From NCBI RefSeq assembly GCF_006265115.1, contig NZ_SMDR01000005.1, positions 106,352 to 170,351 on the forward strand: DNA of 64,000 nt, read 5' to 3'. The notes beneath the pieces were generated by a model, which was not told where the DNA came from, made no database searches, and saw only the letters and a program-made list of their open reading frames with translations. This document shows positions 1-64,000 of this stretch, in pieces (the stretch's first letter is position 1; every line of letters begins with the position of its first letter). Source of the DNA: Arenimonas terrae. GTDB lineage: Bacteria > Pseudomonadota > Gammaproteobacteria > Xanthomonadales > Xanthomonadaceae. The position numbers were made by a program, and so were the translations under genes.

Positions 1-203
1 GTCGCGTGGCCAACGTCCCGGATGTGAAGGGCTTCACCACCCACCGCGCGATGGTGGCCTGGAAGATCAACGAGCAGCTGGCGCTGCAGCTCAACGCCAA
101 CAACCTGTTCGACAAGCAGTACTTCACCCGCGTGCGCAACAACGGCTGGGCCACGCCGGGCGAGGCGCGTTCGCTGGTGCTCAGCGCCACCTACCAGTTC
201 TGA
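1..203 (+). CDS. TonB-dependent siderophore receptor, C-terminal end (partial)
   Basis: Only the last ~66 codons are present; the frame is open to the left edge, so the start lies outside the window. The fragment has the closing signature of an outer-membrane TonB-dependent receptor: a penultimate strand with a NLFDKQYFTR motif, a GEARSLVLS strand, and a terminal aromatic residue (ending TYQF) as used for BamA-dependent assembly. The next genes are PiuC-like and PiuB-like, so a catecholate siderophore receptor of the PiuA/Fiu type is the likeliest identity. The family is clear; the exact receptor is an inference from neighbours. Confidence 0.85.
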   Translation, partial: RVANVPDVKGFTTHRAMVAWKINEQLALQLNANNLFDKQYFTRVRNNGWATPGEARSLVLSATYQF

Positions 204-217
204 CCGATCCAAGGCAC

Positions 218-235
218 GCCCGCCGCGCGGCGGGC
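218..235. repeat. Perfect 18-bp palindrome between receptor and piuC
   Basis: GCCCGCC and GGCGGGC arms flank a CGCG centre. It lies 15 bases after the receptor stop and just before the piuC start. There is no T-run, so it is more likely an mRNA processing or stability hairpin than a complete terminator. Confidence 0.5.
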
Positions 236-251
236 CCACCCGGAGCCGCCA

Positions 252-941
252 ATGCTGCTGCACGTACCGAACGTCCTCAATGCGGAACAGGTGGCGGAGT
301 TCCGGCAGCGGCTCGCCGGCGCCGGCTGGGCCGACGGCAAGCTGACCGCGGGCTACCAGTCGGCCCAGGCCAAGGACAACGCGCAGCTGCCGGACAACGA
401 CCCGGTGGCGCGCGAACTCGGCGGCCGGGTGCTCGATGCGCTCGGCCGCAGCCCGCTGTTCTTCAGCGCGGCGCTGCCGCGGCGAATTTATCCGCCGCTG
501 TTCAACCGCTACGCCGGCGGGCAGTCCTTCGGTTTCCACGTCGACAACGCCATCCGCTACGAGCGCGGCGCCAACGGCGCCCAGGTGCCGGTGCGCACCG
601 ACGTCTCGTCCACGCTCTTCCTCAGCGCGCCCGAGGAATACGAGGGCGGCGAACTGGTCATCCAGGACACCTACGGCACCCAGCGCGTGAAATTGGCCGC
701 CGGCGACCTGGTCCTGTACCCGGGCACCAGCCTGCACCAGGTGACGCCGGTGACCCGCGGCGAGCGCATCGCCTGCTTCTTCTGGACCCAGAGCCTGGTG
801 CGCGACGCCGGCCAGCGCCGCGAACTGTTCGAACTCGACCTCGCCATCCAGCGCCTCACCGTCGCCGCGCCGGGCAATCCCGCGCTGGTGCAGCTGACCG
901 GCGTCTACCACAACCTGCTGCGCCGCTGGTCGGACGCCTGA
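252..941 (+). CDS. piuC: PKHD-type Fe(II)/2-oxoglutarate dioxygenase (PiuC/YbiX family)
   Basis: 229 residues, close to the family's usual ~225. The double-stranded beta-helix carries the Fe(II) ligands H96 and D98 (FHVDN) and a distal H162 (SLHQV), with R169 placed to bind 2-oxoglutarate. Family members are found next to Fiu/PiuA siderophore receptors and are thought to hydroxylate a substrate linked to iron acquisition; the substrate is not established. It follows the receptor by 48 bases and precedes the PiuB-like reductase by 10, so the three are probably one Fur-type iron operon. No Fur box is visible because the operon promoter is outside the window. Confidence 0.92.
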
Positions 942-951
942 GCCCGGTCCC

Positions 952-3561
952 ATGTTCAAGAACCTGATCTTCCAGCTGCACTGGCTGCTGGGCATCACCG
1001 CGGGCGTGGTGCTGGCGGTGGTCGGCGTCACCGGCGCGATGCTGTCCTTCGAACACGACCTGCTCAAGGCGATGAACCCCGGCGTGATGACGGTGGCGCC
1101 GCAAGCGCAGGCGCTGACGCCGGCCGAACTGCTGGCGCGCATCGCCACCGCCGCGCCCGGCAAGACGATCCAGTCGCTCAGCCTCGCCGGCGATCCGGAA
1201 GAAAGCGCGCGCGTGGGTTTCGCCCCAGCCCCCGACGCCAAACCCGGCCCCGGCGGCCGCGTGCGCGGCGAAACCCGTTACGTGAACCCGTACACCGGCG
1301 AACTGCTCGGCCAGCCCGTGGGCGAAGACTTCTTCCGATTCACGATGCAGATCCACCGCTGGCTGGCGATGGATGCGGTGGGCAAGCAGATTGTCGGCGC
1401 GTCCACGCTGGCGCTGATCTATTTCTGCCTCTCCGGCCTCTACCTGCGCTGGCCGCGCAAGTGGCTGGACTGGCGCGCCTGGCTCCGCCTGGACTGGGCG
1501 CAGAAGGGCCGCAGTTTCCTGTGGCACCTGCATTCGGTGGTCGGCACCTGGGTGCTGGTGGCCTATCTGGTGATGGCGCTGACCGGCCTGTTCTGGTCCT
1601 ACGACTGGTACCGCAACGGGCTGTACACGATCACCGGCACGCCGGTGCCGGCGCAGCGTGGTGGGCCGGGCGCGGGAGCGCCGCCGCGCGACGGCGGGCA
1701 GCGCGCGGGCATGGGGCGCGAGGCAGGCGGGCAGGGAGAGCGCCGCGCGGTGGAAGCGACGGCCACAGCGCTCGATGTCGCCGCGGCCTTCGCCGCTTTC
1801 GCGGCGGTGGTGCCGGAGTATTCGAGCCTCACCCTGCGCCTGCCGGGCGGGCCGGGGCAGCCGGTCGAATTCGTCTATCAGGATCCCGATCCCGCGCACG
1901 AGCGCGCGAACAACCGGCTGGTGCTCGAGCCGGGCACGTGGGCGATCACCGCGCACGAACGCTATGACGGCAAACCCTTTGGCCAGAAGATCATGGCCAG
2001 CATCTTCCCGCTGCACAGCGGCGCCTTCTTCGGCCTGACGGGCCTGGTGCTGTTCATGCTCGCCAGCCTGGCGATGCCGCTGTTCGCGATCACCGGCTGG
2101 ATGCTCTACCTCGACCGCCGCCGCAAGAAGCGCGCGGCGCGCGAAGCGGCCGCCGCGCTGGCGCCGGCCACCTCCGAGAAGGACCAGGTGCTGGTCGCCT
2201 TCGCCAGCCAGACCGGCACCGCCGAACGCCTGGCCTGGCAGACCGCCGCGAGCCTGCAGGCCGGCGGCCTGGGCGCGCGCGTGCTGCCGCTGGCCGCGCT
2301 GGATGCCGCGACGCTGGCGAAAACCCCGCGCCTGCTGGTCGTCGCCAGCACCTTCGGCGAAGGCGAGCCGCCGGACGCGCTGCGCGGTTTCGCGCGCCGC
2401 GTGCTCGGCGCGCCCGCGACGCTGGGTGGCCTGCAGTACGGCCTGCTGGCCCTGGGCGACCGCAGCTACGAACACTACTGCGGCTTCGGCCACGCGCTCG
2501 AGCACTGGCTGCGGCACCACGGCGCCACGCCGCTGTTCGACACCGTCGAAGTGGACAACGGCGACGCCGGTGCGCTGCGCCACTGGCAGCACCATCTGTC
2601 CGTGCTCGCCGGCCACGCCGACCTTCCCGACTGGAGCGCGCCGCGCTATCAGGCCTGGCCGCTGCTGGCGCGCGAGCACCTCAATCCGGGCAGCCCGGGC
2701 GGCGAGGTCTACCGGCTGGCGCTGCAGCCACCGGCGGATGCCGACTGGCGCGCCGGCGATATCGTCGAAGTCGGTCCGCGCAACGCCGAAACCGACGTCG
2801 CCGCGCTGCTGCTGGCCAGCGGCCACCTGGCCTCCGCCGCCGTGCAGTGGCAGGGCGACACCACCACGCTCGGCGCCGCCCTCGCCGCCTCGCGGCTGCC
2901 GGACGCCGGTGCCGCCCGCGCGCTCGACGCGCAGGCGCTGGCCGATACGCTGGAGCCGCTGCCGCATCGCGAATATTCGATCGCCTCGCTGCCCGCCGAC
3001 GGCCGCCTGGAGCTGCTGGTGCGGCGCCTGTTCCGCCCCGACGGCCGCCTGGGCCTGGGTTCGGCCTGGCTGACCCGCGACGCCCGGCTCGGTGCGCCGG
3101 TCGCCGTGCGCGTGCGCAGCAATCCCGGGTTCCACGCGCCAGCCGATGCGCGCCCGCTGGTCCTGGTCGGCAACGGCACCGGCATCGCCGGCCTGCGCGC
3201 GCTGCTGCGCGCCCGCATCGCCGCCGGCCATCGCCGCAACTGGCTGCTGTTCGGCGAGCGCTGCCGCGACCACGATGCCTACTTCGGCGACGAGATCGCC
3301 TCGGCGCAGGCCCAGGGTTTCCTCGCGCACGTGGACTACGCGTTCTCGCGCGACCAGCCCGAGCGCATCTACGTGCAGCAGCGCCTGCGCGAACAGGCGG
3401 CGCGCCTGCGCGAGTGGATGCAGCAGGGCGCGGCGATCTACGTCTGCGGCAGCCTGCAGGGCATGGCGCCCGGGGTGGAGGCGGTGCTGGTCGAGGTGCT
3501 GGGTGCCGAAGCGGTGGAGCAGCTGGCTGAAAGCGGGCGGTACCGGCGCGACGTGTACTGA
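952..3561 (+). CDS. piuB: PepSY-membrane / flavodoxin / ferredoxin-reductase fusion (PiuB-type flavoreductase)
   Basis: 869 residues. An N-terminal PepSY-associated membrane part (helices near residues 10-35, 140-160, 195-215 and 345-385) is followed by a flavodoxin domain from ~410 (ASQTGTAERLA) and an FAD/NADPH reductase module like the sulfite reductase alpha subunit (REYSIAS, GNGTGIAG, and YVCGS near the end). The layout fits transfer of cytosolic NADPH electrons through flavins across the inner membrane, plausibly to reduce siderophore iron. A low-complexity Gly/Arg loop lies around residues 235-265. Companion of piuC and the receptor; the exact electron acceptor is inferred. Confidence 0.85.
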   Translation: MFKNLIFQLHWLLGITAGVVLAVVGVTGAMLSFEHDLLKAMNPGVMTVAPQAQALTPAELLARIATAAPGKTIQSLSLAGDPEESARVGFAPAPDAKPGPGGRVRGETRYVNPYTGELLGQPVGEDFFRFTMQIHRWLAMDAVGKQIVGASTLALIYFCLSGLYLRWPRKWLDWRAWLRLDWAQKGRSFLWHLHSVVGTWVLVAYLVMALTGLFWSYDWYRNGLYTITGTPVPAQRGGPGAGAPPRDGGQRAGMGREAGGQGERRAVEATATALDVAAAFAAFAAVVPEYSSLTLRLPGGPGQPVEFVYQDPDPAHERANNRLVLEPGTWAITAHERYDGKPFGQKIMASIFPLHSGAFFGLTGLVLFMLASLAMPLFAITGWMLYLDRRRKKRAAREAAAALAPATSEKDQVLVAFASQTGTAERLAWQTAASLQAGGLGARVLPLAALDAATLAKTPRLLVVASTFGEGEPPDALRGFARRVLGAPATLGGLQYGLLALGDRSYEHYCGFGHALEHWLRHHGATPLFDTVEVDNGDAGALRHWQHHLSVLAGHADLPDWSAPRYQAWPLLAREHLNPGSPGGEVYRLALQPPADADWRAGDIVEVGPRNAETDVAALLLASGHLASAAVQWQGDTTTLGAALAASRLPDAGAARALDAQALADTLEPLPHREYSIASLPADGRLELLVRRLFRPDGRLGLGSAWLTRDARLGAPVAVRVRSNPGFHAPADARPLVLVGNGTGIAGLRALLRARIAAGHRRNWLLFGERCRDHDAYFGDEIASAQAQGFLAHVDYAFSRDQPERIYVQQRLREQAARLREWMQQGAAIYVCGSLQGMAPGVEAVLVEVLGAEAVEQLAESGRYRRDVY

Positions 3562-3579
3562 GCGGAGAAAGTAGTGGGT

Positions 3580-3667
3580 GGAGCGAGGAAGTAGGAAGTA
3601 GAGAGAGGCGAAGTGCGGCTCTTCCCTACTTCCTACTTCCTCGCTTCACTTCTACTTCCTATTTTTT
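3580..3667. repeat. GGAAGTAG palindromic repeat, copy A
   Basis: The arms 3583-3601 and 3626-3644 are perfect 19-bp inverted repeats built from GGAAGTAG units; a further CTACTTCCT copy follows and the element runs into a T6 tract at 3662-3667. It lies between the convergent ends of piuB and glyS, where it could end piuB transcription. A related copy is at 26954-27060. Confidence 0.75.
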
Positions 3668-3683
3668 CCGTTTCCCACCCAAC

Positions 3684-5771
3684 TCAGCTGGCCGACAGCT
3701 GCTCCACCGCCGCCACCGCCGCGAACCGGTCCGCGACCTGCTTGAGCAGGGCCAGGCGGTTGTCGCGCAGGGCCGCGTCGTCGGCCATCACCATCGTGCG
3801 CTCGAAGAAGTTGTCGACCGGGCCCTGCAGCTGGGCCAGGCGCTTGAGCGTGCCGACGTAGTCGCGTTTGGCCAGCAGCGGGTCGGTGTCGACGAGCGCG
3901 GTCGCCAGCGCGCCGTGCAGCGACTGCTCGGCGGGTTCGACCAGCTTCGACGCGTCGACCGAGGCCGGGATCGCCGTCTCGACCTTCTTGAGGATGTTGC
4001 GGATGCGCTTGTTGGCCGCGGCCAGCGAGCTGGCCTCGCGCAGTTTGGCGAACTCGGCGATCGCCTTCAGGCGGCGGTCGAAGTCGAGCAGCGAGGCCGG
4101 GCGCACGTCGGCGACGGCGTCGAACTGCACGGACGGCACCCCCTGGTCGGCGTAGTAGCCGCGCAGGCGGTCGAGGATGAATTCCTGCAGCTCGGCCGTA
4201 TCCAGCGTCAGCCCGGCCGGCAGAGACTTGGCGGCGGCGTCGAGCAGCACAACCAGGTCCAGGTCCAGCCCCGCCTCGATGATCGTGCGCGCCAGGCCCA
4301 GCGCATTGCGCCGCAGTGCGAACGGGTCCTTGTTGCCGGTCGGCTTGAGGCCCGCGGCGAAGCCGCCGGCCAGCGTGTCCAGGCGCTCGGCGATGGCCAG
4401 CACCTGGCCCAGCTTCGAGGGCGCGATCGCGTCGCCGGCGAAACGCGGCTGGTAGGCCTCGTCGATGGCGGCGGCGACGTCGGCCGGCTGCTTGGCGGCC
4501 GCGGCGTAGTAGCGCCCGGCGATGCCCTGCAGTTCCGGGAACTCGTTGACCATGCGGCTCTGCAGGTCGGCCTTGCCCAGCAGCGCGGCAACCCGCGCAT
4601 GGTCGGCGTTGGCGCCGGCCTTGAGCGCGACGATCTCGGCCAGGTGCGCCACGCGCGCGGCCTTGTCGGCGACGCTGCCCAGCTTGGCCTGGTAGGTCAC
4701 CGTCTTCAGGCCCTCGGCCATCGAAGCCAGGCCCTGCTTGAGATCTTCGTCGAAGAAGAACTGCGCGTCGGCGAACCGCGGGCGGATGACCCGCTCGTAA
4801 CCGAGGCGGATCTGCGCCGGGTCCTTGCTCTCGAGGTTGGCGATGCCGATGAACTTCTCGCTGAGCTTGCCGTCGGTGTCGAGCACCGGGAAGAACTTCT
4901 GGTTGCTCTCCATGGTCGAGATCAGCGCTTCCTGCGGCACGCGCAGGAAACCGGCCTCGAAGCTGCACAGGATGGCCTTGGGCCATTCGACCAGGCAGTT
5001 CACTTCCTCCAGCAGTTCGGGCAGTACCCGCGCGGTGCCGCCGGCCTCGCGCGCGGCGGCGGCGATCTCGGCGCGGACGCGCTCGCGGCGCTCGCGCGGG
5101 TCGGCCAGCACCTTGGCCTCGCGCAGCGCCTGCAGGTATTCGCCGGCCTCGTTGAGCCACACGCCCTTGTCGTGGTGGAAACGGTGGCCGCGGCTCATGC
5201 GGTCGGCCTTCAGGCCCAGCACTTCGGCCTTGGCGGCCTCGCGGCCGAACAGGATCACCAGCCAGTGCGCCGGCCGCACGAAGGCGATGTCGCGATTGCC
5301 CCAGCGCATCGGCTTGGGAATCGGCAGGCCCTTGACCGCTTCGTTGACGATCTCGCCCAGCAGGTCGATCGTGGCCGCGCCCGGCCGCGAGCTGCGCGCG
5401 ACGAAGCGCATGCCCTTGGCGTCGGTGACGCGCTCGAGCTTCTGCCAGTCCAGGCCGCTCTTCTGCGCGAAGCCGAGCAGGGCCGGGGTCGGGTTGCCGC
5501 TCGCATCCAGGCCGATGTTGAGGTACGGCCCCAGCACTTCGCTGTGCTGCACGGGCTGTTGCACGGCCACAGCCGGCAGGAAGCTCGCCAGGCGGCGCGG
5601 CGTGTACAGCGCGCGTGCGGGCTGGTCGCCGGCGTCGGCCTTCACTTCGATGCGGCGCGCGGCCAGGGCCTTGAGCACGCCGTCGTGGAAGGCCTGCGCG
5701 AGCTCGGGCAGGGCCTTGGGCGGCAGCTCCTCGGTGCCGAGCTCGATCAGCAGGGGCAGGAAATCAGCCAT
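3684..5771 (-). CDS. glyS: Glycyl-tRNA synthetase beta subunit
   Basis: 695 residues, the usual size for the beta chain of the bacterial alpha2beta2 glycyl-tRNA synthetase, which charges tRNA-Gly in the cytosol. It begins [19 protein letters not shown], the canonical beta-subunit N-terminus, and has the HD-like central region and the C-terminal anticodon-binding DALR-type region. Its ATG overlaps the 3' end of glyQ by 8 bases (ATGGCTGA), so the two chains are translationally coupled. The 3' end converges on piuB across the GGAAGTAG repeat. Confidence 0.97.
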
Positions 5772-6675
5772 TCGCGGCCTCCGTGGTCTTCTTCAGGCCC
5801 GGGAAACCGAGCTTCTCGCGCTGGGCGTAATAGGCTTCGGCGACCGCGCGCGAGAGGTTGCGCACGCGCAGGATGTAGCGCTGGCGTTCGGTCACGCTGA
5901 TCGCGCGGCGGGCGTCGAGCAGGTTGAAGCTGTGGCTGGCCTTGCAGACCTGGTCGTAGGCTGGCAGCGGCAGGCCGAGCTCGACGAGCTTGAGCGCTTC
6001 CTTCTCGCAGGCATCGAAGCGGTGGAAGAGTTCGGTCACGTCGGCGTGTTCGAAGTTGTAGGTGCTCTGCTCGACTTCGTTCTGGTGGTAGACGTCGCGG
6101 TAGGTCACGTCGCCGTGCGGGCCGCGGGTCCAGACCAGGTCGAAGACGTTGTCCACGTTCTGCAGGTACATGCAGAGACGTTCCAAACCATAGGTGATCT
6201 CGCCGGTCACCGGCCGGCACTCCAGGCCGCCGGCCTGCTGGAAATAGGTGAACTGGGTGACTTCCATGCCGTTGAGCCAGACTTCCCAGCCCAGGCCCCA
6301 GGCGCCCAGCGTCGGCGATTCCCAGTTGTCCTCGACGAAACGCAGGTCGTGCACCAGCGGGTCGATGCCCAGCGCCTTCAGCGAGCCGATGTAGAGCTCG
6401 AGGATGTTGTCGGGGTTGGGCTTGAGCACCACCTGGTACTGGTAGTAGCGCTGCAGGCGGTTCGGGTTTTCGCCGTAGCGGCCGTCGGTGGGGCGGCGGC
6501 AGGGCTGCACGTAGGCGGCGTTCCAGGGCTCGGGCCCGAGCGCGCGCAGGAAGGTGGCGGGGTGGAAGGTGCCGGCGCCGACCTCGAGGTCGAGCGGCTG
6601 GATCAGGACGCAGCCCTGGTCGGCCCAGTACTGGTTGAGCCGGAGGATCAGTTCCTGGAAGGTCGGTGCGGTCAT
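5764..6675 (-). CDS. glyQ: Glycyl-tRNA synthetase alpha subunit
   Basis: 303 residues from the chosen ATG, which gives the conserved start [17 protein letters not shown]; a longer frame adds 16 non-conserved residues and would run into the promoter. This class II catalytic chain forms glycyl-adenylate and works with GlyS. The family motifs around [14 protein letters not shown] and [19 protein letters not shown] are intact. It is the first gene of the glyQ-glyS pair and is read divergently from the amidotransferase at 6744. Confidence 0.97.
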
Positions 6676-6703
6676 CGCCGTTTCGCCATGTCCAAAGCGG
6701 GCT

Positions 6704-6709
6704 AGTATA
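6704..6709 (-). promoter_or_regulatory. Candidate -10 box for glyQ
   Basis: The minus strand reads TATACT, 28 bases upstream of the glyQ ATG, in an otherwise GC-rich 68-base divergent gap. No convincing -35 is seen. The same AT-rich patch could also serve the divergent gene at 6744. Confidence 0.4.
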
Positions 6710-6743
6710 GCCGCGGCCCGCATCCCCGCTGCTTCTGCACCCG

Positions 6744-7478
6744 ATGAATCCCTTCCTGATCCTCGAGACCGGCACCCCCATCCCCAGCCTGCGCCGCCAC
6801 GGCAGCTTCGGGCACTGGATCCGGGTCGCTGCCGGCCTGCACGGGCGCCAGGTGCGCCAGGTCTGGGTCGCCGACGGTGAGCCGCTGCCGGATGCGGGCG
6901 ATTACGCCGGCGTGCTGGTCACCGGTTCGGGCGCCATGGTCACCGAGCGCGCCGACTGGAGCGAGCGTTGCGCCGACTGGCTGCGCGCCGCCGCCGAGGC
7001 CGGGCGCCCGCTGTTCGGCATCTGCTACGGCCACCAGCTGATCGCGCACGCGCTCGGTGGCACCGTCGACTACAACCCGCGCGGCCGCGAGATGGGCACC
7101 GTGCCGGTGAAGCTGCGCGAACCGGCGGGCCAGGACCCGCTCTTCGCCGGCCTGCCCACGCAGATCTCCGCCCAGACCACGCACCTGCAGACCGTGCTGG
7201 CGCCGCCGCCGAAGGCGCAGGTGCTGGCGCATTCCGAGCGCGACGACTGCCAGGCCTTCCGCTGGGGCGAGGCGGTCTGGGGCGTGCAGTTCCACCCCGA
7301 ATTCAGCACCGGCATGATGCGCGGCTACATCCAGGCGCGCTCCGACGCGCTGGCCAAAGAGGGCACCTGCCACCGCGGGCTGCTCGGCGCGGTGAAACCC
7401 GCACCCAGGGCGCGGCAGGTGCTGCGCCGTTTCATCCACCTGGCGCATCGACGCGCCCGTTCCGGGGACAAGGCATGA
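6744..7478 (+). CDS. Class I glutamine amidotransferase, GMP-synthase-like
   Basis: 244 residues forming one glutaminase domain. The nucleophile elbow is [16 protein letters not shown] with the catalytic Cys, and the His-Glu pair lies in VQFHPEF. No synthetase domain is fused, so ammonia must go to a separate partner or the enzyme hydrolyses a gamma-glutamyl compound; relatives are annotated only as 'glutamine amidotransferase'. The stop overlaps the next start (ATGA), so it is coupled to the membrane protein downstream. Substrate unknown. Confidence 0.85.
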
Positions 7479-8380
7479 CCGCAAAGACCGTAAGCATGGG
7501 CGCACCCTTCCGCTGGCTGATGAAGTCGCTCGACATCGGCCGCCGCCAGCCGGGGGCGCTGTTCGGCGGTTTCCTGCTGCTGCTCCTGGTCGGGCTGATC
7601 CCGTCCCTGGTGCAGATGGGCGTGCAGCTGGGCCTGAACCCGTCGCCGCCGGTGATGCTGGCCGTCTACGCCGTGGTGATGCTGGCCGGCCTGGTGCTGA
7701 TGCCGCCGCTGATGGCCGGCGGCCTGCGCCTGATCCACGCCTGTGAAACCGGCCAGCCGGCCCGCGCCACCGACGTGTTCGCCGTGTTCGGCGACCGCCC
7801 GGCCGCGCTGCGCGTGATCCTGACCGCGGTGCTGCTGATGGTGATCTACCTCGCCGTCTTCGTCGGCCTGATCCTGATGCCGGGCGGCAACTATTTCGGC
7901 GAGCTTATGCAGGTGGCGATGACCACGCCGCCGGGCGAGCAGCCGGACATGTCGGCGCTGCCGCCGGTGCCTTCGGGCCTGCTGCTGTGGCTGCTGCTGG
8001 CGATGTTCGCGGTCGTGGTGGTCGGCAACGGCTACATGCTCGCCATGGTCCAGGCCGCGCTCGGCGGCCGCGGCCCGGTCGGCGCGACCGGCGACGGCTT
8101 CCTGGCGACCTTCAAGAACCTGCTGCCGCTGCTGGGCTTCGTGATCGTGGCGACCATCGTCGGCTTCGTGGTGATGATGATCGTGGCCGTGGTGCTGGTG
8201 CTGGTGGTCGGCCTGCTGGCGGCGCTCAGCCCGGTGCTGGGCGTGGCGATCGCGATCCCGGTCTACCTGGCCATCGTGCTGGTGTTCTACGTGGTCTCGT
8301 TCGCGTTCTACTACCACGCGTGGCGCGAGATCTTCGGGGAACCGGTGGCGCCGCAGAGCGCCGACGCGATCGCGGCCTGA
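7475..8380 (+). CDS. BPSS1780-type polytopic membrane protein
   Basis: 301 residues. After a short polar start (GAPFRWLMKSLDIGRRQP) come about six hydrophobic helices, including near residues 25-45, 55-80, 110-135, 165-190 and two long Val/Ile-rich spans at 205-275. The N-terminal pattern matches the BPSS1780 membrane family of unknown function. The start ATG overlaps the preceding stop by 4 bases; an in-frame ATG seven codons later is an alternative. It converges on the RDD gene with no gap. No enzymatic motif is visible. Confidence 0.75.
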   Translation: MTAKTVSMGAPFRWLMKSLDIGRRQPGALFGGFLLLLLVGLIPSLVQMGVQLGLNPSPPVMLAVYAVVMLAGLVLMPPLMAGGLRLIHACETGQPARATDVFAVFGDRPAALRVILTAVLLMVIYLAVFVGLILMPGGNYFGELMQVAMTTPPGEQPDMSALPPVPSGLLLWLLLAMFAVVVVGNGYMLAMVQAALGGRGPVGATGDGFLATFKNLLPLLGFVIVATIVGFVVMMIVAVVLVLVVGLLAALSPVLGVAIAIPVYLAIVLVFYVVSFAFYYHAWREIFGEPVAPQSADAIAA

Positions 8381-9076
8381 TCAGGGCAGGCCGCCCTCCG
8401 CGACTTCCCAGAGCAGCTGCGCGTAGCGCAGCCCGATGAAGCCCACCGTGGCCGCGAAGGCGGCGGCCTGGGCGTACAGCCACCGCCGCGCCCCGCGCGG
8501 CATCGCCGGCGCCGCTCCCGGGGCGAGTTCGACCCGGGTGCCGGCGAGGTAGTCGTGCAGGGCGCGCTTGCCCGGCGTCCAGGCCGCCATCGCGTGGCCC
8601 AGGTTGAGCAGCAACCAGGACGGCGCGCCCGCGAGGAAACGCAGCATCACGCGGCCCAGGCCCGGCCGCACGCCGTCCCGGTCGGTCACGCGCAGGCCAA
8701 AGGCGCGCTTGCCGGGGCTGGCCTGCCAGGGCGAGGCTTCGCCCGCGATGAACCAGACCGCCGCGAGGCCGCAGAACACGGCCAGCGTCTGCAGCGTCAG
8801 CACGGTGCCGGAAAGCACCAGGGACTCCATGCCGGCGCGCAGCACCGGATCGGCCGCCCATTGGTTCGCCAGCGCCAGCGGACTGGTGTCGGGATGCGCC
8901 AGGCTCGCATCGAACATCTCCCACAGCCGCCACTGCAGCCGCTCCAGGCCGGCGTCGAGTTCATCGGCGCCGGCGGCCAGTCGCGACCACAGCAGGGGCA
9001 GGGCGAGCAGGGCCAGCAGGGCGATGTCCAGGCTGTAGGCCGCGTAGCGGCGCCAGAAGCCGGCCGGCGGATTCAT
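8381..9076 (-). CDS. RDD family membrane protein
   Basis: 231 residues with the RDD family opening (FWRRYAAYSLDIALLALLALPLLW) and three to four hydrophobic spans. Family members are small inner-membrane proteins, some linked to ion transport, but there is no firm general function. It starts 4 bases after tatC and is probably the last gene of the tatABC transcript. The domain assignment is good; the role is unknown. Confidence 0.8.
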   Translation of the reverse strand: MNPPAGFWRRYAAYSLDIALLALLALPLLWSRLAAGADELDAGLERLQWRLWEMFDASLAHPDTSPLALANQWAADPVLRAGMESLVLSGTVLTLQTLAVFCGLAAVWFIAGEASPWQASPGKRAFGLRVTDRDGVRPGLGRVMLRFLAGAPSWLLLNLGHAMAAWTPGKRALHDYLAGTRVELAPGAAPAMPRGARRWLYAQAAAFAATVGFIGLRYAQLLWEVAEGGLP

Positions 9077-9080
9077 GCGC

Positions 9081-9821
9081 TCAGTCGGCGGCGGGTTTGG
9101 GCCGCAGCAGCGAGCCGGCGAGGATGCCCAGCTCGTAGAGCAGGCACATCGGGATCGCCAGCAGCAGCTGCGAGACCACGTCGGGCGGCGTGATGATGGC
9201 CGCCAGGATGAACACGCCGACGACGACGTAACCGCGCGCCTCGCGCAGCTGGGCCGGCGTCACCACGCCCAGCAGCACCAGCACGACCACCGCGACCGGC
9301 AGCTCGAAGCTCAGGCCGAAGGCCAGGAAGATCACCAGCACGAAGTCCAGGTACTTGGTGATGTCGGTCATCATCGCCACGCCCTCGGGGGTCACCGCGG
9401 CGAGGAAGCCGAACACGGTCGGCAGCACCAGGAACCAGGCGAAGGCGCAGCCGATGTAGAACAGCGCCACCGCCGCCACCAGCAGCGGCTTGGCCAGGCG
9501 CTTCTCGTGCTGGTACAGGCCCGGCGCGACGAAGGCCCAGGCCTGGTACAGCAGCACCGGCATCGCCAGCAGCACGGCGGCGAAGAAGGCCAGCTTGACC
9601 GGGGTGAAGAAGGGCGAGGCGACGTCGATGGCGACCAGCTGGCCGCCGGCCGGCAGCTTCGACAGCAGCGGCGCGGCGAACTGCGCGTACAGGCGGTTGG
9701 CGAAGGGCAGCATCGCGACGAAGACGACCAGCACCGCGATCACCGCCTTGAGCAGGCGCGAGCGCAGCTCCAGCAGGTGGCCCATCAGCGATTCTTCGGG
9801 CTGGCCGGGGCGGGTACTCAC
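9081..9821 (-). CDS. tatC: Sec-independent translocase subunit TatC
   Basis: 246 residues and six transmembrane helices. The cytosolic N-terminus carries the TatC signature around QPEESLMGHLLELRSRLLKA, which receives twin-arginine signal peptides, and the conserved F/YxxPGL-type segment appears as WAFVAPGLYQHEK. The start is a GTG that overlaps the tatB stop (GTGA), giving coupled translation. With TatA and TatB it exports folded proteins across the inner membrane. Confidence 0.97.
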   Translation of the reverse strand: MSTRPGQPEESLMGHLLELRSRLLKAVIAVLVVFVAMLPFANRLYAQFAAPLLSKLPAGGQLVAIDVASPFFTPVKLAFFAAVLLAMPVLLYQAWAFVAPGLYQHEKRLAKPLLVAAVALFYIGCAFAWFLVLPTVFGFLAAVTPEGVAMMTDITKYLDFVLVIFLAFGLSFELPVAVVVLVLLGVVTPAQLREARGYVVVGVFILAAIITPPDVVSQLLLAIPMCLLYELGILAGSLLRPKPAAD

Positions 9822-10261
9822 GGCGGCGTCGTGCCCTGGGGCGGGCGCGGGTCGGCGGGGGCGTCCGGCGCCGCGTCATCGGGCGTCAGTTCGAACGGCG
9901 GCGGGGTGTCCGGCGCGGCGGCCGGCGCATCCTGCGCCGCGGGCGGCAGGTCCTGCACGGCGGTGGCGGCGTCGTGGTCGGCGCGCACGCGGGTTTCGAC
10001 GTCGCGCATCGAATCGCCGAAGTCCCGGCCGACGCCCTCGACTTCCCGGCGCAGGTCCTGCACCGGATTGCCGAGGCTGCGCTTCATCTCGTCGGCGGCC
10101 ATCTCGCGCTCGAACTCGGACTTCACCGAATACCACTGCGCGCGCGCCTTGCGCACCCACAGCCCGGCGAAACGCGCGGCCTTGGGCAGGCGCTCGGGGC
10201 CGAGCACCAGCAGGGCGACCACCGCGATCACCAGCAGTTCGCTGAATCCGATGTCGAACAT
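9818..10261 (-). CDS. tatB: Sec-independent translocase subunit TatB
   Basis: 147 residues: an N-terminal membrane helix (MFDIGFSELLVIAVVALLVLG), the hinge PERLPK, an amphipathic helix, and an acidic, Pro/Ala-rich cytosolic tail from ~95 as usual for TatB. It forms the substrate receptor with TatC. It lies 30 bases after tatA and overlaps tatC by 4. Confidence 0.95.
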   Translation of the reverse strand: MFDIGFSELLVIAVVALLVLGPERLPKAARFAGLWVRKARAQWYSVKSEFEREMAADEMKRSLGNPVQDLRREVEGVGRDFGDSMRDVETRVRADHDAATAVQDLPPAAQDAPAAAPDTPPPFELTPDDAAPDAPADPRPPQGTTPP

Positions 10262-10291
10262 GGGGACTGCCGCTCCCGGCCGGGGCCGGGC

Positions 10292-10519
10292 TCAGGAATC
10301 CTTACGCTGGCTGTCCTGGCTCTTGTCGCCGGCGCCGGTCTCGTCACGGCGCTCGCTGCCGATCTGCGACGGCGGCTCGTCCTTGCCCTTGAGGCCTTCC
10401 TTGAAGCCCTGGATGCCTTCGCCCAGGTCCTTGCCCACGCCCTTGAGCTTCTTGGTGCCGAAGATCAACACCACCACCACCAGGACGATGAGCCAATGCC
10501 AGATGCTGAAACTGCCCAT
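10292..10519 (-). CDS. tatA: Sec-independent translocase subunit TatA
   Basis: 75 residues. Short membrane helix ([17 protein letters not shown]), the [12 protein letters not shown] amphipathic helix and a charged tail typical of TatA, the pore-forming subunit. It is the first gene of tatABC; the gene upstream on the same strand (SYLF protein) ends 68 bases away, so the operon may have its own promoter there. Confidence 0.96.
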
Positions 10520-10587
10520 GTGCGCGCTTCCCGCTCAGGTTTGAATGGGCGAAGGATAGCGCAGCCGGACCCCGGCCGCCCTGGCCA

Positions 10588-11271
10588 TCAGTCCTGGGGA
10601 ACGGTGTTCTCTTCCAGGCGGTCGCGGAAGTCCACCACCGGGCTGGAGGGCGGGTCCACGCGGCCCTCGAAGATCTGCCGGGGCGTGGTGTTGCGGCCGT
10701 AAACGGCGGCATTGGCCTTGTGGTTGATGCGCAGGACCGTGCCGTCCAGGGCGACGCCGGCGAACAGGCCGCGGGCGCGGGAATAGCTGTAGATCTCGGC
10801 CTTGAGCTGCTCGTCGGTGCTGGCCTGGGCGCTGCGGCCGACCGGGCCGGCGGCGACGCTGGCGTCGGCGCCCAGGGTGAACTTGCCGTTGACGATGTTC
10901 TCGACGCCGCGCGGGCTGCGGAACACCAGGATGATGTCGGCCGACTGCACGCCGGCCTGGAAGCCGATGCTGCCGCCGCCGAGCTTGACGAAGCTGGGGT
11001 TGGACCAGGTGCCGTCCGGGCTGCGCACCGAGATCAGGCCCGTGCCGCCGCGGCCGCCGAGCACCAGGCCGGCCTTGACCACGTCCGGGAACACGGCGAT
11101 GGCGTGGGCCTCGGAGAACATCTTTTCCGGCACCGCGGTTTCCGGGATGCGCATGATCTCGCCCAGCACGCGGGCGGCGTCGGCGGCCTTGGCGTCTTCC
11201 TTCTCGCCGGCGAGGGCGGACAGGGGCAGGACGAGCAGCAGGGCCAGGGCGGCGGCGAAATGACGGGTCAT
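10588..11271 (-). CDS. Secreted SYLF-domain (Ysc84-type) lipid-binding protein
   Basis: 227 residues from the ATG that begins a Sec signal peptide (MTRHFAAALALLLVLPLSALA). The mature part has the SYLF pattern: VFPDVVKAGLVLGGRGGTGLI, IGFQAGVQSADIILVF and a conserved LGADASVAAGPVGR stretch. Bacterial members bind phosphoinositide-like or other lipids and are periplasmic; no precise role is known. A longer frame to 11373 would have no signal peptide. Divergent from hemH. Confidence 0.85.
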   Translation of the reverse strand: MTRHFAAALALLLVLPLSALAGEKEDAKAADAARVLGEIMRIPETAVPEKMFSEAHAIAVFPDVVKAGLVLGGRGGTGLISVRSPDGTWSNPSFVKLGGGSIGFQAGVQSADIILVFRSPRGVENIVNGKFTLGADASVAAGPVGRSAQASTDEQLKAEIYSYSRARGLFAGVALDGTVLRINHKANAAVYGRNTTPRQIFEGRVDPPSSPVVDFRDRLEENTVPQD

Positions 11272-11387
11272 GGAAGTCTCCGGGTGGCGCGACGGGTCGA
11301 GTATGGTCGCCGGGCATGAACCGGGCGTGAGCCGCGCCTTCATTCCGGCGATGATAGTTTGAGCCCAGCACACATGGACAGTTCCGC

Positions 11388-12398
11388 ATGAGCCCGACCT
11401 TCCGCGATGCCCCCGTCCACGCCGGACCCGGCCACACCGCCGTGCTGCTGGTCAACCTGGGCACGCCCGACGAAGCGACCCCGGCGGCGGTGCGGCGCTA
11501 CCTGGGCGAGTTCCTGCACGACCACCGCGTGGTCGAACTGTCGCGCTGGCTGTGGTGCCCGATCCTGCACGGCGTGATCCTGCCGCTGCGTTCGGGCAAG
11601 GTCGCGCGCAACTACGCCTCGATCTGGACGCCGGAAGGTTCGCCGCTGCTGGCGTATTCGAAGAAACTGGCCGCGGCGATGCAGCACGCGCTGCCGGACC
11701 TGCCGGTGCGGCTGGCCATGCGCTATGGCAACCCGTCGGTGCCGTCGGTGCTGCGCGCGCTGGAGGCCGAGGGAATGACCCGGCTGCTGGTGCTGCCGCT
11801 GTACCCGCAGTATTCGGCCAGCACCAGCGCTTCGGTGCTGGACGCGGTGGCGCAGGAGATCGCCACCTGGCGGCGCGTGCCCGATCTGCGTTTCGTCGCC
11901 GACTACCACGACGACGCCGGCTGGCTGGACGCGGTCGAAGCGCGCATCCGTGCGCACTGGGACCTGCATGGCCGCGGCGACCGGCTGCTGTTTTCCTTCC
12001 ACGGCCTGCCGCAGCGTTTCGAGAGAGCCGGTGATCCCTATCCGCGCCAGTGCGAGGCCGGCGCGCGCGCCCTGGCCGCGCGCCTGGGCCTGGCCGACGG
12101 CGAATGGCTGCTGACCTACCAGTCGCGCTTCGGCCGGGAGAAGTGGCTGGAGCCCGCGACCGACAAGACGCTGGAACAGCTGGCCCGCGAGGGCGTGAAA
12201 ACCGTGGACGTGGTCTGCCCCGGCTTCGCGGTGGACTGCCTGGAGACGCTGGAGGAGATCGCCGTGCAGAACGCCGAGATCTTCCGCCACGCCGGCGGCG
12301 GCGAGCTGCGCTACATCGGCGCGCTCAACCACGAGCCCGGCCACGTCGCCGCCCTGGCTGCGCTGGCGCGCCGGCACCTCCAGGGCTGGCCGCACTGA
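11388..12398 (+). CDS. hemH: Ferrochelatase
   Basis: 336 residues. Catalyses insertion of Fe2+ into protoporphyrin IX, the last step of haem synthesis, at the inner membrane. It has the N-terminal LLVNLGTPDEAT motif, the catalytic-His motif LLFSFHGLPQRF, and the C-terminal ALNHEPGH segment. Its stop overlaps the next start by one base (TGATG), coupling it to an alpha/beta hydrolase. Confidence 0.96.
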   Translation: MSPTFRDAPVHAGPGHTAVLLVNLGTPDEATPAAVRRYLGEFLHDHRVVELSRWLWCPILHGVILPLRSGKVARNYASIWTPEGSPLLAYSKKLAAAMQHALPDLPVRLAMRYGNPSVPSVLRALEAEGMTRLLVLPLYPQYSASTSASVLDAVAQEIATWRRVPDLRFVADYHDDAGWLDAVEARIRAHWDLHGRGDRLLFSFHGLPQRFERAGDPYPRQCEAGARALAARLGLADGEWLLTYQSRFGREKWLEPATDKTLEQLAREGVKTVDVVCPGFAVDCLETLEEIAVQNAEIFRHAGGGELRYIGALNHEPGHVAALAALARRHLQGWPH

Positions 12399-13246
12399 TG
12401 CCGCTGCGCGAGGTCCGCCTGGGCACCGCCCGCGGCGAACTGGCGGCGCTGCGCGGCGGCACGCCCGGCGGGCCGAAGCTGCTCTGCCTGCACGGCTGGC
12501 TCGACAACGCCGCGAGTTTCCTGCCGCTGGCGCCGCACCTGGCCGGGTTCGACCTGGTGGCCCTGGACCTGCCCGGCCACGGCGCCTCGGAACACCGCGC
12601 GCCCGGCTACGACTACGCCTTCGTCGACTGGGTGCACGACGCGCTGGACGCGATGGACGCGCTGGGCTGGGACCGCGCCGACTGGCTGGGGCATTCGATG
12701 GGCGGCGCGATCGCGTCCTCGGTCGCGGCCGCGGCGCCCGCGCGGGTGCGGCGCCTGGCCCTGATCGAAGCGCTCGGGCCGGTGGCTGCCGATGCGCAGG
12801 GCGCGGGCTCCCGCCTGCGCGACGCCGTCGCGGCACGGCGCGCGCTCGCCGCCCGGCCGCCGCGCGTGATTCCGGACCTCGATACCGCGGTGGCGGCGCG
12901 CCTGGCCGCCAGCCGCATGACGCCGGAGGCCGCGCGCCTGATCGTCGAGCGCAACCTTCGGCGCGTCGAGGGCGGTTACGCCTGGCGCAGCGATCCGCGC
13001 CTGACCCTGCCCAGCCACCTGCGCCTGACCGAAGACACCGTGCAGGCGATCCTGCGTGGCATCGAGGCGCCGGTGCTGGTGATCGCCGCCGATCCGTCGC
13101 CGCCATATTTCACGCCCGCGGTGCGCGCGGCCCGCCTGGCCTGCCTGGCCGATGCCCGGGTCGAGGTGATCGCCGGCGGCCATCACCTGCACATGGAGCA
13201 GGCCGGACGCGTGGCGGCGCCGCTGCTGGATTTCCTGCGCGGCTGA
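12398..13246 (+). CDS. Alpha/beta-fold hydrolase
   Basis: 282 residues starting at the ATG that overlaps the hemH stop. The oxyanion motif is LCLHGWLDNAASF, the nucleophile elbow is LGHSMGGAIASS (catalytic Ser), and the final His is probably in IAGGHHLHMEQ near the C-terminus. A serine hydrolase of esterase or lipase type is clear; the substrate is unknown. The tight coupling to ferrochelatase recurs in related genomes as far as I recall but has no explained function. Confidence 0.85.
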   Translation: MPLREVRLGTARGELAALRGGTPGGPKLLCLHGWLDNAASFLPLAPHLAGFDLVALDLPGHGASEHRAPGYDYAFVDWVHDALDAMDALGWDRADWLGHSMGGAIASSVAAAAPARVRRLALIEALGPVAADAQGAGSRLRDAVAARRALAARPPRVIPDLDTAVAARLAASRMTPEAARLIVERNLRRVEGGYAWRSDPRLTLPSHLRLTEDTVQAILRGIEAPVLVIAADPSPPYFTPAVRAARLACLADARVEVIAGGHHLHMEQAGRVAAPLLDFLRG

Positions 13247-13255
13247 AACCGCCGC

Positions 13256-13771
13256 TCAGGGCGCCTGCAGGCTCAGCGACACCGTGGTCTGGCCCTCAGG
13301 GTCGGGGCGCAGGTTCACCAGCATGCCGCGCCGGGCCTTCTCGAAGCCCAGGGCGGCGCCTTCCGGGCCCTGCATGGACATGGTCTCGCGCCAGCCATGC
13401 TGCGACTGGCCGGCCTTGTAGTGTTCGACCAGGTCGGCCACCGGCTCCGGGCTGCGCAGCACCAGGGACTGCGACGGGCCCATGCGCATCACCGAGACCA
13501 CGGTGTAGTCCCCGGGCAGCACCACGTCCGGCGGGAAGTCCGCCGGCAACGGCACGTTTTCGCCGGTGGTGTGCTGCAGGCGGCCTTCGTCGGTGCGCAT
13601 TTCCAGCGTGTGCTTGCCGTCGGTGCTCTGGACCTCGGCCCTGGCGGCATCGGCCTGGGCCTCGAGGGCCTGTTCGGCCAGGGCCTCGGCGGCCGAATCC
13701 TGGGCCTTGCCGCAGGCGCACAGCGCCGCGGACAGCAGCGCGGCAACCAGCAGGAAGCGGGGGAAGGACAT
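13256..13771 (-). CDS. Hypothetical lipoprotein
   Basis: 171 residues with a lipoprotein signal peptide (MSFPRFLLVAALLSAALCAC; predicted acylated Cys20). The mature part has an Ala/Glu-rich helix, then a compact beta region with a FPPDVVLPGDYTVVSVMRMG motif seen in small periplasmic proteins of this family. I do not recognise a functional domain. It lies 9 bases from the convergent hydrolase and downstream of the metallopeptidase gene, with which it may share a transcript. Confidence 0.7.
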   Translation of the reverse strand: MSFPRFLLVAALLSAALCACGKAQDSAAEALAEQALEAQADAARAEVQSTDGKHTLEMRTDEGRLQHTTGENVPLPADFPPDVVLPGDYTVVSVMRMGPSQSLVLRSPEPVADLVEHYKAGQSQHGWRETMSMQGPEGAALGFEKARRGMLVNLRPDPEGQTTVSLSLQAP

Positions 13772-13810
13772 GGGGGACTCCGGAGCGGACGGGCCCCGGT
13801 CGCGGACCCT

Positions 13811-14575
13811 TCAGCCAATCAAACGGGACAGCCGGGCCTTCAAGGCCAGCCCTTCGCCGCGCAGATAGTCCCGTTCGTCGCGCCAGTCCGGCCAGCGCGC
13901 CTCGACCTCGCGCCAGAAGCGGCGCGAGTGGTCGGCATGGATCAGGTGGCAGAGCTCGTGCACCAGCACATATTCGAAGGCGCTGGGCCGGCCCAGCACC
14001 AGGGACAGGTCCAGGGACAGCGCGTCGCCGGGGCTCAGCGACCCCCAGAGCGAGGACAGCGGCCGCAGCTTGAAGGTGCTGGGCGGCCGCGGCAGGCCCG
14101 GAAGGTATTTCGGCATCCACGCGCCCAGGTCCTGGCGTGCCTGGCCGAGGTAGAACTCGCGCAGCGCGGCGCGGGCCTGGGCGTCGCCGGCGCGTTCGGG
14201 CAGCTGCAGCACCACGCCGCCGTCGCCGAGTTCGGCGCGGGCGTAGCGGCCGTCGCGCCAGTGCACCGGCAGTTCGGCGCCGCGCAGCGGCAGGGTCTCG
14301 GTGCTGCCGCGTGCGAACGGCGGGATCGTCGCGGCCGGTTGTTTTGCCAGCTGTCCGGCCAACCAGTCGCGGTGTTCGTCCAGGAAGGCCAGGGCCAGCT
14401 TCTGCGAGGCGGCGCGCGGCAGGGTCAGGCGCGCGCCCTTCTCCGACACGATCAGGCGCAGGCGGCGGGCGCGCGGGTCGCGCACCCAGCGCACCGGCAC
14501 CTCGCTGCCGTCGGCCAGCACCAGCGGCCGGATCTCGGACGCGGGTGGTGCGGGGCGGAGGAGGCGCAGGAACAT
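13811..14575 (-). CDS. YgjP/SprT-like zinc metallopeptidase
   Basis: 254 residues. It contains the zinc motif HELCH (within LVHELCHLIHADHSRRFW), with a later residue of the WRDERDYLR region expected as third ligand, and the YgjP-like N-terminal beta domain (PVRWVRDPRARRLRLIVSE). Relatives (DUF45, M48-like) are soluble metallohydrolases of poorly known role. The gene stands alone on the minus strand, 82 bases from rdgC. Confidence 0.85.
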   Translation of the reverse strand: MFLRLLRPAPPASEIRPLVLADGSEVPVRWVRDPRARRLRLIVSEKGARLTLPRAASQKLALAFLDEHRDWLAGQLAKQPAATIPPFARGSTETLPLRGAELPVHWRDGRYARAELGDGGVVLQLPERAGDAQARAALREFYLGQARQDLGAWMPKYLPGLPRPPSTFKLRPLSSLWGSLSPGDALSLDLSLVLGRPSAFEYVLVHELCHLIHADHSRRFWREVEARWPDWRDERDYLRGEGLALKARLSRLIG

Positions 14576-14657
14576 GGCGTGACTCTAGCGCGAGTGCGCG
14601 CGCCGCCCCAGTGGACCAAGGTCGGAACCGGCCGGGGCCGCGCGTCCCGGGGTCGCC

Positions 14658-15569
14658 TCAGGCCTCGGCGGCGCTGAACTTCAGGACCGGCTCAAGCACC
14701 GCGAACAGGCGCTTGAGTTCGCCGGCCATCAGCGCGTAGCGGGCGTCGAGTTCGGCGTGCAGGCCGTCCTGGTCGGTGTTCTCGAGCTGGTCGACGGCGC
14801 CGTCGAGGAACTTGAGCTTGCGCACCACCAGGTCCTCGCCGAGCACGAAGCTGACGTGGTCGTCCAGGATCAGGGCGAGCTTGCTGACCTGCTTGCCGGA
14901 TTCCAGGTGCTTCTTGATCTCGTCGCAGAGCAGCTCCTGGCGCTGGCACTTCACCACCGCGCCGCCGTCGATCGGGTCCTTGAGCTCGCATTCGTCGCCC
15001 AGCACCAGGCCTGAAGGCAGCGGTTCGCCGGCGATCCAGCCGGTGAGCACGCCGCGCGCCGAGGTTTCGGCGTTCAGCGGCAGCGCCGGGAAACTGCCCA
15101 GGGCGTGGCGCAGTTCGGAGACGACGTTTTCGGCCGACTTGCGCGAGCTGGCGTCCACGGCGATGAAGCCATGCTGCAGGTCGAGCGTGGCGCCGGTGCG
15201 CGTGGGCCGCACGAAGGCGCGCGGCAGCAGCTCCATCACCAGGTCTTCCTTCAGGCGCTTGCGGGCGCGGCCGCCGAGCTTGCGGCCTTCCTTCTCCTCG
15301 AGCGCGGCGATGCGCTTGCCCAGCTCCTCGTTGACCACGGCGCCGGGCAGCAGGCGGTCTTCGCCGCCCAGCACGACCCAGATGGCGTCGCCGACGCGGT
15401 GGCTCATCGTGGCGTCGTCGCGGCCGAAGGGCGAGATGAAGCCGCGCGACATCAGCTCGGACGGACCGACCGGCTTGAGCTTGCACTCTTCCAGGCGGGC
15501 GTCGAGTTCATCGAAGGCTTTGGCGAGGGACGTGGGAAAGCGGAAAAACGTCAGGTTGCGAAAGAACAT
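14658..15569 (-). CDS. rdgC: Recombination-associated protein RdgC
   Basis: 303 residues from the ATG giving MFFRNLTFFRFP, the conserved RdgC opening (a TTG one codon earlier is possible). RdgC forms a ring-shaped dimer that binds DNA without sequence specificity and limits RecA filament activity; it acts on the nucleoid. The length and the Glu/Leu-rich central gate region fit E. coli RdgC (303 residues). It lies downstream of ttcA on the same strand, separated by the GGGGTCAGAGT palindrome. Confidence 0.95.
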   Translation of the reverse strand: MFFRNLTFFRFPTSLAKAFDELDARLEECKLKPVGPSELMSRGFISPFGRDDATMSHRVGDAIWVVLGGEDRLLPGAVVNEELGKRIAALEEKEGRKLGGRARKRLKEDLVMELLPRAFVRPTRTGATLDLQHGFIAVDASSRKSAENVVSELRHALGSFPALPLNAETSARGVLTGWIAGEPLPSGLVLGDECELKDPIDGGAVVKCQRQELLCDEIKKHLESGKQVSKLALILDDHVSFVLGEDLVVRKLKFLDGAVDQLENTDQDGLHAELDARYALMAGELKRLFAVLEPVLKFSAAEA

Positions 15570-15596
15570 CAAGTTTCCAGAAAAAGGTGAAGATCG

Positions 15597-15678
15597 AATC
15601 CGGGGTCAGAGTGCATTTATCTTCTTTCCGGCCCCGGCCAAAGAGCGCGGAAGATAAACGCACTCTGACCCCGGAGTT
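15597..15678. repeat. GGGGTCAGAGT palindromic element, copy 1
   Basis: The left arm at 15597-15624 and right arm at 15650-15678 are inverted repeats (CCGGGGTCAGAGTGC...TTTATCTTC) with one mismatch and one indel, around a ~25-base GC-rich centre. The right end fuses to the ttcA stop codon. Copy 2 at 24888-24941 has the same junction with rep. Elements with these ends resemble REP/RAYT-type palindromes; no transposase is present here. Confidence 0.8.
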
Positions 15679-16544
15679 CAGTCGGTGGGGTCGCCGGCGA
15701 GCCAGGCGTGGGCGTCGGGCAGCGGCGCATCGCCGCGGCGGCCGAGGGCGGCGAAGTCGAACAGCGAGGCGTCGGCCAGCTGCGAGGGTCGCACATCGGC
15801 CAGGGATTTGGCGATGGTGTCGATGCGGCCCGGGTGGTCCTTCTCCCATTGCGCCATCATTTTTCCGACCTGCTTGCGCTGCAGGTTCTCCTGCGAGCCG
15901 CAGAGCGTGCAGGGGATGATCGGGAACCGTTTCCACTCGGCGTATTCGGCGATGTCGGCCTCGCGCACGGTGGCCAGCGGGCGGATCACCAGGTGCTCGC
16001 CGTCGTCGCTGAGCAGCTTGGGCGGCATGGTCGCGAGTTTGGCGTGGAAGAACAGGTTCATGAAGAAGGTCGCCACCAGGTCGTCGCGGTGGTGGCCGAG
16101 CGCGATCTTGGTGAAGCCGTGGTCCTTGGCGTGCTGGTACAGCGCGCCGCGGCGCAGGCGCGAGCACAGCGAGCACATGGTCTTGCCCTCGGGCACCACG
16201 CGCTTGACCACCGAATAGGTGTCCTGCTCGAGGATCGTGTACGGCACGCCGAGCGAGGCCAGGTAGTCGGGCAGCACGTGTTCGGGGAAGCCCGGCTGCT
16301 TCTGATCCAGGTTCACCGCCACCAGCTCGAAGCGCACCGGCGCCTTCTTCTGCAGTTGCAGCAGGATGTCGAGCAGGGTGTAGCTGTCCTTGCCGCCGGA
16401 CAGGCAGACCATCACCTTGTCGCCGTCCTCGATCATCCCGTAGTCGGCGATCGCCTGGCCGACCTGGCGGCGCAGCCGCTTGGCCAGCTTGTGGCGTTCG
16501 TGCGCCTGTTTGCGCGGGACGGGGTCTTGCAGCAGCAGGGTCAT
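15678..16544 (-). CDS. ttcA: tRNA 2-thiocytidine(32) synthetase TtcA
   Basis: 288 residues from the ATG at [13 protein letters not shown]; a 10-residue longer frame lacks conservation. It thiolates C32 of certain tRNAs using ATP and an iron-sulfur cluster. The PP-loop SGGKDS is at 49-54, and the cluster cysteines lie in CSLC (124, 127) and CTLC (212, 215). Length and motifs match the family. The last codons (ACC GAC TGA) join directly to the GGGGTCAGAGT palindrome. Confidence 0.95.
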
Positions 16545-16690
16545 CACGGGGTGCGGCGGGACAAGGGCCCCCATTTTAGGCGCATTGCCGCTCCGCTGCC
16601 GGAAGGCCGCCCCGCCCGGAACCGGCCGGACCGCAGGGCCCTCCTCCCGGGAAGGGCGTAGGCGTAAGCTTCGGACATCCGGAGGACACG

Positions 16691-16897
16691 ATGGCCGACG
16701 AGGATCCCGCCAAGATCGCCGCCCAGCTGGTCGAGCTCAAGGTCGAACACCGCGACCTGGACGAGGCCATCAACCGCCTCGCCGCCACCATCGCGTCCGA
16801 CGAGCTGGCGATCAAGCGCCTGAAGAAGCGCAAGCTCAAGATCAAGGACATGATCTCGTCGCTGGAAAGCCGCCTGATCCCCGACCTGGACGCCTGA
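16691..16897 (+). CDS. YdcH/DUF465-type small coiled-coil protein
   Basis: 68 residues, almost entirely one charged helical hairpin: [19 protein letters not shown], then a Lys/Arg cluster ([15 protein letters not shown]). This matches the DUF465/YdcH family of small cytosolic proteins without known function. A good ribosome site (GGAGG) is 7 bases before the ATG. It stands alone between ttcA (divergent) and plsB (convergent). Confidence 0.8.
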
Positions 16898-16920
16898 GCG
16901 CCCAGGCCGGTCCATCCGCC

Positions 16921-19497
16921 TCAGTCCTTGGCCGCTTCGCGCGCCGGCGCCGCGCCGGCCCGCATCGCGGGCTGGCTGCCGGTCATTCGGCTCATCGCCT
17001 CGGGCGAGAGCTTGGCGATGGTGTGGCGCAGCTCGCGGCCCAGAACCACCTTGGCGTCCTTCTCCCAGGTGGTCAGCTGCTCGTCGAAGTCGAGCTTGCC
17101 GTCCGGGCAGATCCACACCAGCTTCATCTCGCGCAGCTTCATGATGAAGCCGCGGAACAGCGACTTGTCGAAGAACTCCGGTGCCGCCGGCGCGTACAGC
17201 AGGCTCAGGCGCTGGGCGGTGAGCTGGCACAGGGTCTCGAGCTCGCCCGAGCTGAGCGTGCGCGGGCCGTTCTTGACCAGGGTGGTGATGGCGATGAAAT
17301 AGCGCTCGAAGGCCTGCTGCAGGCTGTGCGAGATCGCACGCAGGCGGTAGACCTCGTCGGTCTGGCCCGGGCCGCGCGAGATGATGCCGCCTTCTTCGTC
17401 GCTGGCGACGCTGAGCAGGCCCTCGGCCACGAACAGGTCCACAGTGGCGCCCAGGCGGTCGGCGAAACCGTCCTGGTCCCAGGGCAGGAACAGCTCTTCC
17501 TGCACGAACGGGTAGATGGTGCGGCCCAACCGCAGCAGGCCGGCGCGGCTCATGCGCCGGTTGTTCTGGAAGCACAGGGCCACCCAGCTCGCCGCCGCGA
17601 ACAGGTGCAGCACGTTGTTGCGGAAGTAGCTCTGCAGCACCGCTGTCTCGCCCTCGACGCTGATCACGTCGCCCAGCGGGTGCACGGTGCGGGTCAGCAC
17701 GCCGATCTTCTCGCCGTAGGCGACGATCTCGGCCGGCTCCATCGGCGTCACGGTGACGCGATCGGAATAGGGCAGGGCCGCCAGCAGCTTCTTGCTCAGC
17801 GCCAGCTGGGCCAGCAGGTCGGCCTCGGACATGGCGTGCTTGGGCGTGGACAGCAGGGCCAGGGCCAGCAGGTTCACCGGGTTCACGTCGGCGGCGCGGT
17901 TGATGTTGACCTGGATCTGCTGGGCGATGTCTTCCACCGCCGGGTTGATCCAGGTCGGCTTGTCGTCCGGGTCGGCGTTGCGCTCGCGCCAGTCCGGCGC
18001 GTGTTTCTCCAGCACCTTGTCCAGGAAGATCGGCTCGCCGAAGTTCACCGCCACCTTGCCGTAGTGCTGGCGCAGGATGCCGGCGCCGGCCTTGATCAGG
18101 GCCCAGATGGTTTCCTTTTCCTTGGGCTGGCCGGTCAGTTCGTCGAGGTAGCTCTTGCCCTCGATCAGCTTCTCGTAGCCGATGTAGACCGGCTGGAACA
18201 CCACCGGCCGGCGCGGTGCGCGCAGGAAGGCCTTGATGGTCATCACGATCATGCCGCCCTTGGGCGCCAGCAGGCGGCCCGTGCGCGAGCGGCCGCCCTC
18301 GATGAAGTACTCCAGCGAAAAACCTTCGCCGACCAGCTGCGCCACGTATTCGCCCAGCACCGCGGCGTACAGCGCATTGCCCTTGATCGAGCGGCGGATG
18401 AAGAAGGCGCCGCCGCGGCGCAGGATCGGCCCGATCACCGGCATGTTGAGGTTGATGCCGGCGACGATGTGCGGCGGCACGATGCCGCGGCTGTAGAGCA
18501 GGTAGCTCAGCAGCAGGTAGTCCATGTGGCTGCGGTGGCTGGGCACGTAGATGACCTCGTGCCCGGGCGCGACCTGCTTGAGCGCGTCGAGGTGGTTGAC
18601 GTCCACGCCGCCGTAGATGCGGTTCCAGAAACCGGTGAGCGCGAACGAGGCCGAGCGCACCACCGGGTTGGAATAGTCGGCGGCGATCTCCCAGGCGAAG
18701 CCGTGCGCCTTCTTCCAGGCCTCCAGGTATTCGGTGCTGTCCCGGCGTGCCTGGTCGGTGATGGCCTTGCGCACCGGCTCGGCGTCGAGCACGCGATCCA
18801 CCAGCAGGCGGCGGGTCGACAGGTCGGGGCCGATCACCGCGGTCTTGATGCGGCGGAAGTGCCCGCGCAGCACGCGGCTGACCTTGCGCACCTGGCGTTC
18901 GTGCGGCAGGTCCTCGCCCAGGATCTCCCACACGCGCACGCCCGGGGAGAACTGCACCAGGGTGTCGCGGCCGTTGAGCAGGATCGCCAGCAGGCGGCGG
19001 AAGCGGCCGACCAGGGCCCAGTTTTCGGAGAACAGCACCGAGAACCAGCCCGACTGCCGGGTCGGCGCCCGGCCGACGAAGATCGACACCGGCACCAGCT
19101 GCACGTCCTGGTCCGGATACAGGCGGTGCGCCATCAGCAGGCGCGACAGGGCGTCGGAATGGTTGCGGTTCTTGGGCCGGCCGATCAGGCCGGCACGGCG
19201 CCGCGACAGCGCAACATAGGCGCGCTTGCGGCCCAGCGGATCGCCCGGCAGCGCCGCCAGCGGCGAGGGCAGGCCGGCTTCGCGGCAGGCGCGGTCGAGG
19301 ATCAGCGCATTCGACAGGCCGTAGTTCTCGATCACGTAGCAGACCGGCCGGTCGAGGTTGAAGGGCGGCACCACCGGCTCGCGCTTGATCTCGATCCAGG
19401 GCTGCAGCAGTTTTTCGATGAAGCGCGCCCACAGCGGCGGGCGGTTCTTCTTGCTCGGCAGGCGGGGCGCCGGCGGCGGGGTGGCAGCGTCGTCCAT
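16921..19497 (-). CDS. plsB: Glycerol-3-phosphate 1-O-acyltransferase PlsB
   Basis: 858 residues, somewhat longer than E. coli PlsB (807). It acylates sn-glycerol-3-phosphate with acyl-CoA or acyl-ACP at the inner membrane, the first step of phospholipid synthesis. The HX4D acyltransferase motif is PSHRSHMDY near residue 320, followed by GGAFFIRRSIKGN, FIEGGRSRTGR and FQPVYIGYEK, the four family blocks. The ~30 N-terminal residues are Pro/Arg-rich. It begins 8 bases after a lipoprotein gene and is probably cotranscribed with it. Confidence 0.96.
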   Translation of the reverse strand: MDDAATPPPAPRLPSKKNRPPLWARFIEKLLQPWIEIKREPVVPPFNLDRPVCYVIENYGLSNALILDRACREAGLPSPLAALPGDPLGRKRAYVALSRRRAGLIGRPKNRNHSDALSRLLMAHRLYPDQDVQLVPVSIFVGRAPTRQSGWFSVLFSENWALVGRFRRLLAILLNGRDTLVQFSPGVRVWEILGEDLPHERQVRKVSRVLRGHFRRIKTAVIGPDLSTRRLLVDRVLDAEPVRKAITDQARRDSTEYLEAWKKAHGFAWEIAADYSNPVVRSASFALTGFWNRIYGGVDVNHLDALKQVAPGHEVIYVPSHRSHMDYLLLSYLLYSRGIVPPHIVAGINLNMPVIGPILRRGGAFFIRRSIKGNALYAAVLGEYVAQLVGEGFSLEYFIEGGRSRTGRLLAPKGGMIVMTIKAFLRAPRRPVVFQPVYIGYEKLIEGKSYLDELTGQPKEKETIWALIKAGAGILRQHYGKVAVNFGEPIFLDKVLEKHAPDWRERNADPDDKPTWINPAVEDIAQQIQVNINRAADVNPVNLLALALLSTPKHAMSEADLLAQLALSKKLLAALPYSDRVTVTPMEPAEIVAYGEKIGVLTRTVHPLGDVISVEGETAVLQSYFRNNVLHLFAAASWVALCFQNNRRMSRAGLLRLGRTIYPFVQEELFLPWDQDGFADRLGATVDLFVAEGLLSVASDEEGGIISRGPGQTDEVYRLRAISHSLQQAFERYFIAITTLVKNGPRTLSSGELETLCQLTAQRLSLLYAPAAPEFFDKSLFRGFIMKLREMKLVWICPDGKLDFDEQLTTWEKDAKVVLGRELRHTIAKLSPEAMSRMTGSQPAMRAGAAPAREAAKD

Positions 19498-19505
19498 GGC
19501 GGGGC

Positions 19506-20453
19506 TCAGCCGGCGCTGGCGGCGGTGTCGGCCGTGCCGGCGGCCGGGGCGCGGTCATCGGGTGCGGCGTCGGGGGTGGCATCGGCTTCGGCCAGCTCGG
19601 CTTCGGCCTGGCGCACGGCTTCGGCGCTGTACCAGGCGCCGTCGCGGCGCAGCATCTCCATGTCGAAGCTGATGGTCTTGTCGAGCAGCGGATAGCTGAC
19701 CTTGACCCGGGCGGTGTCGCCTTCGCTGGACACCAGTTCGGCCTTCACGCCGTCCAGGGACTTGTCCATGTCCAGCCCATAGGCGCGGCCGACGTCCTTG
19801 ATGCCGGCCAGGGCGATGCCGCCCTTTTCCAGGGCCGGCAGCAGCGGCAGGGCACGGGCCTGGTCCAGGGTCGGCAGGTCCAGCTTGCGGGCGGTGCGGG
19901 ACAGCGCGGCGACGGCCTGGCGGGCGCGCTCGCGGTCGGTGAACAGGGCCGGCTGGGCCCAGGCCATCAGGCCGGCCACGACCTCACTGCCGTGCGCCTT
20001 CTCGGCATCGCTCAGCTCGGTGTTGGCCTGGATGGCGGCGTTGAGGAAGATCGAGGCGGTGGCCTGCATCAGCGGCCACTGGCCGCTGATCTCGGACTCG
20101 AGCTTGACCAGCTTGGGCTCCAGGTCGCGCATCAGCGCGGTCTCGGCGTCGGGGGCGGTCAGGCGCGCCATCATGTCGGCGTACTCCTGGGCGTCCTCGG
20201 CGCTGGGCGGTTCGGCTTCGGCCTGGCGGCGCTGCCACAACTCAGCGCTGCGGGCGTGCAGATCCGGCGGCAGGCTCAGGCGGGAATAGCGCACCAGGTC
20301 GTTGTCGCGCAGCGCTCCAACCAGTCCCTGCACGGCGGCGACCGGGTCGCCCGGCGCCTTGGCGGCGTCAGCGGGCTCCCGGCGGCAGGCGCCGAGGGCA
20401 AAAAGAAGGGACAGCAGGGCGAGCAGGGCCCAGGCGGGCTTGCGTGAGGTCAT
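19506..20453 (-). CDS. Hypothetical lipoprotein upstream of plsB
   Basis: 315 residues from the ATG that starts a lipoprotein signal peptide (lipobox LGAC, Cys at ~23). A longer frame to 20663 would run through the terminator and lacks a signal. The mature protein is mostly alpha-helical, acidic and Ala/Leu-rich, with a C-terminal segment (VKVSYPLLDKTISFDMEMLRRDG) that looks like a small NTF2-like or DUF-type beta domain. I do not recognise the family. Its position suggests an envelope role coordinated with phospholipid synthesis. Confidence 0.75.
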   Translation of the reverse strand: MTSRKPAWALLALLSLLFALGACRREPADAAKAPGDPVAAVQGLVGALRDNDLVRYSRLSLPPDLHARSAELWQRRQAEAEPPSAEDAQEYADMMARLTAPDAETALMRDLEPKLVKLESEISGQWPLMQATASIFLNAAIQANTELSDAEKAHGSEVVAGLMAWAQPALFTDRERARQAVAALSRTARKLDLPTLDQARALPLLPALEKGGIALAGIKDVGRAYGLDMDKSLDGVKAELVSSEGDTARVKVSYPLLDKTISFDMEMLRRDGAWYSAEAVRQAEAELAEADATPDAAPDDRAPAAGTADTAASAG

Positions 20454-20546
20454 GCGGCAGGGTCGAGTTGGGCTGGCGCCGAATCTATCAGATCGCGTGT
20501 TTGCGGCCTGTTTGCCGGGCCCGGATGGGGCGGGCGGGGAGGCCAT

Positions 20547-20572
20547 AAAAAACGGGAGGCCGGAGCCTCCCG
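20547..20572 (-). terminator. Intrinsic terminator downstream of pyrF
   Basis: On the minus strand an 8-bp stem CGGGAGGC/GCCTCCCG with a 4-base loop is followed by T6. It is strong and correctly oriented to end the e(P4)-independent pyrF transcript, insulating the lipoprotein-plsB genes below. Confidence 0.88.
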
Positions 20573-20657
20573 CCAAATCCGGATGAACCGGAGGACTGGG
20601 TCGTCGTTGTGGATCCCGGCGGGCCGGCAGCCCGACGACGGCCGCAGCATAGGGCGG
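20547..20657 (-). ncRNA. Candidate small RNA or structured pyrF 3' UTR
   Basis: This lies in the longest gene-free stretch of the window (20454-20706). On the minus strand a weak promoter-like patch (TAAACT at 20669-20664) precedes a structured run: GTCGTCG/CGACGAC arms around a GC-rich loop (20600-20639), a CCGG-ATGAA-CCGG hairpin, a CCTCC segment, then a strong terminator. The order of hairpin, unpaired C-rich segment and terminator resembles bacterial sRNAs. It could equally be the pyrF 3' UTR. Confidence 0.35.
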
Positions 20658-20706
20658 CGCCATAGTTTATGCAATACCTGAACTAACTTAAGGTAAGCCG
20701 CTGTTT

Positions 20707-21408
20707 TTATTGGCCTACAGCGGCCAGGATCTGGGCCTGGATGGCCTCCGCGGCGGCGGCCGGGTCGGCGGCCTGGCGGATCGGCCGGCCGACCACGACG
20801 TGGTCGGCACCGGCGGCGAAGGCCGTCGGAACGTCCACGGTGCGCTTCTGGTCGTCGGTCGCCGGACCCGCCGGCCGGATGCCGGGGCAGACGATCAGGA
20901 AGCCCGGGCCATTGGCCTGGCGCAGCGCGCCCGCCTCCTGGCCCGACGAGATCACGCCGTCGCAGCCGGCCGCGCGGGCGGCCGCGGCGCGGTCCAGCAC
21001 CACCTCCGAAGGCTCACGATCGATGCCCAATTGACGAAGATCGGCCCGGTCCATCGAAGTCAGCACGGTCACCGCGAGCAGCTTTATTTCGCCTTTCTCC
21101 TGCGAAGCCGCGCGCATCATGCCGTCATGTTGCCCGTGGATGGTGCAGAACGTGACCGGGTAGCGGGCCAGCCCGCGGATCGTGTGGCCGACGGTGGCCG
21201 GCACGTCGTGGAACTTCAGGTCCACGAACACCTTCTTGCCCCGGCCGGCCAGCTCGTCCAGCACCCGGAAGTAGTCGCCGCTGGTCAGCAGCTCCATGCC
21301 GATCTTGTAGAAGCCGACCGAATCGCCCAGGCGGTCGATCCAGCTGCGGGCCTCGGCGGCGGTCGGGACGTCGAGGGCGAAGATCAGGCGGTCGCGGACG
21401 GCGGTCAT
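20707..21408 (-). CDS. pyrF: Orotidine 5'-phosphate decarboxylase
   Basis: 233 residues. Decarboxylates OMP to UMP, the last step of pyrimidine synthesis. The catalytic block [12 protein letters not shown] contains the Asp-Lys-x-x-Asp set, and the phosphate-binding C-terminal [12 protein letters not shown] is intact. It starts 7 bases after the e(P4)-like gene reading the same way, so they may be cotranscribed. pyrE is found separately at 56.1-56.7 kb. Confidence 0.96.
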
Positions 21409-21415
21409 CGGCGGC

Positions 21416-22354
21416 TCACTCGGCGTAGATCAGGGCGTCGATCTTCATCCGGCGGCGTTCGGCCGCCGGCAGGTCCCAGGCGTTGTTGAACAGCGCCGGC
21501 TCCCAGCTGCCGTAGCTGGGGTTGGGCAGCACGAACCAGCGCTCGCCGATCCAGCCTACGTAGGGCGCGATCGCCTGCTCGCGGCCTTCCTTCGTATTGA
21601 CCAGGATGGTCGCCATGTCGCCGATCTGGTCGCCGAACTGCATCAGCACCCGGTGCGTGCGGCCGACGTGCTGGCGGCGGCAGCCCTTCTCCGAGCCCTG
21701 CTGTTCGCAGCCCTCGACGAAGAAGCCCAGGCCCAGGAACTGCTCGGGCCGCTCCAGCGGGAAGCCGAGCGCGCGCAGGTTCTTCAGCGTCGGCTCCTCC
21801 AGGTGGGCGGCGCGGTTGCTGACATAGAAGATGGTGACGCCGCGCGCGGCCGCGGCCTGGGCGAACTCGACGGCGCCGGGGATGGCCGTGGCCTCCTCCT
21901 CGCGGACCCAGCCGTCCCAGGTCACTTCGTCGTAGCTGCCGCCGTCGCGCACCAGGCGGGCCTGGTAGGGCGAGTTGTCGAGCACGGTCTCGTCGATGTC
22001 GACGATGACCGCCGGCGCCAGGCCGGTGGCGGGGTTGGCGCGCTCTTCCGGCACCAGGGCGTCCCAGTCCGGGGTCTTGAGCGCGCGGTCGAGCTGCAGC
22101 AGCGCGGCGCGGTAGGTCTGGCCGGCGAGCAGGCGGTATTCCAGCGAGGTCTGCATCCAGGCAACGGCATTGAGGTTGTCGTTGGCGGCCGGGCCGGACG
22201 GAACCCGCGGACCTTCGGGCGCCTTGCGCACCGGCGTGGGTTCGACTGCCGCCAGGTCCTCGTCGGAGACCGGTTCGCCGCGGGTCGGCAGCACTTGGCA
22301 CGCGGCCAGGGCCAGCACGAGGGTGGAAAGGGTGAGGGTCTTGAGCGGGGTCAT
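21416..22354 (-). CDS. Lipoprotein e(P4)-family 5'-nucleotidase / class C acid phosphatase
   Basis: 312 residues with a lipoprotein signal (lipobox LAAC, Cys19). The HAD nucleophile motif [14 protein letters not shown] is followed by FYVSNRAAH (motif II region) and a downstream Lys/Asp pair around FGDQIGDM. Family members are outer-membrane-anchored phosphatases that dephosphorylate nucleotides such as NMN. It sits just upstream of pyrF, a sensible pairing with nucleotide salvage, although coupling is only inferred from spacing. Confidence 0.9.
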
Positions 22355-22525
22355 CGGGTTCGGTCCGTAGTCCTGAGCGGCCCAGTTTAAGCCGGGGCGG
22401 CATCTTAAGCGGCGCGCATGACGGTCCGGCAGGCCCCGGGGCGGCCGGAATGGGGCCGATGTGCCGTGTTAGAGGGCTTCGGGCCGCCGCAGGGCCGCCC
22501 GCGCCACGACCAGAACGAGAACGTC

Positions 22526-24886
22526 ATGAGCCCCAACCCCCTGGATTCCTCCGCCCGCTGGCTGCGCCGGGCCGGCAACGGCTACCGCAAGCTGCCGAAC
22601 GTGGCGCAGAAGGTCGTGCTGGCCGCGATCGCGCTGCCGATGTTCGCGCTGGCCGGCGTCGGTATCGGCGCCAGCCTGCTCGGCGACGACGCGCCCGAGT
22701 CCCCGGCGCAGGCCACGGCGTCCGGCAGCGTCGCCGGCGGCACGACGATGCTGCACGGCGCCACCGGCGTGCTCACCCACGACCTCGACCAGACCCTCGA
22801 GGAGATCGGCGAGGCCGGCCCGCGCGTCCAGGGCGCGCCGACCTACAGCCCGGAATACACCGCGCGCGCGACCGCGCTGATGCAGGCCCTGCCCAAGGAC
22901 AAGGACGGCAATCCGGACTGGGCCAAGGTGGACATGCAGGAGTACACGCGCCAGGTCGCCGAGCTGGGGCCGCCGGAAGAAGCGCAGGTGCCGTCGGGGC
23001 CGGTTGAGTTCGAGGCGCTGGACCTGGACGAGGCGCTGGAGCTGATCGCCGGAAAGATCGACGAAGCCAGCGAGATCGGCGACGTGCTCGAAGCCATCCG
23101 CGACAGCGAGCAGGGCGACCAGCCGAAGATGCTGATCTCGCACAGCATGGTGCTGATGACCGCCGGCGACCCCTGGGGCGCCGCCGCCAACCTGCTGGTG
23201 GCGCACGAAGTCGACGAGGACGACGCCACGCCGCTGGTGAACCTGGCGGCGATCGCCAACAGCCAGAACCTGCCGGCGGTGTCGCTGGCCCTGCTCGATG
23301 CCGCGGCGGAGCTGGACATCGGCGACGACGACTCGCCGGTCGGCATGCGCGAGCGCGCGGCCCTGCTCAACAACCGTGGCCACGCCCGGGTGTTGCTGCG
23401 CGACTACGCCGCCGCCGAAGCGCCGCTGCGCGAGGCGCTGGCGATGAACCCGGAGATGTCGGAGGCGGCGCGCAACCTCACCCACGTGCTGCTCAAGCAG
23501 GGCAAGGACGACGAGGCGCGGCAGCTCGTGCCGCGCGCGGTCTGGCGCCTGCGCGGCAATCCGGCACAGCCCGTGCCCGTGCAGGACCGCGACCAGGCGA
23601 CGACTGCGCCGGCCCAGGCGCCGCCCACCGGCACGCCCGAGCAGATCGCGCAGTGGGTGCAGTCGCCCTTCCTCGAGCGCAACGATGGCAGCACGTCGCT
23701 GCCGCTGTGGATCGCGCTGGACCTGTCCAAACGCGGCCAGATCGCCTGGCCCGAGGTGCTCTACCCGAAGGCCGACGCCAGCTACGCCGGCTATTTCCCG
23801 CAGGCCTCGGCCAACTACGTTGCCGCGCGCGAGGCGGCCGAGGCGCTGCAGCAGGCGCAGGCCGGACCGATGCGCGCGCTGGTGGTGCGGCGCATGACGC
23901 TGGGCGAGGTGATCCAGCAGCTGATCCAGGTGAAGGCGACCTCGCAGTGGTCGCTGGAGCCGATCGACACCGAGATGCACCCGCTGAAGGCGTGGAAGGA
24001 GAACCTGATCCTGGACGCGCCCTTCGAGACGCGTTTCCAGGCGCTGGACGTGGCCCAGGCCGAGTACCAGATGGAACTGGCCGCGGACACGCTCAACGAG
24101 CGCTACGGCAAGCAGTCGGTCTGCCCGGCGGGTTCGACCCCGGAGGAATGCTGCGCGATCAACCGGCGCGAGATCTACCGCAACATCAACGACATGACGC
24201 CGATCGCGCGCGAGTACGAAGACCAGATGCGGGTCTTCTTCCGCGACGCCTACGGGCTGTCGACCGCGATCGCCAGCAACTTGTCGCCGGGCGGCTGGCA
24301 CGACGTGGCGCGGCTGGGCATCGAAGAGCAGGTGATGCGCCACCACGTGCGCGTGCAGCAGGAAATCGCCTTCGCCTTCACCCATGCCGCGCCGTCCGGC
24401 GGCGCCTGTTATGGTCCTATCGGCAACCCCGATGGCGACGTGCCCGAACTCGCCGTCGAGGTCCCGGCCTGCAGCGCGACCTCCCAGTGGGGTTCGGGCA
24501 AGTGGGCCTTCAGCGAGAATTTTTCGGTGGAAGCGACCTGCGGCAAGATCAAGTTCGTCGCCGAGGTCAACGTGATCGGCACCAAGAAGCTCAAGTTCGG
24601 CAAGGGCGGCGAGCTGGGCGCCGACATCGGCATGCACGCCGAGATCGAGTTTTCGATGGAGGGCACGGTGACGATCTTCGCCGGGCCCAAGGCGACCGCG
24701 GCCGGCAAGATCGGCGAGTTCGGCGGCGACTTCGGCGTCAAGGACGGCATCTACGCCGTGATCGGCAAGGACGGCGTGCAGGACGTCGGCATGCGCGTGG
24801 TGGTCGGCGGCGGCGTCGCGGCGGGCCCGCTGGGAGGCACGCATGATGTCGAGACGATGGATTTCTCCTTCGTCTCCGCGCTGTAG
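22526..24886 (+). CDS. Large TPR-containing membrane-anchored protein, function unknown
   Basis: 786 residues from the ATG at MSPNPLDSSARW; an upstream frame extends 36 residues but is not protein-like. One membrane helix (~23-50) suggests a signal anchor with the rest outside the cytosol. Residues ~170-350 contain TPR-like helices (LLNNRGHARVLLRDYAAAEAPLREA is a clear repeat). Residues 470-620 are helical, with a conserved-looking Cys pair (EECC). The last ~120 residues are a Gly/Lys-rich beta domain with alternating motifs (KIKFVAEVNVIG, GMHAEIEFSMEG). I do not recognise the family. Divergent from the phosphatase gene. Confidence 0.75.
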   Translation: MSPNPLDSSARWLRRAGNGYRKLPNVAQKVVLAAIALPMFALAGVGIGASLLGDDAPESPAQATASGSVAGGTTMLHGATGVLTHDLDQTLEEIGEAGPRVQGAPTYSPEYTARATALMQALPKDKDGNPDWAKVDMQEYTRQVAELGPPEEAQVPSGPVEFEALDLDEALELIAGKIDEASEIGDVLEAIRDSEQGDQPKMLISHSMVLMTAGDPWGAAANLLVAHEVDEDDATPLVNLAAIANSQNLPAVSLALLDAAAELDIGDDDSPVGMRERAALLNNRGHARVLLRDYAAAEAPLREALAMNPEMSEAARNLTHVLLKQGKDDEARQLVPRAVWRLRGNPAQPVPVQDRDQATTAPAQAPPTGTPEQIAQWVQSPFLERNDGSTSLPLWIALDLSKRGQIAWPEVLYPKADASYAGYFPQASANYVAAREAAEALQQAQAGPMRALVVRRMTLGEVIQQLIQVKATSQWSLEPIDTEMHPLKAWKENLILDAPFETRFQALDVAQAEYQMELAADTLNERYGKQSVCPAGSTPEECCAINRREIYRNINDMTPIAREYEDQMRVFFRDAYGLSTAIASNLSPGGWHDVARLGIEEQVMRHHVRVQQEIAFAFTHAAPSGGACYGPIGNPDGDVPELAVEVPACSATSQWGSGKWAFSENFSVEATCGKIKFVAEVNVIGTKKLKFGKGGELGADIGMHAEIEFSMEGTVTIFAGPKATAAGKIGEFGGDFGVKDGIYAVIGKDGVQDVGMRVVVGGGVAAGPLGGTHDVETMDFSFVSAL

Positions 24887-24887
24887 C

Positions 24888-24941
24888 AACTCCGGGGTCA
24901 GAGTCGATTTATCGAGATAAATCGACTCTGACCCCGGAGTT
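24888..24941. repeat. GGGGTCAGAGT palindromic element, copy 2
   Basis: Fifty-four bases forming an almost uninterrupted palindrome: two perfect 26-bp arms (AACTCCGGGGTCAGAGTCG...) around a 2-base centre. It starts 2 bases after the TPR gene stop and ends in the first base of the complementary rep stop codon. It may act as a bidirectional terminator, although it has no T-run. Confidence 0.88.
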
Positions 24942-26923
24942 CAGTCGGTGCCGAAGAGGGCGGCGATCGCGTCCATGTGGGCGCGGCCGCGCTGCTTCTT
25001 CTCCGCGGTCTCGCGCTCGGGATCGCTGCCGTCGCGCAGCAGGTCGCCCGCCGGCAGTTCATCAAGGAACCGGCTCGGCAGCAGGTGTTCGACCGCGCCC
25101 CAGCGCTTGATCTCGGCGCTGTGCGCCAGGTACAGGCGTTCCTTGGCGCGGGTGATGCCCACGTACATCAGGCGGCGCTCTTCCTCGAGCCGGTTCTCCT
25201 CGAGGCTGGCCTCGTGCGGCAGGTTGCCGTCCTCGCAGCCGACCACGAACACGACCTTGAATTCCAGGCCCTTGGCCGCGTGCAGGCTCATCAGCCGCAC
25301 GGCATTGCCGGGTTCGCCGCGGTCCGCGTTCGACAGCAGAGCCAACTGCGCGGCCAGCTCGCCCGGGCCGCCGCCGCGCGCGCCCTCGAACCACGACGCG
25401 AGTTCGTCGATATTGGCCTTGCGGCGCTGGAACGAGGCCTCGTCCTTGCACTGGCTGCGCACCATGGCCAGCAGGCCGCTCTGTTCGGCCAGCATCGGCA
25501 CCAGTTCGGCCGGCGTCACCTTTTCGGCGACGTCGCGCAGGCGCTCGACGATGCGGGTGAACTCCTCCAGGCCGGCGGCCGCGCGCGGCGTCAGCTGCTT
25601 CAGGAAGCCGATCTGGCCCGCGGCCACCGACATCGGCAGGCCGGCGGTCTGCGCCATCGCCGCCAGTTTCTCCAGCGTGGTCGCGCCGACCTCGCGCTTG
25701 GGCGCGGCGATCGCGCGCAGGAAGGCGGCGTCGTTGTCGGGATTGGCCAGCACCTGCAGCCAGCACAGCGCGTCCTTCACCTCGGCGCGGTCCAGGAACT
25801 TCGTGCCGCCGGTGAGGTGGTAGGGAATGCGCAGCAGCTGCAGCGCCTTCTCCAGTGGCCGCGACTGGTGATTGCCGCGGAACAGGATGGCGAACTCGCC
25901 CCAGGGGATTTCCTTGGCCTGGTGCAGGTAGTGGATCTCGGCGGCGACGCGTTCGGCCTCGTGTTCATTGTTGCGGCACTGCCAGACGCGCACCGGTTCG
26001 CCGTCGCCGTGCTGGCTCCAGAGCTGCTTGAGGTGGGCGTGCGGGTTCTTCGCGATCAGCGTGTTCGCGCAGCGCAGGATGCGGCCGGTGCAGCGGTAGT
26101 TCTGCTCGAGCTTGATGACCTTCAGGTTCGGGTAGTCGTTGGCCAGCTGGTCGAGGTTTTCGGGCTGGGCGCCGCGCCAGGCGTAGATGCTCTGGTCGTC
26201 GTCGCCGACGCAGGTCATGTGGCCCTTGGGGCCGGCCAGCTGCTTGAGCAGGCGGTACTGCGCGCCATTGGTGTCCTGGCATTCGTCCACCAGCAGGTAG
26301 CGGATGCGCTCGCGCCAGCCCGCGGCGAGGCCCGGGTCGGCTTCCAGCAGGGTCAGCGGCAGCCGGATCAGGTCGTCGAAATCGACCGCGTTGAAGGCCT
26401 GCAGCCGCGCCTGGTAACGCGCGTAGATGCCGGCGGCTTCGCGTTCGCGCGCCGAACGCGCCGCTTCCGCGGCCTGCTCGGGCGACAGCGCGTTGTTCTT
26501 TGCGGCGCTGATCAGGTTGTGCAGCGAGTACAGCGCGTCGTTCTTCAGGCCCGGCGTGGCCAGGTCCTTGATGATCGCCATCTGGTCGTCGGAATCGAAG
26601 ATCGAGAAACCGCGGCGCAGGTTGGCGCGCTCGTGCTCGATCTGCAGGAAACGCAGGCCCAGCGAGTGGAAGGTCGAGATGGTGAGGTTCTCGGCGTCGT
26701 CGCCCTTCACGCGCTTGGCCACGCGCTCGCGCATCTCGCGCGCGGCCTTGTTGGTGAAGGTGATGGCCGCGATGTGCCGGGCCTCGTGCCGGCCGCTGGC
26801 GACCAGGTGGGCGATCTTCTCGGTGATCACCTTGGTCTTGCCGCTGCCCGCGCCGGCGAGCACGAGCAGGGGTCCGCCGGTGTAGGCGACCGCTTCCTTC
26901 TGGGGAGTATTGAGACCGGACAT
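24941..26923 (-). CDS. rep: ATP-dependent DNA helicase Rep
   Basis: 660 residues, a superfamily 1A 3'-5' helicase that helps restart and clear replication forks. Walker A is GAGSGKTKVI (~26-35), motif II is LLVDECQDTN, and the RecA-like second domain has LMSLHAAKGLEFKVVFVVGCEDG and YVGITRAKERLYL. Length (E. coli Rep 673) and the LNTPQKEAVAYTGGPLLVLAG opening favour Rep over UvrD. Its final codons ACC GAC TGA match those of ttcA and run directly into the palindrome. Confidence 0.93.
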   Translation of the reverse strand: MSGLNTPQKEAVAYTGGPLLVLAGAGSGKTKVITEKIAHLVASGRHEARHIAAITFTNKAAREMRERVAKRVKGDDAENLTISTFHSLGLRFLQIEHERANLRRGFSIFDSDDQMAIIKDLATPGLKNDALYSLHNLISAAKNNALSPEQAAEAARSAREREAAGIYARYQARLQAFNAVDFDDLIRLPLTLLEADPGLAAGWRERIRYLLVDECQDTNGAQYRLLKQLAGPKGHMTCVGDDDQSIYAWRGAQPENLDQLANDYPNLKVIKLEQNYRCTGRILRCANTLIAKNPHAHLKQLWSQHGDGEPVRVWQCRNNEHEAERVAAEIHYLHQAKEIPWGEFAILFRGNHQSRPLEKALQLLRIPYHLTGGTKFLDRAEVKDALCWLQVLANPDNDAAFLRAIAAPKREVGATTLEKLAAMAQTAGLPMSVAAGQIGFLKQLTPRAAAGLEEFTRIVERLRDVAEKVTPAELVPMLAEQSGLLAMVRSQCKDEASFQRRKANIDELASWFEGARGGGPGELAAQLALLSNADRGEPGNAVRLMSLHAAKGLEFKVVFVVGCEDGNLPHEASLEENRLEEERRLMYVGITRAKERLYLAHSAEIKRWGAVEHLLPSRFLDELPAGDLLRDGSDPERETAEKKQRGRAHMDAIAALFGTD

Positions 26924-26953
26924 GAGGGGGCGGATTCTACCGGGCCCGGGGGG

Positions 26954-27060
26954 GGAGCGAGGAAGTAGAGAGGAGGAAGTAGGAAGTAGAGGAAAGCTGA
27001 TCAGGGCCGGCCCTTGCTTCTCTCTACTTCCTACTTCCTCCCCTCTACTTCCTGATTTTT
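26954..27060. repeat. GGAAGTAG palindromic repeat, copy B
   Basis: About 40 bases of GGAAGTAG/GAGG units (26957-26997) are mirrored by CTACTTCCT units (27015-27054) around a GATCAGGGCCGGCCC-type centre, ending in a T5 tract. Here it lies between the divergent starts of rep and arfB, so termination cannot be its only role; both promoters would have to lie within or beside it. Confidence 0.75.
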
Positions 27061-27087
27061 GAACCCACCCCCCGCTATCATCCGCCC

Positions 27088-27513
27088 ATGCTCCGGATCT
27101 CCCCCTCCCTGGCCATCCCCGACGACGAACTGGTCGAGCGTTTCGTGCGCTCCAGCGGTCCGGGCGGGCAGAACGTGAACAAGGTGGCCACGGCCGTCGA
27201 GCTGCGCTTCGATGTGCTCCATTCGCCCTCGTTGCCCGAGCCGGTGCGGCTGCGTCTGCTGGCCCGGCGCGACCGCCGGCTCACCGACGAGGGCGTGCTG
27301 GTGCTCAGCGCCCAGCGCTTCCGCACCCAGGACCGCAACCGCGAGGACGCGCGCGAGCGCCTGGCCGCCCTGATCGCCGCCGTGCTGGTGGCGCCGAAGA
27401 AGCGGGTCGCGACCAAGCCGTCCAAGGGCGCGAAGGAGCGTCGTCTCGGCGCCAAGCGCGAACGCGCGACGGTGAAACGCCAGCGCAGCGCCAGCGCCTG
27501 GGACCGCGAATGA
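27088..27513 (+). CDS. arfB: Alternative ribosome-rescue factor ArfB (YaeJ)
   Basis: 141 residues. A peptidyl-tRNA hydrolase that frees stalled ribosomes lacking a stop codon. The catalytic loop is SSGPGGQNVNK with GGQ at 26-28, and the basic tail (KRQRSASAWDRE region) is the part known to enter the mRNA channel. Length is typical. It overlaps the next start by 4 bases (ATGA), so the downstream acyltransferase is coupled to it. Confidence 0.94.
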   Translation: MLRISPSLAIPDDELVERFVRSSGPGGQNVNKVATAVELRFDVLHSPSLPEPVRLRLLARRDRRLTDEGVLVLSAQRFRTQDRNREDARERLAALIAAVLVAPKKRVATKPSKGAKERRLGAKRERATVKRQRSASAWDRE

Positions 27514-28097
27514 CCCGCATCCCGACCCTGCCGCCGCAGGCCCCGCGCACCGGCAGCCGCTTCACGCGCTGGCTCGGCCGCAGCGTGCTGCGCCTGGGCG
27601 GCTGGACCATCGCTGGCGACTGGCCGGACCTGCCGCGCCTGGTGGTGATCGCGGCGCCGCACTCCTCGGGCTGGGACGCCGTCTGGGGCCTGGCCGCGAA
27701 GCTGGCCATGGGCGTGGACATCACCTTCATCGCCAAGGCCGAACTGTTCCGGGGCCCGCTGGGCTGGCTGCTGCGCAAGTTCGGCGGCCATCCCGTGGAC
27801 CGCAGCGCGCCCGGCGGCATCGTCGACCAGACCGCAAGCGAGATCCGTGCGGCCGGACGCATGTGGTTCGTGCTGGCGCCCGAGGGCACCCGCAAGCGCG
27901 TCGAACACTGGAAGACCGGCTTCTGGAAGATTGCCCGCCGCGCCGGCGTGCCGGTCTACTGCGCCTGGTTCCACTATCCCGACAAGACCATCGGGCTCGG
28001 CCCCCTGGTGGAACTCAGCGACGACCCGGTCGCGGACATGGCGCGCATCCGCGCCATCTACCGGCCCTACCTGGGCAAGAATCGCGGCACCGACTAA
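27510..28097 (+). CDS. PlsC-like 1-acyl-glycerol-phosphate-type acyltransferase
   Basis: 195 residues. The acyltransferase HX4D motif is APHSSGWDAVWG (~50-60) and the second motif is FVLAPEGTRKRVEHWKTGF (~127-145). This belongs to the small bacterial LPLAT family that includes enzymes of unknown acceptor. No obvious membrane helix beyond a hydrophobic N-terminal patch. Its 3' end overlaps the convergent LysR gene by 4 bases (CTAA). The specific substrate is not shown by the sequence. Confidence 0.85.
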   Translation: MTRIPTLPPQAPRTGSRFTRWLGRSVLRLGGWTIAGDWPDLPRLVVIAAPHSSGWDAVWGLAAKLAMGVDITFIAKAELFRGPLGWLLRKFGGHPVDRSAPGGIVDQTASEIRAAGRMWFVLAPEGTRKRVEHWKTGFWKIARRAGVPVYCAWFHYPDKTIGLGPLVELSDDPVADMARIRAIYRPYLGKNRGTD

Positions 28098-29053
28098 CGC
28101 TCCGACGGCCCCGAGTCGAAATAGTCGCGGCGCTCGAACAGCCCCGGCTTGATCAGGTCGATGAAGGCGCGCGCCTGCGGGCTGAGGTATTTGCCCTTGC
28201 GCATCACCACGCCGTAACTGCGCGGCGGGAAATAGTCGGCCAGGCTGCGCGCCACCAGGCGGGTGCGGTCGGCCTCGGTCAGGCAGATCGCGGTGACGAT
28301 GCTGATGCCCAGGCCCATCGCGACGTACTGCTTGATCACCTCCCAGCCGCCGACCTCCAGCGCCACCGTGTAGGGCACGCGCCGCTGCTGGAACACCAGG
28401 TCCACCAGCCGGTAGGTCGTCAGGCGCCGCGGCGGAAGGATCAGGCCGTAGGGCGAGAGGTCCTCGAGCTTGAGGTCGGGCTTGCTGGCCAGCGGGTGGT
28501 CCGGCGGGCAGATCAGCATCGGGTCGAAGGAATAGACCGGGGCGTAGGCCAGGTCGGTGGGCACGTCGAGCATGGAGCCGACTGCCAGGTCGACGCCGTC
28601 GGCGCGCAGCAGGCCCAGGCCGTCCTTGCCGGTGACGTTGTGCAGCACCAGCTGCACCTCCGGATGCTGGGCCCGGAAGGCCTGCACCAGGGCCGGCAGC
28701 AGGTAGAGGATGGTCGAGCTGCCGGCCGCGACGTGCAGTTCGCCGGCCTGCAGGCCCTTGAGCCGGCCGCGGAACTCGCCATCCAGCCCGTCCAGGCCCT
28801 CGACCAGGGGCCGGGCCAGGTCGTAGAGCACCTGGCCCTCGCGGGTCAGGCTGAAACGCCGGCCGATGCGCTCGAACAGGGGGTGGCCCAGTTCCCGTTC
28901 CAGGGCCTGCAGCTGCAGGGTCACGGCCGGCTGGCTTAGGAACAGGGCCTCGGCCGCCCGCGACACCGAACCCAGCCGCGCGACCTGGCAGAAGGCCCGA
29001 AGCGGCTTGAGCCGGTCGCCCTTGTAGTAAAAGCGGGCCGTGGAGCTGGACAT
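28094..29053 (-). CDS. LysR-family regulator divergent from aceBA
   Basis: 319 residues. The N-terminal winged helix (FCQVARLGSVSRAAEALFLSQPAVTLQLQALE) is preceded by ~15 extra residues (SSSTARFYYKGDRLKP). The C-terminal part is a CysB-like LysR substrate-binding domain. It is transcribed away from aceB across a 117-base gap, the usual arrangement for a LysR regulator of its neighbour; control of the glyoxylate shunt is therefore likely but inferred. The inducer is unknown. Confidence 0.88.
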   Translation of the reverse strand: MSSSTARFYYKGDRLKPLRAFCQVARLGSVSRAAEALFLSQPAVTLQLQALERELGHPLFERIGRRFSLTREGQVLYDLARPLVEGLDGLDGEFRGRLKGLQAGELHVAAGSSTILYLLPALVQAFRAQHPEVQLVLHNVTGKDGLGLLRADGVDLAVGSMLDVPTDLAYAPVYSFDPMLICPPDHPLASKPDLKLEDLSPYGLILPPRRLTTYRLVDLVFQQRRVPYTVALEVGGWEVIKQYVAMGLGISIVTAICLTEADRTRLVARSLADYFPPRSYGVVMRKGKYLSPQARAFIDLIKPGLFERRDYFDSGPSER

Positions 29054-29170
29054 AAGCCCCTGTTCCTCATGATGTATAAGCTACGCTCATAATAACTATC
29101 AAAACATTTGGTTTGTCAAAGCCTGTTGGCGAGGCCTACGGTCGAGCTCCGAAACAACGGAGCAGATCCC
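29054..29170. promoter_or_regulatory. Divergent lysR/aceB control region
   Basis: This is an AT-rich island in GC-rich sequence. For aceB, TTGTCA (29113-29118) and TACGGT (29137-29142) are 18 bases apart and could be -35/-10. Just upstream, 29071-29100 holds an imperfect dyad (TATAAGCT...CTCATAATA) that is a candidate LysR-type operator. Confidence 0.45.
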
Positions 29171-30772
29171 ATGGCTGGCGACGCGGCGCGCATCCTGAAC
29201 CCCATCGAATTGACCGGCCCCCGGCTCGCCGGCCAGGAAGACCTGCTGACCCCGGCCGCCCTGGGCTTCCTGATCGACCTGCACCGCGCCTTCGAGGCCA
29301 AGCGCCAGGCCCGGCTGGCCGCGCGCCGGCAGCGCCAGGCCCGCTTCGACGCCGGCGAGCTGCCGGACTTCCGCGCCGACACCCGGGCGATCCGCGAGGG
29401 CGACTGGACCGTGGCCCCGCTGCCCGAGGCCCTGCTCGACCGCCGCGTCGAGATCACCGGCCCGGTCGACCCGAAGATGGTCATCAACGCCCTGAATTCC
29501 GGCGCCAGCTGCTACATGGCCGACTTCGAGGATTCGACCTGCCCGACCTGGGAGAACCTGCTCACCGGCCAGCGCGCGCTGCGCAAGGCCGTGGCCGGCA
29601 GCCTGGACTGGATGGCGCCGGACGGCAGCAAGCACTACGTGCTCGACCCGGCCTCGAAGACGGTGCTGATCGTGCGCCCGCGCGGCTGGCATCTGGACGA
29701 AAAACACGTGCTGGTCGACGGCCAGCGCCTCAGCGGCAGCCTGTTCGACTTGGGCCTGTTCGCCTTCCACAACGCCGCGGCGCTGCAGGCCAAGGGCCGC
29801 GGCCCGTACTTCTACCTGCCCAAGCTGCAGGCGATGGAAGAAGCCGCGCTCTGGGACGAGGTTCTGGCCTTCATCGAAACCCGCCTGGGCCTGCCCGAAG
29901 GCGCGATGAAGGTGACGGTGCTGATCGAGACCCTGCCGGCCGTGTTCGAGATGCACGAGATCCTGCACGCGCTGCGCGGCCGCATCGCCGGCCTCAACTG
30001 CGGCCGCTGGGACTACATCTTTTCCTACCTCAAGACCTTCCGCCGGCACCGCGATCGCGTGCTGCCCGAGCGCAGCCAGGTCGGCATGACCCAGCCCTTC
30101 CTCAAGGCCTATTCCGAACTACTGATCCAGACCTGCCACCGCCGCGGCGCGCACGCGATGGGCGGCATGGCGGCGCAGATCCCGATCGCCGGCGACCCGA
30201 TCGCCAACGAAGAGGCCCTGGCGCGCGTGCGCGCCGACAAGCAGCGCGAAGCCGGCGCCGGCCACGACGGCACCTGGGTGGCGCACCCGGCCCTGATTCC
30301 GGTCGCGCGCGAGGTGTTCGACCAGGCGATGCCCGGCCCGCACCAGCAGGCCGTGCGCCGCGAGGACGTGGCCGCCGACCGCGACGCACTGATCCGCCCG
30401 AGCATCGGCACGATCACCCGCAAGGGTTTCGACAACAACGTCGAGGTCTGCGTGCGCTACCTCGCCGCCTGGCTCGAGGGCCAGGGCTGCGTGCCGATCC
30501 ACTGGCTGATGGAAGACGCCGCCACCGCCGAGATCGGCCGCGCCCAGCTCTGGACCTGGCTGCACCACGGCCATCTGCACCTGGACGACGGCACGCCGGT
30601 GGACTTCTCGCTGTTCGACCGTTCGCTGATGTCGCTGCCCTCGAAGCTGGCCGACCGCATGAAGCTGCCGGGCGGCTCGAAGATCAACGAGGCGATCGCG
30701 CTGCTCGATCAGCTGACGCACGCCGAGGAACTGGCCGAGTTCCTGACCCTGCCGGCCTACGAGCGGCTCTGA
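29171..30772 (+). CDS. aceB: Malate synthase A
   Basis: 533 residues starting at the ATG of [16 protein letters not shown]; a longer frame overlaps the promoter. It condenses glyoxylate with acetyl-CoA to malate in the glyoxylate shunt. The family blocks [44 protein letters not shown] and [12 protein letters not shown] (catalytic residues) are present. It is followed after 80 bases by aceA, so acetate or fatty-acid growth would induce both. Confidence 0.97.
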
Positions 30773-30778
30773 AAGCCA

Positions 30779-30815
30779 GCCCTCTCCCCAGCCGTCTCCC
30801 GCAAGGGAAGAGGGC
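30779..30815. repeat. Inverted repeat between aceB and aceA
   Basis: GCCCTCTCCCC pairs with GGGAAGAGGGC around a smaller TCCCGCAAGGGA hairpin. This CCCTCTCCC/GGGAGAGGG style of intergenic repeat is common in Xanthomonadaceae. There is no T-run on the plus strand, so it probably tunes mRNA stability between the two genes and does not end transcription. Confidence 0.6.
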
Positions 30816-30852
30816 GCAAAAAACCCCACGTCACATTGAAAGGACCGCCGCG

Positions 30853-32157
<1,305 letters not shown>

Positions 32158-32162
32158 GTTGG

Positions 32163-32217
32163 GGAATCCACGTCCCCGGCCGGCCCTGCGGGGGGCCGGC
32201 CGGGGACGCTGGATTCC
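32163..32217. repeat. Long stem-loop immediately after aceA
   Basis: Two arms of 23 and 24 bases (GGAATCCACGTCCCCGGCC...) are complementary with a single bulged base and enclose an ~8-base loop. It starts 5 bases after the aceA stop. There is no U-tract, so a 3'-end stabilising or Rho-related structure is more likely than a classic terminator. Confidence 0.7.
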
Positions 32218-32287
32218 TTGACGGGCATCGCTGTCCCCAGCCCGTCAGCTTGGATACACTCGGGCAGCTTCCCTGTCCGAGCACCCC

Positions 32288-33304
32288 GTGAACCCGACCG
32301 ACTTGCCCGGCTCCCCTGCCGTCGCCGACCCGACGGCCGGTGCGGACCGCCTGCCGACCCAACTGTCTACGGAAGAGTTCCGGGTGCTGGCCGCGGCCGG
32401 CGTCAGCCGGGCGGTGCTGCCGGGGGAAGAGCTGTTCCGGCGCGGCGAGGCCGCGCAGAGCATGTTCCTTATCGACACGGGCGAAATCCGCCTGAGCTTC
32501 GACGACGGCCTGGCCGACAAGCTGCTCGGCCCGGGCCAGTACTTCGGCGAACTCGCGGTCTTCATCGGCCGGCACCAGCGCTTCGCGCGCGCCGTGGCCG
32601 AGACGCCGGGCGTGCTCTACGAAATCACCCAGGCCGCTTTCCAGGGCGTGATCGAACGCGAGCCGGCCCAGGTTGCGCGCTTCATGCAGCGCAGCTTCGC
32701 CTACCTGGTCGCCGGCGAGCACCAGCTGGTGCAGCACCTCAAGCGCCGCAACGAAGACCTGATGCAGACGCTCGACACCCTGCGCCAGACCCGCACCGAA
32801 CTCACCGTCGCCCAGCAGCTGGTGCGCACCGACGACCTGACCGGCCTGGCCAACCGCCGCGGCCTGTACCGGTTCCTGGACGAACTGGGCCGGCAGAACC
32901 TGAACGACCTCAAGCTGGCCCTGCTGCTGGTCGACATCGACCACTTCAAGCTGATCAACGACCGCAGCGGCCATCTGGCCGGCGACGCCGCCCTGCGCGC
33001 GGTCGCCGAGGAAGTGCGGCGCCTGGCCGGCCCGCTGGAACTGCCCTGCCGGCTGGGCGGCGACGAATTCGCCCTGGTGCTGCGGGTGAGCGACGACGGC
33101 GAGCTGGCCAACCGCGCTCTGGGCCTGATGAGCGCCGTGCGCAGCCTGCGCCTGCCCAGCCTGCGCGAGCACCGCCTGTCGGTGAGCATCGGCGGCGCCT
33201 TCTGCGAGGACCCGGGCGGCTGGTCGAACTGGTACAGCCAAGCCGACCGCTCCCTGTACGAAGCCAAGCGCCAGGGCGGCGACCACTGGCGGCTGGCCCG
33301 CTGA
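32288..33304 (+). CDS. Cyclic-nucleotide-binding domain fused to GGDEF diguanylate cyclase
   Basis: 338 residues with a GTG start. Residues ~35-145 are a CAP-like cyclic-nucleotide-binding domain (PGEELFRRGEAAQSMFLIDTG, then FGELAVF and an Arg-containing RFARAVAE at the phosphate-cassette position). A coiled linker follows, then a GGDEF domain from ~170 (TDDLTGLANRRG) with an intact GGDEF active site near 258-262. No RxxD inhibitory site precedes it. The layout predicts c-di-GMP synthesis gated by cNMP or a related ligand. Sixty-four bases downstream begins a class III cyclase-like gene. Confidence 0.9.
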   Translation: MNPTDLPGSPAVADPTAGADRLPTQLSTEEFRVLAAAGVSRAVLPGEELFRRGEAAQSMFLIDTGEIRLSFDDGLADKLLGPGQYFGELAVFIGRHQRFARAVAETPGVLYEITQAAFQGVIEREPAQVARFMQRSFAYLVAGEHQLVQHLKRRNEDLMQTLDTLRQTRTELTVAQQLVRTDDLTGLANRRGLYRFLDELGRQNLNDLKLALLLVDIDHFKLINDRSGHLAGDAALRAVAEEVRRLAGPLELPCRLGGDEFALVLRVSDDGELANRALGLMSAVRSLRLPSLREHRLSVSIGGAFCEDPGGWSNWYSQADRSLYEAKRQGGDHWRLAR

Positions 33305-33368
33305 CCCGGGTGGCCGCGACCGGAGGGGGCCTGCGTTCACCCCGGGAAGAAGGTTCCGAGTTTCCTGA

Positions 33369-35999
33369 ATGGATGCGCCCGAGCTCCGCCCGATGAATGC
33401 CCACGCTGCCGCCGTGACTCCGGTCCTGCGCACGGTCCTGCTGTGCGACATCGTCGAATCCACCGCCCTGGTCGAACGCCTGGGCGATGTGCGCGTGGTC
33501 GCGCTGCTGCAGAAGCACGACCGGCTGCTGCGAGAGGCCATGGCCTTCTGCCATGGCCAGCTGATCGACAAGGCCGACGGCGTGCTGGCCCTGTTCGAGC
33601 GGCCGATCCAGGCCCTGGATTTCGCCCTGCGCTACCAGCGCGGCCTGCGCGAACTGGGCGCCAGCGAGAAACTCGAGCTCAGGGCCCGCATCGGCATCCA
33701 CGTCGGCGACGTGATGATGTGGGCGAACGAACCCAAGGACGTGCTGGCGGGCGCCAAGGCCTTCGAGGTCGAGGGCCTGGCCAAGCCGGTCGCCGCGCGC
33801 CTGATGAACCTGGCGCTGCCGGGCCAGATCCTGATGTCGGGCATGGCCCAGAACCTGGCCCAGCGCGCGGTCGGGGAGCTGGGCGATGCCGGCGCGAACC
33901 TGCGCTGGTTGCTGCACGGCCGCTACAGCTTCAAGGGCGTGCCCGCGCCGATGCTGGTGCACGAAGTCGGCGAACCCGGCCTGTCGCCGCTGCGCGCCCC
34001 GACCTCGGGCGCCAAGGCCTGGCGGGAAGTGCCGCTGTGGCGGCGGCCGCCGGTGCTGGCACTGGAGCTGCTGCTGGTCGGCGTGCTGGGCACGGCGGTG
34101 TTCTGGACCACGCTGCGCAGTCCGCCCGCCATCGCCTTCGCCGAACGCGACTGGGTGGTGGTGGCCGACCTGCAGAACCGCACCGACGAGCCGGTGTTCG
34201 ACGACGCGCTGGACGTCGCCCTGCGCATCGGCCTGGAGCAGTCGCGGCACGTGAACCTGGTATCGGAGCTGCAGATCGACCGAGCGCTCGAGCGCATGCA
34301 GCGCCAGGGCCAGCCGGTGGACCGCCAGCTCGCCACCGAACTGGCGCTGCGCGAAGGCGCGAAGGCCGTGATCCTGCCCACCGTCGCCGAAGTCGGCGGC
34401 GTGGTGCGGGTGAGCCTGGAGGTGATCGATCCCAACAGCGGCGTCACCGTCTACAGCGAAAGCGCCGATGGCCGCGGCGCCGACGGGGTGCTTCCGGCGA
34501 TGGACGTGGCGATGGCCAACGTGCGCGGCAGGCTGGGCGAGGCCATGGCCAGCGTCGAAAACACCAGCCGGCCGCTGGAGCAGGTCACCACCGGCGACCT
34601 GGAGGCGCTGCGCGCGTTCTCTCTGGGCCTCAAGGCGCTGTGGGCGTCGCGCTATCCCGACGCGTGGTCGCTGTTCGAGCAGGCCGTCAAGCGCGATCCG
34701 GAGTTCGCGATGGCCTACCTGCGCATGGCCTTCATGCGCTACTCGGCCGGCGACGGGCCGGAGACGGAACGCCTGCTGGCCAAGGCGCAGGAGCACCGCG
34801 GGAACCTCAGCGAGCGCGAGGCGCTGTTCCTGGATGCCGCCGCCGAGGTCCTGAAAGGCCCGGACGCCGCGATGAGCAAGCTCAAGGTGCTGGCGGCGAT
34901 GTACCCGGACGAATACCGCGCCTATTACAACTTCGCCTACTTCGGCGTCCAGGACGCCCAGCGCTACCGGGAGGCGGCCGACTACCTGGCGCCGGCCATC
35001 GTCCCGCAGAACCCGATGCAGGCCTCGGCGGCCTACCTGCTGGGCAATGCGCTGCTGGCGGCGGGAGATACCGATGCGGCGCTGGCTGCCTTCCAGCGCG
35101 CCGACTCGCTCGGCGTCGGTGGGTTCAAGCGCAACCACGCCGAAGCCTTTGCGGTGCAGCGCCGCTACAGCGACGCGGACCGCGTGCTGCGGTCGCAGAC
35201 GCCCACCGGTTTCGACGACATCGACATCGGGCAGCAGCTCGCCCGGGTGTCCTTCAACGTGGACCGTGGCCGGATCCCCGACGCCCTGGATGCGGCGCGG
35301 GAGCTCGTGGGGAAGTCGCGAACGCTGGCTTCGCGCGCGCAGTGGACGCATCAGGGCGTGGAGCTGTCGCTGCGCGCCTATGCGAAGGACCCGGGGTTCG
35401 CAGCCGACCTGCGGGCGTACCAGCGGGTGTTGTCCGGACCGTTGGCATCGGCCACGCTTCAGGACCGCCGCCATCTCGAATTCAACCTGTTGGCGGCCGG
35501 ATGGATGGCCGCCTACAGCGGTGACCTGGCGCTGGCGCGACAGATCCTGGCGGAGCTGCCGCAGGCGGGGAAGAGCGCCTATCCCGCCAACGTGGGCATG
35601 GCGGCGGCGCTGCAGGCCGAGCTGGACCTGGCGGAGGGCCGACCCGCCGCTGCGCTCGCCAGGCTCACGCCGCTGGTCGACGACGGGCGCGAGCTGTATT
35701 TCGTGCGGGCGGTGCGGATGCGCGCGTTCGAGGCTTCGGGAGACCAGGAAAGCGCGCTCCGCGACGCCGAGTGGCTGCTGACGCAGCGCGGACGGGCGTT
35801 CGTCGAATACAACGCCGACCACGTCTGGCAGGCCGCGAACCTGATCGAGGCGAACCTCGCGCTGGAGGCGGCGTCGCGTTATGCCGACGCGCTGGGCAAG
35901 CCGGAGCTGGCCCAACGGCGCCGGAACGAATTCGGCGCAGCCTGGCCCGACTCCCGCCAGGTGCGCCAGATCCTCAGGCTAAGGGCGGGCAGGCACTGA
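33369..35999 (+). CDS. Class III adenylate/guanylate cyclase-like domain, membrane helix and TPR region
   Basis: 876 residues (alternative ATG 8 codons in). Residues ~20-195 are a class III nucleotidyl cyclase fold: metal-type Asp27 (LLCDIVEST) and Asp70 (KADGVLALF) are present, but the segment usually reading VN-x-AAR is GLAKPVAARL, so the transition-state Asn appears to be Pro. A membrane helix at ~226-248 follows, then a TolB-like stretch (VVVADLQNRTDEPVFDDAL) and TPR-like helices to the end. Such proteins are common in this family of bacteria. Catalysis is uncertain. The stop abuts the convergent precursor gene. Confidence 0.82.
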   Translation: MDAPELRPMNAHAAAVTPVLRTVLLCDIVESTALVERLGDVRVVALLQKHDRLLREAMAFCHGQLIDKADGVLALFERPIQALDFALRYQRGLRELGASEKLELRARIGIHVGDVMMWANEPKDVLAGAKAFEVEGLAKPVAARLMNLALPGQILMSGMAQNLAQRAVGELGDAGANLRWLLHGRYSFKGVPAPMLVHEVGEPGLSPLRAPTSGAKAWREVPLWRRPPVLALELLLVGVLGTAVFWTTLRSPPAIAFAERDWVVVADLQNRTDEPVFDDALDVALRIGLEQSRHVNLVSELQIDRALERMQRQGQPVDRQLATELALREGAKAVILPTVAEVGGVVRVSLEVIDPNSGVTVYSESADGRGADGVLPAMDVAMANVRGRLGEAMASVENTSRPLEQVTTGDLEALRAFSLGLKALWASRYPDAWSLFEQAVKRDPEFAMAYLRMAFMRYSAGDGPETERLLAKAQEHRGNLSEREALFLDAAAEVLKGPDAAMSKLKVLAAMYPDEYRAYYNFAYFGVQDAQRYREAADYLAPAIVPQNPMQASAAYLLGNALLAAGDTDAALAAFQRADSLGVGGFKRNHAEAFAVQRRYSDADRVLRSQTPTGFDDIDIGQQLARVSFNVDRGRIPDALDAARELVGKSRTLASRAQWTHQGVELSLRAYAKDPGFAADLRAYQRVLSGPLASATLQDRRHLEFNLLAAGWMAAYSGDLALARQILAELPQAGKSAYPANVGMAAALQAELDLAEGRPAAALARLTPLVDDGRELYFVRAVRMRAFEASGDQESALRDAEWLLTQRGRAFVEYNADHVWQAANLIEANLALEAASRYADALGKPELAQRRRNEFGAAWPDSRQVRQILRLRAGRH

Positions 36000-36287
36000 T
36001 CAGGACCGGCTGGTTTCCAGCGAGATCGGGTGGGCGGCGGCCTGGGCCGACAGCAGCTGCTTGCGCAGAGTGTCGCGGCTGGCCTTGATGCTGTCCTTGC
36101 TGGCGAGCCGGGAGACGGTCATGCAGCTCCAGGCGCCGCTTTCGACCTTCGCGTCCGCCGAAGGCCCATGGCCTAGCGACGCCAACGCGCGACGCGGATT
36201 CTTCTGGAAACTGTCGCGGAAATCGTCGTCGCTGGCGAGCTTGTCGAGCAATGCATCGACGGTTTCTTCGGAAAGCTGGTTGGACAT
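36000..36287 (-). CDS. NHLP-leader putative RiPP precursor, peptide 1
   Basis: 95 residues. Residues ~8-40 form an acidic helix with a nitrile-hydratase-leader-like pattern (LLDKLASDDDFRDSFQKNPRRALASLG). The tail carries W53, C55, T57, S63, S66, S70 and a PISLE block at 87-91. It aligns without gaps to the peptide encoded upstream at 36396-36701. Matches what I know of the 'putative modified peptide' family in Xanthomonadaceae, found with a dedicated maturation dehydrogenase. RBS AGGGGAA precedes the ATG. The product and any modification are unproven. Confidence 0.8.
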   Translation of the reverse strand: MSNQLSEETVDALLDKLASDDDFRDSFQKNPRRALASLGHGPSADAKVESGAWSCMTVSRLASKDSIKASRDTLRKQLLSAQAAAHPISLETSRS

Positions 36288-36395
36288 GGTGCATTCCCCT
36301 GGTGTTGGCGCATCGCGCCGAAAAGTTGAAAAGGCGCGACCTTTGCCCCGGCGCTCCCCGGCGGCCGGTGATCGCGGTGTGTCGCGGGCCTGGGT

Positions 36396-36701
36396 TCAGG
36401 CGACGCGTTTGCCGGCGGCAGGATTGATCTCGAGGGTGATCGGCGAATGGCCGGCGCGTTCGGCGGTGATCTGGCGGAACAACGCGGCGTGGCTGCTGCG
36501 CACCGATTCCTTGCTGGCCAGGGTGTCGACCGACAGGCACTTCCAGATTCCCGCCGTCACGCCCGCATCCGCGGCTGCCGCGAAACCGAGCTCCGCCAGT
36601 GCGGCACGCGCGTCGGCAGCGAAGCGGTCGCGGAAGGCGTCGTCATTGCCCAGCTTGTGCAGCAGGTCGAGCGCGATCGGTTCGGGTAGCGAAAACGACA
36701 T
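36396..36701 (-). CDS. NHLP-leader putative RiPP precursor, peptide 2
   Basis: 101 residues from the ATG of MSFSLPEPIALDLLHK; the long frame continuing upstream is a shadow of the enzyme gene opposite. It has the same leader (LLHKLGNDDAFRDRFAADARAALAELG) and tail (W53, C55, S57, S63, S66, S70, PITLE at 87-91) as peptide 1, plus a 10-residue C-terminal extension ending AAGKRVA. It is first in a two-gene minus-strand unit, 108 bases upstream of peptide 1, and is divergent from the dehydrogenase. Confidence 0.82.
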   Translation of the reverse strand: MSFSLPEPIALDLLHKLGNDDAFRDRFAADARAALAELGFAAAADAGVTAGIWKCLSVDTLASKESVRSSHAALFRQITAERAGHSPITLEINPAAGKRVA

Positions 36702-36790
36702 GGCGGATCCTCGATAGGCGCTTGGCGGCGCGCTTGCAAGATAAACCGCTGGGCTGGCACTGTCACCAGCCCCTCTGCCGAGCCTCCGCC
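36702..36790. promoter_or_regulatory. Divergent promoter region of the RiPP-like locus
   Basis: These 89 bases separate the precursor and dehydrogenase starts and should drive both. AAGATAAA (36744-36751) is the only AT-rich patch and could give a minus-strand -10 (TTATCTT). No clear operator was seen. Confidence 0.35.
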
Positions 36791-37966
36791 ATGCGCCTGC
36801 GCCGCTGCACCCACCTGATGGTCGAGCTGGACCAGGAGCCGCGCTTCGAGTTCTCGACCCTGCTTTCGGGCGGCGACGGCTTGGACCGCAGCCCGCGCTG
36901 GCGGGCCTATGCGCCGCACCTGACGGAGCCGGCGACGATCGGGCTGGAGGCGCTGGCCCTGCTGCAGACGGTCTCCCGGGACGACTGGGTTGCAAGGGAG
37001 GATCTGGAGCGCGGCCAGGCTGCGGACGTCGTCGCCGCCCTGCTGGCGGCCGGCCTGCTGATCCCCGACAGCGATGCGGAGGCGGTCGCCCGCGACCAGG
37101 CGGCCCGCGACATCGCCTGGTGGCCGCCGGCCTTGATCGCCCATGCCCACGGCGGCTGGGGCGACGTGGACATCCAGGCGCGCAACCAGAGCGGACTGAT
37201 GCTGAGCAGCCAGCAGATGGTCGACGCTTTCGGGGCCGCGCCGGAGCCGGCGTACCGGCGGTCGCCCGCAGCCGAGCCGGTCGCGCTGGCCGCGCCGGCC
37301 CGCAGCGACTTCGACGAACTGCTCGCGGCACGGCGGACTTGCCGGAACTTCGACGGTGCGGCGGTGCTGGGCCGCACCGACTTCGCGACGATGATGCGGC
37401 GGGTCTGGGGCGCGATCGGCACCCGTGAACTCGCGCCCGGCGCGGTGGCGGTGAAGAAGAACAGCCCGGCCGGCGGCGGCCTGCATGCGGTCGAGGCCTA
37501 TGTGCTGGTGCAGCGGGTCGAGGGCCTGGCCCCCGGGATCTACCACTACCTGGCGATGGAGCACGCGCTTGAGCCGCTGCGCACGCTGACGGCGGAAGAC
37601 GCCGCGAGCTGGGCGCACCGTTTCGTCGCGGGCCAGGACTGGTTCAACAACGCGCCGGTGATGGTGGTGATGACGGCGCGCTTCGACCGGCTGTTCTGGA
37701 AGTACCGGCGACACACCAAGGCCTGGCGGGTGGTGCACCTGGACGTCGGGCACCTGTCGCAGACCATGTACCTGTCGGCCACCGAGCGGGGGCTGGGCTG
37801 TTTCGTCACCGCGGCGATCAACGACCGCGCGGTGGAGGAAGCGCTGGCGCTGCCGGCGTTGCGCGAGGGGCCGATCGCGATCGTCGGCTTCGGTGCCCGT
37901 TCGGGCGAGGTCCGCACGATGGAGCTGGAGGTGTTCGAGCCGGTCCGGCCGGCGAACGCGGGCTGA
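36791..37966 (+). CDS. SagB-like nitroreductase-fold peptide maturation dehydrogenase
   Basis: 391 residues. Residues ~40-100 look like a small winged-helix domain (IGLEALALLQTVSRDDWVAR, then VVAALLAAGLLI), possibly a leader-recognition element. From ~170 it is a SagB/nitroreductase domain: RRTCRNF for FMN phosphate, KKNSPAGGGLHAVEAYV in place of the usual PSAGALYPVE loop, and LDVGHLSQTMYLSATERGLG near 320. SagB-type enzymes oxidise azolines to azoles on RiPPs. It faces two precursor genes. No YcaO enzyme is nearby, so its substrate chemistry is open. Corresponds to the family I know as 'putative peptide maturation dehydrogenase'. Confidence 0.85.
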   Translation: MRLRRCTHLMVELDQEPRFEFSTLLSGGDGLDRSPRWRAYAPHLTEPATIGLEALALLQTVSRDDWVAREDLERGQAADVVAALLAAGLLIPDSDAEAVARDQAARDIAWWPPALIAHAHGGWGDVDIQARNQSGLMLSSQQMVDAFGAAPEPAYRRSPAAEPVALAAPARSDFDELLAARRTCRNFDGAAVLGRTDFATMMRRVWGAIGTRELAPGAVAVKKNSPAGGGLHAVEAYVLVQRVEGLAPGIYHYLAMEHALEPLRTLTAEDAASWAHRFVAGQDWFNNAPVMVVMTARFDRLFWKYRRHTKAWRVVHLDVGHLSQTMYLSATERGLGCFVTAAINDRAVEEALALPALREGPIAIVGFGARSGEVRTMELEVFEPVRPANAG

Positions 37967-37967
37967 G

Positions 37968-38381
37968 TCAGCCGCCGAGTCCGCCCACGCGCTTGAGGCC
38001 GTCGTCGCCGACCTGCAGCCAGGGCACGTGGTCGTCGTAGGAGACGTGCACCTGCGGTTCGCGGTCGAGCGGGCCGTCGAAGTTGCTGCGCACGATGTGC
38101 AGCTCGCCGGGCCAGCGTTCGGAGCGGAAGAACAGCGTGGTGCCGCAGCGGCTGCAGAAGCCGCGTCCGGCGCCGGGCGAGGATTCGTACCAGTGCAGCC
38201 GCGACTGGGAGTCGTCGAAACGAACCGCTTCGGACTTGAAACCCACCCAGGTCACCAGCGGCGCGCCGTGGGCGCGACGGCACATCGAGCAGTGGCAGTG
38301 CGCGACCCATTTGCTGGGGAGCTGCGCTTGGAAGCGCAGGTCGCCGCAGAGGCAGCTTCCGGTGGTCGTCGTCGCAGTCAT
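37968..38381 (-). CDS. GFA-domain (glutathione-dependent formaldehyde-activating-like) zinc protein
   Basis: 137 residues. Zinc-binding cysteines are visible in GSCLCGDLRF, CHCSMCRRAHGAP and FCSRCGTTLFF, the standard GFA/CENP-V pattern. Family members bind two zincs; true formaldehyde-glutathione chemistry is shown for few. Its stop is one base from the stop of the convergent dehydrogenase, so it is probably unrelated to that locus. The fold is certain, the function is not. Confidence 0.88.
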   Translation of the reverse strand: MTATTTTGSCLCGDLRFQAQLPSKWVAHCHCSMCRRAHGAPLVTWVGFKSEAVRFDDSQSRLHWYESSPGAGRGFCSRCGTTLFFRSERWPGELHIVRSNFDGPLDREPQVHVSYDDHVPWLQVGDDGLKRVGGLGG

Positions 38382-38452
38382 GGGCGGTACCTCCGGGCAC
38401 AGGCTAGCGCAATGCGGCGCAGGGCCGGGTAATCAGTCCCAGGCCGTGCGCC

Positions 38453-39970
38453 TCAGCTTCGGCCGGGCGCCGGGCCGCGGTCGAGCAGGCGGTAGCCGAT
38501 GGCTTCGGCCAGGTGCGGGGTGAGGATGGGGTCGGACGCATCGAGGTCGGCGATGCTGCGGGCCACGCGCAGGATGCGGTGCATGGCGCGGGCCGAGAGC
38601 TGCAGCGATTCCATCGCCTGCTCCAGCAGCTGCTGGTCGCGGGGCGCCAGCCGGCAGTGCCGTTCGGTCTGCGCCTGCGACAGCTGTGCGTTCACGGTGC
38701 CCGCGCGCGCCTGCTGGCGTTCGCGCGCGGCCAGCACGCGCCCGCGCACCGTGGCCGTGGCTTCGCCGCGCGGTGCGTCGGGGCGCAGGTCCATCGCGGG
38801 CAGGCGCGGCACCGCCAGCTGCAGGTCGATGCGGTCGAGCAGCGGGCCGGAGAGTTTGCCGCGGTAGCGCTGCACCACGTCTTCGCTGCAGCGGCAGCGG
38901 CCGGACGGATCGCCAGCCCAGCCGCAGGGGCAGGGGTTCATCGCCGCGACCAGCTGGAAACGCGCCGGGAATTCCGCCTGGCGTGCCGCCCGCGACACCG
39001 TCACCACGCCCGACTCCAGCGGCTGGCGCAGCATGTCCAGGGTGTGCCGCGACCATTCGGCGAGCTCGTCGAGGAACAGCACGCCGTTGTGCGCCAGCGA
39101 GATCTCGCCCGGGCGCGGGTCGCCGCCGCCGCCGGTGATCGCGACCGCGCTGGCGAGGTGGTGCGGCGCGCGGAAGGGCCGGCGGCGCCACTGCGCCAGG
39201 TCGATGCCTTGCCGGCTGACCGAATGCACGGCGGCGGTTTCCAGCGCCTGGGCTTCGTCGGGGTCGGGCAGCAGGCCGGGCAGCCGCGCAGCGAGCAGGG
39301 TCTTGCCGCAGCCCGGCGGCCCGATCAGCAGCAGGTGGTGGCCGCCGGCGGCGGCGATTTCCAGCGCGCGCCGGGCGGCGGCCTGCCCGCGCACATCGGC
39401 CAGGTCGGGGTAGCGCGGCGCCTCGGCCAGGGCCGGGCGTTCGGCGCGCGGCAGCGGATGGGTGTCCTGCAGGAAACCGCAGACCTCGAGCAGGGTGCGG
39501 GCGGTCCAGGCGCGGCCGCCGGCGGCCAGCGCCGCCTCGGCGCCGTTGGCCGCCGGCACGATCAGACGGCGGCCTTCGCGCGCGGCCGCGAGCGCAGCCG
39601 GCAGCACGCCGTCCACCGGCTTGAGTTCGCCGGTGAGCGCCAGTTCGCCCAGCACCTCGACGTCGGCCAGGGCCTGCACCGGCAGCTGGCCGCTGGCGGC
39701 GAGGATGCCCAGGGCGATGGCCAGGTCGTAGCGTCCGCCCTCCTTGGGCAGATCGGCCGGCGCCAGATTGACGGTGATGCGCCGCTGCGGGAACTCGAAC
39801 TGGGCGTTGGCCAGGGCCGAACGCACACGCTCGCGGCTTTCGCGCACGGCGGTGGCCGGCAGCCCGACCAGGGTGAAGTTGGGCAGGCCGCCACCCAGGT
39901 GCACCTCGACCCGGACGGCGGGCGCAAACACGCCGACCCGGGCGCGGCTGTGCGCCAGCGCCAGGTTCAT
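38453..39970 (-). CDS. comM: ComM/YifB family Mg-chelatase-like AAA+ ATPase
   Basis: 505 residues. An N-terminal Lon-protease-like fold (VEVHLGGGLPNFTLVGLPATAVRESRERV) is followed by an AAA+ core with Walker A GPPGCGKTLLAARLPG (~210-225), and a C-terminal Mg-chelatase domain. ComM is a hexameric helicase that promotes branch migration during natural transformation in other gammaproteobacteria. Length is typical. It is 21 bases downstream of ubiK on the same strand. Confidence 0.93.
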   Translation of the reverse strand: MNLALAHSRARVGVFAPAVRVEVHLGGGLPNFTLVGLPATAVRESRERVRSALANAQFEFPQRRITVNLAPADLPKEGGRYDLAIALGILAASGQLPVQALADVEVLGELALTGELKPVDGVLPAALAAAREGRRLIVPAANGAEAALAAGGRAWTARTLLEVCGFLQDTHPLPRAERPALAEAPRYPDLADVRGQAAARRALEIAAAGGHHLLLIGPPGCGKTLLAARLPGLLPDPDEAQALETAAVHSVSRQGIDLAQWRRRPFRAPHHLASAVAITGGGGDPRPGEISLAHNGVLFLDELAEWSRHTLDMLRQPLESGVVTVSRAARQAEFPARFQLVAAMNPCPCGWAGDPSGRCRCSEDVVQRYRGKLSGPLLDRIDLQLAVPRLPAMDLRPDAPRGEATATVRGRVLAARERQQARAGTVNAQLSQAQTERHCRLAPRDQQLLEQAMESLQLSARAMHRILRVARSIADLDASDPILTPHLAEAIGYRLLDRGPAPGRS

Positions 39971-39991
39971 GGCTTCGGGGTGCCGTGCGGT

Positions 39992-40258
39992 TTAGTTCTT
40001 CGACGCGCCGGGTTCGGCCAGCCGCGCCTCGAGCACGGTGATCGCGCGCTCCATGGCGTCGAGCTTCTCGCGGGTGCGCAGCAGTACCGCGCGCTGCACT
40101 TCGAACTCCTCGCGCGTGACCAGGTCGAGCTTGCCCAGGCCGGCCTGCAGGGTGGCCTTGAAGTTCTGCTCCAGGTCGGCGCGCGCGTCCTTCAGGCCCG
40201 GGGGCACGAGATCGGACAACTTGCGGGCGAGGTCGTCGAGGTTCTTGAGGTCGATCAT
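39992..40258 (-). CDS. ubiK: Ubiquinone biosynthesis accessory factor UbiK
   Basis: 88 residues. The BMFP/YqiC layout is clear: an amphipathic N-terminus (MIDLKNLDDLARKLSDLVPPG) and a C-terminal trimeric coiled coil starting VTREEFEVQRAVLLRTREKL. UbiK interacts with UbiJ and supports aerobic ubiquinone synthesis. It is adjacent to comM and divergent from amtB across a ~220-base gap. Confidence 0.92.
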   Translation of the reverse strand: MIDLKNLDDLARKLSDLVPPGLKDARADLEQNFKATLQAGLGKLDLVTREEFEVQRAVLLRTREKLDAMERAITVLEARLAEPGASKN

Positions 40259-40482
40259 GGGATGGGGCTCCGGTGGGCGCCCCCACGATGCGCCGGATGC
40301 GGCGTCGAAGGCAGGGGAGATTCCGCCAGCGGGCGGTAGGAAAACGCCGGAAGCAGCATCGGCCGGCGTGGGCCCACAAATAGACCACGACTCCGGTGAG
40401 CAATCAATCCGTCATCGGTGGGTCATGGTTCAGTCGCTCTCCCCCGAGTACCCCTTCCCTCAGCGTCAGGAGGCAGTCCCTT

Positions 40483-41799
40483 ATGGTTTCCGTAAAGTTC
40501 CTGCGACATCTGGGCATCCTCGCCCTGCTGACTCCACTCCCTGCCCTGGCCGCGCCCCCGGTGCTCAATACCGGCGACACCGCCTGGATGATCGTGGCCA
40601 CGCTCCTCGTGCTGATGATGACCCTCCCGGGCCTGGCCCTGTTCTACGCCGGCATGGTCCGGTCCAAGAACGTGCTGTCGGTGCTGATCCAGTGTTTCGC
40701 CATCACCGCCCTGATCACGGTGCTGTGGGTGGCCTACGGCTACAGCCTGGTGTTCGACACCACCGGCATGGAGAAGGGGGTGGTGAACTTCAACTCCTTC
40801 GTCGGTGGCTTCGGCAAGGCCTGGCTGGCCGGGCTGGGCACGGACAGTCTTTCCTACGCCATCCCGGAAAGCGTGTTCGCCACCTTCCAGATGACCTTCG
40901 CCATCATCACCCCGGCCCTGATCGTCGGCGCCTTCGCCGAGCGCATGAAGTTCTCGGCCCTGCTGGTGTTCATGGCCCTGTGGTTCACCCTCGTGTACGC
41001 ACCCATCGCGCACATGGTCTGGAGCGGCGACGGCGGCCTGATGTGGGACTGGGGCGTGCTCGACTTCGCCGGCGGCACCGTGGTGCACATCAATGCCGGC
41101 ATCGCCGGCCTGGTGGCGGCCCTGGTGCTGGGCAAGCGCAAGGGCTACCCGACGGTGGCGATGCCGCCGCACAACCTGGGCTACACCGTGATCGGCGCCA
41201 GCCTGCTGTGGGTGGGCTGGTTCGGCTTCAACGCCGGGTCGGCGGTGGCGGCCAACGGCACCGCGGGCATGGCCATGCTGGTCACCCAGGTGGCCACCGC
41301 GGCCGCGGCCCTGACCTGGATGTTCGCCGAATGGGTGATCCACAAGAAAGCCAGCGTGCTGGGCATCGTCTCGGGCGCGGTCGCCGGCCTGGTGGCGATC
41401 ACCCCGGCCTCGGGCACGGCCGGCCCGATCGGCGCGCTGGCCATCGGCGCCTCCGCCGGCCTGGTCTGCTTCGTGTTCTCGACCAGCATCAAACGGTCGC
41501 TGGGTTACGACGACTCGCTGGACGTGTTCGGCGTGCACGCCATCGGCGGCATCGTCGGCGCGATCCTGACCGGCGTGTTCGCGGCGCCGGCCCTGGGCGG
41601 CTTCGGCACGGTCACCGACATCGGAGCCCAGGTCTGGGTGCAGGTGAAGGGCGTGGGCTTCACCATCGCCTACACGGCCGTCGCGACGCTTGTCATACTC
41701 AAGGCCATCCAGTGGACGATCGGCCTGCGGGTCAGCGAGGAAGCCGAAAGCGAAGGCCTCGACATCGCCCTGCACAACGAACGCGGCTACAACCTTTGA
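40483..41799 (+). CDS. amtB: Ammonium transporter AmtB
   Basis: 438 residues from the ATG preceded by CAGGAGG; an upstream GTG frame would add 29 residues ahead of the signal sequence. A cleavable signal (SVKFLRHLGILALLTPLPALA) precedes eleven membrane helices. The pore features GLALFYAGMVRSKNVLS, the twin-His region (HINAGIAG) and DVFGVHAIGGIVGA are intact. It conducts ammonium into the cell and is blocked by PII binding. The PII gene follows by 19 bases, so here the order is amtB then PII. No clear sigma-54 site is visible. Confidence 0.95.
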   Translation: MVSVKFLRHLGILALLTPLPALAAPPVLNTGDTAWMIVATLLVLMMTLPGLALFYAGMVRSKNVLSVLIQCFAITALITVLWVAYGYSLVFDTTGMEKGVVNFNSFVGGFGKAWLAGLGTDSLSYAIPESVFATFQMTFAIITPALIVGAFAERMKFSALLVFMALWFTLVYAPIAHMVWSGDGGLMWDWGVLDFAGGTVVHINAGIAGLVAALVLGKRKGYPTVAMPPHNLGYTVIGASLLWVGWFGFNAGSAVAANGTAGMAMLVTQVATAAAALTWMFAEWVIHKKASVLGIVSGAVAGLVAITPASGTAGPIGALAIGASAGLVCFVFSTSIKRSLGYDDSLDVFGVHAIGGIVGAILTGVFAAPALGGFGTVTDIGAQVWVQVKGVGFTIAYTAVATLVILKAIQWTIGLRVSEEAESEGLDIALHNERGYNL

Positions 41800-41818
41800 G
41801 GACCAGGGAGCTAATTAA

Positions 41819-42663
<845 letters not shown>

Positions 42664-42690
42664 TCCGAGTTCCGAAAGCAGTGATGAGCG

Positions 42691-42727
42691 AAAAACCCGC
42701 CGGCGCCTCGACGGCGCCGGCCTTCTT
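42691..42727 (-). terminator. Terminator between convergent hypothetical gene and speE
   Basis: A 9-bp stem GCCGGCGCC/GGCGCCGGC with a 5-base loop is flanked by A5 on the left (T5 on the minus strand) and CTTCTT on the right. Best suited to ending speE, weaker in the plus direction; probably bidirectional. Confidence 0.8.
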
Positions 42728-42750
42728 ATGGCTGCGGATCTGCGGTGGCG

Positions 42751-43611
42751 TCAGTCGCCCAGCGCCTTCTGCATGATCGGCGGCATGGCCAGTGCGCCCT
42801 GGTGCACGTCGGCGGTGTAGTACTGGGTGTCGAAGCCCTTGGCGGCGGCGTCGGCCTTGCGGAACTGCGTGAGGTCGCGCTTTTCCTTGGAGGCGATGGT
42901 GCAGCTCCACCAGCCGGTCGGGTAACACGGCTGCGGGAAGGGCAGGGTGCGGTAGCTGACGAAACCGGCCTCGGTCATGGCCTGGCGCATGTCCAGGATC
43001 AGCTGCATCAGGGCCAGCGGAGATTCGCTCTGCTGCACCAGCAGGCCGCCCGGGCGCAGGGCGCGCAGGCAGGTTTCGTAGAAGGCCTTGTTGAATAGGC
43101 CCTCGGCCGGGCCGACCGGGTCGGTGGAGTCGACGATGATCACGTCGATGGATTCCGGCGCGGCATTCTTCATGTAGGCGATGCCGTCGTCGAACATCAC
43201 GGTGGCGCGCGGATCGCTGTTGGACTCGCACAGTTCCGGGAAATACTTCTCGGCCATGCGCGTCACCTGCTCGTCGATGTCGCACTGCACGGCGGTGCGT
43301 ACGCCGGCGTGGCGCAGCACTTCGCGCAGGGTGCCGCAGTCGCCGCCGCCGATGATCACCACGTCCTTGGGATCGGCGTGGGTGAACAGCGGCGCGTGCG
43401 CCATCATCTCGTGGTAGAAGAAGTTGTCGCGCGTGGTCACCATCATGGCGCCGTCGATGAGCATGACGTTGCCCCAGTCGGTGCTCTCGTACATCTCGAT
43501 CTTCTGGAACGGCGACTGCACTTCGTCGAGCTTGCGGGCCATGCGCAGGCCGAAGGCCGAGCCGGTGTGCTCGAAGTTCTCGTGCAACCACGTCGAGGAA
43601 GAGGAAGTCAT
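42751..43611 (-). CDS. speE: Spermidine synthase (polyamine aminopropyltransferase)
   Basis: 286 residues, matching E. coli SpeE (288). It transfers an aminopropyl group from decarboxylated SAM to putrescine. The SAM-binding signature VVIIGGGDCGTLREVLRH and the catalytic-Asp block VIIVDSTDPVGPAEGLF are present. The chosen start gives MTSSSSTWLHE; a longer frame runs through the promoter. Divergent from speA, so the two polyamine genes share a control region. Confidence 0.95.
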   Translation of the reverse strand: MTSSSSTWLHENFEHTGSAFGLRMARKLDEVQSPFQKIEMYESTDWGNVMLIDGAMMVTTRDNFFYHEMMAHAPLFTHADPKDVVIIGGGDCGTLREVLRHAGVRTAVQCDIDEQVTRMAEKYFPELCESNSDPRATVMFDDGIAYMKNAAPESIDVIIVDSTDPVGPAEGLFNKAFYETCLRALRPGGLLVQQSESPLALMQLILDMRQAMTEAGFVSYRTLPFPQPCYPTGWWSCTIASKEKRDLTQFRKADAAAKGFDTQYYTADVHQGALAMPPIMQKALGD

Positions 43612-43644
43612 CGTTTTTCCAGATAGGTTCGTAGACGGGGCCGC

Positions 43645-43737
43645 ATTGTAGCGGATCGCGCTTTTCACGAAGATTTCCGCCCCCGCCAGCCACCCGGGGC
43701 AGGCGAACATGAACCCGCCACCCCCGGGGGGTACAAT
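43645..43737. promoter_or_regulatory. Back-to-back -10 boxes for speE and speA
   Basis: TACAAT occurs on the minus strand at 43650-43645 (34 bases before the speE ATG) and on the plus strand at 43732-43737 (32 bases before the speA ATG), both continuing as GCG. The matching extended pair supports the chosen starts. -35 boxes are weak. Confidence 0.65.
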
Positions 43738-43768
43738 GCGCCCCCCAACCACCCCCGGAACGCCGCCC

Positions 43769-45673
43769 ATGCCCGCCTGGTCCCTCGACCGCGCCCGCCA
43801 CACCTACTCCGTGCCCTACTGGAGCGAGGGTTATTTCGACGTGGACGGCGCCGGCCATATGGTGGTGCGCCCGCGCGGCGTCGACGGCCCGAAGCTGTCG
43901 CTGCCGGCCGTGGTCGGCCAGGCCACCGACGCCGGCCTGAAGCTGCCGCTGCTGCTGCGCTTCTCCGACATCCTCGGCGACCGCCTGGGCAAGCTGCAGG
44001 CCGCCTTCGGCCGCGCCATGGCCGAGCTGGACTACCGGGGCGGCTACACCGCCGTGTACCCGATCAAGGTCAACCAGCACCGCGGCGTCGCCGGCGAGCT
44101 GGCGGCCGCGGGCGGCGAAGGGTTTGGGCTGGAAGCGGGTTCCAAGCCGGAGCTGATGGCGGTGCTGGGGCTGGCGAAGCCGGGAAGCCTCGTCATCTGC
44201 AATGGCTACAAGGACAGGGAATTCATCCGGCTTGCGCTCATTGGCCGCAAGCTCGGCCTGGAGACCTTCATCGTCATCGAGAAGCCGTCCGAGCTGGCGA
44301 TGGTGATCGAGGAAGCGAAGGCGCTGGGCGTGAAGCCGGGCCTGGGCGTGCGCATGCGCCTGGCCTCGCTGGGCGCCGGCAAGTGGCAGAACAGCGGCGG
44401 CGACAAGGCCAAGTTCGGCCTCTCGCCGCGCCAGGTGCTGGACTTGGTGGCGCGCCTGAAGGCGGCCGGCATGCTCGACGCGCTGCAGTTGCTGCACTTC
44501 CACATGGGCTCGCAGATCTCGAACGTGCGCGACATCGCCAACGGCATGCGCGAGGCGGTGCGTTATTTCGTCGAGCTGTCGAAAATGGGCCTGAACATCC
44601 GCTTCATGGACTCCGGCGGCGGGCTGGGCGTGGACTACGAAGGCACGCGTTCGCGCGGTTTCTGCTCGATCAACTACGGCCTGGACCAGTACGCACACAC
44701 CCTGCTGCAGCCGCTGGCCGAAGCCTGCGCCGAGTTCGGCCTGACGCCGCCGCGCATGGTCACCGAAGCCGGCCGCGCCATGACCGCGCACCACGCGGTG
44801 ATGGTGGTGAACGTGTCCGAAGTCGAGCGCGCGCCGGAAGGTTCGGTGCCCGGCGCGGCGGCCAACGAGCCGGCCGTGGTGCGCCACCTGCGCGAAATCC
44901 ACGCCGCGCTCGACGAGCGCCCGGCGCTGGAGCTCTACCACGAGGCCCAGCACCACCTGGCCGAGGGCCAGGCGCTGTACTCGCTGGGCCAGCTCACGCT
45001 CGACCAGCGCGCGATGCTCGACGACCTGTTCTACGCCATCGCCCACGCCGTGCGCGCCCGCCTCACCGGCGAGGAGCGCAGCCACCGCGACGCGCTGGAC
45101 GAGCTCAACGAGCGCCTGGTGGACAAGTACTTCGTCAACTTCTCGGTGTTCGAGTCGATCCCGGACGTGTGGGCGATCGACCAGGTCTTTCCGATCGTGC
45201 CGATCGCGCGCCTGGACGAGGCGCCGGACCGCCGCGGCGTGATCGCCGACCTGACCTGCGACTCCGACGGCCGCATCGACACCTATGTCGAATCCGAGGC
45301 GCTCGATTCCTCGCTGCCGCTGCACTCGCCGCGCGCCGGCGAAAGTTACCGCCTGGGCATCTTCATGGTCGGCGCCTACCAGGAGACCCTGGGCGACATC
45401 CACAACCTGTTCGGCGACACCGACACGGCCAACGTGCAGCTCGACGCGCAGGGCGGCTATTCGGTGACGCGCCAGCGCAAGGGCGACACCACCGACGTGA
45501 TGCTCGACTATGTCGGTTACGACCTGGCCGAGCTGCGCGCCGCGTACAGGGCCAAGGTGGATGCCGCGTCGCTGGGTTCCGACGAAGCCGCGAAGGTGCT
45601 TGCGGCGCTCGAGACCGGCCTGACCGGCTACACCTACCTGCACGAAGAGCATGCGTCGGGAGGCCAGGCATGA
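43769..45673 (+). CDS. speA: Biosynthetic arginine decarboxylase
   Basis: 634 residues from the ATG after the TACAAT box, beginning MPAWSLDRARHTYS. A PLP enzyme converting arginine to agmatine, the first step of putrescine synthesis by the agmatine route. Family blocks include YPIKVNQHRGV (PLP Lys), HFHMGSQI and RFMDSGGGLGVDYEG. Length is typical (E. coli 658). It ends in an ATGA overlap with the next dehydrogenase gene. It pairs with the divergent spermidine synthase. Confidence 0.95.
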   Translation: MPAWSLDRARHTYSVPYWSEGYFDVDGAGHMVVRPRGVDGPKLSLPAVVGQATDAGLKLPLLLRFSDILGDRLGKLQAAFGRAMAELDYRGGYTAVYPIKVNQHRGVAGELAAAGGEGFGLEAGSKPELMAVLGLAKPGSLVICNGYKDREFIRLALIGRKLGLETFIVIEKPSELAMVIEEAKALGVKPGLGVRMRLASLGAGKWQNSGGDKAKFGLSPRQVLDLVARLKAAGMLDALQLLHFHMGSQISNVRDIANGMREAVRYFVELSKMGLNIRFMDSGGGLGVDYEGTRSRGFCSINYGLDQYAHTLLQPLAEACAEFGLTPPRMVTEAGRAMTAHHAVMVVNVSEVERAPEGSVPGAAANEPAVVRHLREIHAALDERPALELYHEAQHHLAEGQALYSLGQLTLDQRAMLDDLFYAIAHAVRARLTGEERSHRDALDELNERLVDKYFVNFSVFESIPDVWAIDQVFPIVPIARLDEAPDRRGVIADLTCDSDGRIDTYVESEALDSSLPLHSPRAGESYRLGIFMVGAYQETLGDIHNLFGDTDTANVQLDAQGGYSVTRQRKGDTTDVMLDYVGYDLAELRAAYRAKVDAASLGSDEAAKVLAALETGLTGYTYLHEEHASGGQA

Positions 45674-46530
45674 GCACCGGTTTCATCGGCCTGGGCGCGA
45701 TGGGCGCGCCGATGGCCGGCCACCTGGCCTCGCGCGGGCAGCTGTCGGTGATCGACAACCGCACGCGCAACAAGGCCGACGCGCTGGCCGCGCAGCTGGG
45801 CGTGCGCGCCGCGGCGACGCATGCCGATTTCGCCGGCTGCACGGTGGTCGCGCTGTGCGTGTCCATGGATGCCGACGTGCTGCAGCAGGTCGAGGCGCTG
45901 GCGGCCGTGCTCAAGCCCGGCAGCGTGGTGGTCGACCACAGCACGGTGTCGGTGGAGACCGCGAAGGCCGCGCAGGCGCGGCTGGCCGCGCAGGGCATCG
46001 GCTTCCTCGACGCGCCCGTTTCCGGCGGCGTCGAAGGCGCGCGCAACGGAAAACTTTCGGTGATGGTGGGGGGCGACGCCGCCGACCTCGAGATCGCGCG
46101 GCCGGTGCTCGAGGCCTATGCGGCCCGCATCACCCACATGGGCGGCACCGGTTCGGGCCAGGCCACCAAGGCGGTGAACCAGGTGCTGGTCGCCGGCATC
46201 AACGAAGCCGTGTGCGAAGGCCTGGCCCTGGGCGAAAAGCTCGGCCTAGACCCGGACAAACTGCTGCCGACCCTGATGGCCGGCGCGGCCGGCAACTGGT
46301 TCCTGGAGAAACGCGGCGCGACCCTGCTGCGCAACCAGTTCACGCCGGGCTTCAAGTGCGGGCACCTGCTCAAGGACCTGCGCATCGTGCACGGCATGGC
46401 CCGCACGGCCGGCATCCGCGCGCCGGTCATCGAACAGGCGCTGGCGGATTATTCCGAGCTGGTGCAGCGGGGCGAAGCCGACGCCGACACGTCGGCGCTG
46501 ATCCTGCTCAAGCGGCAGGGTGGCGGCTGA
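45670..46530 (+). CDS. NAD(P)-dependent beta-hydroxyacid dehydrogenase
   Basis: 286 residues. Rossmann motif GFIGLGAMGAPMAGHLA, substrate block FLDAPVSGGVEGARNGKLSVM, and catalytic Lys in QATKAVNQVL. This is the 3-hydroxyisobutyrate / tartronate-semialdehyde / glyoxylate reductase family; the exact substrate is not decided by sequence. It is translationally coupled to speA, which is unexpected for this family. Its last 23 bases overlap the convergent gene at 46508. Confidence 0.88.
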   Translation: MSTGFIGLGAMGAPMAGHLASRGQLSVIDNRTRNKADALAAQLGVRAAATHADFAGCTVVALCVSMDADVLQQVEALAAVLKPGSVVVDHSTVSVETAKAAQARLAAQGIGFLDAPVSGGVEGARNGKLSVMVGGDAADLEIARPVLEAYAARITHMGGTGSGQATKAVNQVLVAGINEAVCEGLALGEKLGLDPDKLLPTLMAGAAGNWFLEKRGATLLRNQFTPGFKCGHLLKDLRIVHGMARTAGIRAPVIEQALADYSELVQRGEADADTSALILLKRQGGG

Positions 46531-46894
46531 CCCAGTCCAGCGCGCTCTGTTCGTCGAAGAACAGGCGCAGGAAGTGGATGCCCAGGTTGCCGCACTGGAT
46601 GGCGTAGAACTCGAAGTCCGCGCGCGAGGGCGAATCCGGGCTGATCAGGATGGCGATGCGCAGGTCGGCGCCGAAGCCGGCGTCTTCGCCGCGCTTGGGC
46701 ATGTCGAAGATTTCCGCCGTGCCCAGCACCAGCCGGGTGCGGCGGTGGTCGATCAGGAAGCGCGCGCAGCGGTGCTGGTGGCCGGCCATCACCGCGTCGC
46801 GGGTCAGCTGGCGCAGCTGCAGCCGGTCGGCGGGGCCTTCGGCCGTCACCCGCACCACGCCGCGATCTTCGAGATGGTCGACGGTCCAGCCCAT
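46508..46894 (-). CDS. Hypothetical STAS/SpoIIAA-like domain protein
   Basis: 128 residues. The pattern of strand, helix and strand (GVVRVTAEGPADRLQLRQL, ARFLIDHRRTRLVLG, IAILISPDS, YAIQCGNLGIHFLRLFFDEQSALDWV) resembles SpoIIAA-like/STAS proteins of unknown function that end in a 'FDEQSALDWL' helix. No enzyme motif. It ends inside the convergent dehydrogenase gene (23-base overlap) and starts 30 bases after the SPOR gene on the same strand. Confidence 0.68.
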   Translation of the reverse strand: MGWTVDHLEDRGVVRVTAEGPADRLQLRQLTRDAVMAGHQHRCARFLIDHRRTRLVLGTAEIFDMPKRGEDAGFGADLRIAILISPDSPSRADFEFYAIQCGNLGIHFLRLFFDEQSALDWVSRHPAA

Positions 46895-46923
46895 GGCCTG
46901 CGTGGACGCCTCCGGTTCCGGTG

Positions 46924-47513
46924 CTACTGGGCGCGGATCGCCACGGCGTCGATGCCGTGGCTGCCCAGCGCCTGCTTGGCCGCCGCCAGTGTACTGGCAT
47001 TGGGGTAGGGCCCCAGGCGCACGCGGTAGATCGTGCCGCCCTGGATCTCGGCCGACTCCACGCGGGCCACTTCGCCGGTCAGGGCGATGCGGGCCTTGAG
47101 CGCCTCGGCGTCCGAGGACGAGCGGAAGGCGCCGGCCTGGATCAGGTAGCGCGGGCCGTCGGCGGCCTCGGGCGCGGTCTCTTCGGCCGGCTTGGCGGCT
47201 TCGGCCTGGGCCTGGGCGCTGAGTTCGGCGTCGGGAATGATGACTTCCTTGTCGCGCAGCACGTCGTAGAACTCGTACTTGGGCTTCTTCGGCTCCGGCG
47301 CGTCCTGGGCCACCGGCTCTTCGGACGCGGCCGGCGCGCGCGCCTCGGGGTTGGGCTTGGGCAGCAGGCTGCCGGCCTCGCTCCACTGGCCACGCAGCAG
47401 CAGGCCGACCGTGATCACCGCGCCGATCAGCAGGCCGACCAGCAGCCAGACCCAGCCCGGAGTGCCCTGGCCGCCGCTGCGGCGGGCCTGGTTCTTGTTG
47501 GAACGTCGTGCCA

Positions 47514-47514
<1 letters not shown>
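46924..47514 (-). CDS. SPOR-domain membrane protein (FtsN-like)
   Basis: 196 residues: short basic cytosolic N-terminus, one membrane helix (PGWVWLLVGLLIGAVITVGLLL, ~20-41), an acidic Pro/Ala linker and a C-terminal SPOR domain from ~120 (RYLIQAGAFRSSSDAEALKARIA; VRLGPYPNAS). SPOR domains bind denuded septal peptidoglycan. Its ATG overlaps the argS stop (TAATG). A gene of this kind directly after argS is typical in gammaproteobacteria. An FtsN role is plausible but inferred. Confidence 0.88.
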
Positions 47515-49277
<1,763 letters not shown>

Positions 49278-49307
49278 GGGGTCGAATTCCGCATAGGGGA
49301 ACTGCCT

Positions 49308-49313
49308 ATTCTA
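49308..49313 (-). promoter_or_regulatory. Candidate -10 box of argS
   Basis: The minus strand reads TAGAAT, 31 bases upstream of the GTG start, within a short AT-rich stretch of a very GC-rich gap. No good -35 is seen. Confidence 0.5.
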
Positions 49314-49360
49314 GCGCGGGCGGGCGGGGGCGCTGTCACGCCGGTGTCACCGTGGCCGGG

Positions 49361-49468
49361 GACAATGCCCTCCGACACGCCTAGACATCGTGTTCCTCTC
49401 CCAATTGTCGGCCCGGTGTTCGCATCGGGATCCGGGGCAAGGACCGGCCTTCGGGCCGGTCTTTTTTT
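49361..49468 (+). ncRNA. Candidate small RNA with orphan terminator, between argS and HD gene
   Basis: A strong plus-strand intrinsic terminator (49442-49468: stem GACCGGCC, TTCG tetraloop, GGCCGGTC, then T7) has no plus-strand gene upstream; both flanking genes are on the minus strand. A GACAAT box at 49361-49366 could be the -10 of an ~95-base transcript. The reading frame through the region is not protein-like. Two TGTCAC direct repeats 11 bases apart (49334, 49345) lie just upstream. Confidence 0.45.
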
Positions 49469-49477
49469 GCCTGGGAC

Positions 49478-50521
49478 TCAGCCGCTTCCGCCCGTTTCGG
49501 CCTGGCACAGGGCCAGGAAGGCATCCAGCACGGCCTGGCCGCTGGCGGGGGGCTGGTCCTCGAAGCGCTGCAGCAGGCCCTGGCTGACGCGGCGGACCCG
49601 GGGGCCATTGGCCGCCTTGGCCGGCCCGAACACCCGCTCGCCCTCGCGTGAGCAGAACTGGTGCAGCTCGAAAAAATAATGGGTCTGGCCCCGGGTCAGG
49701 AAGCCCAGGCAGGACGGGGCGCTGGCGGCCCGGTCCAGGGCCCGGCCGGAGCGGCGCTCGCGCTCGCGGCACAGGCGCAGGGCGCTGCCGGCCAGCAGCA
49801 GGAAGTCCTCGCCGACGTTGGCGGTGTCCAGGTCGGCCGACAGGCGGGCCAGGCGTTCGCCGCGGCGGGCAGCGGCATCGGCGCGCCATTCCGGCCGCTC
49901 GCCGTCCAGCCACAGGCCCAGGCTGCGGGCCAGGGAGCCTCCGGCCGCGGTGGCCAGCTCGCCGCTGTCGGCATGCGGCAACGGCCTGGCGTCGAAGGTG
50001 CTGCCGGCGATCATCAGTTCCAGGGCGACGTAGAGGTCGCGGTCGCGCACGGGGTCGAAACCGCAGGCGGCCAGGATGCGGAAGGTCTCGGCGATGCTGG
50101 CCGCCTCGTTGCCGCCGACCGGCCCGGGCACGTCGAAGGTCTCGCGCTGGCGCAGGTCGTGGCAGGCGGCGAACAGCAGCAGGGCCAGCCAGTCGGCGGC
50201 GGGCAGGCCGCTGTCGCCCAGGCTGTCCATCACCTGCCCGAGCCGGCGCTCGCCGAGTTCGAGCACGTGGTCTTCGTTGTGGTAGTCGTGCGGGTCCTGA
50301 CCGAAGCCGCCGTGGCGAAGGCCGAGCCGGCACAGCCCAAGCAGCGCGGCGTCGGCATGCTGCGGCGAGCCGGCCCCGGCAGTGGCCCGGTCGACCATGG
50401 CTTCGATGCGGGCTGGGATGTCGGGGCGCTGGTCCAGCAGCAGGCGCCGCGCGGAAGAAGGATCCGGCAGCGCGCGCTCGGCGGCGTCGGCGGCATACAG
50501 GCTGGAGTACCCGAGGATCAC
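49478..50521 (-). CDS. HD-domain-like predicted phosphohydrolase
   Basis: 347 residues. An HD-type metal pattern is visible: H in YHNEDHVLEL, HD in FAACHDLRQ, and GNEAASIAETFR downstream, with further His/Asp near the C-terminal helix TRGQTHYFFELHQF. It resembles predicted metal-dependent HD phosphohydrolases without known substrate. The 3' end lies 10 bases from the plus-strand orphan terminator. No operon partner; radC lies 72 bases upstream. Confidence 0.68.
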   Translation of the reverse strand: MILGYSSLYAADAAERALPDPSSARRLLLDQRPDIPARIEAMVDRATAGAGSPQHADAALLGLCRLGLRHGGFGQDPHDYHNEDHVLELGERRLGQVMDSLGDSGLPAADWLALLLFAACHDLRQRETFDVPGPVGGNEAASIAETFRILAACGFDPVRDRDLYVALELMIAGSTFDARPLPHADSGELATAAGGSLARSLGLWLDGERPEWRADAAARRGERLARLSADLDTANVGEDFLLLAGSALRLCRERERRSGRALDRAASAPSCLGFLTRGQTHYFFELHQFCSREGERVFGPAKAANGPRVRRVSQGLLQRFEDQPPASGQAVLDAFLALCQAETGGSG

Positions 50522-50592
50522 GCCCGCTCCTGGCTGCGGCGGCTTGCCGCCCGGGGAGTATACGCAGCGGCAGGCGGGGACCAGCCACCTGC

Positions 50593-51267
50593 CTAGAGCG
50601 CCCCCAGCCGGGCCATCGAACAGGGCGGGCCGTCGCCGATGATGAAGTGGTCCAGCAGCCTGACCTCGACCAGGGCCAGGGCCTGCTTGAGCCGGGCCGT
50701 CACCGCCCGGTCGGCGGCGCTGGGCTCGGCGCTGCCGCTGGGGTGGTTGTGTCCGATGATCACCGCCGCGGCGTGGTGCGCCAGGCAGCGCTGCACGACT
50801 TCGCGCGGATGCACCTCGGCCCCGTCGAGCGTGCCGCGGAACAGTTCCTCGAAGGCGATCACCCGGTGCCGGGTGTCCAGGAACAGGCAGGCGAAGACCT
50901 CGTAGGGCAGGGGCCGGAGCCGGCGTGCCAGATAGTCGCCGGCCAAGCCCGGTTCGGTCAGGGCCTCACCGCGGGCCAGGTGCTGCGCGAGGTGCCGGGT
51001 GCCGAGCTCCAGCGCACCGGCCAGCGCGCTGGCCCGGGCGGGCCCCAGACCCGGCAGTCTCGCCAGATCGGCGGCGGGCCGATCGAGCAGGCCACGCAGT
51101 CCGCCGCAGCGCTCCAGCAGCTGACGGCCCAGGTCCACCGCGGTCTGGCCCCGCGGCCCCGAGCCTAGGAACAGCGCCAGCAGTTCGGCATCCGACAGGC
51201 GCGGCGGGCCCAGGGCGAGGAGCTTCTCCCGGGGACGCTCACCTTCGGGCCAATCGCGTATCTGCAT
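50593..51267 (-). CDS. radC: RadC/YeeS-type JAMM domain protein
   Basis: 224 residues from [20 protein letters not shown], the conserved opening. An N-terminal helix-hairpin-helix region ([21 protein letters not shown]) is joined to a JAB1/MPN domain with metal motif [15 protein letters not shown]. Despite the name, a role in DNA repair is disputed. Divergent from coaBC across 95 bases, the common arrangement in gammaproteobacteria. Confidence 0.93.
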
Positions 51268-51362
51268 GGAGGCAGATTGCCGCCGCCGTCGCGCCGAGGG
51301 CATCGGTGCCGCGGAAGGCTTCGGGTAAGCTAGCGGCGCGCGATCACGTAGGGAAAGCACAG

Positions 51363-52568
51363 GTGGCCGAACTCCAGGGACAACGCATCCTGCTGGGCGT
51401 CAGCGGCGGCATCGCGGCCTACAAGGCGGCCGAGCTGGTGCGCCGGCTGCAGGACGCCGGCGCCGAGGTGCGGGTGGTGATGACCGCGTCGGCCCTGCAC
51501 TTCGTCGGTGCGACCACATTCCAGGCGCTGTCGGGCCACCCGGTGCGCAGCTCGCTCTGGGACGAGGCGGCCGAAGCCGCGATGGGCCATATCGAACTCG
51601 CGCGCTGGGCCACCCGCGTGCTGATCGCCCCGGCCAGCGCCAACACGCTCGCCCGCCTGGCCCAGGGGCGCGCCAACGACCTGCTGAGCACGCTCTGCCT
51701 GGCCACCGAAGCGCCGCTCACCGTCGCGCCGGCGATGAACCGGGTGATGTGGGCGCATCCTGCCACCCAGACCAATGTCGCGACCCTGGTGGCGCGCGGC
51801 GTCGAAGTGCTCGGCCCCGCCACCGGCGACCAGGCCTGCGGCGAGGTCGGTGCCGGCCGCCTGCTCGAACCCGCCCAGATCGTCGCCGCGGTGATCGCCG
51901 GCGCGCCGCCGCCGCGCCTGGCCGGCCGCCGTCTGCTGGTCAGCGCCGGCCCGACCTTCGAGGACATCGACCCGGTGCGTTTCATCGGCAACCGCAGCTC
52001 GGGAAAGATGGGCTTCGCCGTCGCCGCCGCGGCCCGGGCGATGGGCGCGCAGGTGACCCTGGTCGCCGGTCCGGTCTCGCTGCCGACGCCGCCGGGCGTG
52101 CGCCGCATCGACGTGCGCCGCGCCGCCCAGATGCGCGATGCCGTGCTGGCGGAACTGCCCGGCCACGACATCTACCTGGGTGCCGCCGCGGTCGCCGACT
52201 ACACGCCGGCCGAAACCCTGCCGCAGAAGATCAAAAAATCCGGGGAGACCCTGGCCATAACCCTGGTACGCACGGCCGACATCCTGGCCGAGGTCGCCGC
52301 GCATCCGCAGCGCCCGCGCCTGGTGGTCGGTTTCGCCGCCGAGACCCAGGACATGGAGGCTTACGCCCGCGACAAGCTGCACCGCAAGGGCCTGGACCTG
52401 ATCGCCGCCAACGACGTCGGCCGCGCCGGCCAGGGTTTCGAATGCGACGACAACGCTCTGTCGGTGTTCTGGCGCGACGGCCGCCACGACATCGCGCACG
52501 GCCCCAAATCCCGCGTTGCCCGCGACCTGCTCTCCCTGGTGGCGGAACGCCTGGAGGCGCTGCGATGA
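51363..52568 (+). CDS. coaBC: Bifunctional phosphopantothenoylcysteine decarboxylase / phosphopantothenate-cysteine ligase
   Basis: 401 residues with a GTG start. The CoaC half has [18 protein letters not shown], the active His in HIELARWA, the PAMNRVMW motif and the Cys in [12 protein letters not shown]. The CoaB half has [24 protein letters not shown] and KIKKSGETL. Together these form two consecutive steps of coenzyme A synthesis. The stop overlaps the dut start (ATGA). Confidence 0.97.
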
Positions 52569-53023
52569 GCCTGCAGGTCGAGTTCCGCTGCCTGGACGAA
52601 CGCCTGGGCCGCGATTTTCCGCTGCCCGAATACGCCACCGCGCACTCGGCCGGCCTGGACCTGCGGGCCATGATCGACCAGGCCATCGAGCTGGCGCCCG
52701 GCGACGCCCAACTGGTGCCGACCGGCATGGCCATCCACATCGGCGACCCCGGTGTATGCGCGGTGATCCTGCCGCGCTCGGGCCTGGGCCACAAACAGGG
52801 GCTGGTGATGGGCAACCTGGTCGGGCTGATCGACGCCGACTATCAGGGCCCGCTGATGGTCAGCCTCTGGAATCGCGGCCGCTTACCGGTCACCATCACG
52901 CCGGGGGATCGCGTCGCCCAGCTGGTGTTTCTGCCCGTCGTGCGGGCGGTGTTCCACCAGGTGGACCAATTCGAACGCAGCGCGCGCGGCGAAGGTGGCT
53001 TCGGCCACACCGGCGTGCGCTGA
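52565..53023 (+). CDS. dut: Deoxyuridine 5'-triphosphate nucleotidohydrolase (dUTPase)
   Basis: 152 residues, typical for the homotrimeric enzyme that hydrolyses dUTP to dUMP. All five motifs are visible: [43 protein letters not shown] and the P-loop-like C-terminal [10 protein letters not shown]. Coupled to coaBC as in E. coli and Pseudomonas; algC follows after 36 bases. Confidence 0.97.
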
Positions 53024-53059
53024 CGGAACGGCCAGGACGTTCCGGAACCAGGGGGAAGC

Positions 53060-55363
53060 ATGAAATCATCGGCAGCTGGCGTGCTCAAGTCGGTCAAACC
53101 CAACGTGATCCTGGCCTTGCTGGTCCTGCTGGCGGCAGGCTGGTTCGGTTGGCGGGGCGTCCAGGCCTCGAAGGTCGAATCCCTGGGCGATGAAGCCGGG
53201 CGGGTGCGCGCGGACGTCGCGGCCAAGCTGGGCGAGCGGCTCCAGGCCGCCAGCGACCGGCTGGATGCCACGCGGTCCCGGATCGCGCTGGCGACCGCGC
53301 TGGGCCGCGGCGACACCCAGGCCGCGAACGACCTGATCACCGAAGGCTGGTCCGGGGTGGAGGCCGTCGAGTGGCACGCCGCCGACCTGGAGGCCGCCTA
53401 CGCCGATCCGCAGGCCTTCGGCTTCGGCAAGCTGCGCATCCTCGAGCTGGCGCTGCAGCAGAACGGGACCCAGGCGGCGGTGGTCAAGGACGCCGGCGGC
53501 CCGCGACTGGGGCTGGCGGCCCCGGTGATCGAGGACGGCAAGGTGCTGACCCTGGTCTATGTGCGGATGCCGCTTTCGGCCCTGGTCGAGCCGCTGCAGA
53601 CCGCGGCGCTGGAGGGGGGCTATCTCGCCCTGCGTCAGGGGCAGCACACGGTGCTCGAGCAGGGAGACGCCGAGCTGTCGAAGATGGCGGAAGTGGGTGC
53701 GGTCACCATTCCCGACACCCAGCTCCGGGTGGTCGCGGCGGTGCCCGCGGGAGATTCGGGGCTCGGTGCCGGCACCAACTATCTGCTGGCGGCGCTGGCC
53801 GGTTTCATCGGCCTCGTGCTGATGCTGCTGCCACGCCTGAAGGGGCTGCGCATCCAGCGCAAGGGCGGTGCCGACGAGGAGCAGGACCAGCCTACGCTGG
53901 CGCAGCTCAAGGAGGCCGGGGCTCTGGAACCGGCGGCCCCCGCGCCGGGCAACCGGCCCGCGAGCCCGCCGCCCGCGCCGCGTGCCGCGCTGGACCGCAG
54001 CATCTTCCGCGCGTACGACATCCGGGGCGTCGTCGGCAAGACGCTCGACACCGAGACGGCCCGCCTGATCGGCCAGGCCATCGGCACCGTCATGCAGCAG
54101 CAGGACGCGCGCAGCATCGTGGTCGGCCGCGACGGCCGCCTGTCGTCGCCGCAGATGGCGGAGGCCCTGATCGACGGCCTGCGCCGCGCCGGCCGCGAGG
54201 TCATCGACATCGGCGAGGCGCCGACGCCGGTTGTGTACTTCGGCGCCTACCACCTGCGCGCCGGATCCTGCGTTTCAGTGACCGGCAGCCACAACCCGCC
54301 CGACTACAACGGTTTCAAGATCGTGATCGAAGGCGAGACCCTGGCCGGCGACGCGATCCAGAAGCTGTACGAACGCATCGCCGAAAACCGCCTGCATACC
54401 GCCGACAGCCAGGGCCTGGTGAGCCGCCGCGACATCTCCGACGACTACATCCAGCGCATCGCCGGCGACATCCAGATCGAACGCAAGCTGCGCGTGGTGG
54501 TCGACTGCGGCAGCGGCATCGCCGGCGCGATCGCGCCGCGCCTGCTCGAAGCGATCGGCGCCGACGTCGAACCGCTGTTCTGCGAAGTGGATGGCACCTT
54601 CCCGCACCACCATCCCGACCCCAGCGACCCGCACAACCTGCAGGACCTGATCAACGTCGTGAAGCGCGTGGACGCCGACCTGGGCCTGGCCTTCGACGGC
54701 GACGGCGACCGCTTGGGCGTGGTCACCAAGTCGGGCGAGATGATCTATCCCGACCGACTGCTGATGCTGTTCGCGGCCGACGTGCTCGAGCGCAACCCGG
54801 GCGCCTGCGTCATCTACGACGTCAAGTGCACGGGCCACCTGTCCATGCACATCCTGCGCCACGGCGGCAGCCCGCTGATGTGGAAGACCGGGCATTCGCT
54901 GATCAAGGCCAAGATGCGCGAGACCGAGGCCGAACTGGCCGGCGAGATGAGCGGCCATTTCTTCTTCCGCGAGCGCTGGTACGGGTTCGACGACGGCATC
55001 TACGCGGCCGCGCGCCTGCTGGAGATCCTGTCCAGCCGCGGCGAGACGCCGCAGGAAGTGTTCGACACCCTGCCCAAGGGCGTGTCCACGCCCGAGCTCA
55101 AGATCCAGGTCGAGGAAGGCCAGCAGTACGCCTTCATCGAGAAGTTCCTGGCCGAGGCGAAGTTCGAAGGGGCGCGCATCGCCACCATCGACGGCCTGCG
55201 CGCCGACTGGCCGGACGGCTGGGGCCTGGTGCGTGCGTCCAACACCACGCCGGTGCTGGTGCTGCGCTTCGACGCCAAGGACACCGCGGCGCTGGAGCGC
55301 ATCAAGGAAACCTTCCGCCGGCAGCTGCTGGCGGTCGATCCGGGGCTGGCCCTGCCGTTCTGA
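53060..55363 (+). CDS. algC: Phosphomannomutase/phosphoglucomutase with membrane-anchored N-terminal extension
   Basis: 767 residues. The C-terminal ~450 are the alpha-D-phosphohexomutase: phosphoserine near 410 (SVTGSHNPPDYNGFK), metal loop DGDGDR near 546-551, sugar loop GEMSGHFFF and phosphate loop RASNTTPVL. It makes mannose-1-P and glucose-1-P for LPS and exopolysaccharide. The first ~310 residues add two membrane helices (~14-34 and ~238-258) bracketing a sensor-like extracytoplasmic region, then a Pro-rich linker. The start is preceded by GGGGGAAGC. Long forms occur in this bacterial group; the extension's role is unknown. Confidence 0.92.
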   Translation: MKSSAAGVLKSVKPNVILALLVLLAAGWFGWRGVQASKVESLGDEAGRVRADVAAKLGERLQAASDRLDATRSRIALATALGRGDTQAANDLITEGWSGVEAVEWHAADLEAAYADPQAFGFGKLRILELALQQNGTQAAVVKDAGGPRLGLAAPVIEDGKVLTLVYVRMPLSALVEPLQTAALEGGYLALRQGQHTVLEQGDAELSKMAEVGAVTIPDTQLRVVAAVPAGDSGLGAGTNYLLAALAGFIGLVLMLLPRLKGLRIQRKGGADEEQDQPTLAQLKEAGALEPAAPAPGNRPASPPPAPRAALDRSIFRAYDIRGVVGKTLDTETARLIGQAIGTVMQQQDARSIVVGRDGRLSSPQMAEALIDGLRRAGREVIDIGEAPTPVVYFGAYHLRAGSCVSVTGSHNPPDYNGFKIVIEGETLAGDAIQKLYERIAENRLHTADSQGLVSRRDISDDYIQRIAGDIQIERKLRVVVDCGSGIAGAIAPRLLEAIGADVEPLFCEVDGTFPHHHPDPSDPHNLQDLINVVKRVDADLGLAFDGDGDRLGVVTKSGEMIYPDRLLMLFAADVLERNPGACVIYDVKCTGHLSMHILRHGGSPLMWKTGHSLIKAKMRETEAELAGEMSGHFFFRERWYGFDDGIYAAARLLEILSSRGETPQEVFDTLPKGVSTPELKIQVEEGQQYAFIEKFLAEAKFEGARIATIDGLRADWPDGWGLVRASNTTPVLVLRFDAKDTAALERIKETFRRQLLAVDPGLALPF

Positions 55364-55364
55364 A

Positions 55365-56066
55365 TCAGCCGGCCGGGGCGTCGGCTCCGGTTTCGGCGGC
55401 GGGTTCAGCCGGCGTGGCGGCGGGCGCACTTCCGGACCGCGGCGCCTTGAGCTCGCGGAAGCGCTCGATCAGGCGGACCAGCTCCTGGTCCAGGTGCTCC
55501 AGCTCGCCCTGCTTGAGCACCAGCATCTGCTGCTGCTTCACCATCTCCGAGTGCAGTTCCTGGATGGTGGTGGTCTGCTTGGACATGACGGGCTGGCCGG
55601 CGAGTTCGGCTTCCGCCGCCTGTCCCAGCAGGGCGCTCAGGCTGGCGCGCTGGCTGCCGATGCCGGCTTCGATCGCATCCAGAGTCTGCTGCATCAGTTC
55701 GACCCGGACCTGGAAGGAACGTTTGAGATCCTCCTCGGTCTGGAACGAGGCGATCATCGCCTCTTCGGTCATGCGGGCCTGTTCGGCGTCCTTTTCGGCG
55801 AGGGCTCGTTCGGCATCCGCCTTTTCCTTCGCGACGCGCTCCTCGGCGGTCAAGGCACGCTCCACCTGGGCGGTGGCCATGCCGCTCTTGGCATTGATCT
55901 CGGTGCGCGCCTGGTCCACGGCCTCGGCCGGCAGGGTGTCGCTGAACTGGACCTTGCCGTCCTTGTCCACCCAGCGGTAGAGCTTCTTGGGTTTGTCCTG
56001 GGCGCCGGCCAGGCCTGCGGCCAGCACGGCGGAGATCACGGCGAAGCTGAGAAGTTTGCGGACCAC
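55365..56066 (-). CDS. DUF4124-domain periplasmic protein
   Basis: 233 residues starting at a GTG that begins a signal peptide (VRKLLSFAVISAVLAAGLAGA); a longer frame has no signal. The DUF4124 motif KLYRWVDKDGKVQFSDTLP follows the cleavage site, then a long Glu/Ala-rich coiled coil and a Pro/Ala tail. Function unknown; such proteins are common in gammaproteobacteria. Its stop abuts the convergent algC stop; it lies 13 bases downstream of pyrE. Confidence 0.85.
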   Translation of the reverse strand: MVRKLLSFAVISAVLAAGLAGAQDKPKKLYRWVDKDGKVQFSDTLPAEAVDQARTEINAKSGMATAQVERALTAEERVAKEKADAERALAEKDAEQARMTEEAMIASFQTEEDLKRSFQVRVELMQQTLDAIEAGIGSQRASLSALLGQAAEAELAGQPVMSKQTTTIQELHSEMVKQQQMLVLKQGELEHLDQELVRLIERFRELKAPRSGSAPAATPAEPAAETGADAPAG

Positions 56067-56079
56067 GGGGTGACTCCGG

Positions 56080-56730
56080 TCAGTCGGCCTGGCTGCCATA
56101 TTGCGCACGATACGCCAGCAGCGCGGCCTTGTGCGTGGCGATCTCCGGCCGTTCGTCGGCATGGGCCAGCAGCTCGTCCAGGCCGGCGATGGCGTGCACC
56201 GGCAGGCCGAACTCGGCCGTCACTTCCTGGGCCGCCGAACGGTGGCCGGCCTGGCCACGCTCCTGCCGGTCCAGGGCGATCAGCACCCCGCAGGGCTCGC
56301 CGCCCGCGGCGCGGATGGTCTGGATGGATTCGCGGATGGCGGTGCCGGCGGTGATCACGTCGTCGACGATCAGCACCCGCCCGGCCACCGGTGCGCCGAT
56401 CAGCAGGCCGCCCTCGCCGTGGGTTTTGGCTTCCTTGCGGTTGAAGGCGACCGGAAGGTCGCGGCCCCGGCGCGCCAGGGCCACCGCCAGCGCAGTCGCC
56501 AGCGGGATGCCCTTGTAGGCCGGCCCGAACAGCATGTCGAAGGCCAGCCCGGACTGCTCCAGCGCGTCGGCGTAACACCCGCCCAGGGTGTCGAGCGCGG
56601 CGCCGGAGTCGAACAGCCCGGCATTGAAGAAATACGGACTGGTGCGGCCCGATTTGAGGCTGAATTCGCCGAAGCGCAGCACGCGGCGCGCCAGCGCCAG
56701 GTCGAGGAAACGGCTCTGGTGGGGTTTCAT
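56080..56730 (-). CDS. pyrE: Orotate phosphoribosyltransferase
   Basis: 216 residues from the ATG at [21 protein letters not shown]. Converts orotate and PRPP to OMP. The flexible loop with [13 protein letters not shown] and the PRPP-binding motif [17 protein letters not shown] are intact. Divergent from the ExoIII/Crc-like gene across 104 bases, the same neighbour as in Pseudomonas. Confidence 0.96.
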
Positions 56731-56834
56731 GGCGTGTCCCGGCGGCGGAAAAGGTAATTGTGCAACAGCAGCGGCCGCGCCGGCAGGTCGGTTTCGGCTA
56801 ACCTTCGTCATCCAGAACCGCCGGACCACGCGCC

Positions 56835-57602
56835 GTGAGAATCATCAGCTTCAACGCCAACGGGCTGCGCTCCGCCGCCACCAAGGGTTTCTTCGACTGG
56901 CTGCCGGCCCAGCAGGCCGATTTCGTGTGCGTGCAGGAGACCAAGGCCCAGGAGCACCAGCTGCGCGTCCCGGAAATGCTGCCGGCCGGCTACACCGCAT
57001 ATTTCCGCGACGCCACCACCAAGAAGGGCTACAGCGGCGTCGGCATCTACACGCGGCGCGAACCCGACGAGGTTCGCACGGCGTTGGGCTGGGACGAGTT
57101 CGACGAAGAGGGCCGTTACCTCGAGGCCCGCTTCGGCAACCTCAGTGTGGTCTCGCTGTATTTTCCGTCGGGCTCGTCGGGCGACGTGCGCCAGCAGTTC
57201 AAGTTCCGCTGCATCGACTGGATCACGCCGATCTTCGACCAGTGGCTCAAGAGCGGCCGCGACTACGTCATCTGCGGCGACTGGAACATCGTGCACACGC
57301 GCAAGGACATCAGGAACTGGACCTCGAACCAGAAGAACTCCGGCTGCCTGCCCGAAGAGCGGGCCTGGCTCGACACGCTGTTCCTCGAACGCGGCTGGGT
57401 GGACAGCTACCGGCACCTCAAGCCCGAGGGCGAGGACTACACCTGGTGGAGCCAGCGTGGCGCCGCGCGCGCCAAGGACGTCGGCTGGCGCATCGACTAC
57501 CAGGTGGTTACGCCCTCGCTGCGTGAGCGGCTGAAGTCCTGTGCGATCCACCCGACGCCGCGCTTCTCCGACCACGCGCCCTACGTGGTGGACTACCTGT
57601 GA
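56835..57602 (+). CDS. xth: Exodeoxyribonuclease III, close to Crc in sequence and location
   Basis: 255 residues with a GTG start. AP endonuclease and 3'-5' exonuclease of base-excision repair. Catalytic residues are all visible: N7, E35, Y109, D149 and N151 (CGDWN), D221 and D246-H247 (FSDHAP). Outside the active site it strongly recalls Pseudomonas Crc (GWRxDYQVxTPxLR, pyrE neighbour), which has lost these residues. It should therefore be an active nuclease. Its stop overlaps the GTG of the transporter (GTGA). Confidence 0.93.
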
Positions 57603-59143
57603 GCGAAGCGGTCGTCCCCGGCACCGGCCCGATGGCGACGCGGCTGGGACGTTGGCACCGTTTCCTGGCGGTGGTGGTCCTGGGCTTCGCGTCCGGACTG
57701 CCGCTCGCCCTGGTCGGTGGTGCGTTGCAGACCTGGCTGACGGTCGAAGGCCTCGACCTGACCACGCTCGGATTCCTCACGCTGATCGGCATCCCCTATA
57801 CCTGCAAGTTCCTCTGGGCGCCGCTGCTCGACCGCTTCGAACTGCCGTGGCTGGGGCGCCGGCGCGGCTGGATCGTGGTCACCCAGCTGGCCATCGGCGG
57901 CGCGCTGCTGCTGATGGCCGAAGTGCCGCCGATCAGCCAGCTGCCGTTCTTCGCGCTGGTTGCGGTCGCCGCCGCGTTCCTGTCGGCATCGCACGACGTC
58001 GTCGTGGACGCTTACCGCACCGACGTGCTGCTGCCGGCGGAGCGCGGTCTCGGCGCGTCGCTGTCGGTGCTGGGCTATCGCAGCGCGATGGTCATCTCCG
58101 GCGGCATCGCCTTGGTCTGGGCGCAGCAGTGGGGCAGCTGGCCCCAGGTCTATCGCGTCATGGCGATGGTGATGGGAGGCTGTGCGGTGTTTTCGCTGCT
58201 GGCGCTGCCTTCCGTGCGCAGCGACATCAAGCCGCTCGCCACATCAGCGACGCGCGAGCTGTTCGGCTTCGCGGCGATGCTGGCGGGCGTGGTGGCGGGC
58301 TATTTCATCGGCGGCTGGCTGCTGCAGCTGGCCGGCTTCGATCTCGAGAGCACCCATCCCTGGCTCCGGCTGGTGTTCCTGGTCGTGCGGACCGGCCTGG
58401 CGATCGCGCTCGGCCTGTACCTCGCGCGACGCGTCGGTTTCGACACGCTGCTCAAGGCGCTGACGAGCTACTTCGCCAGTCCGGGCGCCTGGGCTTTCCT
58501 CGGCCTGATCGTGCTCTACAAAGTCGGGGATGCGTTCGCGATGAGCCTGGGCACGGCCTTCCTGATCCGCGGGGTCGGCTTCGAACAGCTCGAGGTCGGA
58601 CTGGCCAACAAGTCCGTGGGGCTGCTGATGACGATCGCGGGAGCGCTGATCGGCGGCGCGGTGATGATGCGCGTGCGCCTGCGCACCGCCCTGATGGCCT
58701 TCGGCGTGCTGCAGCTGGTCTCGAACCTGGGCTTCTACGCGCTTTCGGTGCTCGGCAAGGGCGCGTGGGGCGTGCTGATGGTGCCGGCCTTCAACCTGGG
58801 CATCGTCGCGCTCGCCGATCCGACGCCGATGGATGGGCTGCTGCTTGCGGCCATCTCGATCGACAACCTCAGCGGCGGCATGGGCACGGCCGCCTTGGTC
58901 GCGTTGCTGATGGGGCTGTGCAACCTGCGCTTCAGCGCGACCCATTTCGCGCTGTTGTCGGCCTTCGCATCCCTGGGGCGCGTATTCATCGGCCCGGTGG
59001 CCGGCGTGGTGGCCGACCAGTTCGGCTGGCCGCAGTTCTTCCTCGTGTCGCTGGTGGTCGGCGCGCCGAGCCTGTTCATGGTCTGGTGGCTGCGGCGCGA
59101 GATCGACACGGTCGACAGTCGCCCGGGGCCGGTGGCCGCCTGA
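57599..59143 (+). CDS. ampG: AmpG-type muropeptide MFS transporter
   Basis: 514 residues and ~12-14 membrane helices with a GTG start overlapping the xth stop. AmpG features include FASGLPLALVGGALQTWL near the N-terminus, IPYTCKFLWAPLLDRF, and SASHDVVVDAYRTDVL. It imports GlcNAc-anhydroMurNAc peptides for recycling, which fits the anmK gene 350 bases away and the nearby endopeptidase. Length is like E. coli AmpG (491). Confidence 0.9.
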   Translation: MSEAVVPGTGPMATRLGRWHRFLAVVVLGFASGLPLALVGGALQTWLTVEGLDLTTLGFLTLIGIPYTCKFLWAPLLDRFELPWLGRRRGWIVVTQLAIGGALLLMAEVPPISQLPFFALVAVAAAFLSASHDVVVDAYRTDVLLPAERGLGASLSVLGYRSAMVISGGIALVWAQQWGSWPQVYRVMAMVMGGCAVFSLLALPSVRSDIKPLATSATRELFGFAAMLAGVVAGYFIGGWLLQLAGFDLESTHPWLRLVFLVVRTGLAIALGLYLARRVGFDTLLKALTSYFASPGAWAFLGLIVLYKVGDAFAMSLGTAFLIRGVGFEQLEVGLANKSVGLLMTIAGALIGGAVMMRVRLRTALMAFGVLQLVSNLGFYALSVLGKGAWGVLMVPAFNLGIVALADPTPMDGLLLAAISIDNLSGGMGTAALVALLMGLCNLRFSATHFALLSAFASLGRVFIGPVAGVVADQFGWPQFFLVSLVVGAPSLFMVWWLRREIDTVDSRPGPVAA

Positions 59144-59198
59144 GGGTTGCACTGGGGCCAACTGGCCTTATGCTGGAACCCCCCCGAGGTTCGAGGCC

Positions 59199-59495
59199 AT
59201 GGCCGACTTCCTGTTGCGCGACATCGACGAGCGTGTGGCCGAGCGCATCAAGGAGATCGCGCGGCAGAAGGGCTGGCCCTTGAACGACGTCATCCTCCTG
59301 CTGGTGAAGCAGGCGCTCGGCTTGGCCGAGCCGGAGCCGGCGCCGATCCCGGGGGATATCGCGCGCCTCACCGGCGCCTGGAATGACGACGAGAGCCGCG
59401 CCTTCCAGGAAGCCATGGCGGCACTCAACAGCCTGCCGGACGATGCGCCGGCCTATCTGCTCGACGAGAAGGGCAACAAGCTGCCCGGGCAGTGA
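59199..59495 (+). CDS. Small protein with ribbon-helix-helix-like N-terminus
   Basis: 98 residues. The first ~40 (MADFLLRDIDERVAERIKEIA, then LNDVILLLVKQAL) resemble an Arc/FitA-type ribbon-helix-helix DNA-binding domain; the rest is acidic and helical with a YLLDEKGNKLPG tail. Antitoxins often look like this, but no toxin gene is adjacent: ampG is upstream and anmK converges with the stops touching. May be an orphan regulator. I do not recognise a specific family. Confidence 0.6.
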   Translation: MADFLLRDIDERVAERIKEIARQKGWPLNDVILLLVKQALGLAEPEPAPIPGDIARLTGAWNDDESRAFQEAMAALNSLPDDAPAYLLDEKGNKLPGQ

Positions 59496-60638
59496 TCAGG
59501 AGGCGTGGATGGCGCCCAGCACGCGTGGACCGCGCGCGCCCGTCACCGAGGGCAGGTTGCCGGGGCGGCCCGCCAGCGTTTCCCGCGCCAGCCAGGCGAA
59601 ACCCGCCGCTTCGATGAAATCCGGATCCAGGCCGACGCTGGCCGTGCTGGCGACCGCCAGGCCGGGCAGGCGCGCGGCGAGCCGCGACATCAGCAGCGGG
59701 TTGTGCACGCCACCGCCGCAGCCGAGCACCCGCTGCGTGGCCGGCTGCGTCTCGAGCAGGGCGCGGGCGACGGTGGCGGCGGTGAGTTCGCAGAGCGTGG
59801 CCTGCACGTCGGCGGGCGCCAGGGCGCTGTCGCCCAGGCGATCCTGGAGCCACTGCAGCTGGAACTGGTCGCGGCCGGTGCTTTTGGGGGGTGGCTCGCT
59901 GAACCAGGGTTCCGCGAGCAGGCGCGCCAGGAGCGCGTCATCGACGCTGCCCGCGCGTCCGAACGTTGCGTCGCGGTCGTAGGGCTGGCCGGTGTGCAGC
60001 GCGCACCAGGCATCCATCAGTCCGTTGGCCGGGCCAGTGTCGAACCCGCGCACCTCGCCTTCGCGCGGCAGCAGGGTCAGGTTGGCGATGCCGCCGAGGT
60101 TGAGGATCGCGCGGTCTTCGGCCGGCGAGCGCAGCACCGCGGCGTGGAAGGCCGGCATCAGTGGTGCGCCCTGGCCGCCGGCGGCGACGTCGCGCCGTCG
60201 GAAATCGGCGACCGTGGCGATGCCGGTGGCTTCGGCGATGACGTTGGCATCGCCCAGCTGCTGGGTGAAGGGGGCGGCGCCGCGCGGGTCGTGGCGCAGG
60301 GTCTGGCCATGCGAACCGATCGCGGCCACCGCGGCCGCCGGCGTGCCGCTGTCGCGCAGCGCCTGCATTGCCGCCGCGGCGAAGGCCTGGCCGATGCGGG
60401 TGTCCAGGCGACCGACGGCATCGAGGTTGATCAGTGCGTCCGCCTGCGACAGCCGCAGGACTTCGCCGGCCAGTTCCGGAGGCAGCGGATAGGTGCGGCC
60501 AAACACCAGGCGCGGCGCCGGATCGAAGGCGACCAGGGCGGTGTCGATGCCGTCAACGCTGGTGCCAGAGATCAGGCCAAGAAAAAGCCCGCCGGAGCCG
60601 GCGGGCAGGTCGTTCACGGGCTGCGGATCGACCGCCAT
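59496..60638 (-). CDS. anmK: Anhydro-N-acetylmuramic acid kinase
   Basis: 380 residues. Cleaves and phosphorylates anhydroMurNAc to MurNAc-6-P in cell-wall recycling. The N-terminal ATP motif [13 protein letters not shown], the [11 protein letters not shown] block and [14 protein letters not shown] are present. It starts 4 bases after the mepM-type gene stop. Codons ~11-19 form a perfect intrinsic terminator. It works on muropeptides delivered by the nearby AmpG. Confidence 0.95.
60582..60606 (-). terminator. Intrinsic terminator inside the 5' end of anmK
   Basis: The minus strand has GCCCGCCG, a 4-base loop, CGGCGGGC, then T5. It begins 32 bases into anmK and encodes in frame the residues PAGSGGLFL. 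Well placed to end the upstream endopeptidase transcript, or to attenuate anmK unless ribosomes cover it. Confidence 0.75.
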
Positions 60639-60642
60639 GCGG

Positions 60643-61938
60643 TCAGCGTGCGGCGAGGCGCACGCCCTCCACGCGCTTGAGCTGCGCCATCGCCGGCGCG
60701 GTCGCCGCGCGGAAGCGGGCCAGTTCGGCGCCGGCCAGCGGATCGGGCTTGGGCATGGTCACCGTCAGCGGGTCGCGGTGCACGCCCTTGACGCGGAATT
60801 CGTAGTGCAGGTGCGGACCGCTGGCGAGGCCGGTCATGCCGACGTAGCCGATGGTGGCGCCCTGCGAAACGCGGCTGCCGGTCTTGAACTTGCCGAACCG
60901 GGACATGTGGCCGTACAGCGTGGTGGTGCCATTGCCATGGTCGAGCACGACAGTGCGGCCGTAGCCGTTCTGCCAGCCGACGAAGCTGACGCGGGCGTCG
61001 CCCGCCGCCATGATCGGCGTGCCGGTGCCGGCGGCATAGTCCACGCCCTTGTGCGCACGCACGGTGCCCAGCACCGGGTGGCGACGGTTGGGGTTGAAGC
61101 GCGAGCTGATGCGCGCGAACTCGATCGGCATGCGCATGAAGCTCTTCTTCAGCGGACGGCCGCTGAGGTCGAAGTACTCGTCCTTGCCGTTGCGCTGGTA
61201 GCGCAGCGCGGTGAACTCCTTGCCGCGGTTGACGAAGCTGGCGGCGACCACGCCGCCGCTGCGCAGGCGCTCGCCGTCGCGCCAGATTTCCTCGTACACG
61301 ACCTGGAAACGGTCGCCGTCGCGCAGGTCCTGGGTGAAGTCGATGTCGTAGGAGAAGGCGTTGGCCATCTGGTTGATGGCGGCGTTGCTCAGGCCTGCCT
61401 TGGCACCGGCGGCGTACAGCGAGCTGGTGATCTCGCCGCTGGCGACCATCACGCGGCGCTCGAGCGGCCGTTCGATCACGTTTTCCTTGATCTTGTCGCC
61501 GGCGAGGGTGAGCTCGACGCGGCTGGCCTCGTCGCGCTCGAAGCGCAGGCCGCGCAGCTGGCCGTCGTTGCCCAGGTCGAAGGCGATCTCGGCACCGGCG
61601 CGCAGCCGCGAAAGCGTGCGGGCGCTGGGCTGCTCGAGCACGCGGTGCATCACCGAGGCCGGAACGCCCATCTGTTCGAACACGGCGCCCAGGGTCTGGC
61701 CGCTCTGCACGCGCACGACCTGCCAGGCGCTGCTGCCGGCGGCCTGGGCGGCCTTGCCGACCAAGGGCGGCAGCGGCAGGCTGAGCGTCGCGCGGTCGTT
61801 CGCGCTCGCGCTGCGCATGGCGCTGGCGAAGCCGGGAACGATGGTGACGATCAACAGTGCGAGGAAGGCGAAGAGGCTGGCCAGCACCCAGTGCTCACGC
61901 GACCAGCGGCCGAGGGGGGAGGATTCGTGGTGATGCAA
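60643..61938 (-). CDS. mepM: M23 murein DD-endopeptidase (MepM/YebA type)
   Basis: 431 residues. A single membrane anchor ([21 protein letters not shown], ~17-37) precedes an OapA/LysM-like region ([18 protein letters not shown]), a linker domain and a C-terminal LytM zinc peptidase with HKGVD and HLHYE motifs. It cleaves peptide cross-links to permit wall growth. Gene order mepM-anmK-(opposite) tyrS is characteristic of this group and of Pseudomonas. Confidence 0.93.
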
Positions 61939-61972
61939 AGGGATCTTCCCCGCGTGGGCTCAAAGTCGCGGT

Positions 61973-62002
61973 ACGATAACCAGAGCGAAATAGTTGCGTC
62001 AA
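61973..62002 (-). promoter_or_regulatory. Candidate mepM promoter within a dyad
   Basis: On the minus strand TTGACG (62002-61997) and TATCGT (61978-61973) are 18 bases apart. The region also forms a plus-strand hairpin (AACCAGA-GCGA pairing with TCGC-ATCTGGTT, 61978-62021) followed by T7, which could be a plus-strand terminator or an operator. Confidence 0.5.
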
Positions 62003-62116
62003 ACCCTTGTCGCATCTGGTTTTTTTGCCCTCCGCACTTTAACTTTCTATTAACCTGCGTTTAACGCCGAGGCCCTTGCCGGAGCCCTGGCCCTGAATAC
62101 GAGCCCCGATACGTTC

Positions 62117-63328
62117 ATGTCCGACCTGAAGCACGCCCTCGAAACCATCGCCCGTGGCGCCGAAGAGATCCTCAAGCCCGAGGAGCTGGCTGCCCGCCTG
62201 GCCCTGGGCCGCCCGCTGCGCATCAAGGCCGGCTTCGACCCGACCGCGCCGGACCTGCACATCGGCCATACGGTGCTGCTCAACAAGATGCGGCAGTTCC
62301 AGGACCTGGGCCACCAGGTGATCTTCCTGATCGGTGACTTCACCGGGATGATCGGCGACCCGACCGGCAAGAACGCCACCCGCAAGCCGCTGACCCGCGA
62401 GGACGTCCTGGCGAACGCGCAGACCTATGCCGACCAGGTGTTTAAGGTGTTGGACAAGGAGCGCACCGAGGTGCGTTTCAACTCCGAGTGGTTCAGCCAG
62501 ATGTCGGCTGCCGACATGATCAAGCTGGCGGCGCAGCACACCGTGGCGCGCATGCTCGAGCGCGACGACTTCGCCAAGCGGTACGCCGGGCAGCAGCCGA
62601 TCGCCATCCACGAATTCCTCTATCCGCTGGTGCAGGGCTATGACTCGGTGGCGCTCAAGGCCGACGTCGAGCTCGGCGGCACCGACCAGAAGTTCAACCT
62701 GCTGATGGGGCGCGGGCTGCAGGAGCATTTTGGCCAGCCGCCGCAGATCGTGCTGACGATGCCGCTGCTCGAGGGCCTGGACGGCGTCAACAAGATGTCC
62801 AAGTCGCTGGGCAACTACATCGGCATCAACGAGCCGGCGATCGACATCGTCACCAAGACGCTCAAGATCGGCGACGAGCTGATGTGGCGCTGGTTCGAAC
62901 TGCTCAGCTTCGAGGTGTCGCTGGCAGAGCTGGCGCGCATGAAAGCCGACATCGCGTCGGGCGCGCTCAATCCGCGGGATGCGAAGCTGCGCCTGGCGCG
63001 AGAGCTCGCCGCCCGCTTCCATGGCGCGACCGCTGCGGAAACGGCGATCGCGGGATGGCATGCGGTCGTGCGCGGCGAGGGCGACACGTCGCTGCTTCCG
63101 CTGGCCGAGATCGCGGTGCCTGCAGAGGGGCTGCGGATCGCGGCCTTGCTGACCGCCGCCGGCCTCGCCGGCAGCAATTCGGAGGCTTCGCGCAAGCTCA
63201 AGGAGCGGGCGGTAAAGGTCGACGCCGAGGTGTTCGAGGATGCGCAGCGGCTGTTCACGCCGGGTTTTGAGGGCGTGCTGCAGGTTGGCAAGCGCAACTT
63301 CGCCCGAGTGCGCCTGATCCCGGCCTGA
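62117..63328 (+). CDS. tyrS: Tyrosyl-tRNA synthetase
   Basis: 403 residues. Class Ic synthetase with HIGH in [19 protein letters not shown] in [11 protein letters not shown] and a C-terminal S4 RNA-binding domain ([19 protein letters not shown]). Sequence type is the shorter gammaproteobacterial TyrS with these canonical motifs. Divergent from mepM. In Xanthomonas the rRNA operon lies just downstream of tyrS, matching the promoter at the window end. Confidence 0.96.
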
Positions 63329-63353
63329 TTCGGCATTCCAAGCGGAGCGTGGC

Positions 63354-63839
63354 ATGGACGGCATCCTGGACAACTGGCAGCTGCAGCTGCAGGTGCTCGG
63401 CACCACCGCCTACGCGATGCTGCTGGGTGGGGCGATTGGCTTCGAGCGCGAGATGAAGAACCGGCCGGCGGGATTTCGCACGCACATGTTGGTGGCGGGC
63501 GCCGCGGCGCTGCTGGTGGGGTTGGTGGACCTTCTGGCGCAGCGCTATTCGGCCGAAGCCTATCGGGAGCTCGTGCGCATCGACCCTATCCGCCTGATCG
63601 AGGCCATGGTGGCGGCCGTGGGCTTCCTTGGCGCCGGCACGATCTTCCGGAACCGGGGCGAGAATGTGGTGTCCGGCATCACGACGGCGGCATCGCTGCT
63701 CATGGTGGCGGTGATCGGCATCGCTGCGGGCGTGCACAGCCACGTGCTGGCCGTGGGAGCGACCCTGCTGACCCTGGCGGTTCTGCTGTTGCTGGGCTGG
63801 GTCGAGAACCGGAATGGCCAGGCCGGGCCTCCGGGCTGA
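63354..63839 (+). CDS. MgtC/SapB family membrane protein
   Basis: 161 residues with about five membrane helices. The MgtC signature LLGGAIGFEREMKNRPAGFRTHMLV is intact, and FLGAGTIFRNRGENVVSGITTAASL is the second conserved block. The family is linked to magnesium limitation and to inhibition of F-ATP synthase in pathogens; the C-terminal ACT-like domain of full MgtC is absent. It lies 25 bases after tyrS. Confidence 0.88.
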   Translation: MDGILDNWQLQLQVLGTTAYAMLLGGAIGFEREMKNRPAGFRTHMLVAGAAALLVGLVDLLAQRYSAEAYRELVRIDPIRLIEAMVAAVGFLGAGTIFRNRGENVVSGITTAASLLMVAVIGIAAGVHSHVLAVGATLLTLAVLLLLGWVENRNGQAGPPG

Positions 63840-63856
63840 ACGCCGACCCGGCGTTC
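63838..63856 (+). terminator. Possible hairpin after mgtC-like gene
   Basis: GAACGCCG pairs with CGGCGTTC around a 3-base loop, overlapping the stop codon. It is followed by TCGCATCTCTTCGC instead of a T-run, so terminator activity would be weak. Confidence 0.4.
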
Positions 63857-63974
63857 TCGCATCTCTTCGCGCCGCCTCTTCCCAAATCCCTCTCCTGTCG
63901 CTATTCTTCGCGGCCCTTCACCGGCCGGGTTGATTGGACGGGGGTGGGGTTCGAAGAAAGTCGGTTTTAGGGTG

Positions 63975-64000
63975 TTGACGAACTTCGAAAGCGCCGTATA
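63975..64000 (+). promoter_or_regulatory. Probable rRNA operon promoter (edge of window)
   Basis: TTGACG at 63975-63980 and TATA at 63997-64000 are 16 bases apart; the -10 box is cut by the window edge. An AT-richer stretch (GAAGAAAGTCGGTTTTAG) sits upstream like an UP element. Strong form, GC-rich discriminator context and location after tyrS suggest the 16S-23S-5S operon follows. Confidence 0.6.

What the first reader, a model, noticed from the sequence alone, without database searches (positions are those of the whole stretch)
36000..37966. Compact RiPP-like locus: two NHLP-type precursors facing a SagB-like dehydrogenase
Two small genes with acidic leader helices of NHLP type and short Cys/Ser/Thr-bearing tails lie divergently from a nitroreductase-fold enzyme. 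The pairing agrees with the 'putative modified peptide' and 'putative peptide maturation dehydrogenase' families I know from Xanthomonadaceae; I know of no characterised product. There is no YcaO cyclodehydratase, radical SAM enzyme, transporter or leader protease in the window, so either a minimal pathway or distant partners are needed.
Basis: partly seen in the sequence, partly recalled or inferred. Interest (0 to 1): 0.82.

Follow-up and report, generated by a model that had tools for sequence, protein, structure and literature searches.

The report
Swappable peptide signal and receptor cyclase
Two small peptide genes and a gene for a likely peptide-modifying enzyme sit beside a gene for a membrane protein predicted to make the messenger cGMP, and in related bacteria the peptide gene, the enzyme gene and the predicted outer half of that membrane protein are exchanged together as one block while the DNA on both sides stays closely similar, so the peptide is likely a signal between cells that the outer half would read.

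Summary
In detail: two TIGR04509 precursors (36000-36287, 36396-36701, -) face a TIGR04511 SagB-like dehydrogenase (36791-37966, +). Missed next door: a receptor-like class III cyclase (TIGR04510, 33369-35999) and a cNMP-binding/GGDEF protein (32288-33304), homologues of the Xanthomonas campestris XC_0250/XC_0249 cGMP-to-c-di-GMP pathway, whose input is unknown. In one draw of 250 genomes the three TIGR families are above cut-off in the same 57; the cNMP-GGDEF gene adjoins the cyclase in 51 of 57; YcaO is in 3 of 57. New is a swap pattern: of 24 locus pairs with at least 90% identical GGDEF protein and cyclase domain, 16 differ in the cyclase's predicted periplasmic half, precursor and dehydrogenase together, 8 agree in all three, none is mixed. 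Matching DNA stops behind the membrane helix and resumes in or just behind the dehydrogenase. This is the logic of ComQXPA/agr pherotypes. Best reading: the dehydrogenase-modified peptide is the ligand of a receptor guanylate cyclase. Modification, export and ligand role are untested, and the window's own genus shows fast divergence, not a clean swap.

The parts
32288..33304 (+). cNMP-binding + GGDEF protein, homologue of XC_0249 (predicted cGMP-responsive diguanylate cyclase)
   Evidence: PF00027 60 bits and PF00990 113.1 bits; 51 of 51 aligned counterparts carry both domains; matches 5h5o (129 aa) at 8.5e-22; equivalents of XC_0249 F73, E90, H98 and E146 invariant in 51 of 51, that of N145 is N in 34, S in 12, G in 5 including this window; GGDEF motif intact in 51 of 51
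33369..35999 (+). receptor-like class III nucleotidyl cyclase, TIGR04510, homologue of XC_0250
   Evidence: 874.1 bits, cut-off 400; AF2 mean pLDDT 84.7. Pfam Guanylate_cyc is below its gathering score (17.7 of 21.9 bits)
33414..33971 (+). predicted cytoplasmic cyclase domain (residues 16-201); diverges together with the cNMP-GGDEF protein
   Evidence: sequence match to Ma1120 cyclase 4.9e-14; Foldseek matches to Rv1900c and Ma1120 cyclases, TMt about 0.7-0.8; D27 in 50 and D70 in 51 of 52 chosen rows; r 0.81-0.85 with the cNMP-GGDEF protein
34047..34118 (+). predicted membrane helix (residues 227-250)
   Evidence: AF2 helix; Kyte-Doolittle maximum at least 1.6 here in 43 of 43 loci, and in the TPR part in 2 of 43
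34149..35987 (+). predicted periplasmic half: alpha/beta domain (261-396) and long TPR superhelix (411-873); counterpart of the swapped receptor half
   Evidence: AF2; diverges with precursor and dehydrogenase; left swap borders in relatives fall at window-equivalent residues 267-414
36000..36287 (-). precursor peptide 1, TIGR04509 (95 aa)
   Evidence: 86.2 bits, cut-off 34; conserved helices, WxC and mostly PIxLE tail in 20 aligned sequences
36396..36701 (-). precursor peptide 2, TIGR04509 (101 aa)
   Evidence: 63.1 bits, cut-off 34
36702..36790 (.). divergent intergenic region between precursor 2 and dehydrogenase
   Evidence: 89 bp; no CRP-like site in excess of shuffles over 46 such regions
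36791..37966 (+). SagB-like dehydrogenase, TIGR04511, with a predicted N-terminal winged-helix region

Best explanation
The locus carries two precursor-peptide genes, a SagB-like dehydrogenase gene and a cyclase gene, and because in related bacteria the 3' half of the cyclase gene, the precursor and the dehydrogenase are exchanged as one block, it is likely a peptide-pheromone (pherotype) locus in which the dehydrogenase-modified peptide would be the ligand of a receptor guanylate cyclase. Steps: (1) the conserved helical N-terminal part of the precursor is bound by the N-terminal winged-helix region of the dehydrogenase (inferred); (2) without YcaO, the flavin enzyme oxidises a residue of the precursor, most likely by dehydrogenation, as the nitroreductase domain of PflD does on an NHLP precursor (inferred by analogy); (3) the product is trimmed and exported by proteins coded elsewhere (unknown); (4) the predicted periplasmic TPR half of the receptor binds it (inferred from co-exchange); (5) the cyclase domain makes cGMP (shown for the homologue XC_0250, PMC3770947); (6) cGMP binds the cNMP domain of the neighbour and raises its c-di-GMP synthesis (shown for the homologue XC_0249), which would set biofilm behaviour.
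For: The three TIGR families are above cut-off in the same 57 of 250 genomes; a cNMP-GGDEF gene lies upstream of the cyclase on the same strand in 51 of 57, at most 606 bp away. Homology to XC_0249/XC_0250: residues and layout line up. Distance matrices of 43 single-copy loci: the cyclase domain follows the cNMP-GGDEF protein (r 0.81-0.85) and hardly the precursor or dehydrogenase (partial r 0.05-0.11); the TPR half of the same protein follows precursor leader 0.62, tail 0.60 and dehydrogenase catalytic domain 0.72 (partial 0.53-0.67). With aceA/aceB as species control (40 loci) the picture is the same, and along the protein the two correlations cross just behind the membrane helix. Allele exchange: of 903 pairs 24 are near; 16 differ in TPR half, precursor and dehydrogenase together, 8 agree in all, 0 mixed. 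DNA: L131/L150 97.2% left flank, 98.8% right flank, no matching piece of 300 bp or more in the 3516 bp between; left borders at residues 267-414 in all 16 pairs. Gene orientation swaps too (L131 vs L150). YcaO in 3 of 57 carriers; fold of ThcOx/McbC-type peptide oxidases. Orphan receptor halves without cyclase domain in L116/L117 are about 50% identical to receptors of another type but 32-34% to their resident receptor.
Against: No experiment on peptide, modification, export or ligand binding. No exporter or leader protease was recognised in the locus; C39 has no match in 19 of 57 carriers. The TPR half is predicted periplasmic, so the peptide must cross the membrane by an unknown route. The 16 differing pairs come from only 3 groups of related loci (11 loci, at least 5 exchanges), and co-exchange of adjacent DNA can reflect linkage. 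The TPR half also keeps some correlation with the GGDEF protein (partial 0.27, 0 of 500 permutations). In three pairs the dehydrogenases of different types still match at 66-68% DNA identity. In the window's own genus (4 relatives) the TPR half is 38-42% identical while the GGDEF protein and cyclase domain are 77-90%, but the domain 261-396 (74-81%) and the dehydrogenase catalytic domain (71-83%) are not far behind: fast divergence, not a clean swap. The position of the transition-state Asn of class III cyclases (assignment mine) is Pro in 49 of 52 rows.
Confidence: 0.5

Rival explanations
1. Peptide toxin with a matching membrane partner: the modified peptide would be a bacteriocin-like product and the TPR half a sensor or immunity partner for self-recognition; alleles differ because of competition between strains.
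For: Toxin-immunity pairs also show linked allele exchange (recalled). Orphan receptor halves without a cyclase domain (L116, L117) resemble stored immunity genes. G235 carries 9 precursor matches and 5 dehydrogenase matches, one of these below cut-off.
Against: The varying half is fused to a cyclase domain that diverges with a cNMP-GGDEF effector; its homologue affects biofilm through cGMP (PMC3770947). No exporter recognised in the locus. PADLOC has no match for precursors, dehydrogenase or cyclase, and four matches for the GGDEF protein that cover only its cNMP part.
Confidence: 0.15
2. Peptide used by the producing cell only: the precursor is modified and acts inside the cell or in the envelope of the same cell, for example as a regulatory part of the cyclase, without passing between cells.
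For: No export genes recognised in the locus; the precursor is conserved over much of its length, with two helical blocks.
Against: The receptor half that follows the peptide is predicted periplasmic. Block exchange of receptor half, peptide and enzyme on closely similar chromosomes is what selection on communication or conflict gives, rather than a housekeeping part (inference).
Confidence: 0.2
3. The linkage is only physical: recombination in this region swaps a block of about 2.5-4 kb that happens to contain half of the cyclase gene; the peptide system and the cyclase do not interact.
For: Genes are adjacent; any block recombination gives correlated divergence of neighbours.
Against: All 16 left borders fall inside one gene, behind the membrane helix. 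Above cut-off the three TIGR families are never found apart in 250 genomes. Gene orientation differs between cassettes while the set stays the same.
Confidence: 0.12

Closest known systems
NCBIfam set TIGR04509/TIGR04510/TIGR04511 (NHLP-related RiPP peptide, putative peptide modification system cyclase, putative peptide maturation dehydrogenase)
   Same: All three families above cut-off in this window and in the same 57 of 250 genomes
   Different: Known as names: searches of the paper library for these names and accessions listed no work on them (the two papers are on human or drug topics). The cNMP-GGDEF partner and the allele exchange are not part of the three names
XC_0249/XC_0250 cGMP to c-di-GMP pathway of Xanthomonas campestris (PMC3770947; abstract, sections 5, 8, 12, 19, 23 and passages seen; figures and supplement not held)
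   Same: Adjacent homologues, same domain layout, matching cGMP-contact residues except N145
   Different: The main text has no occurrence of 'peptide', XC_0251 or XC_0252; its Figure 1A shows the genomic context, which I could not see; the TPR part is called uncharacterised and no input signal is named in what I saw
ComQXPA quorum sensing of Bacillus (PMC4408185, PMC4008528; start of abstract and passages) and agr of staphylococci (recalled)
   Same: Modifying enzyme and precursor genes are strongly polymorphic in linked communication groups; that the receptor's sensor half varies with them while the output half stays conserved is recalled
   Different: There the receptor is a histidine kinase and the enzyme an isoprenyl transferase; here a nitroreductase-fold enzyme and a receptor cyclase in Gram-negative bacteria. 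No peptide has been isolated here
PflA/PflD of Pseudomonas (PMC12636437; passages)
   Same: NHLP-type precursor and a nitroreductase domain acting without YcaO; installs Z-dehydrophenylalanine
   Different: PflD is fused to an MNIO domain and its locus has two transporters and a HEXXH enzyme; no receptor cyclase is mentioned in the passages seen
ThcOx, McbC, BmdC oxidases
   Different: Those partner with a cyclodehydratase or an NRPS (partly recalled); here 54 of 57 carriers have no YcaO match

Membership tests
TIGR04509 NHLP-related RiPP peptide | score over curated cut-off 34 | tested here: met
   86.2 and 63.1 bits
TIGR03793 classical NHLP leader family | score over curated cut-off 50.9 | tested here: not met
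   precursor 1 17.1 bits, precursor 2 not listed
TIGR04511 / SagB family dehydrogenase | score over curated cut-offs | tested here: met
   457.6 (cut-off 240) and 109.8 (78.4) bits
RiPP biosynthetic locus | precursor is post-translationally modified by the linked enzyme | not testable with these tools
   needs mass spectrometry
RiPP biosynthetic locus | RRE-type leader-binding domain | tested here: inconclusive
   AF2 shows strands and a three-helix winged unit at residues 1-92; the ThcOx alignment spans model 1-372, but that region was not searched alone
TOMM/azole pathway | YcaO cyclodehydratase in the genome | tested here: not met
   no match in the own genome; 3 of 57 carriers
Cyclase family TIGR04510 (XC_0250 type) | score over cut-off and metal-binding Asp | tested here: met
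   874.1 bits, cut-off 400; D40 and D70 correspond to the paper's D41 and D71 with offset 1 and are nearly invariant; Pfam Guanylate_cyc itself is below gathering
Cyclase family TIGR04510 (XC_0250 type) | makes cGMP | not testable with these tools
   shown for XC_0250 (PMC3770947), not for this protein
XC_0249-type cGMP-binding diguanylate cyclase | cNMP + GGDEF domains and cGMP contacts F73, E90, H98, N145, E146 | tested here: inconclusive
   both domains present; 4 of 5 contacts present, N145 is Gly here
Pherotype locus (ComQXPA/agr-like) | precursor, modifying enzyme and receptor sensor half vary as one allele, output half conserved | tested here: met
   24 near pairs: 16 all different, 8 all alike, 0 mixed; borders. 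Met in 3 groups of related loci of the family; not shown as a clean swap in the window's own genus
Pherotype locus (ComQXPA/agr-like) | secreted peptide activates the cognate receptor | not testable with these tools
   no experiment

The most novel reading that the evidence does not exclude
A bacterial receptor guanylate cyclase that is switched by a ribosomal, oxidatively modified peptide pheromone: peptide-hormone-to-cGMP receptor logic in bacteria, with exchangeable specificity cassettes (periplasmic receptor half, precursor, dehydrogenase) on a fixed cGMP-to-c-di-GMP chassis, dividing xanthomonads and their relatives into pherotypes.
Probability: 0.42. Interest if true: 0.95.

Novelty: new variant of a known kind. 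Interest (0 to 1): 0.84.

Why it matters
The cGMP pathway of xanthomonads has a known enzyme and a known effector but, in what I could read, no known input. The co-exchange of receptor half, peptide and enzyme names a candidate ligand and the part of the receptor that would read it, and gives natural allele pairs on closely similar chromosomes for a direct test. If true, it adds a peptide-gated receptor cyclase to bacterial cell-cell signalling, links RiPP-type chemistry to c-di-GMP, and gives a use for dehydrogenases that work without a cyclodehydratase.

Tried and rejected
Azole/TOMM pathway: rejected, no YcaO match in the own genome, 3 of 57 carriers. C39 peptidase-transporter as a fixed partner: rejected as a requirement; 38 of 57 carriers and 76 of 193 non-carriers have a match (my count). 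The own genome's two C39 matches were fetched but not characterised. CRP/Clp-type site in the divergent promoter: 46 intergenic stretches, none with 2 or fewer mismatches, no excess over shuffles. Anti-phage system: no PADLOC match for four of the five proteins; the GGDEF protein matches four families through its cNMP part only. Another output domain in place of the cyclase: Pfam shows none in L116, L117, L118, but it also misses the cyclase domain in the full receptors L097 and L137 of the same call, so this is weak; L118 keeps both D27 and D70. Wider spread: of 398 genomes of the phylum 8 are over the TIGR04511 cut-off, all in this order; weaker matches in two other families were not followed beyond one ORF list. 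The genes aceB and aceA have a match in 47 of the 60 stretches examined; taken as conserved synteny, not as part of the system. Not tested: radical SAM, polymorphism within one species (one genome per species is held), dN/dS.

Rows dropped and choices: the distance work used 43 loci with one copy of each gene (the window with precursor 1 only) out of 60 stretches (59 fetched plus the window); 40 of 43 for the aceA/aceB control. Alignment A2 holds 52 of 61 cyclase frames, A3 the window and 71 of 120 listed relatives (401 found), chosen by me. The thresholds for 'alike' and 'different' cassettes (TPR 60/45%, dehydrogenase 75%, leader 65%) were set. The permutation counts do not remove all effects of shared descent. 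One search shows nine pairs that I picked; all 16 differing pairs with pieces of 300 bp or more. In six of these 16 one search counts one matching piece inside the interval: one search shows that in three (L097 with L111, L113, L115) it lies in the dehydrogenase at 66-67% identity, and in three (L154 with L111, L113, L115) it is the flank resuming just behind the dehydrogenase.
Full report
What is there. On the - strand are two precursor genes, 36000-36287 and 36396-36701; on the + strand the dehydrogenase 36791-37966. NCBIfam places them in TIGR04509 (86.2 and 63.1 bits, cut-off 34) and TIGR04511 (457.6 bits, cut-off 240); the dehydrogenase is also above the SagB cut-off. The gene that ends against precursor 1, 33369-35999 (+), is TIGR04510, 'putative peptide modification system cyclase' (874.1 bits, cut-off 400), and before it lies a cNMP-binding plus GGDEF protein, 32288-33304. 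The finding mentions neither.

Co-conservation. In one fixed draw of 250 genomes of the order, each of the three TIGR families is above cut-off in 57 genomes, and the listings name the same 57. I fetched the loci of the other 56 in 59 pieces and added the window. A cNMP-GGDEF gene lies upstream of the cyclase on the same strand in 51 of 57 genomes, overlapping or at most 606 bp away by frame ends (start codons not refined). In 48 of 58 cyclase-bearing pieces the precursor runs opposite to the cyclase and the dehydrogenase along it. All 51 GGDEF proteins have both Pfam domains. That the NCBIfam models were built from co-occurring genes is likely (recalled), so the co-occurrence of the three is not itself new; the cNMP-GGDEF partner is not among the three names.

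Link to published work. PMC3770947 (abstract, sections 5, 8, 12, 19, 23 and passages) shows that XC_0250 of Xanthomonas campestris makes cGMP and that the linked XC_0249 binds cGMP through its cNMP domain and then makes more c-di-GMP, with effects on biofilm and virulence. XC_0250 is 886 aa with a cyclase at 32-191 and TPRs from 413 on; the window protein is 876 aa with the same layout. The paper's residues D41, D71, L73, A150, L157, A161 fall with an offset of one on D40, D70, V72, A149, M156 and A160 of the window; positions 72 and 156 are Leu in the family consensus (read). The paper takes D41 and D71 as the metal-binding pair; by the usual spacing I would take D27 and D70, and both D40 and D27 are nearly invariant. 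For XC_0249 the contacts F73, E90, H98, E146 fall with an offset of two on F71, E88, H96, E144, invariant in 51 of 51; N145 corresponds to Gly143 here and is N in 34 of 51. Chain 5h5o, matched by the window protein at 8.5e-22, carries exactly these residues when its numbering is shifted by 22 (read), so I take it as the XC_0249 domain; the tool names it only 'Diguanylate cyclase' and the paper's code is 4KG1. The main text of the paper has no 'peptide', XC_0251 or XC_0252; its figure of the genomic context could not be seen. A 2019 review (PMC8042644, one passage) still calls the TPR part uncharacterised; a 2022 review of c-di-GMP sensing has no mention of XC_0249 or XC_0250 by name (PMC8846402). 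In the listings of nine library searches (one search showed 20 of 67 papers) I saw no paper joining the two subjects.

The enzyme. AlphaFold2 gives a confident model (pLDDT 90.3). Best solved matches are the cyanobactin oxidase ThcOx, BmdC and McbC (sequence matches). K304-Y305 are invariant in 72 of 72 aligned rows and fall on the same Lys-Tyr of ThcOx in the printed alignment; that this pair is catalytic in SagB enzymes is recalled. The N-terminal 92 residues form strands and a three-helix winged unit, as in leader-binding domains; this is a reading of the predicted model, not a tested membership. With no YcaO match in the own genome and in 54 of 57 carriers, the substrate is probably not an azoline. 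PflD of Pseudomonas (PMC12636437, passages) is a precedent for a nitroreductase domain that desaturates Phe in an NHLP precursor without YcaO.

The precursor. In 78 precursors the leader positions L17, D20, D21, F23, R24, P31, A34, G39 and a second block L61-A62-x-K64 are conserved (62 to 77 of 78 each); the tail is not, and 66 of 78 contain Cys somewhere. In 18 listed relatives (one, P0241, may stand for the window's own) plus the two window peptides, C55 and G51 are invariant, W53 nearly so, and the tail reads mostly P-I-x-L-E. Which residue is modified is unknown.

Two halves of the receptor with two partners. For 43 single-copy loci I compared protein distance matrices. The cyclase domain follows the cNMP-GGDEF protein (r 0.85 and 0.81) and hardly the precursor or dehydrogenase (partial r 0.05 to 0.11). 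The TPR half of the same protein follows the precursor leader (0.62), tail (0.60) and dehydrogenase catalytic domain (0.72); partial values 0.53-0.67, 0 of 500 permutations as high. With aceA/aceB as species yardstick (40 loci) the partial values with precursor and dehydrogenase are 0.61-0.70 for the TPR half and 0.06-0.14 for the cyclase domain; between cyclase domain and cNMP-GGDEF 0.65, between TPR half and cNMP-GGDEF 0.27. In 60-residue windows the correlation with the GGDEF protein falls from 0.89 to 0.36 and that with precursor plus dehydrogenase rises from 0.31 to 0.57 between the first window and the one starting at residue 256, just behind the membrane helix; further on they range over 0.11-0.41 and 0.37-0.74. 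The TPR half is the fastest part, but the slower domain 261-396 (mean distance 0.70, near the GGDEF protein's 0.61-0.65) behaves the same way, so rate alone does not explain it.

Allele exchange. Listing pairs showed the cause. L131 and L150 have identical GGDEF proteins and cyclase domains (rounded) but 24% identical TPR halves, 13% tails and 41% dehydrogenase catalytic domains. Of 903 pairs, 24 have at least 90% identity in both the GGDEF protein and the cyclase domain; in 16 the TPR half, precursor and dehydrogenase are all different, in 8 all alike, in none mixed. The 16 come from three groups of related loci (11 loci), so at least five exchanges, not 16. DNA shows sharp mosaics. For L131/L150 the match is 97.2% up to residue 270 and 98.8% again from 250 bp behind the dehydrogenase of L131, with no piece of 300 bp or more in the 3516 bp between. 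Over the 16 pairs left flanks are 88.1-97.2% and right flanks 78.1-98.8% identical; left borders lie at window-equivalent residues 267-414, behind the membrane helix at 227-250. Matching DNA resumes inside the dehydrogenase in three pairs and within 250 bp behind it, counted in at least one of the two loci, in the other thirteen (read). In three of those thirteen (L097 with L111, L113, L115) the dehydrogenases also match weakly (66-68%) within the block. G101, G136, G170, G185, G190 and G249 are single-contig genomes, so assembly mixing is unlikely for these. Gene orientation travels with the cassette (L150, L151, L154 have the dehydrogenase reversed). In L116 and L117 an extra receptor half with membrane helix but no cyclase domain follows the dehydrogenase; it is about 50% identical to receptors of another type and 32-34% to its resident, as a left-over of an earlier exchange would be.

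In the window itself. Against four congeners the window has 84-90% identity in the GGDEF protein, 77-83% in the cyclase domain, 74-81% in the domain 261-396, 38-42% in the TPR half, 59-69% in the leader and 28-63% in the tail of precursor 1, 39-59% in the dehydrogenase N-terminus and 71-83% in its catalytic domain. The TPR half and the tail are the fast parts, but this is not a clean swap, and I do not claim one for the window.

How it most likely works. Shown in homologues: cGMP synthesis, cGMP binding, c-di-GMP synthesis, effect on biofilm. Shown here: gene set, order, co-divergence, block exchange. Inferred: modification, export, ligand role, pherotypes. Polymorphic modifying enzyme and precursor in linked communication groups are documented for ComQXPA (PMC4408185 and PMC4008528, start of abstract and passages); that the sensor half of the receptor varies with them on a conserved output half, there and in agr, is recalled. 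I therefore prefer a peptide-pheromone reading, at 0.5. The weakest step is export: no transporter or protease was recognised in the locus and C39 genes are not shared by all carriers.

Verdict. The NCBIfam system is known as a name; its connection to the cGMP pathway and the exchange of specificity cassettes were not seen in the papers searched here.

Noticed in passing
window 29108 to about 32130: Relatives of malate synthase and isocitrate lyase (aceB, aceA) lie upstream of the cNMP-GGDEF gene; both have a match in 47 of the 60 stretches examined.
   Followed up: partly
L139 (G235:C2:338500-358000): One genome carries 9 precursor matches and 5 dehydrogenase matches (one short, below cut-off) around a single cyclase in about 15 kb; no cNMP-GGDEF neighbour was found.
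   Followed up: no
L116 10435-12360, L117 10166-12091: Extra receptor halves with membrane helix and TPR part but no cyclase domain, of another type than the resident receptor.
   Followed up: yes
L133: Two complete cyclase-precursor-dehydrogenase units in tandem; the two cyclases are 48% identical.
   Followed up: partly
L148 2821-5460: Second cyclase copy in G059, on another contig, with the positions of D27 and D70 changed to E and G.
   Followed up: no
L165: A weaker dehydrogenase relative in another family of the class, in a different gene setting, next to a 340-aa frame that was not identified.
   Followed up: no
window 37968-38381: A GFA-family gene on the - strand ends one base beyond the dehydrogenase, running against it; a relative is labelled in 6 of 60 stretches.
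   Followed up: no
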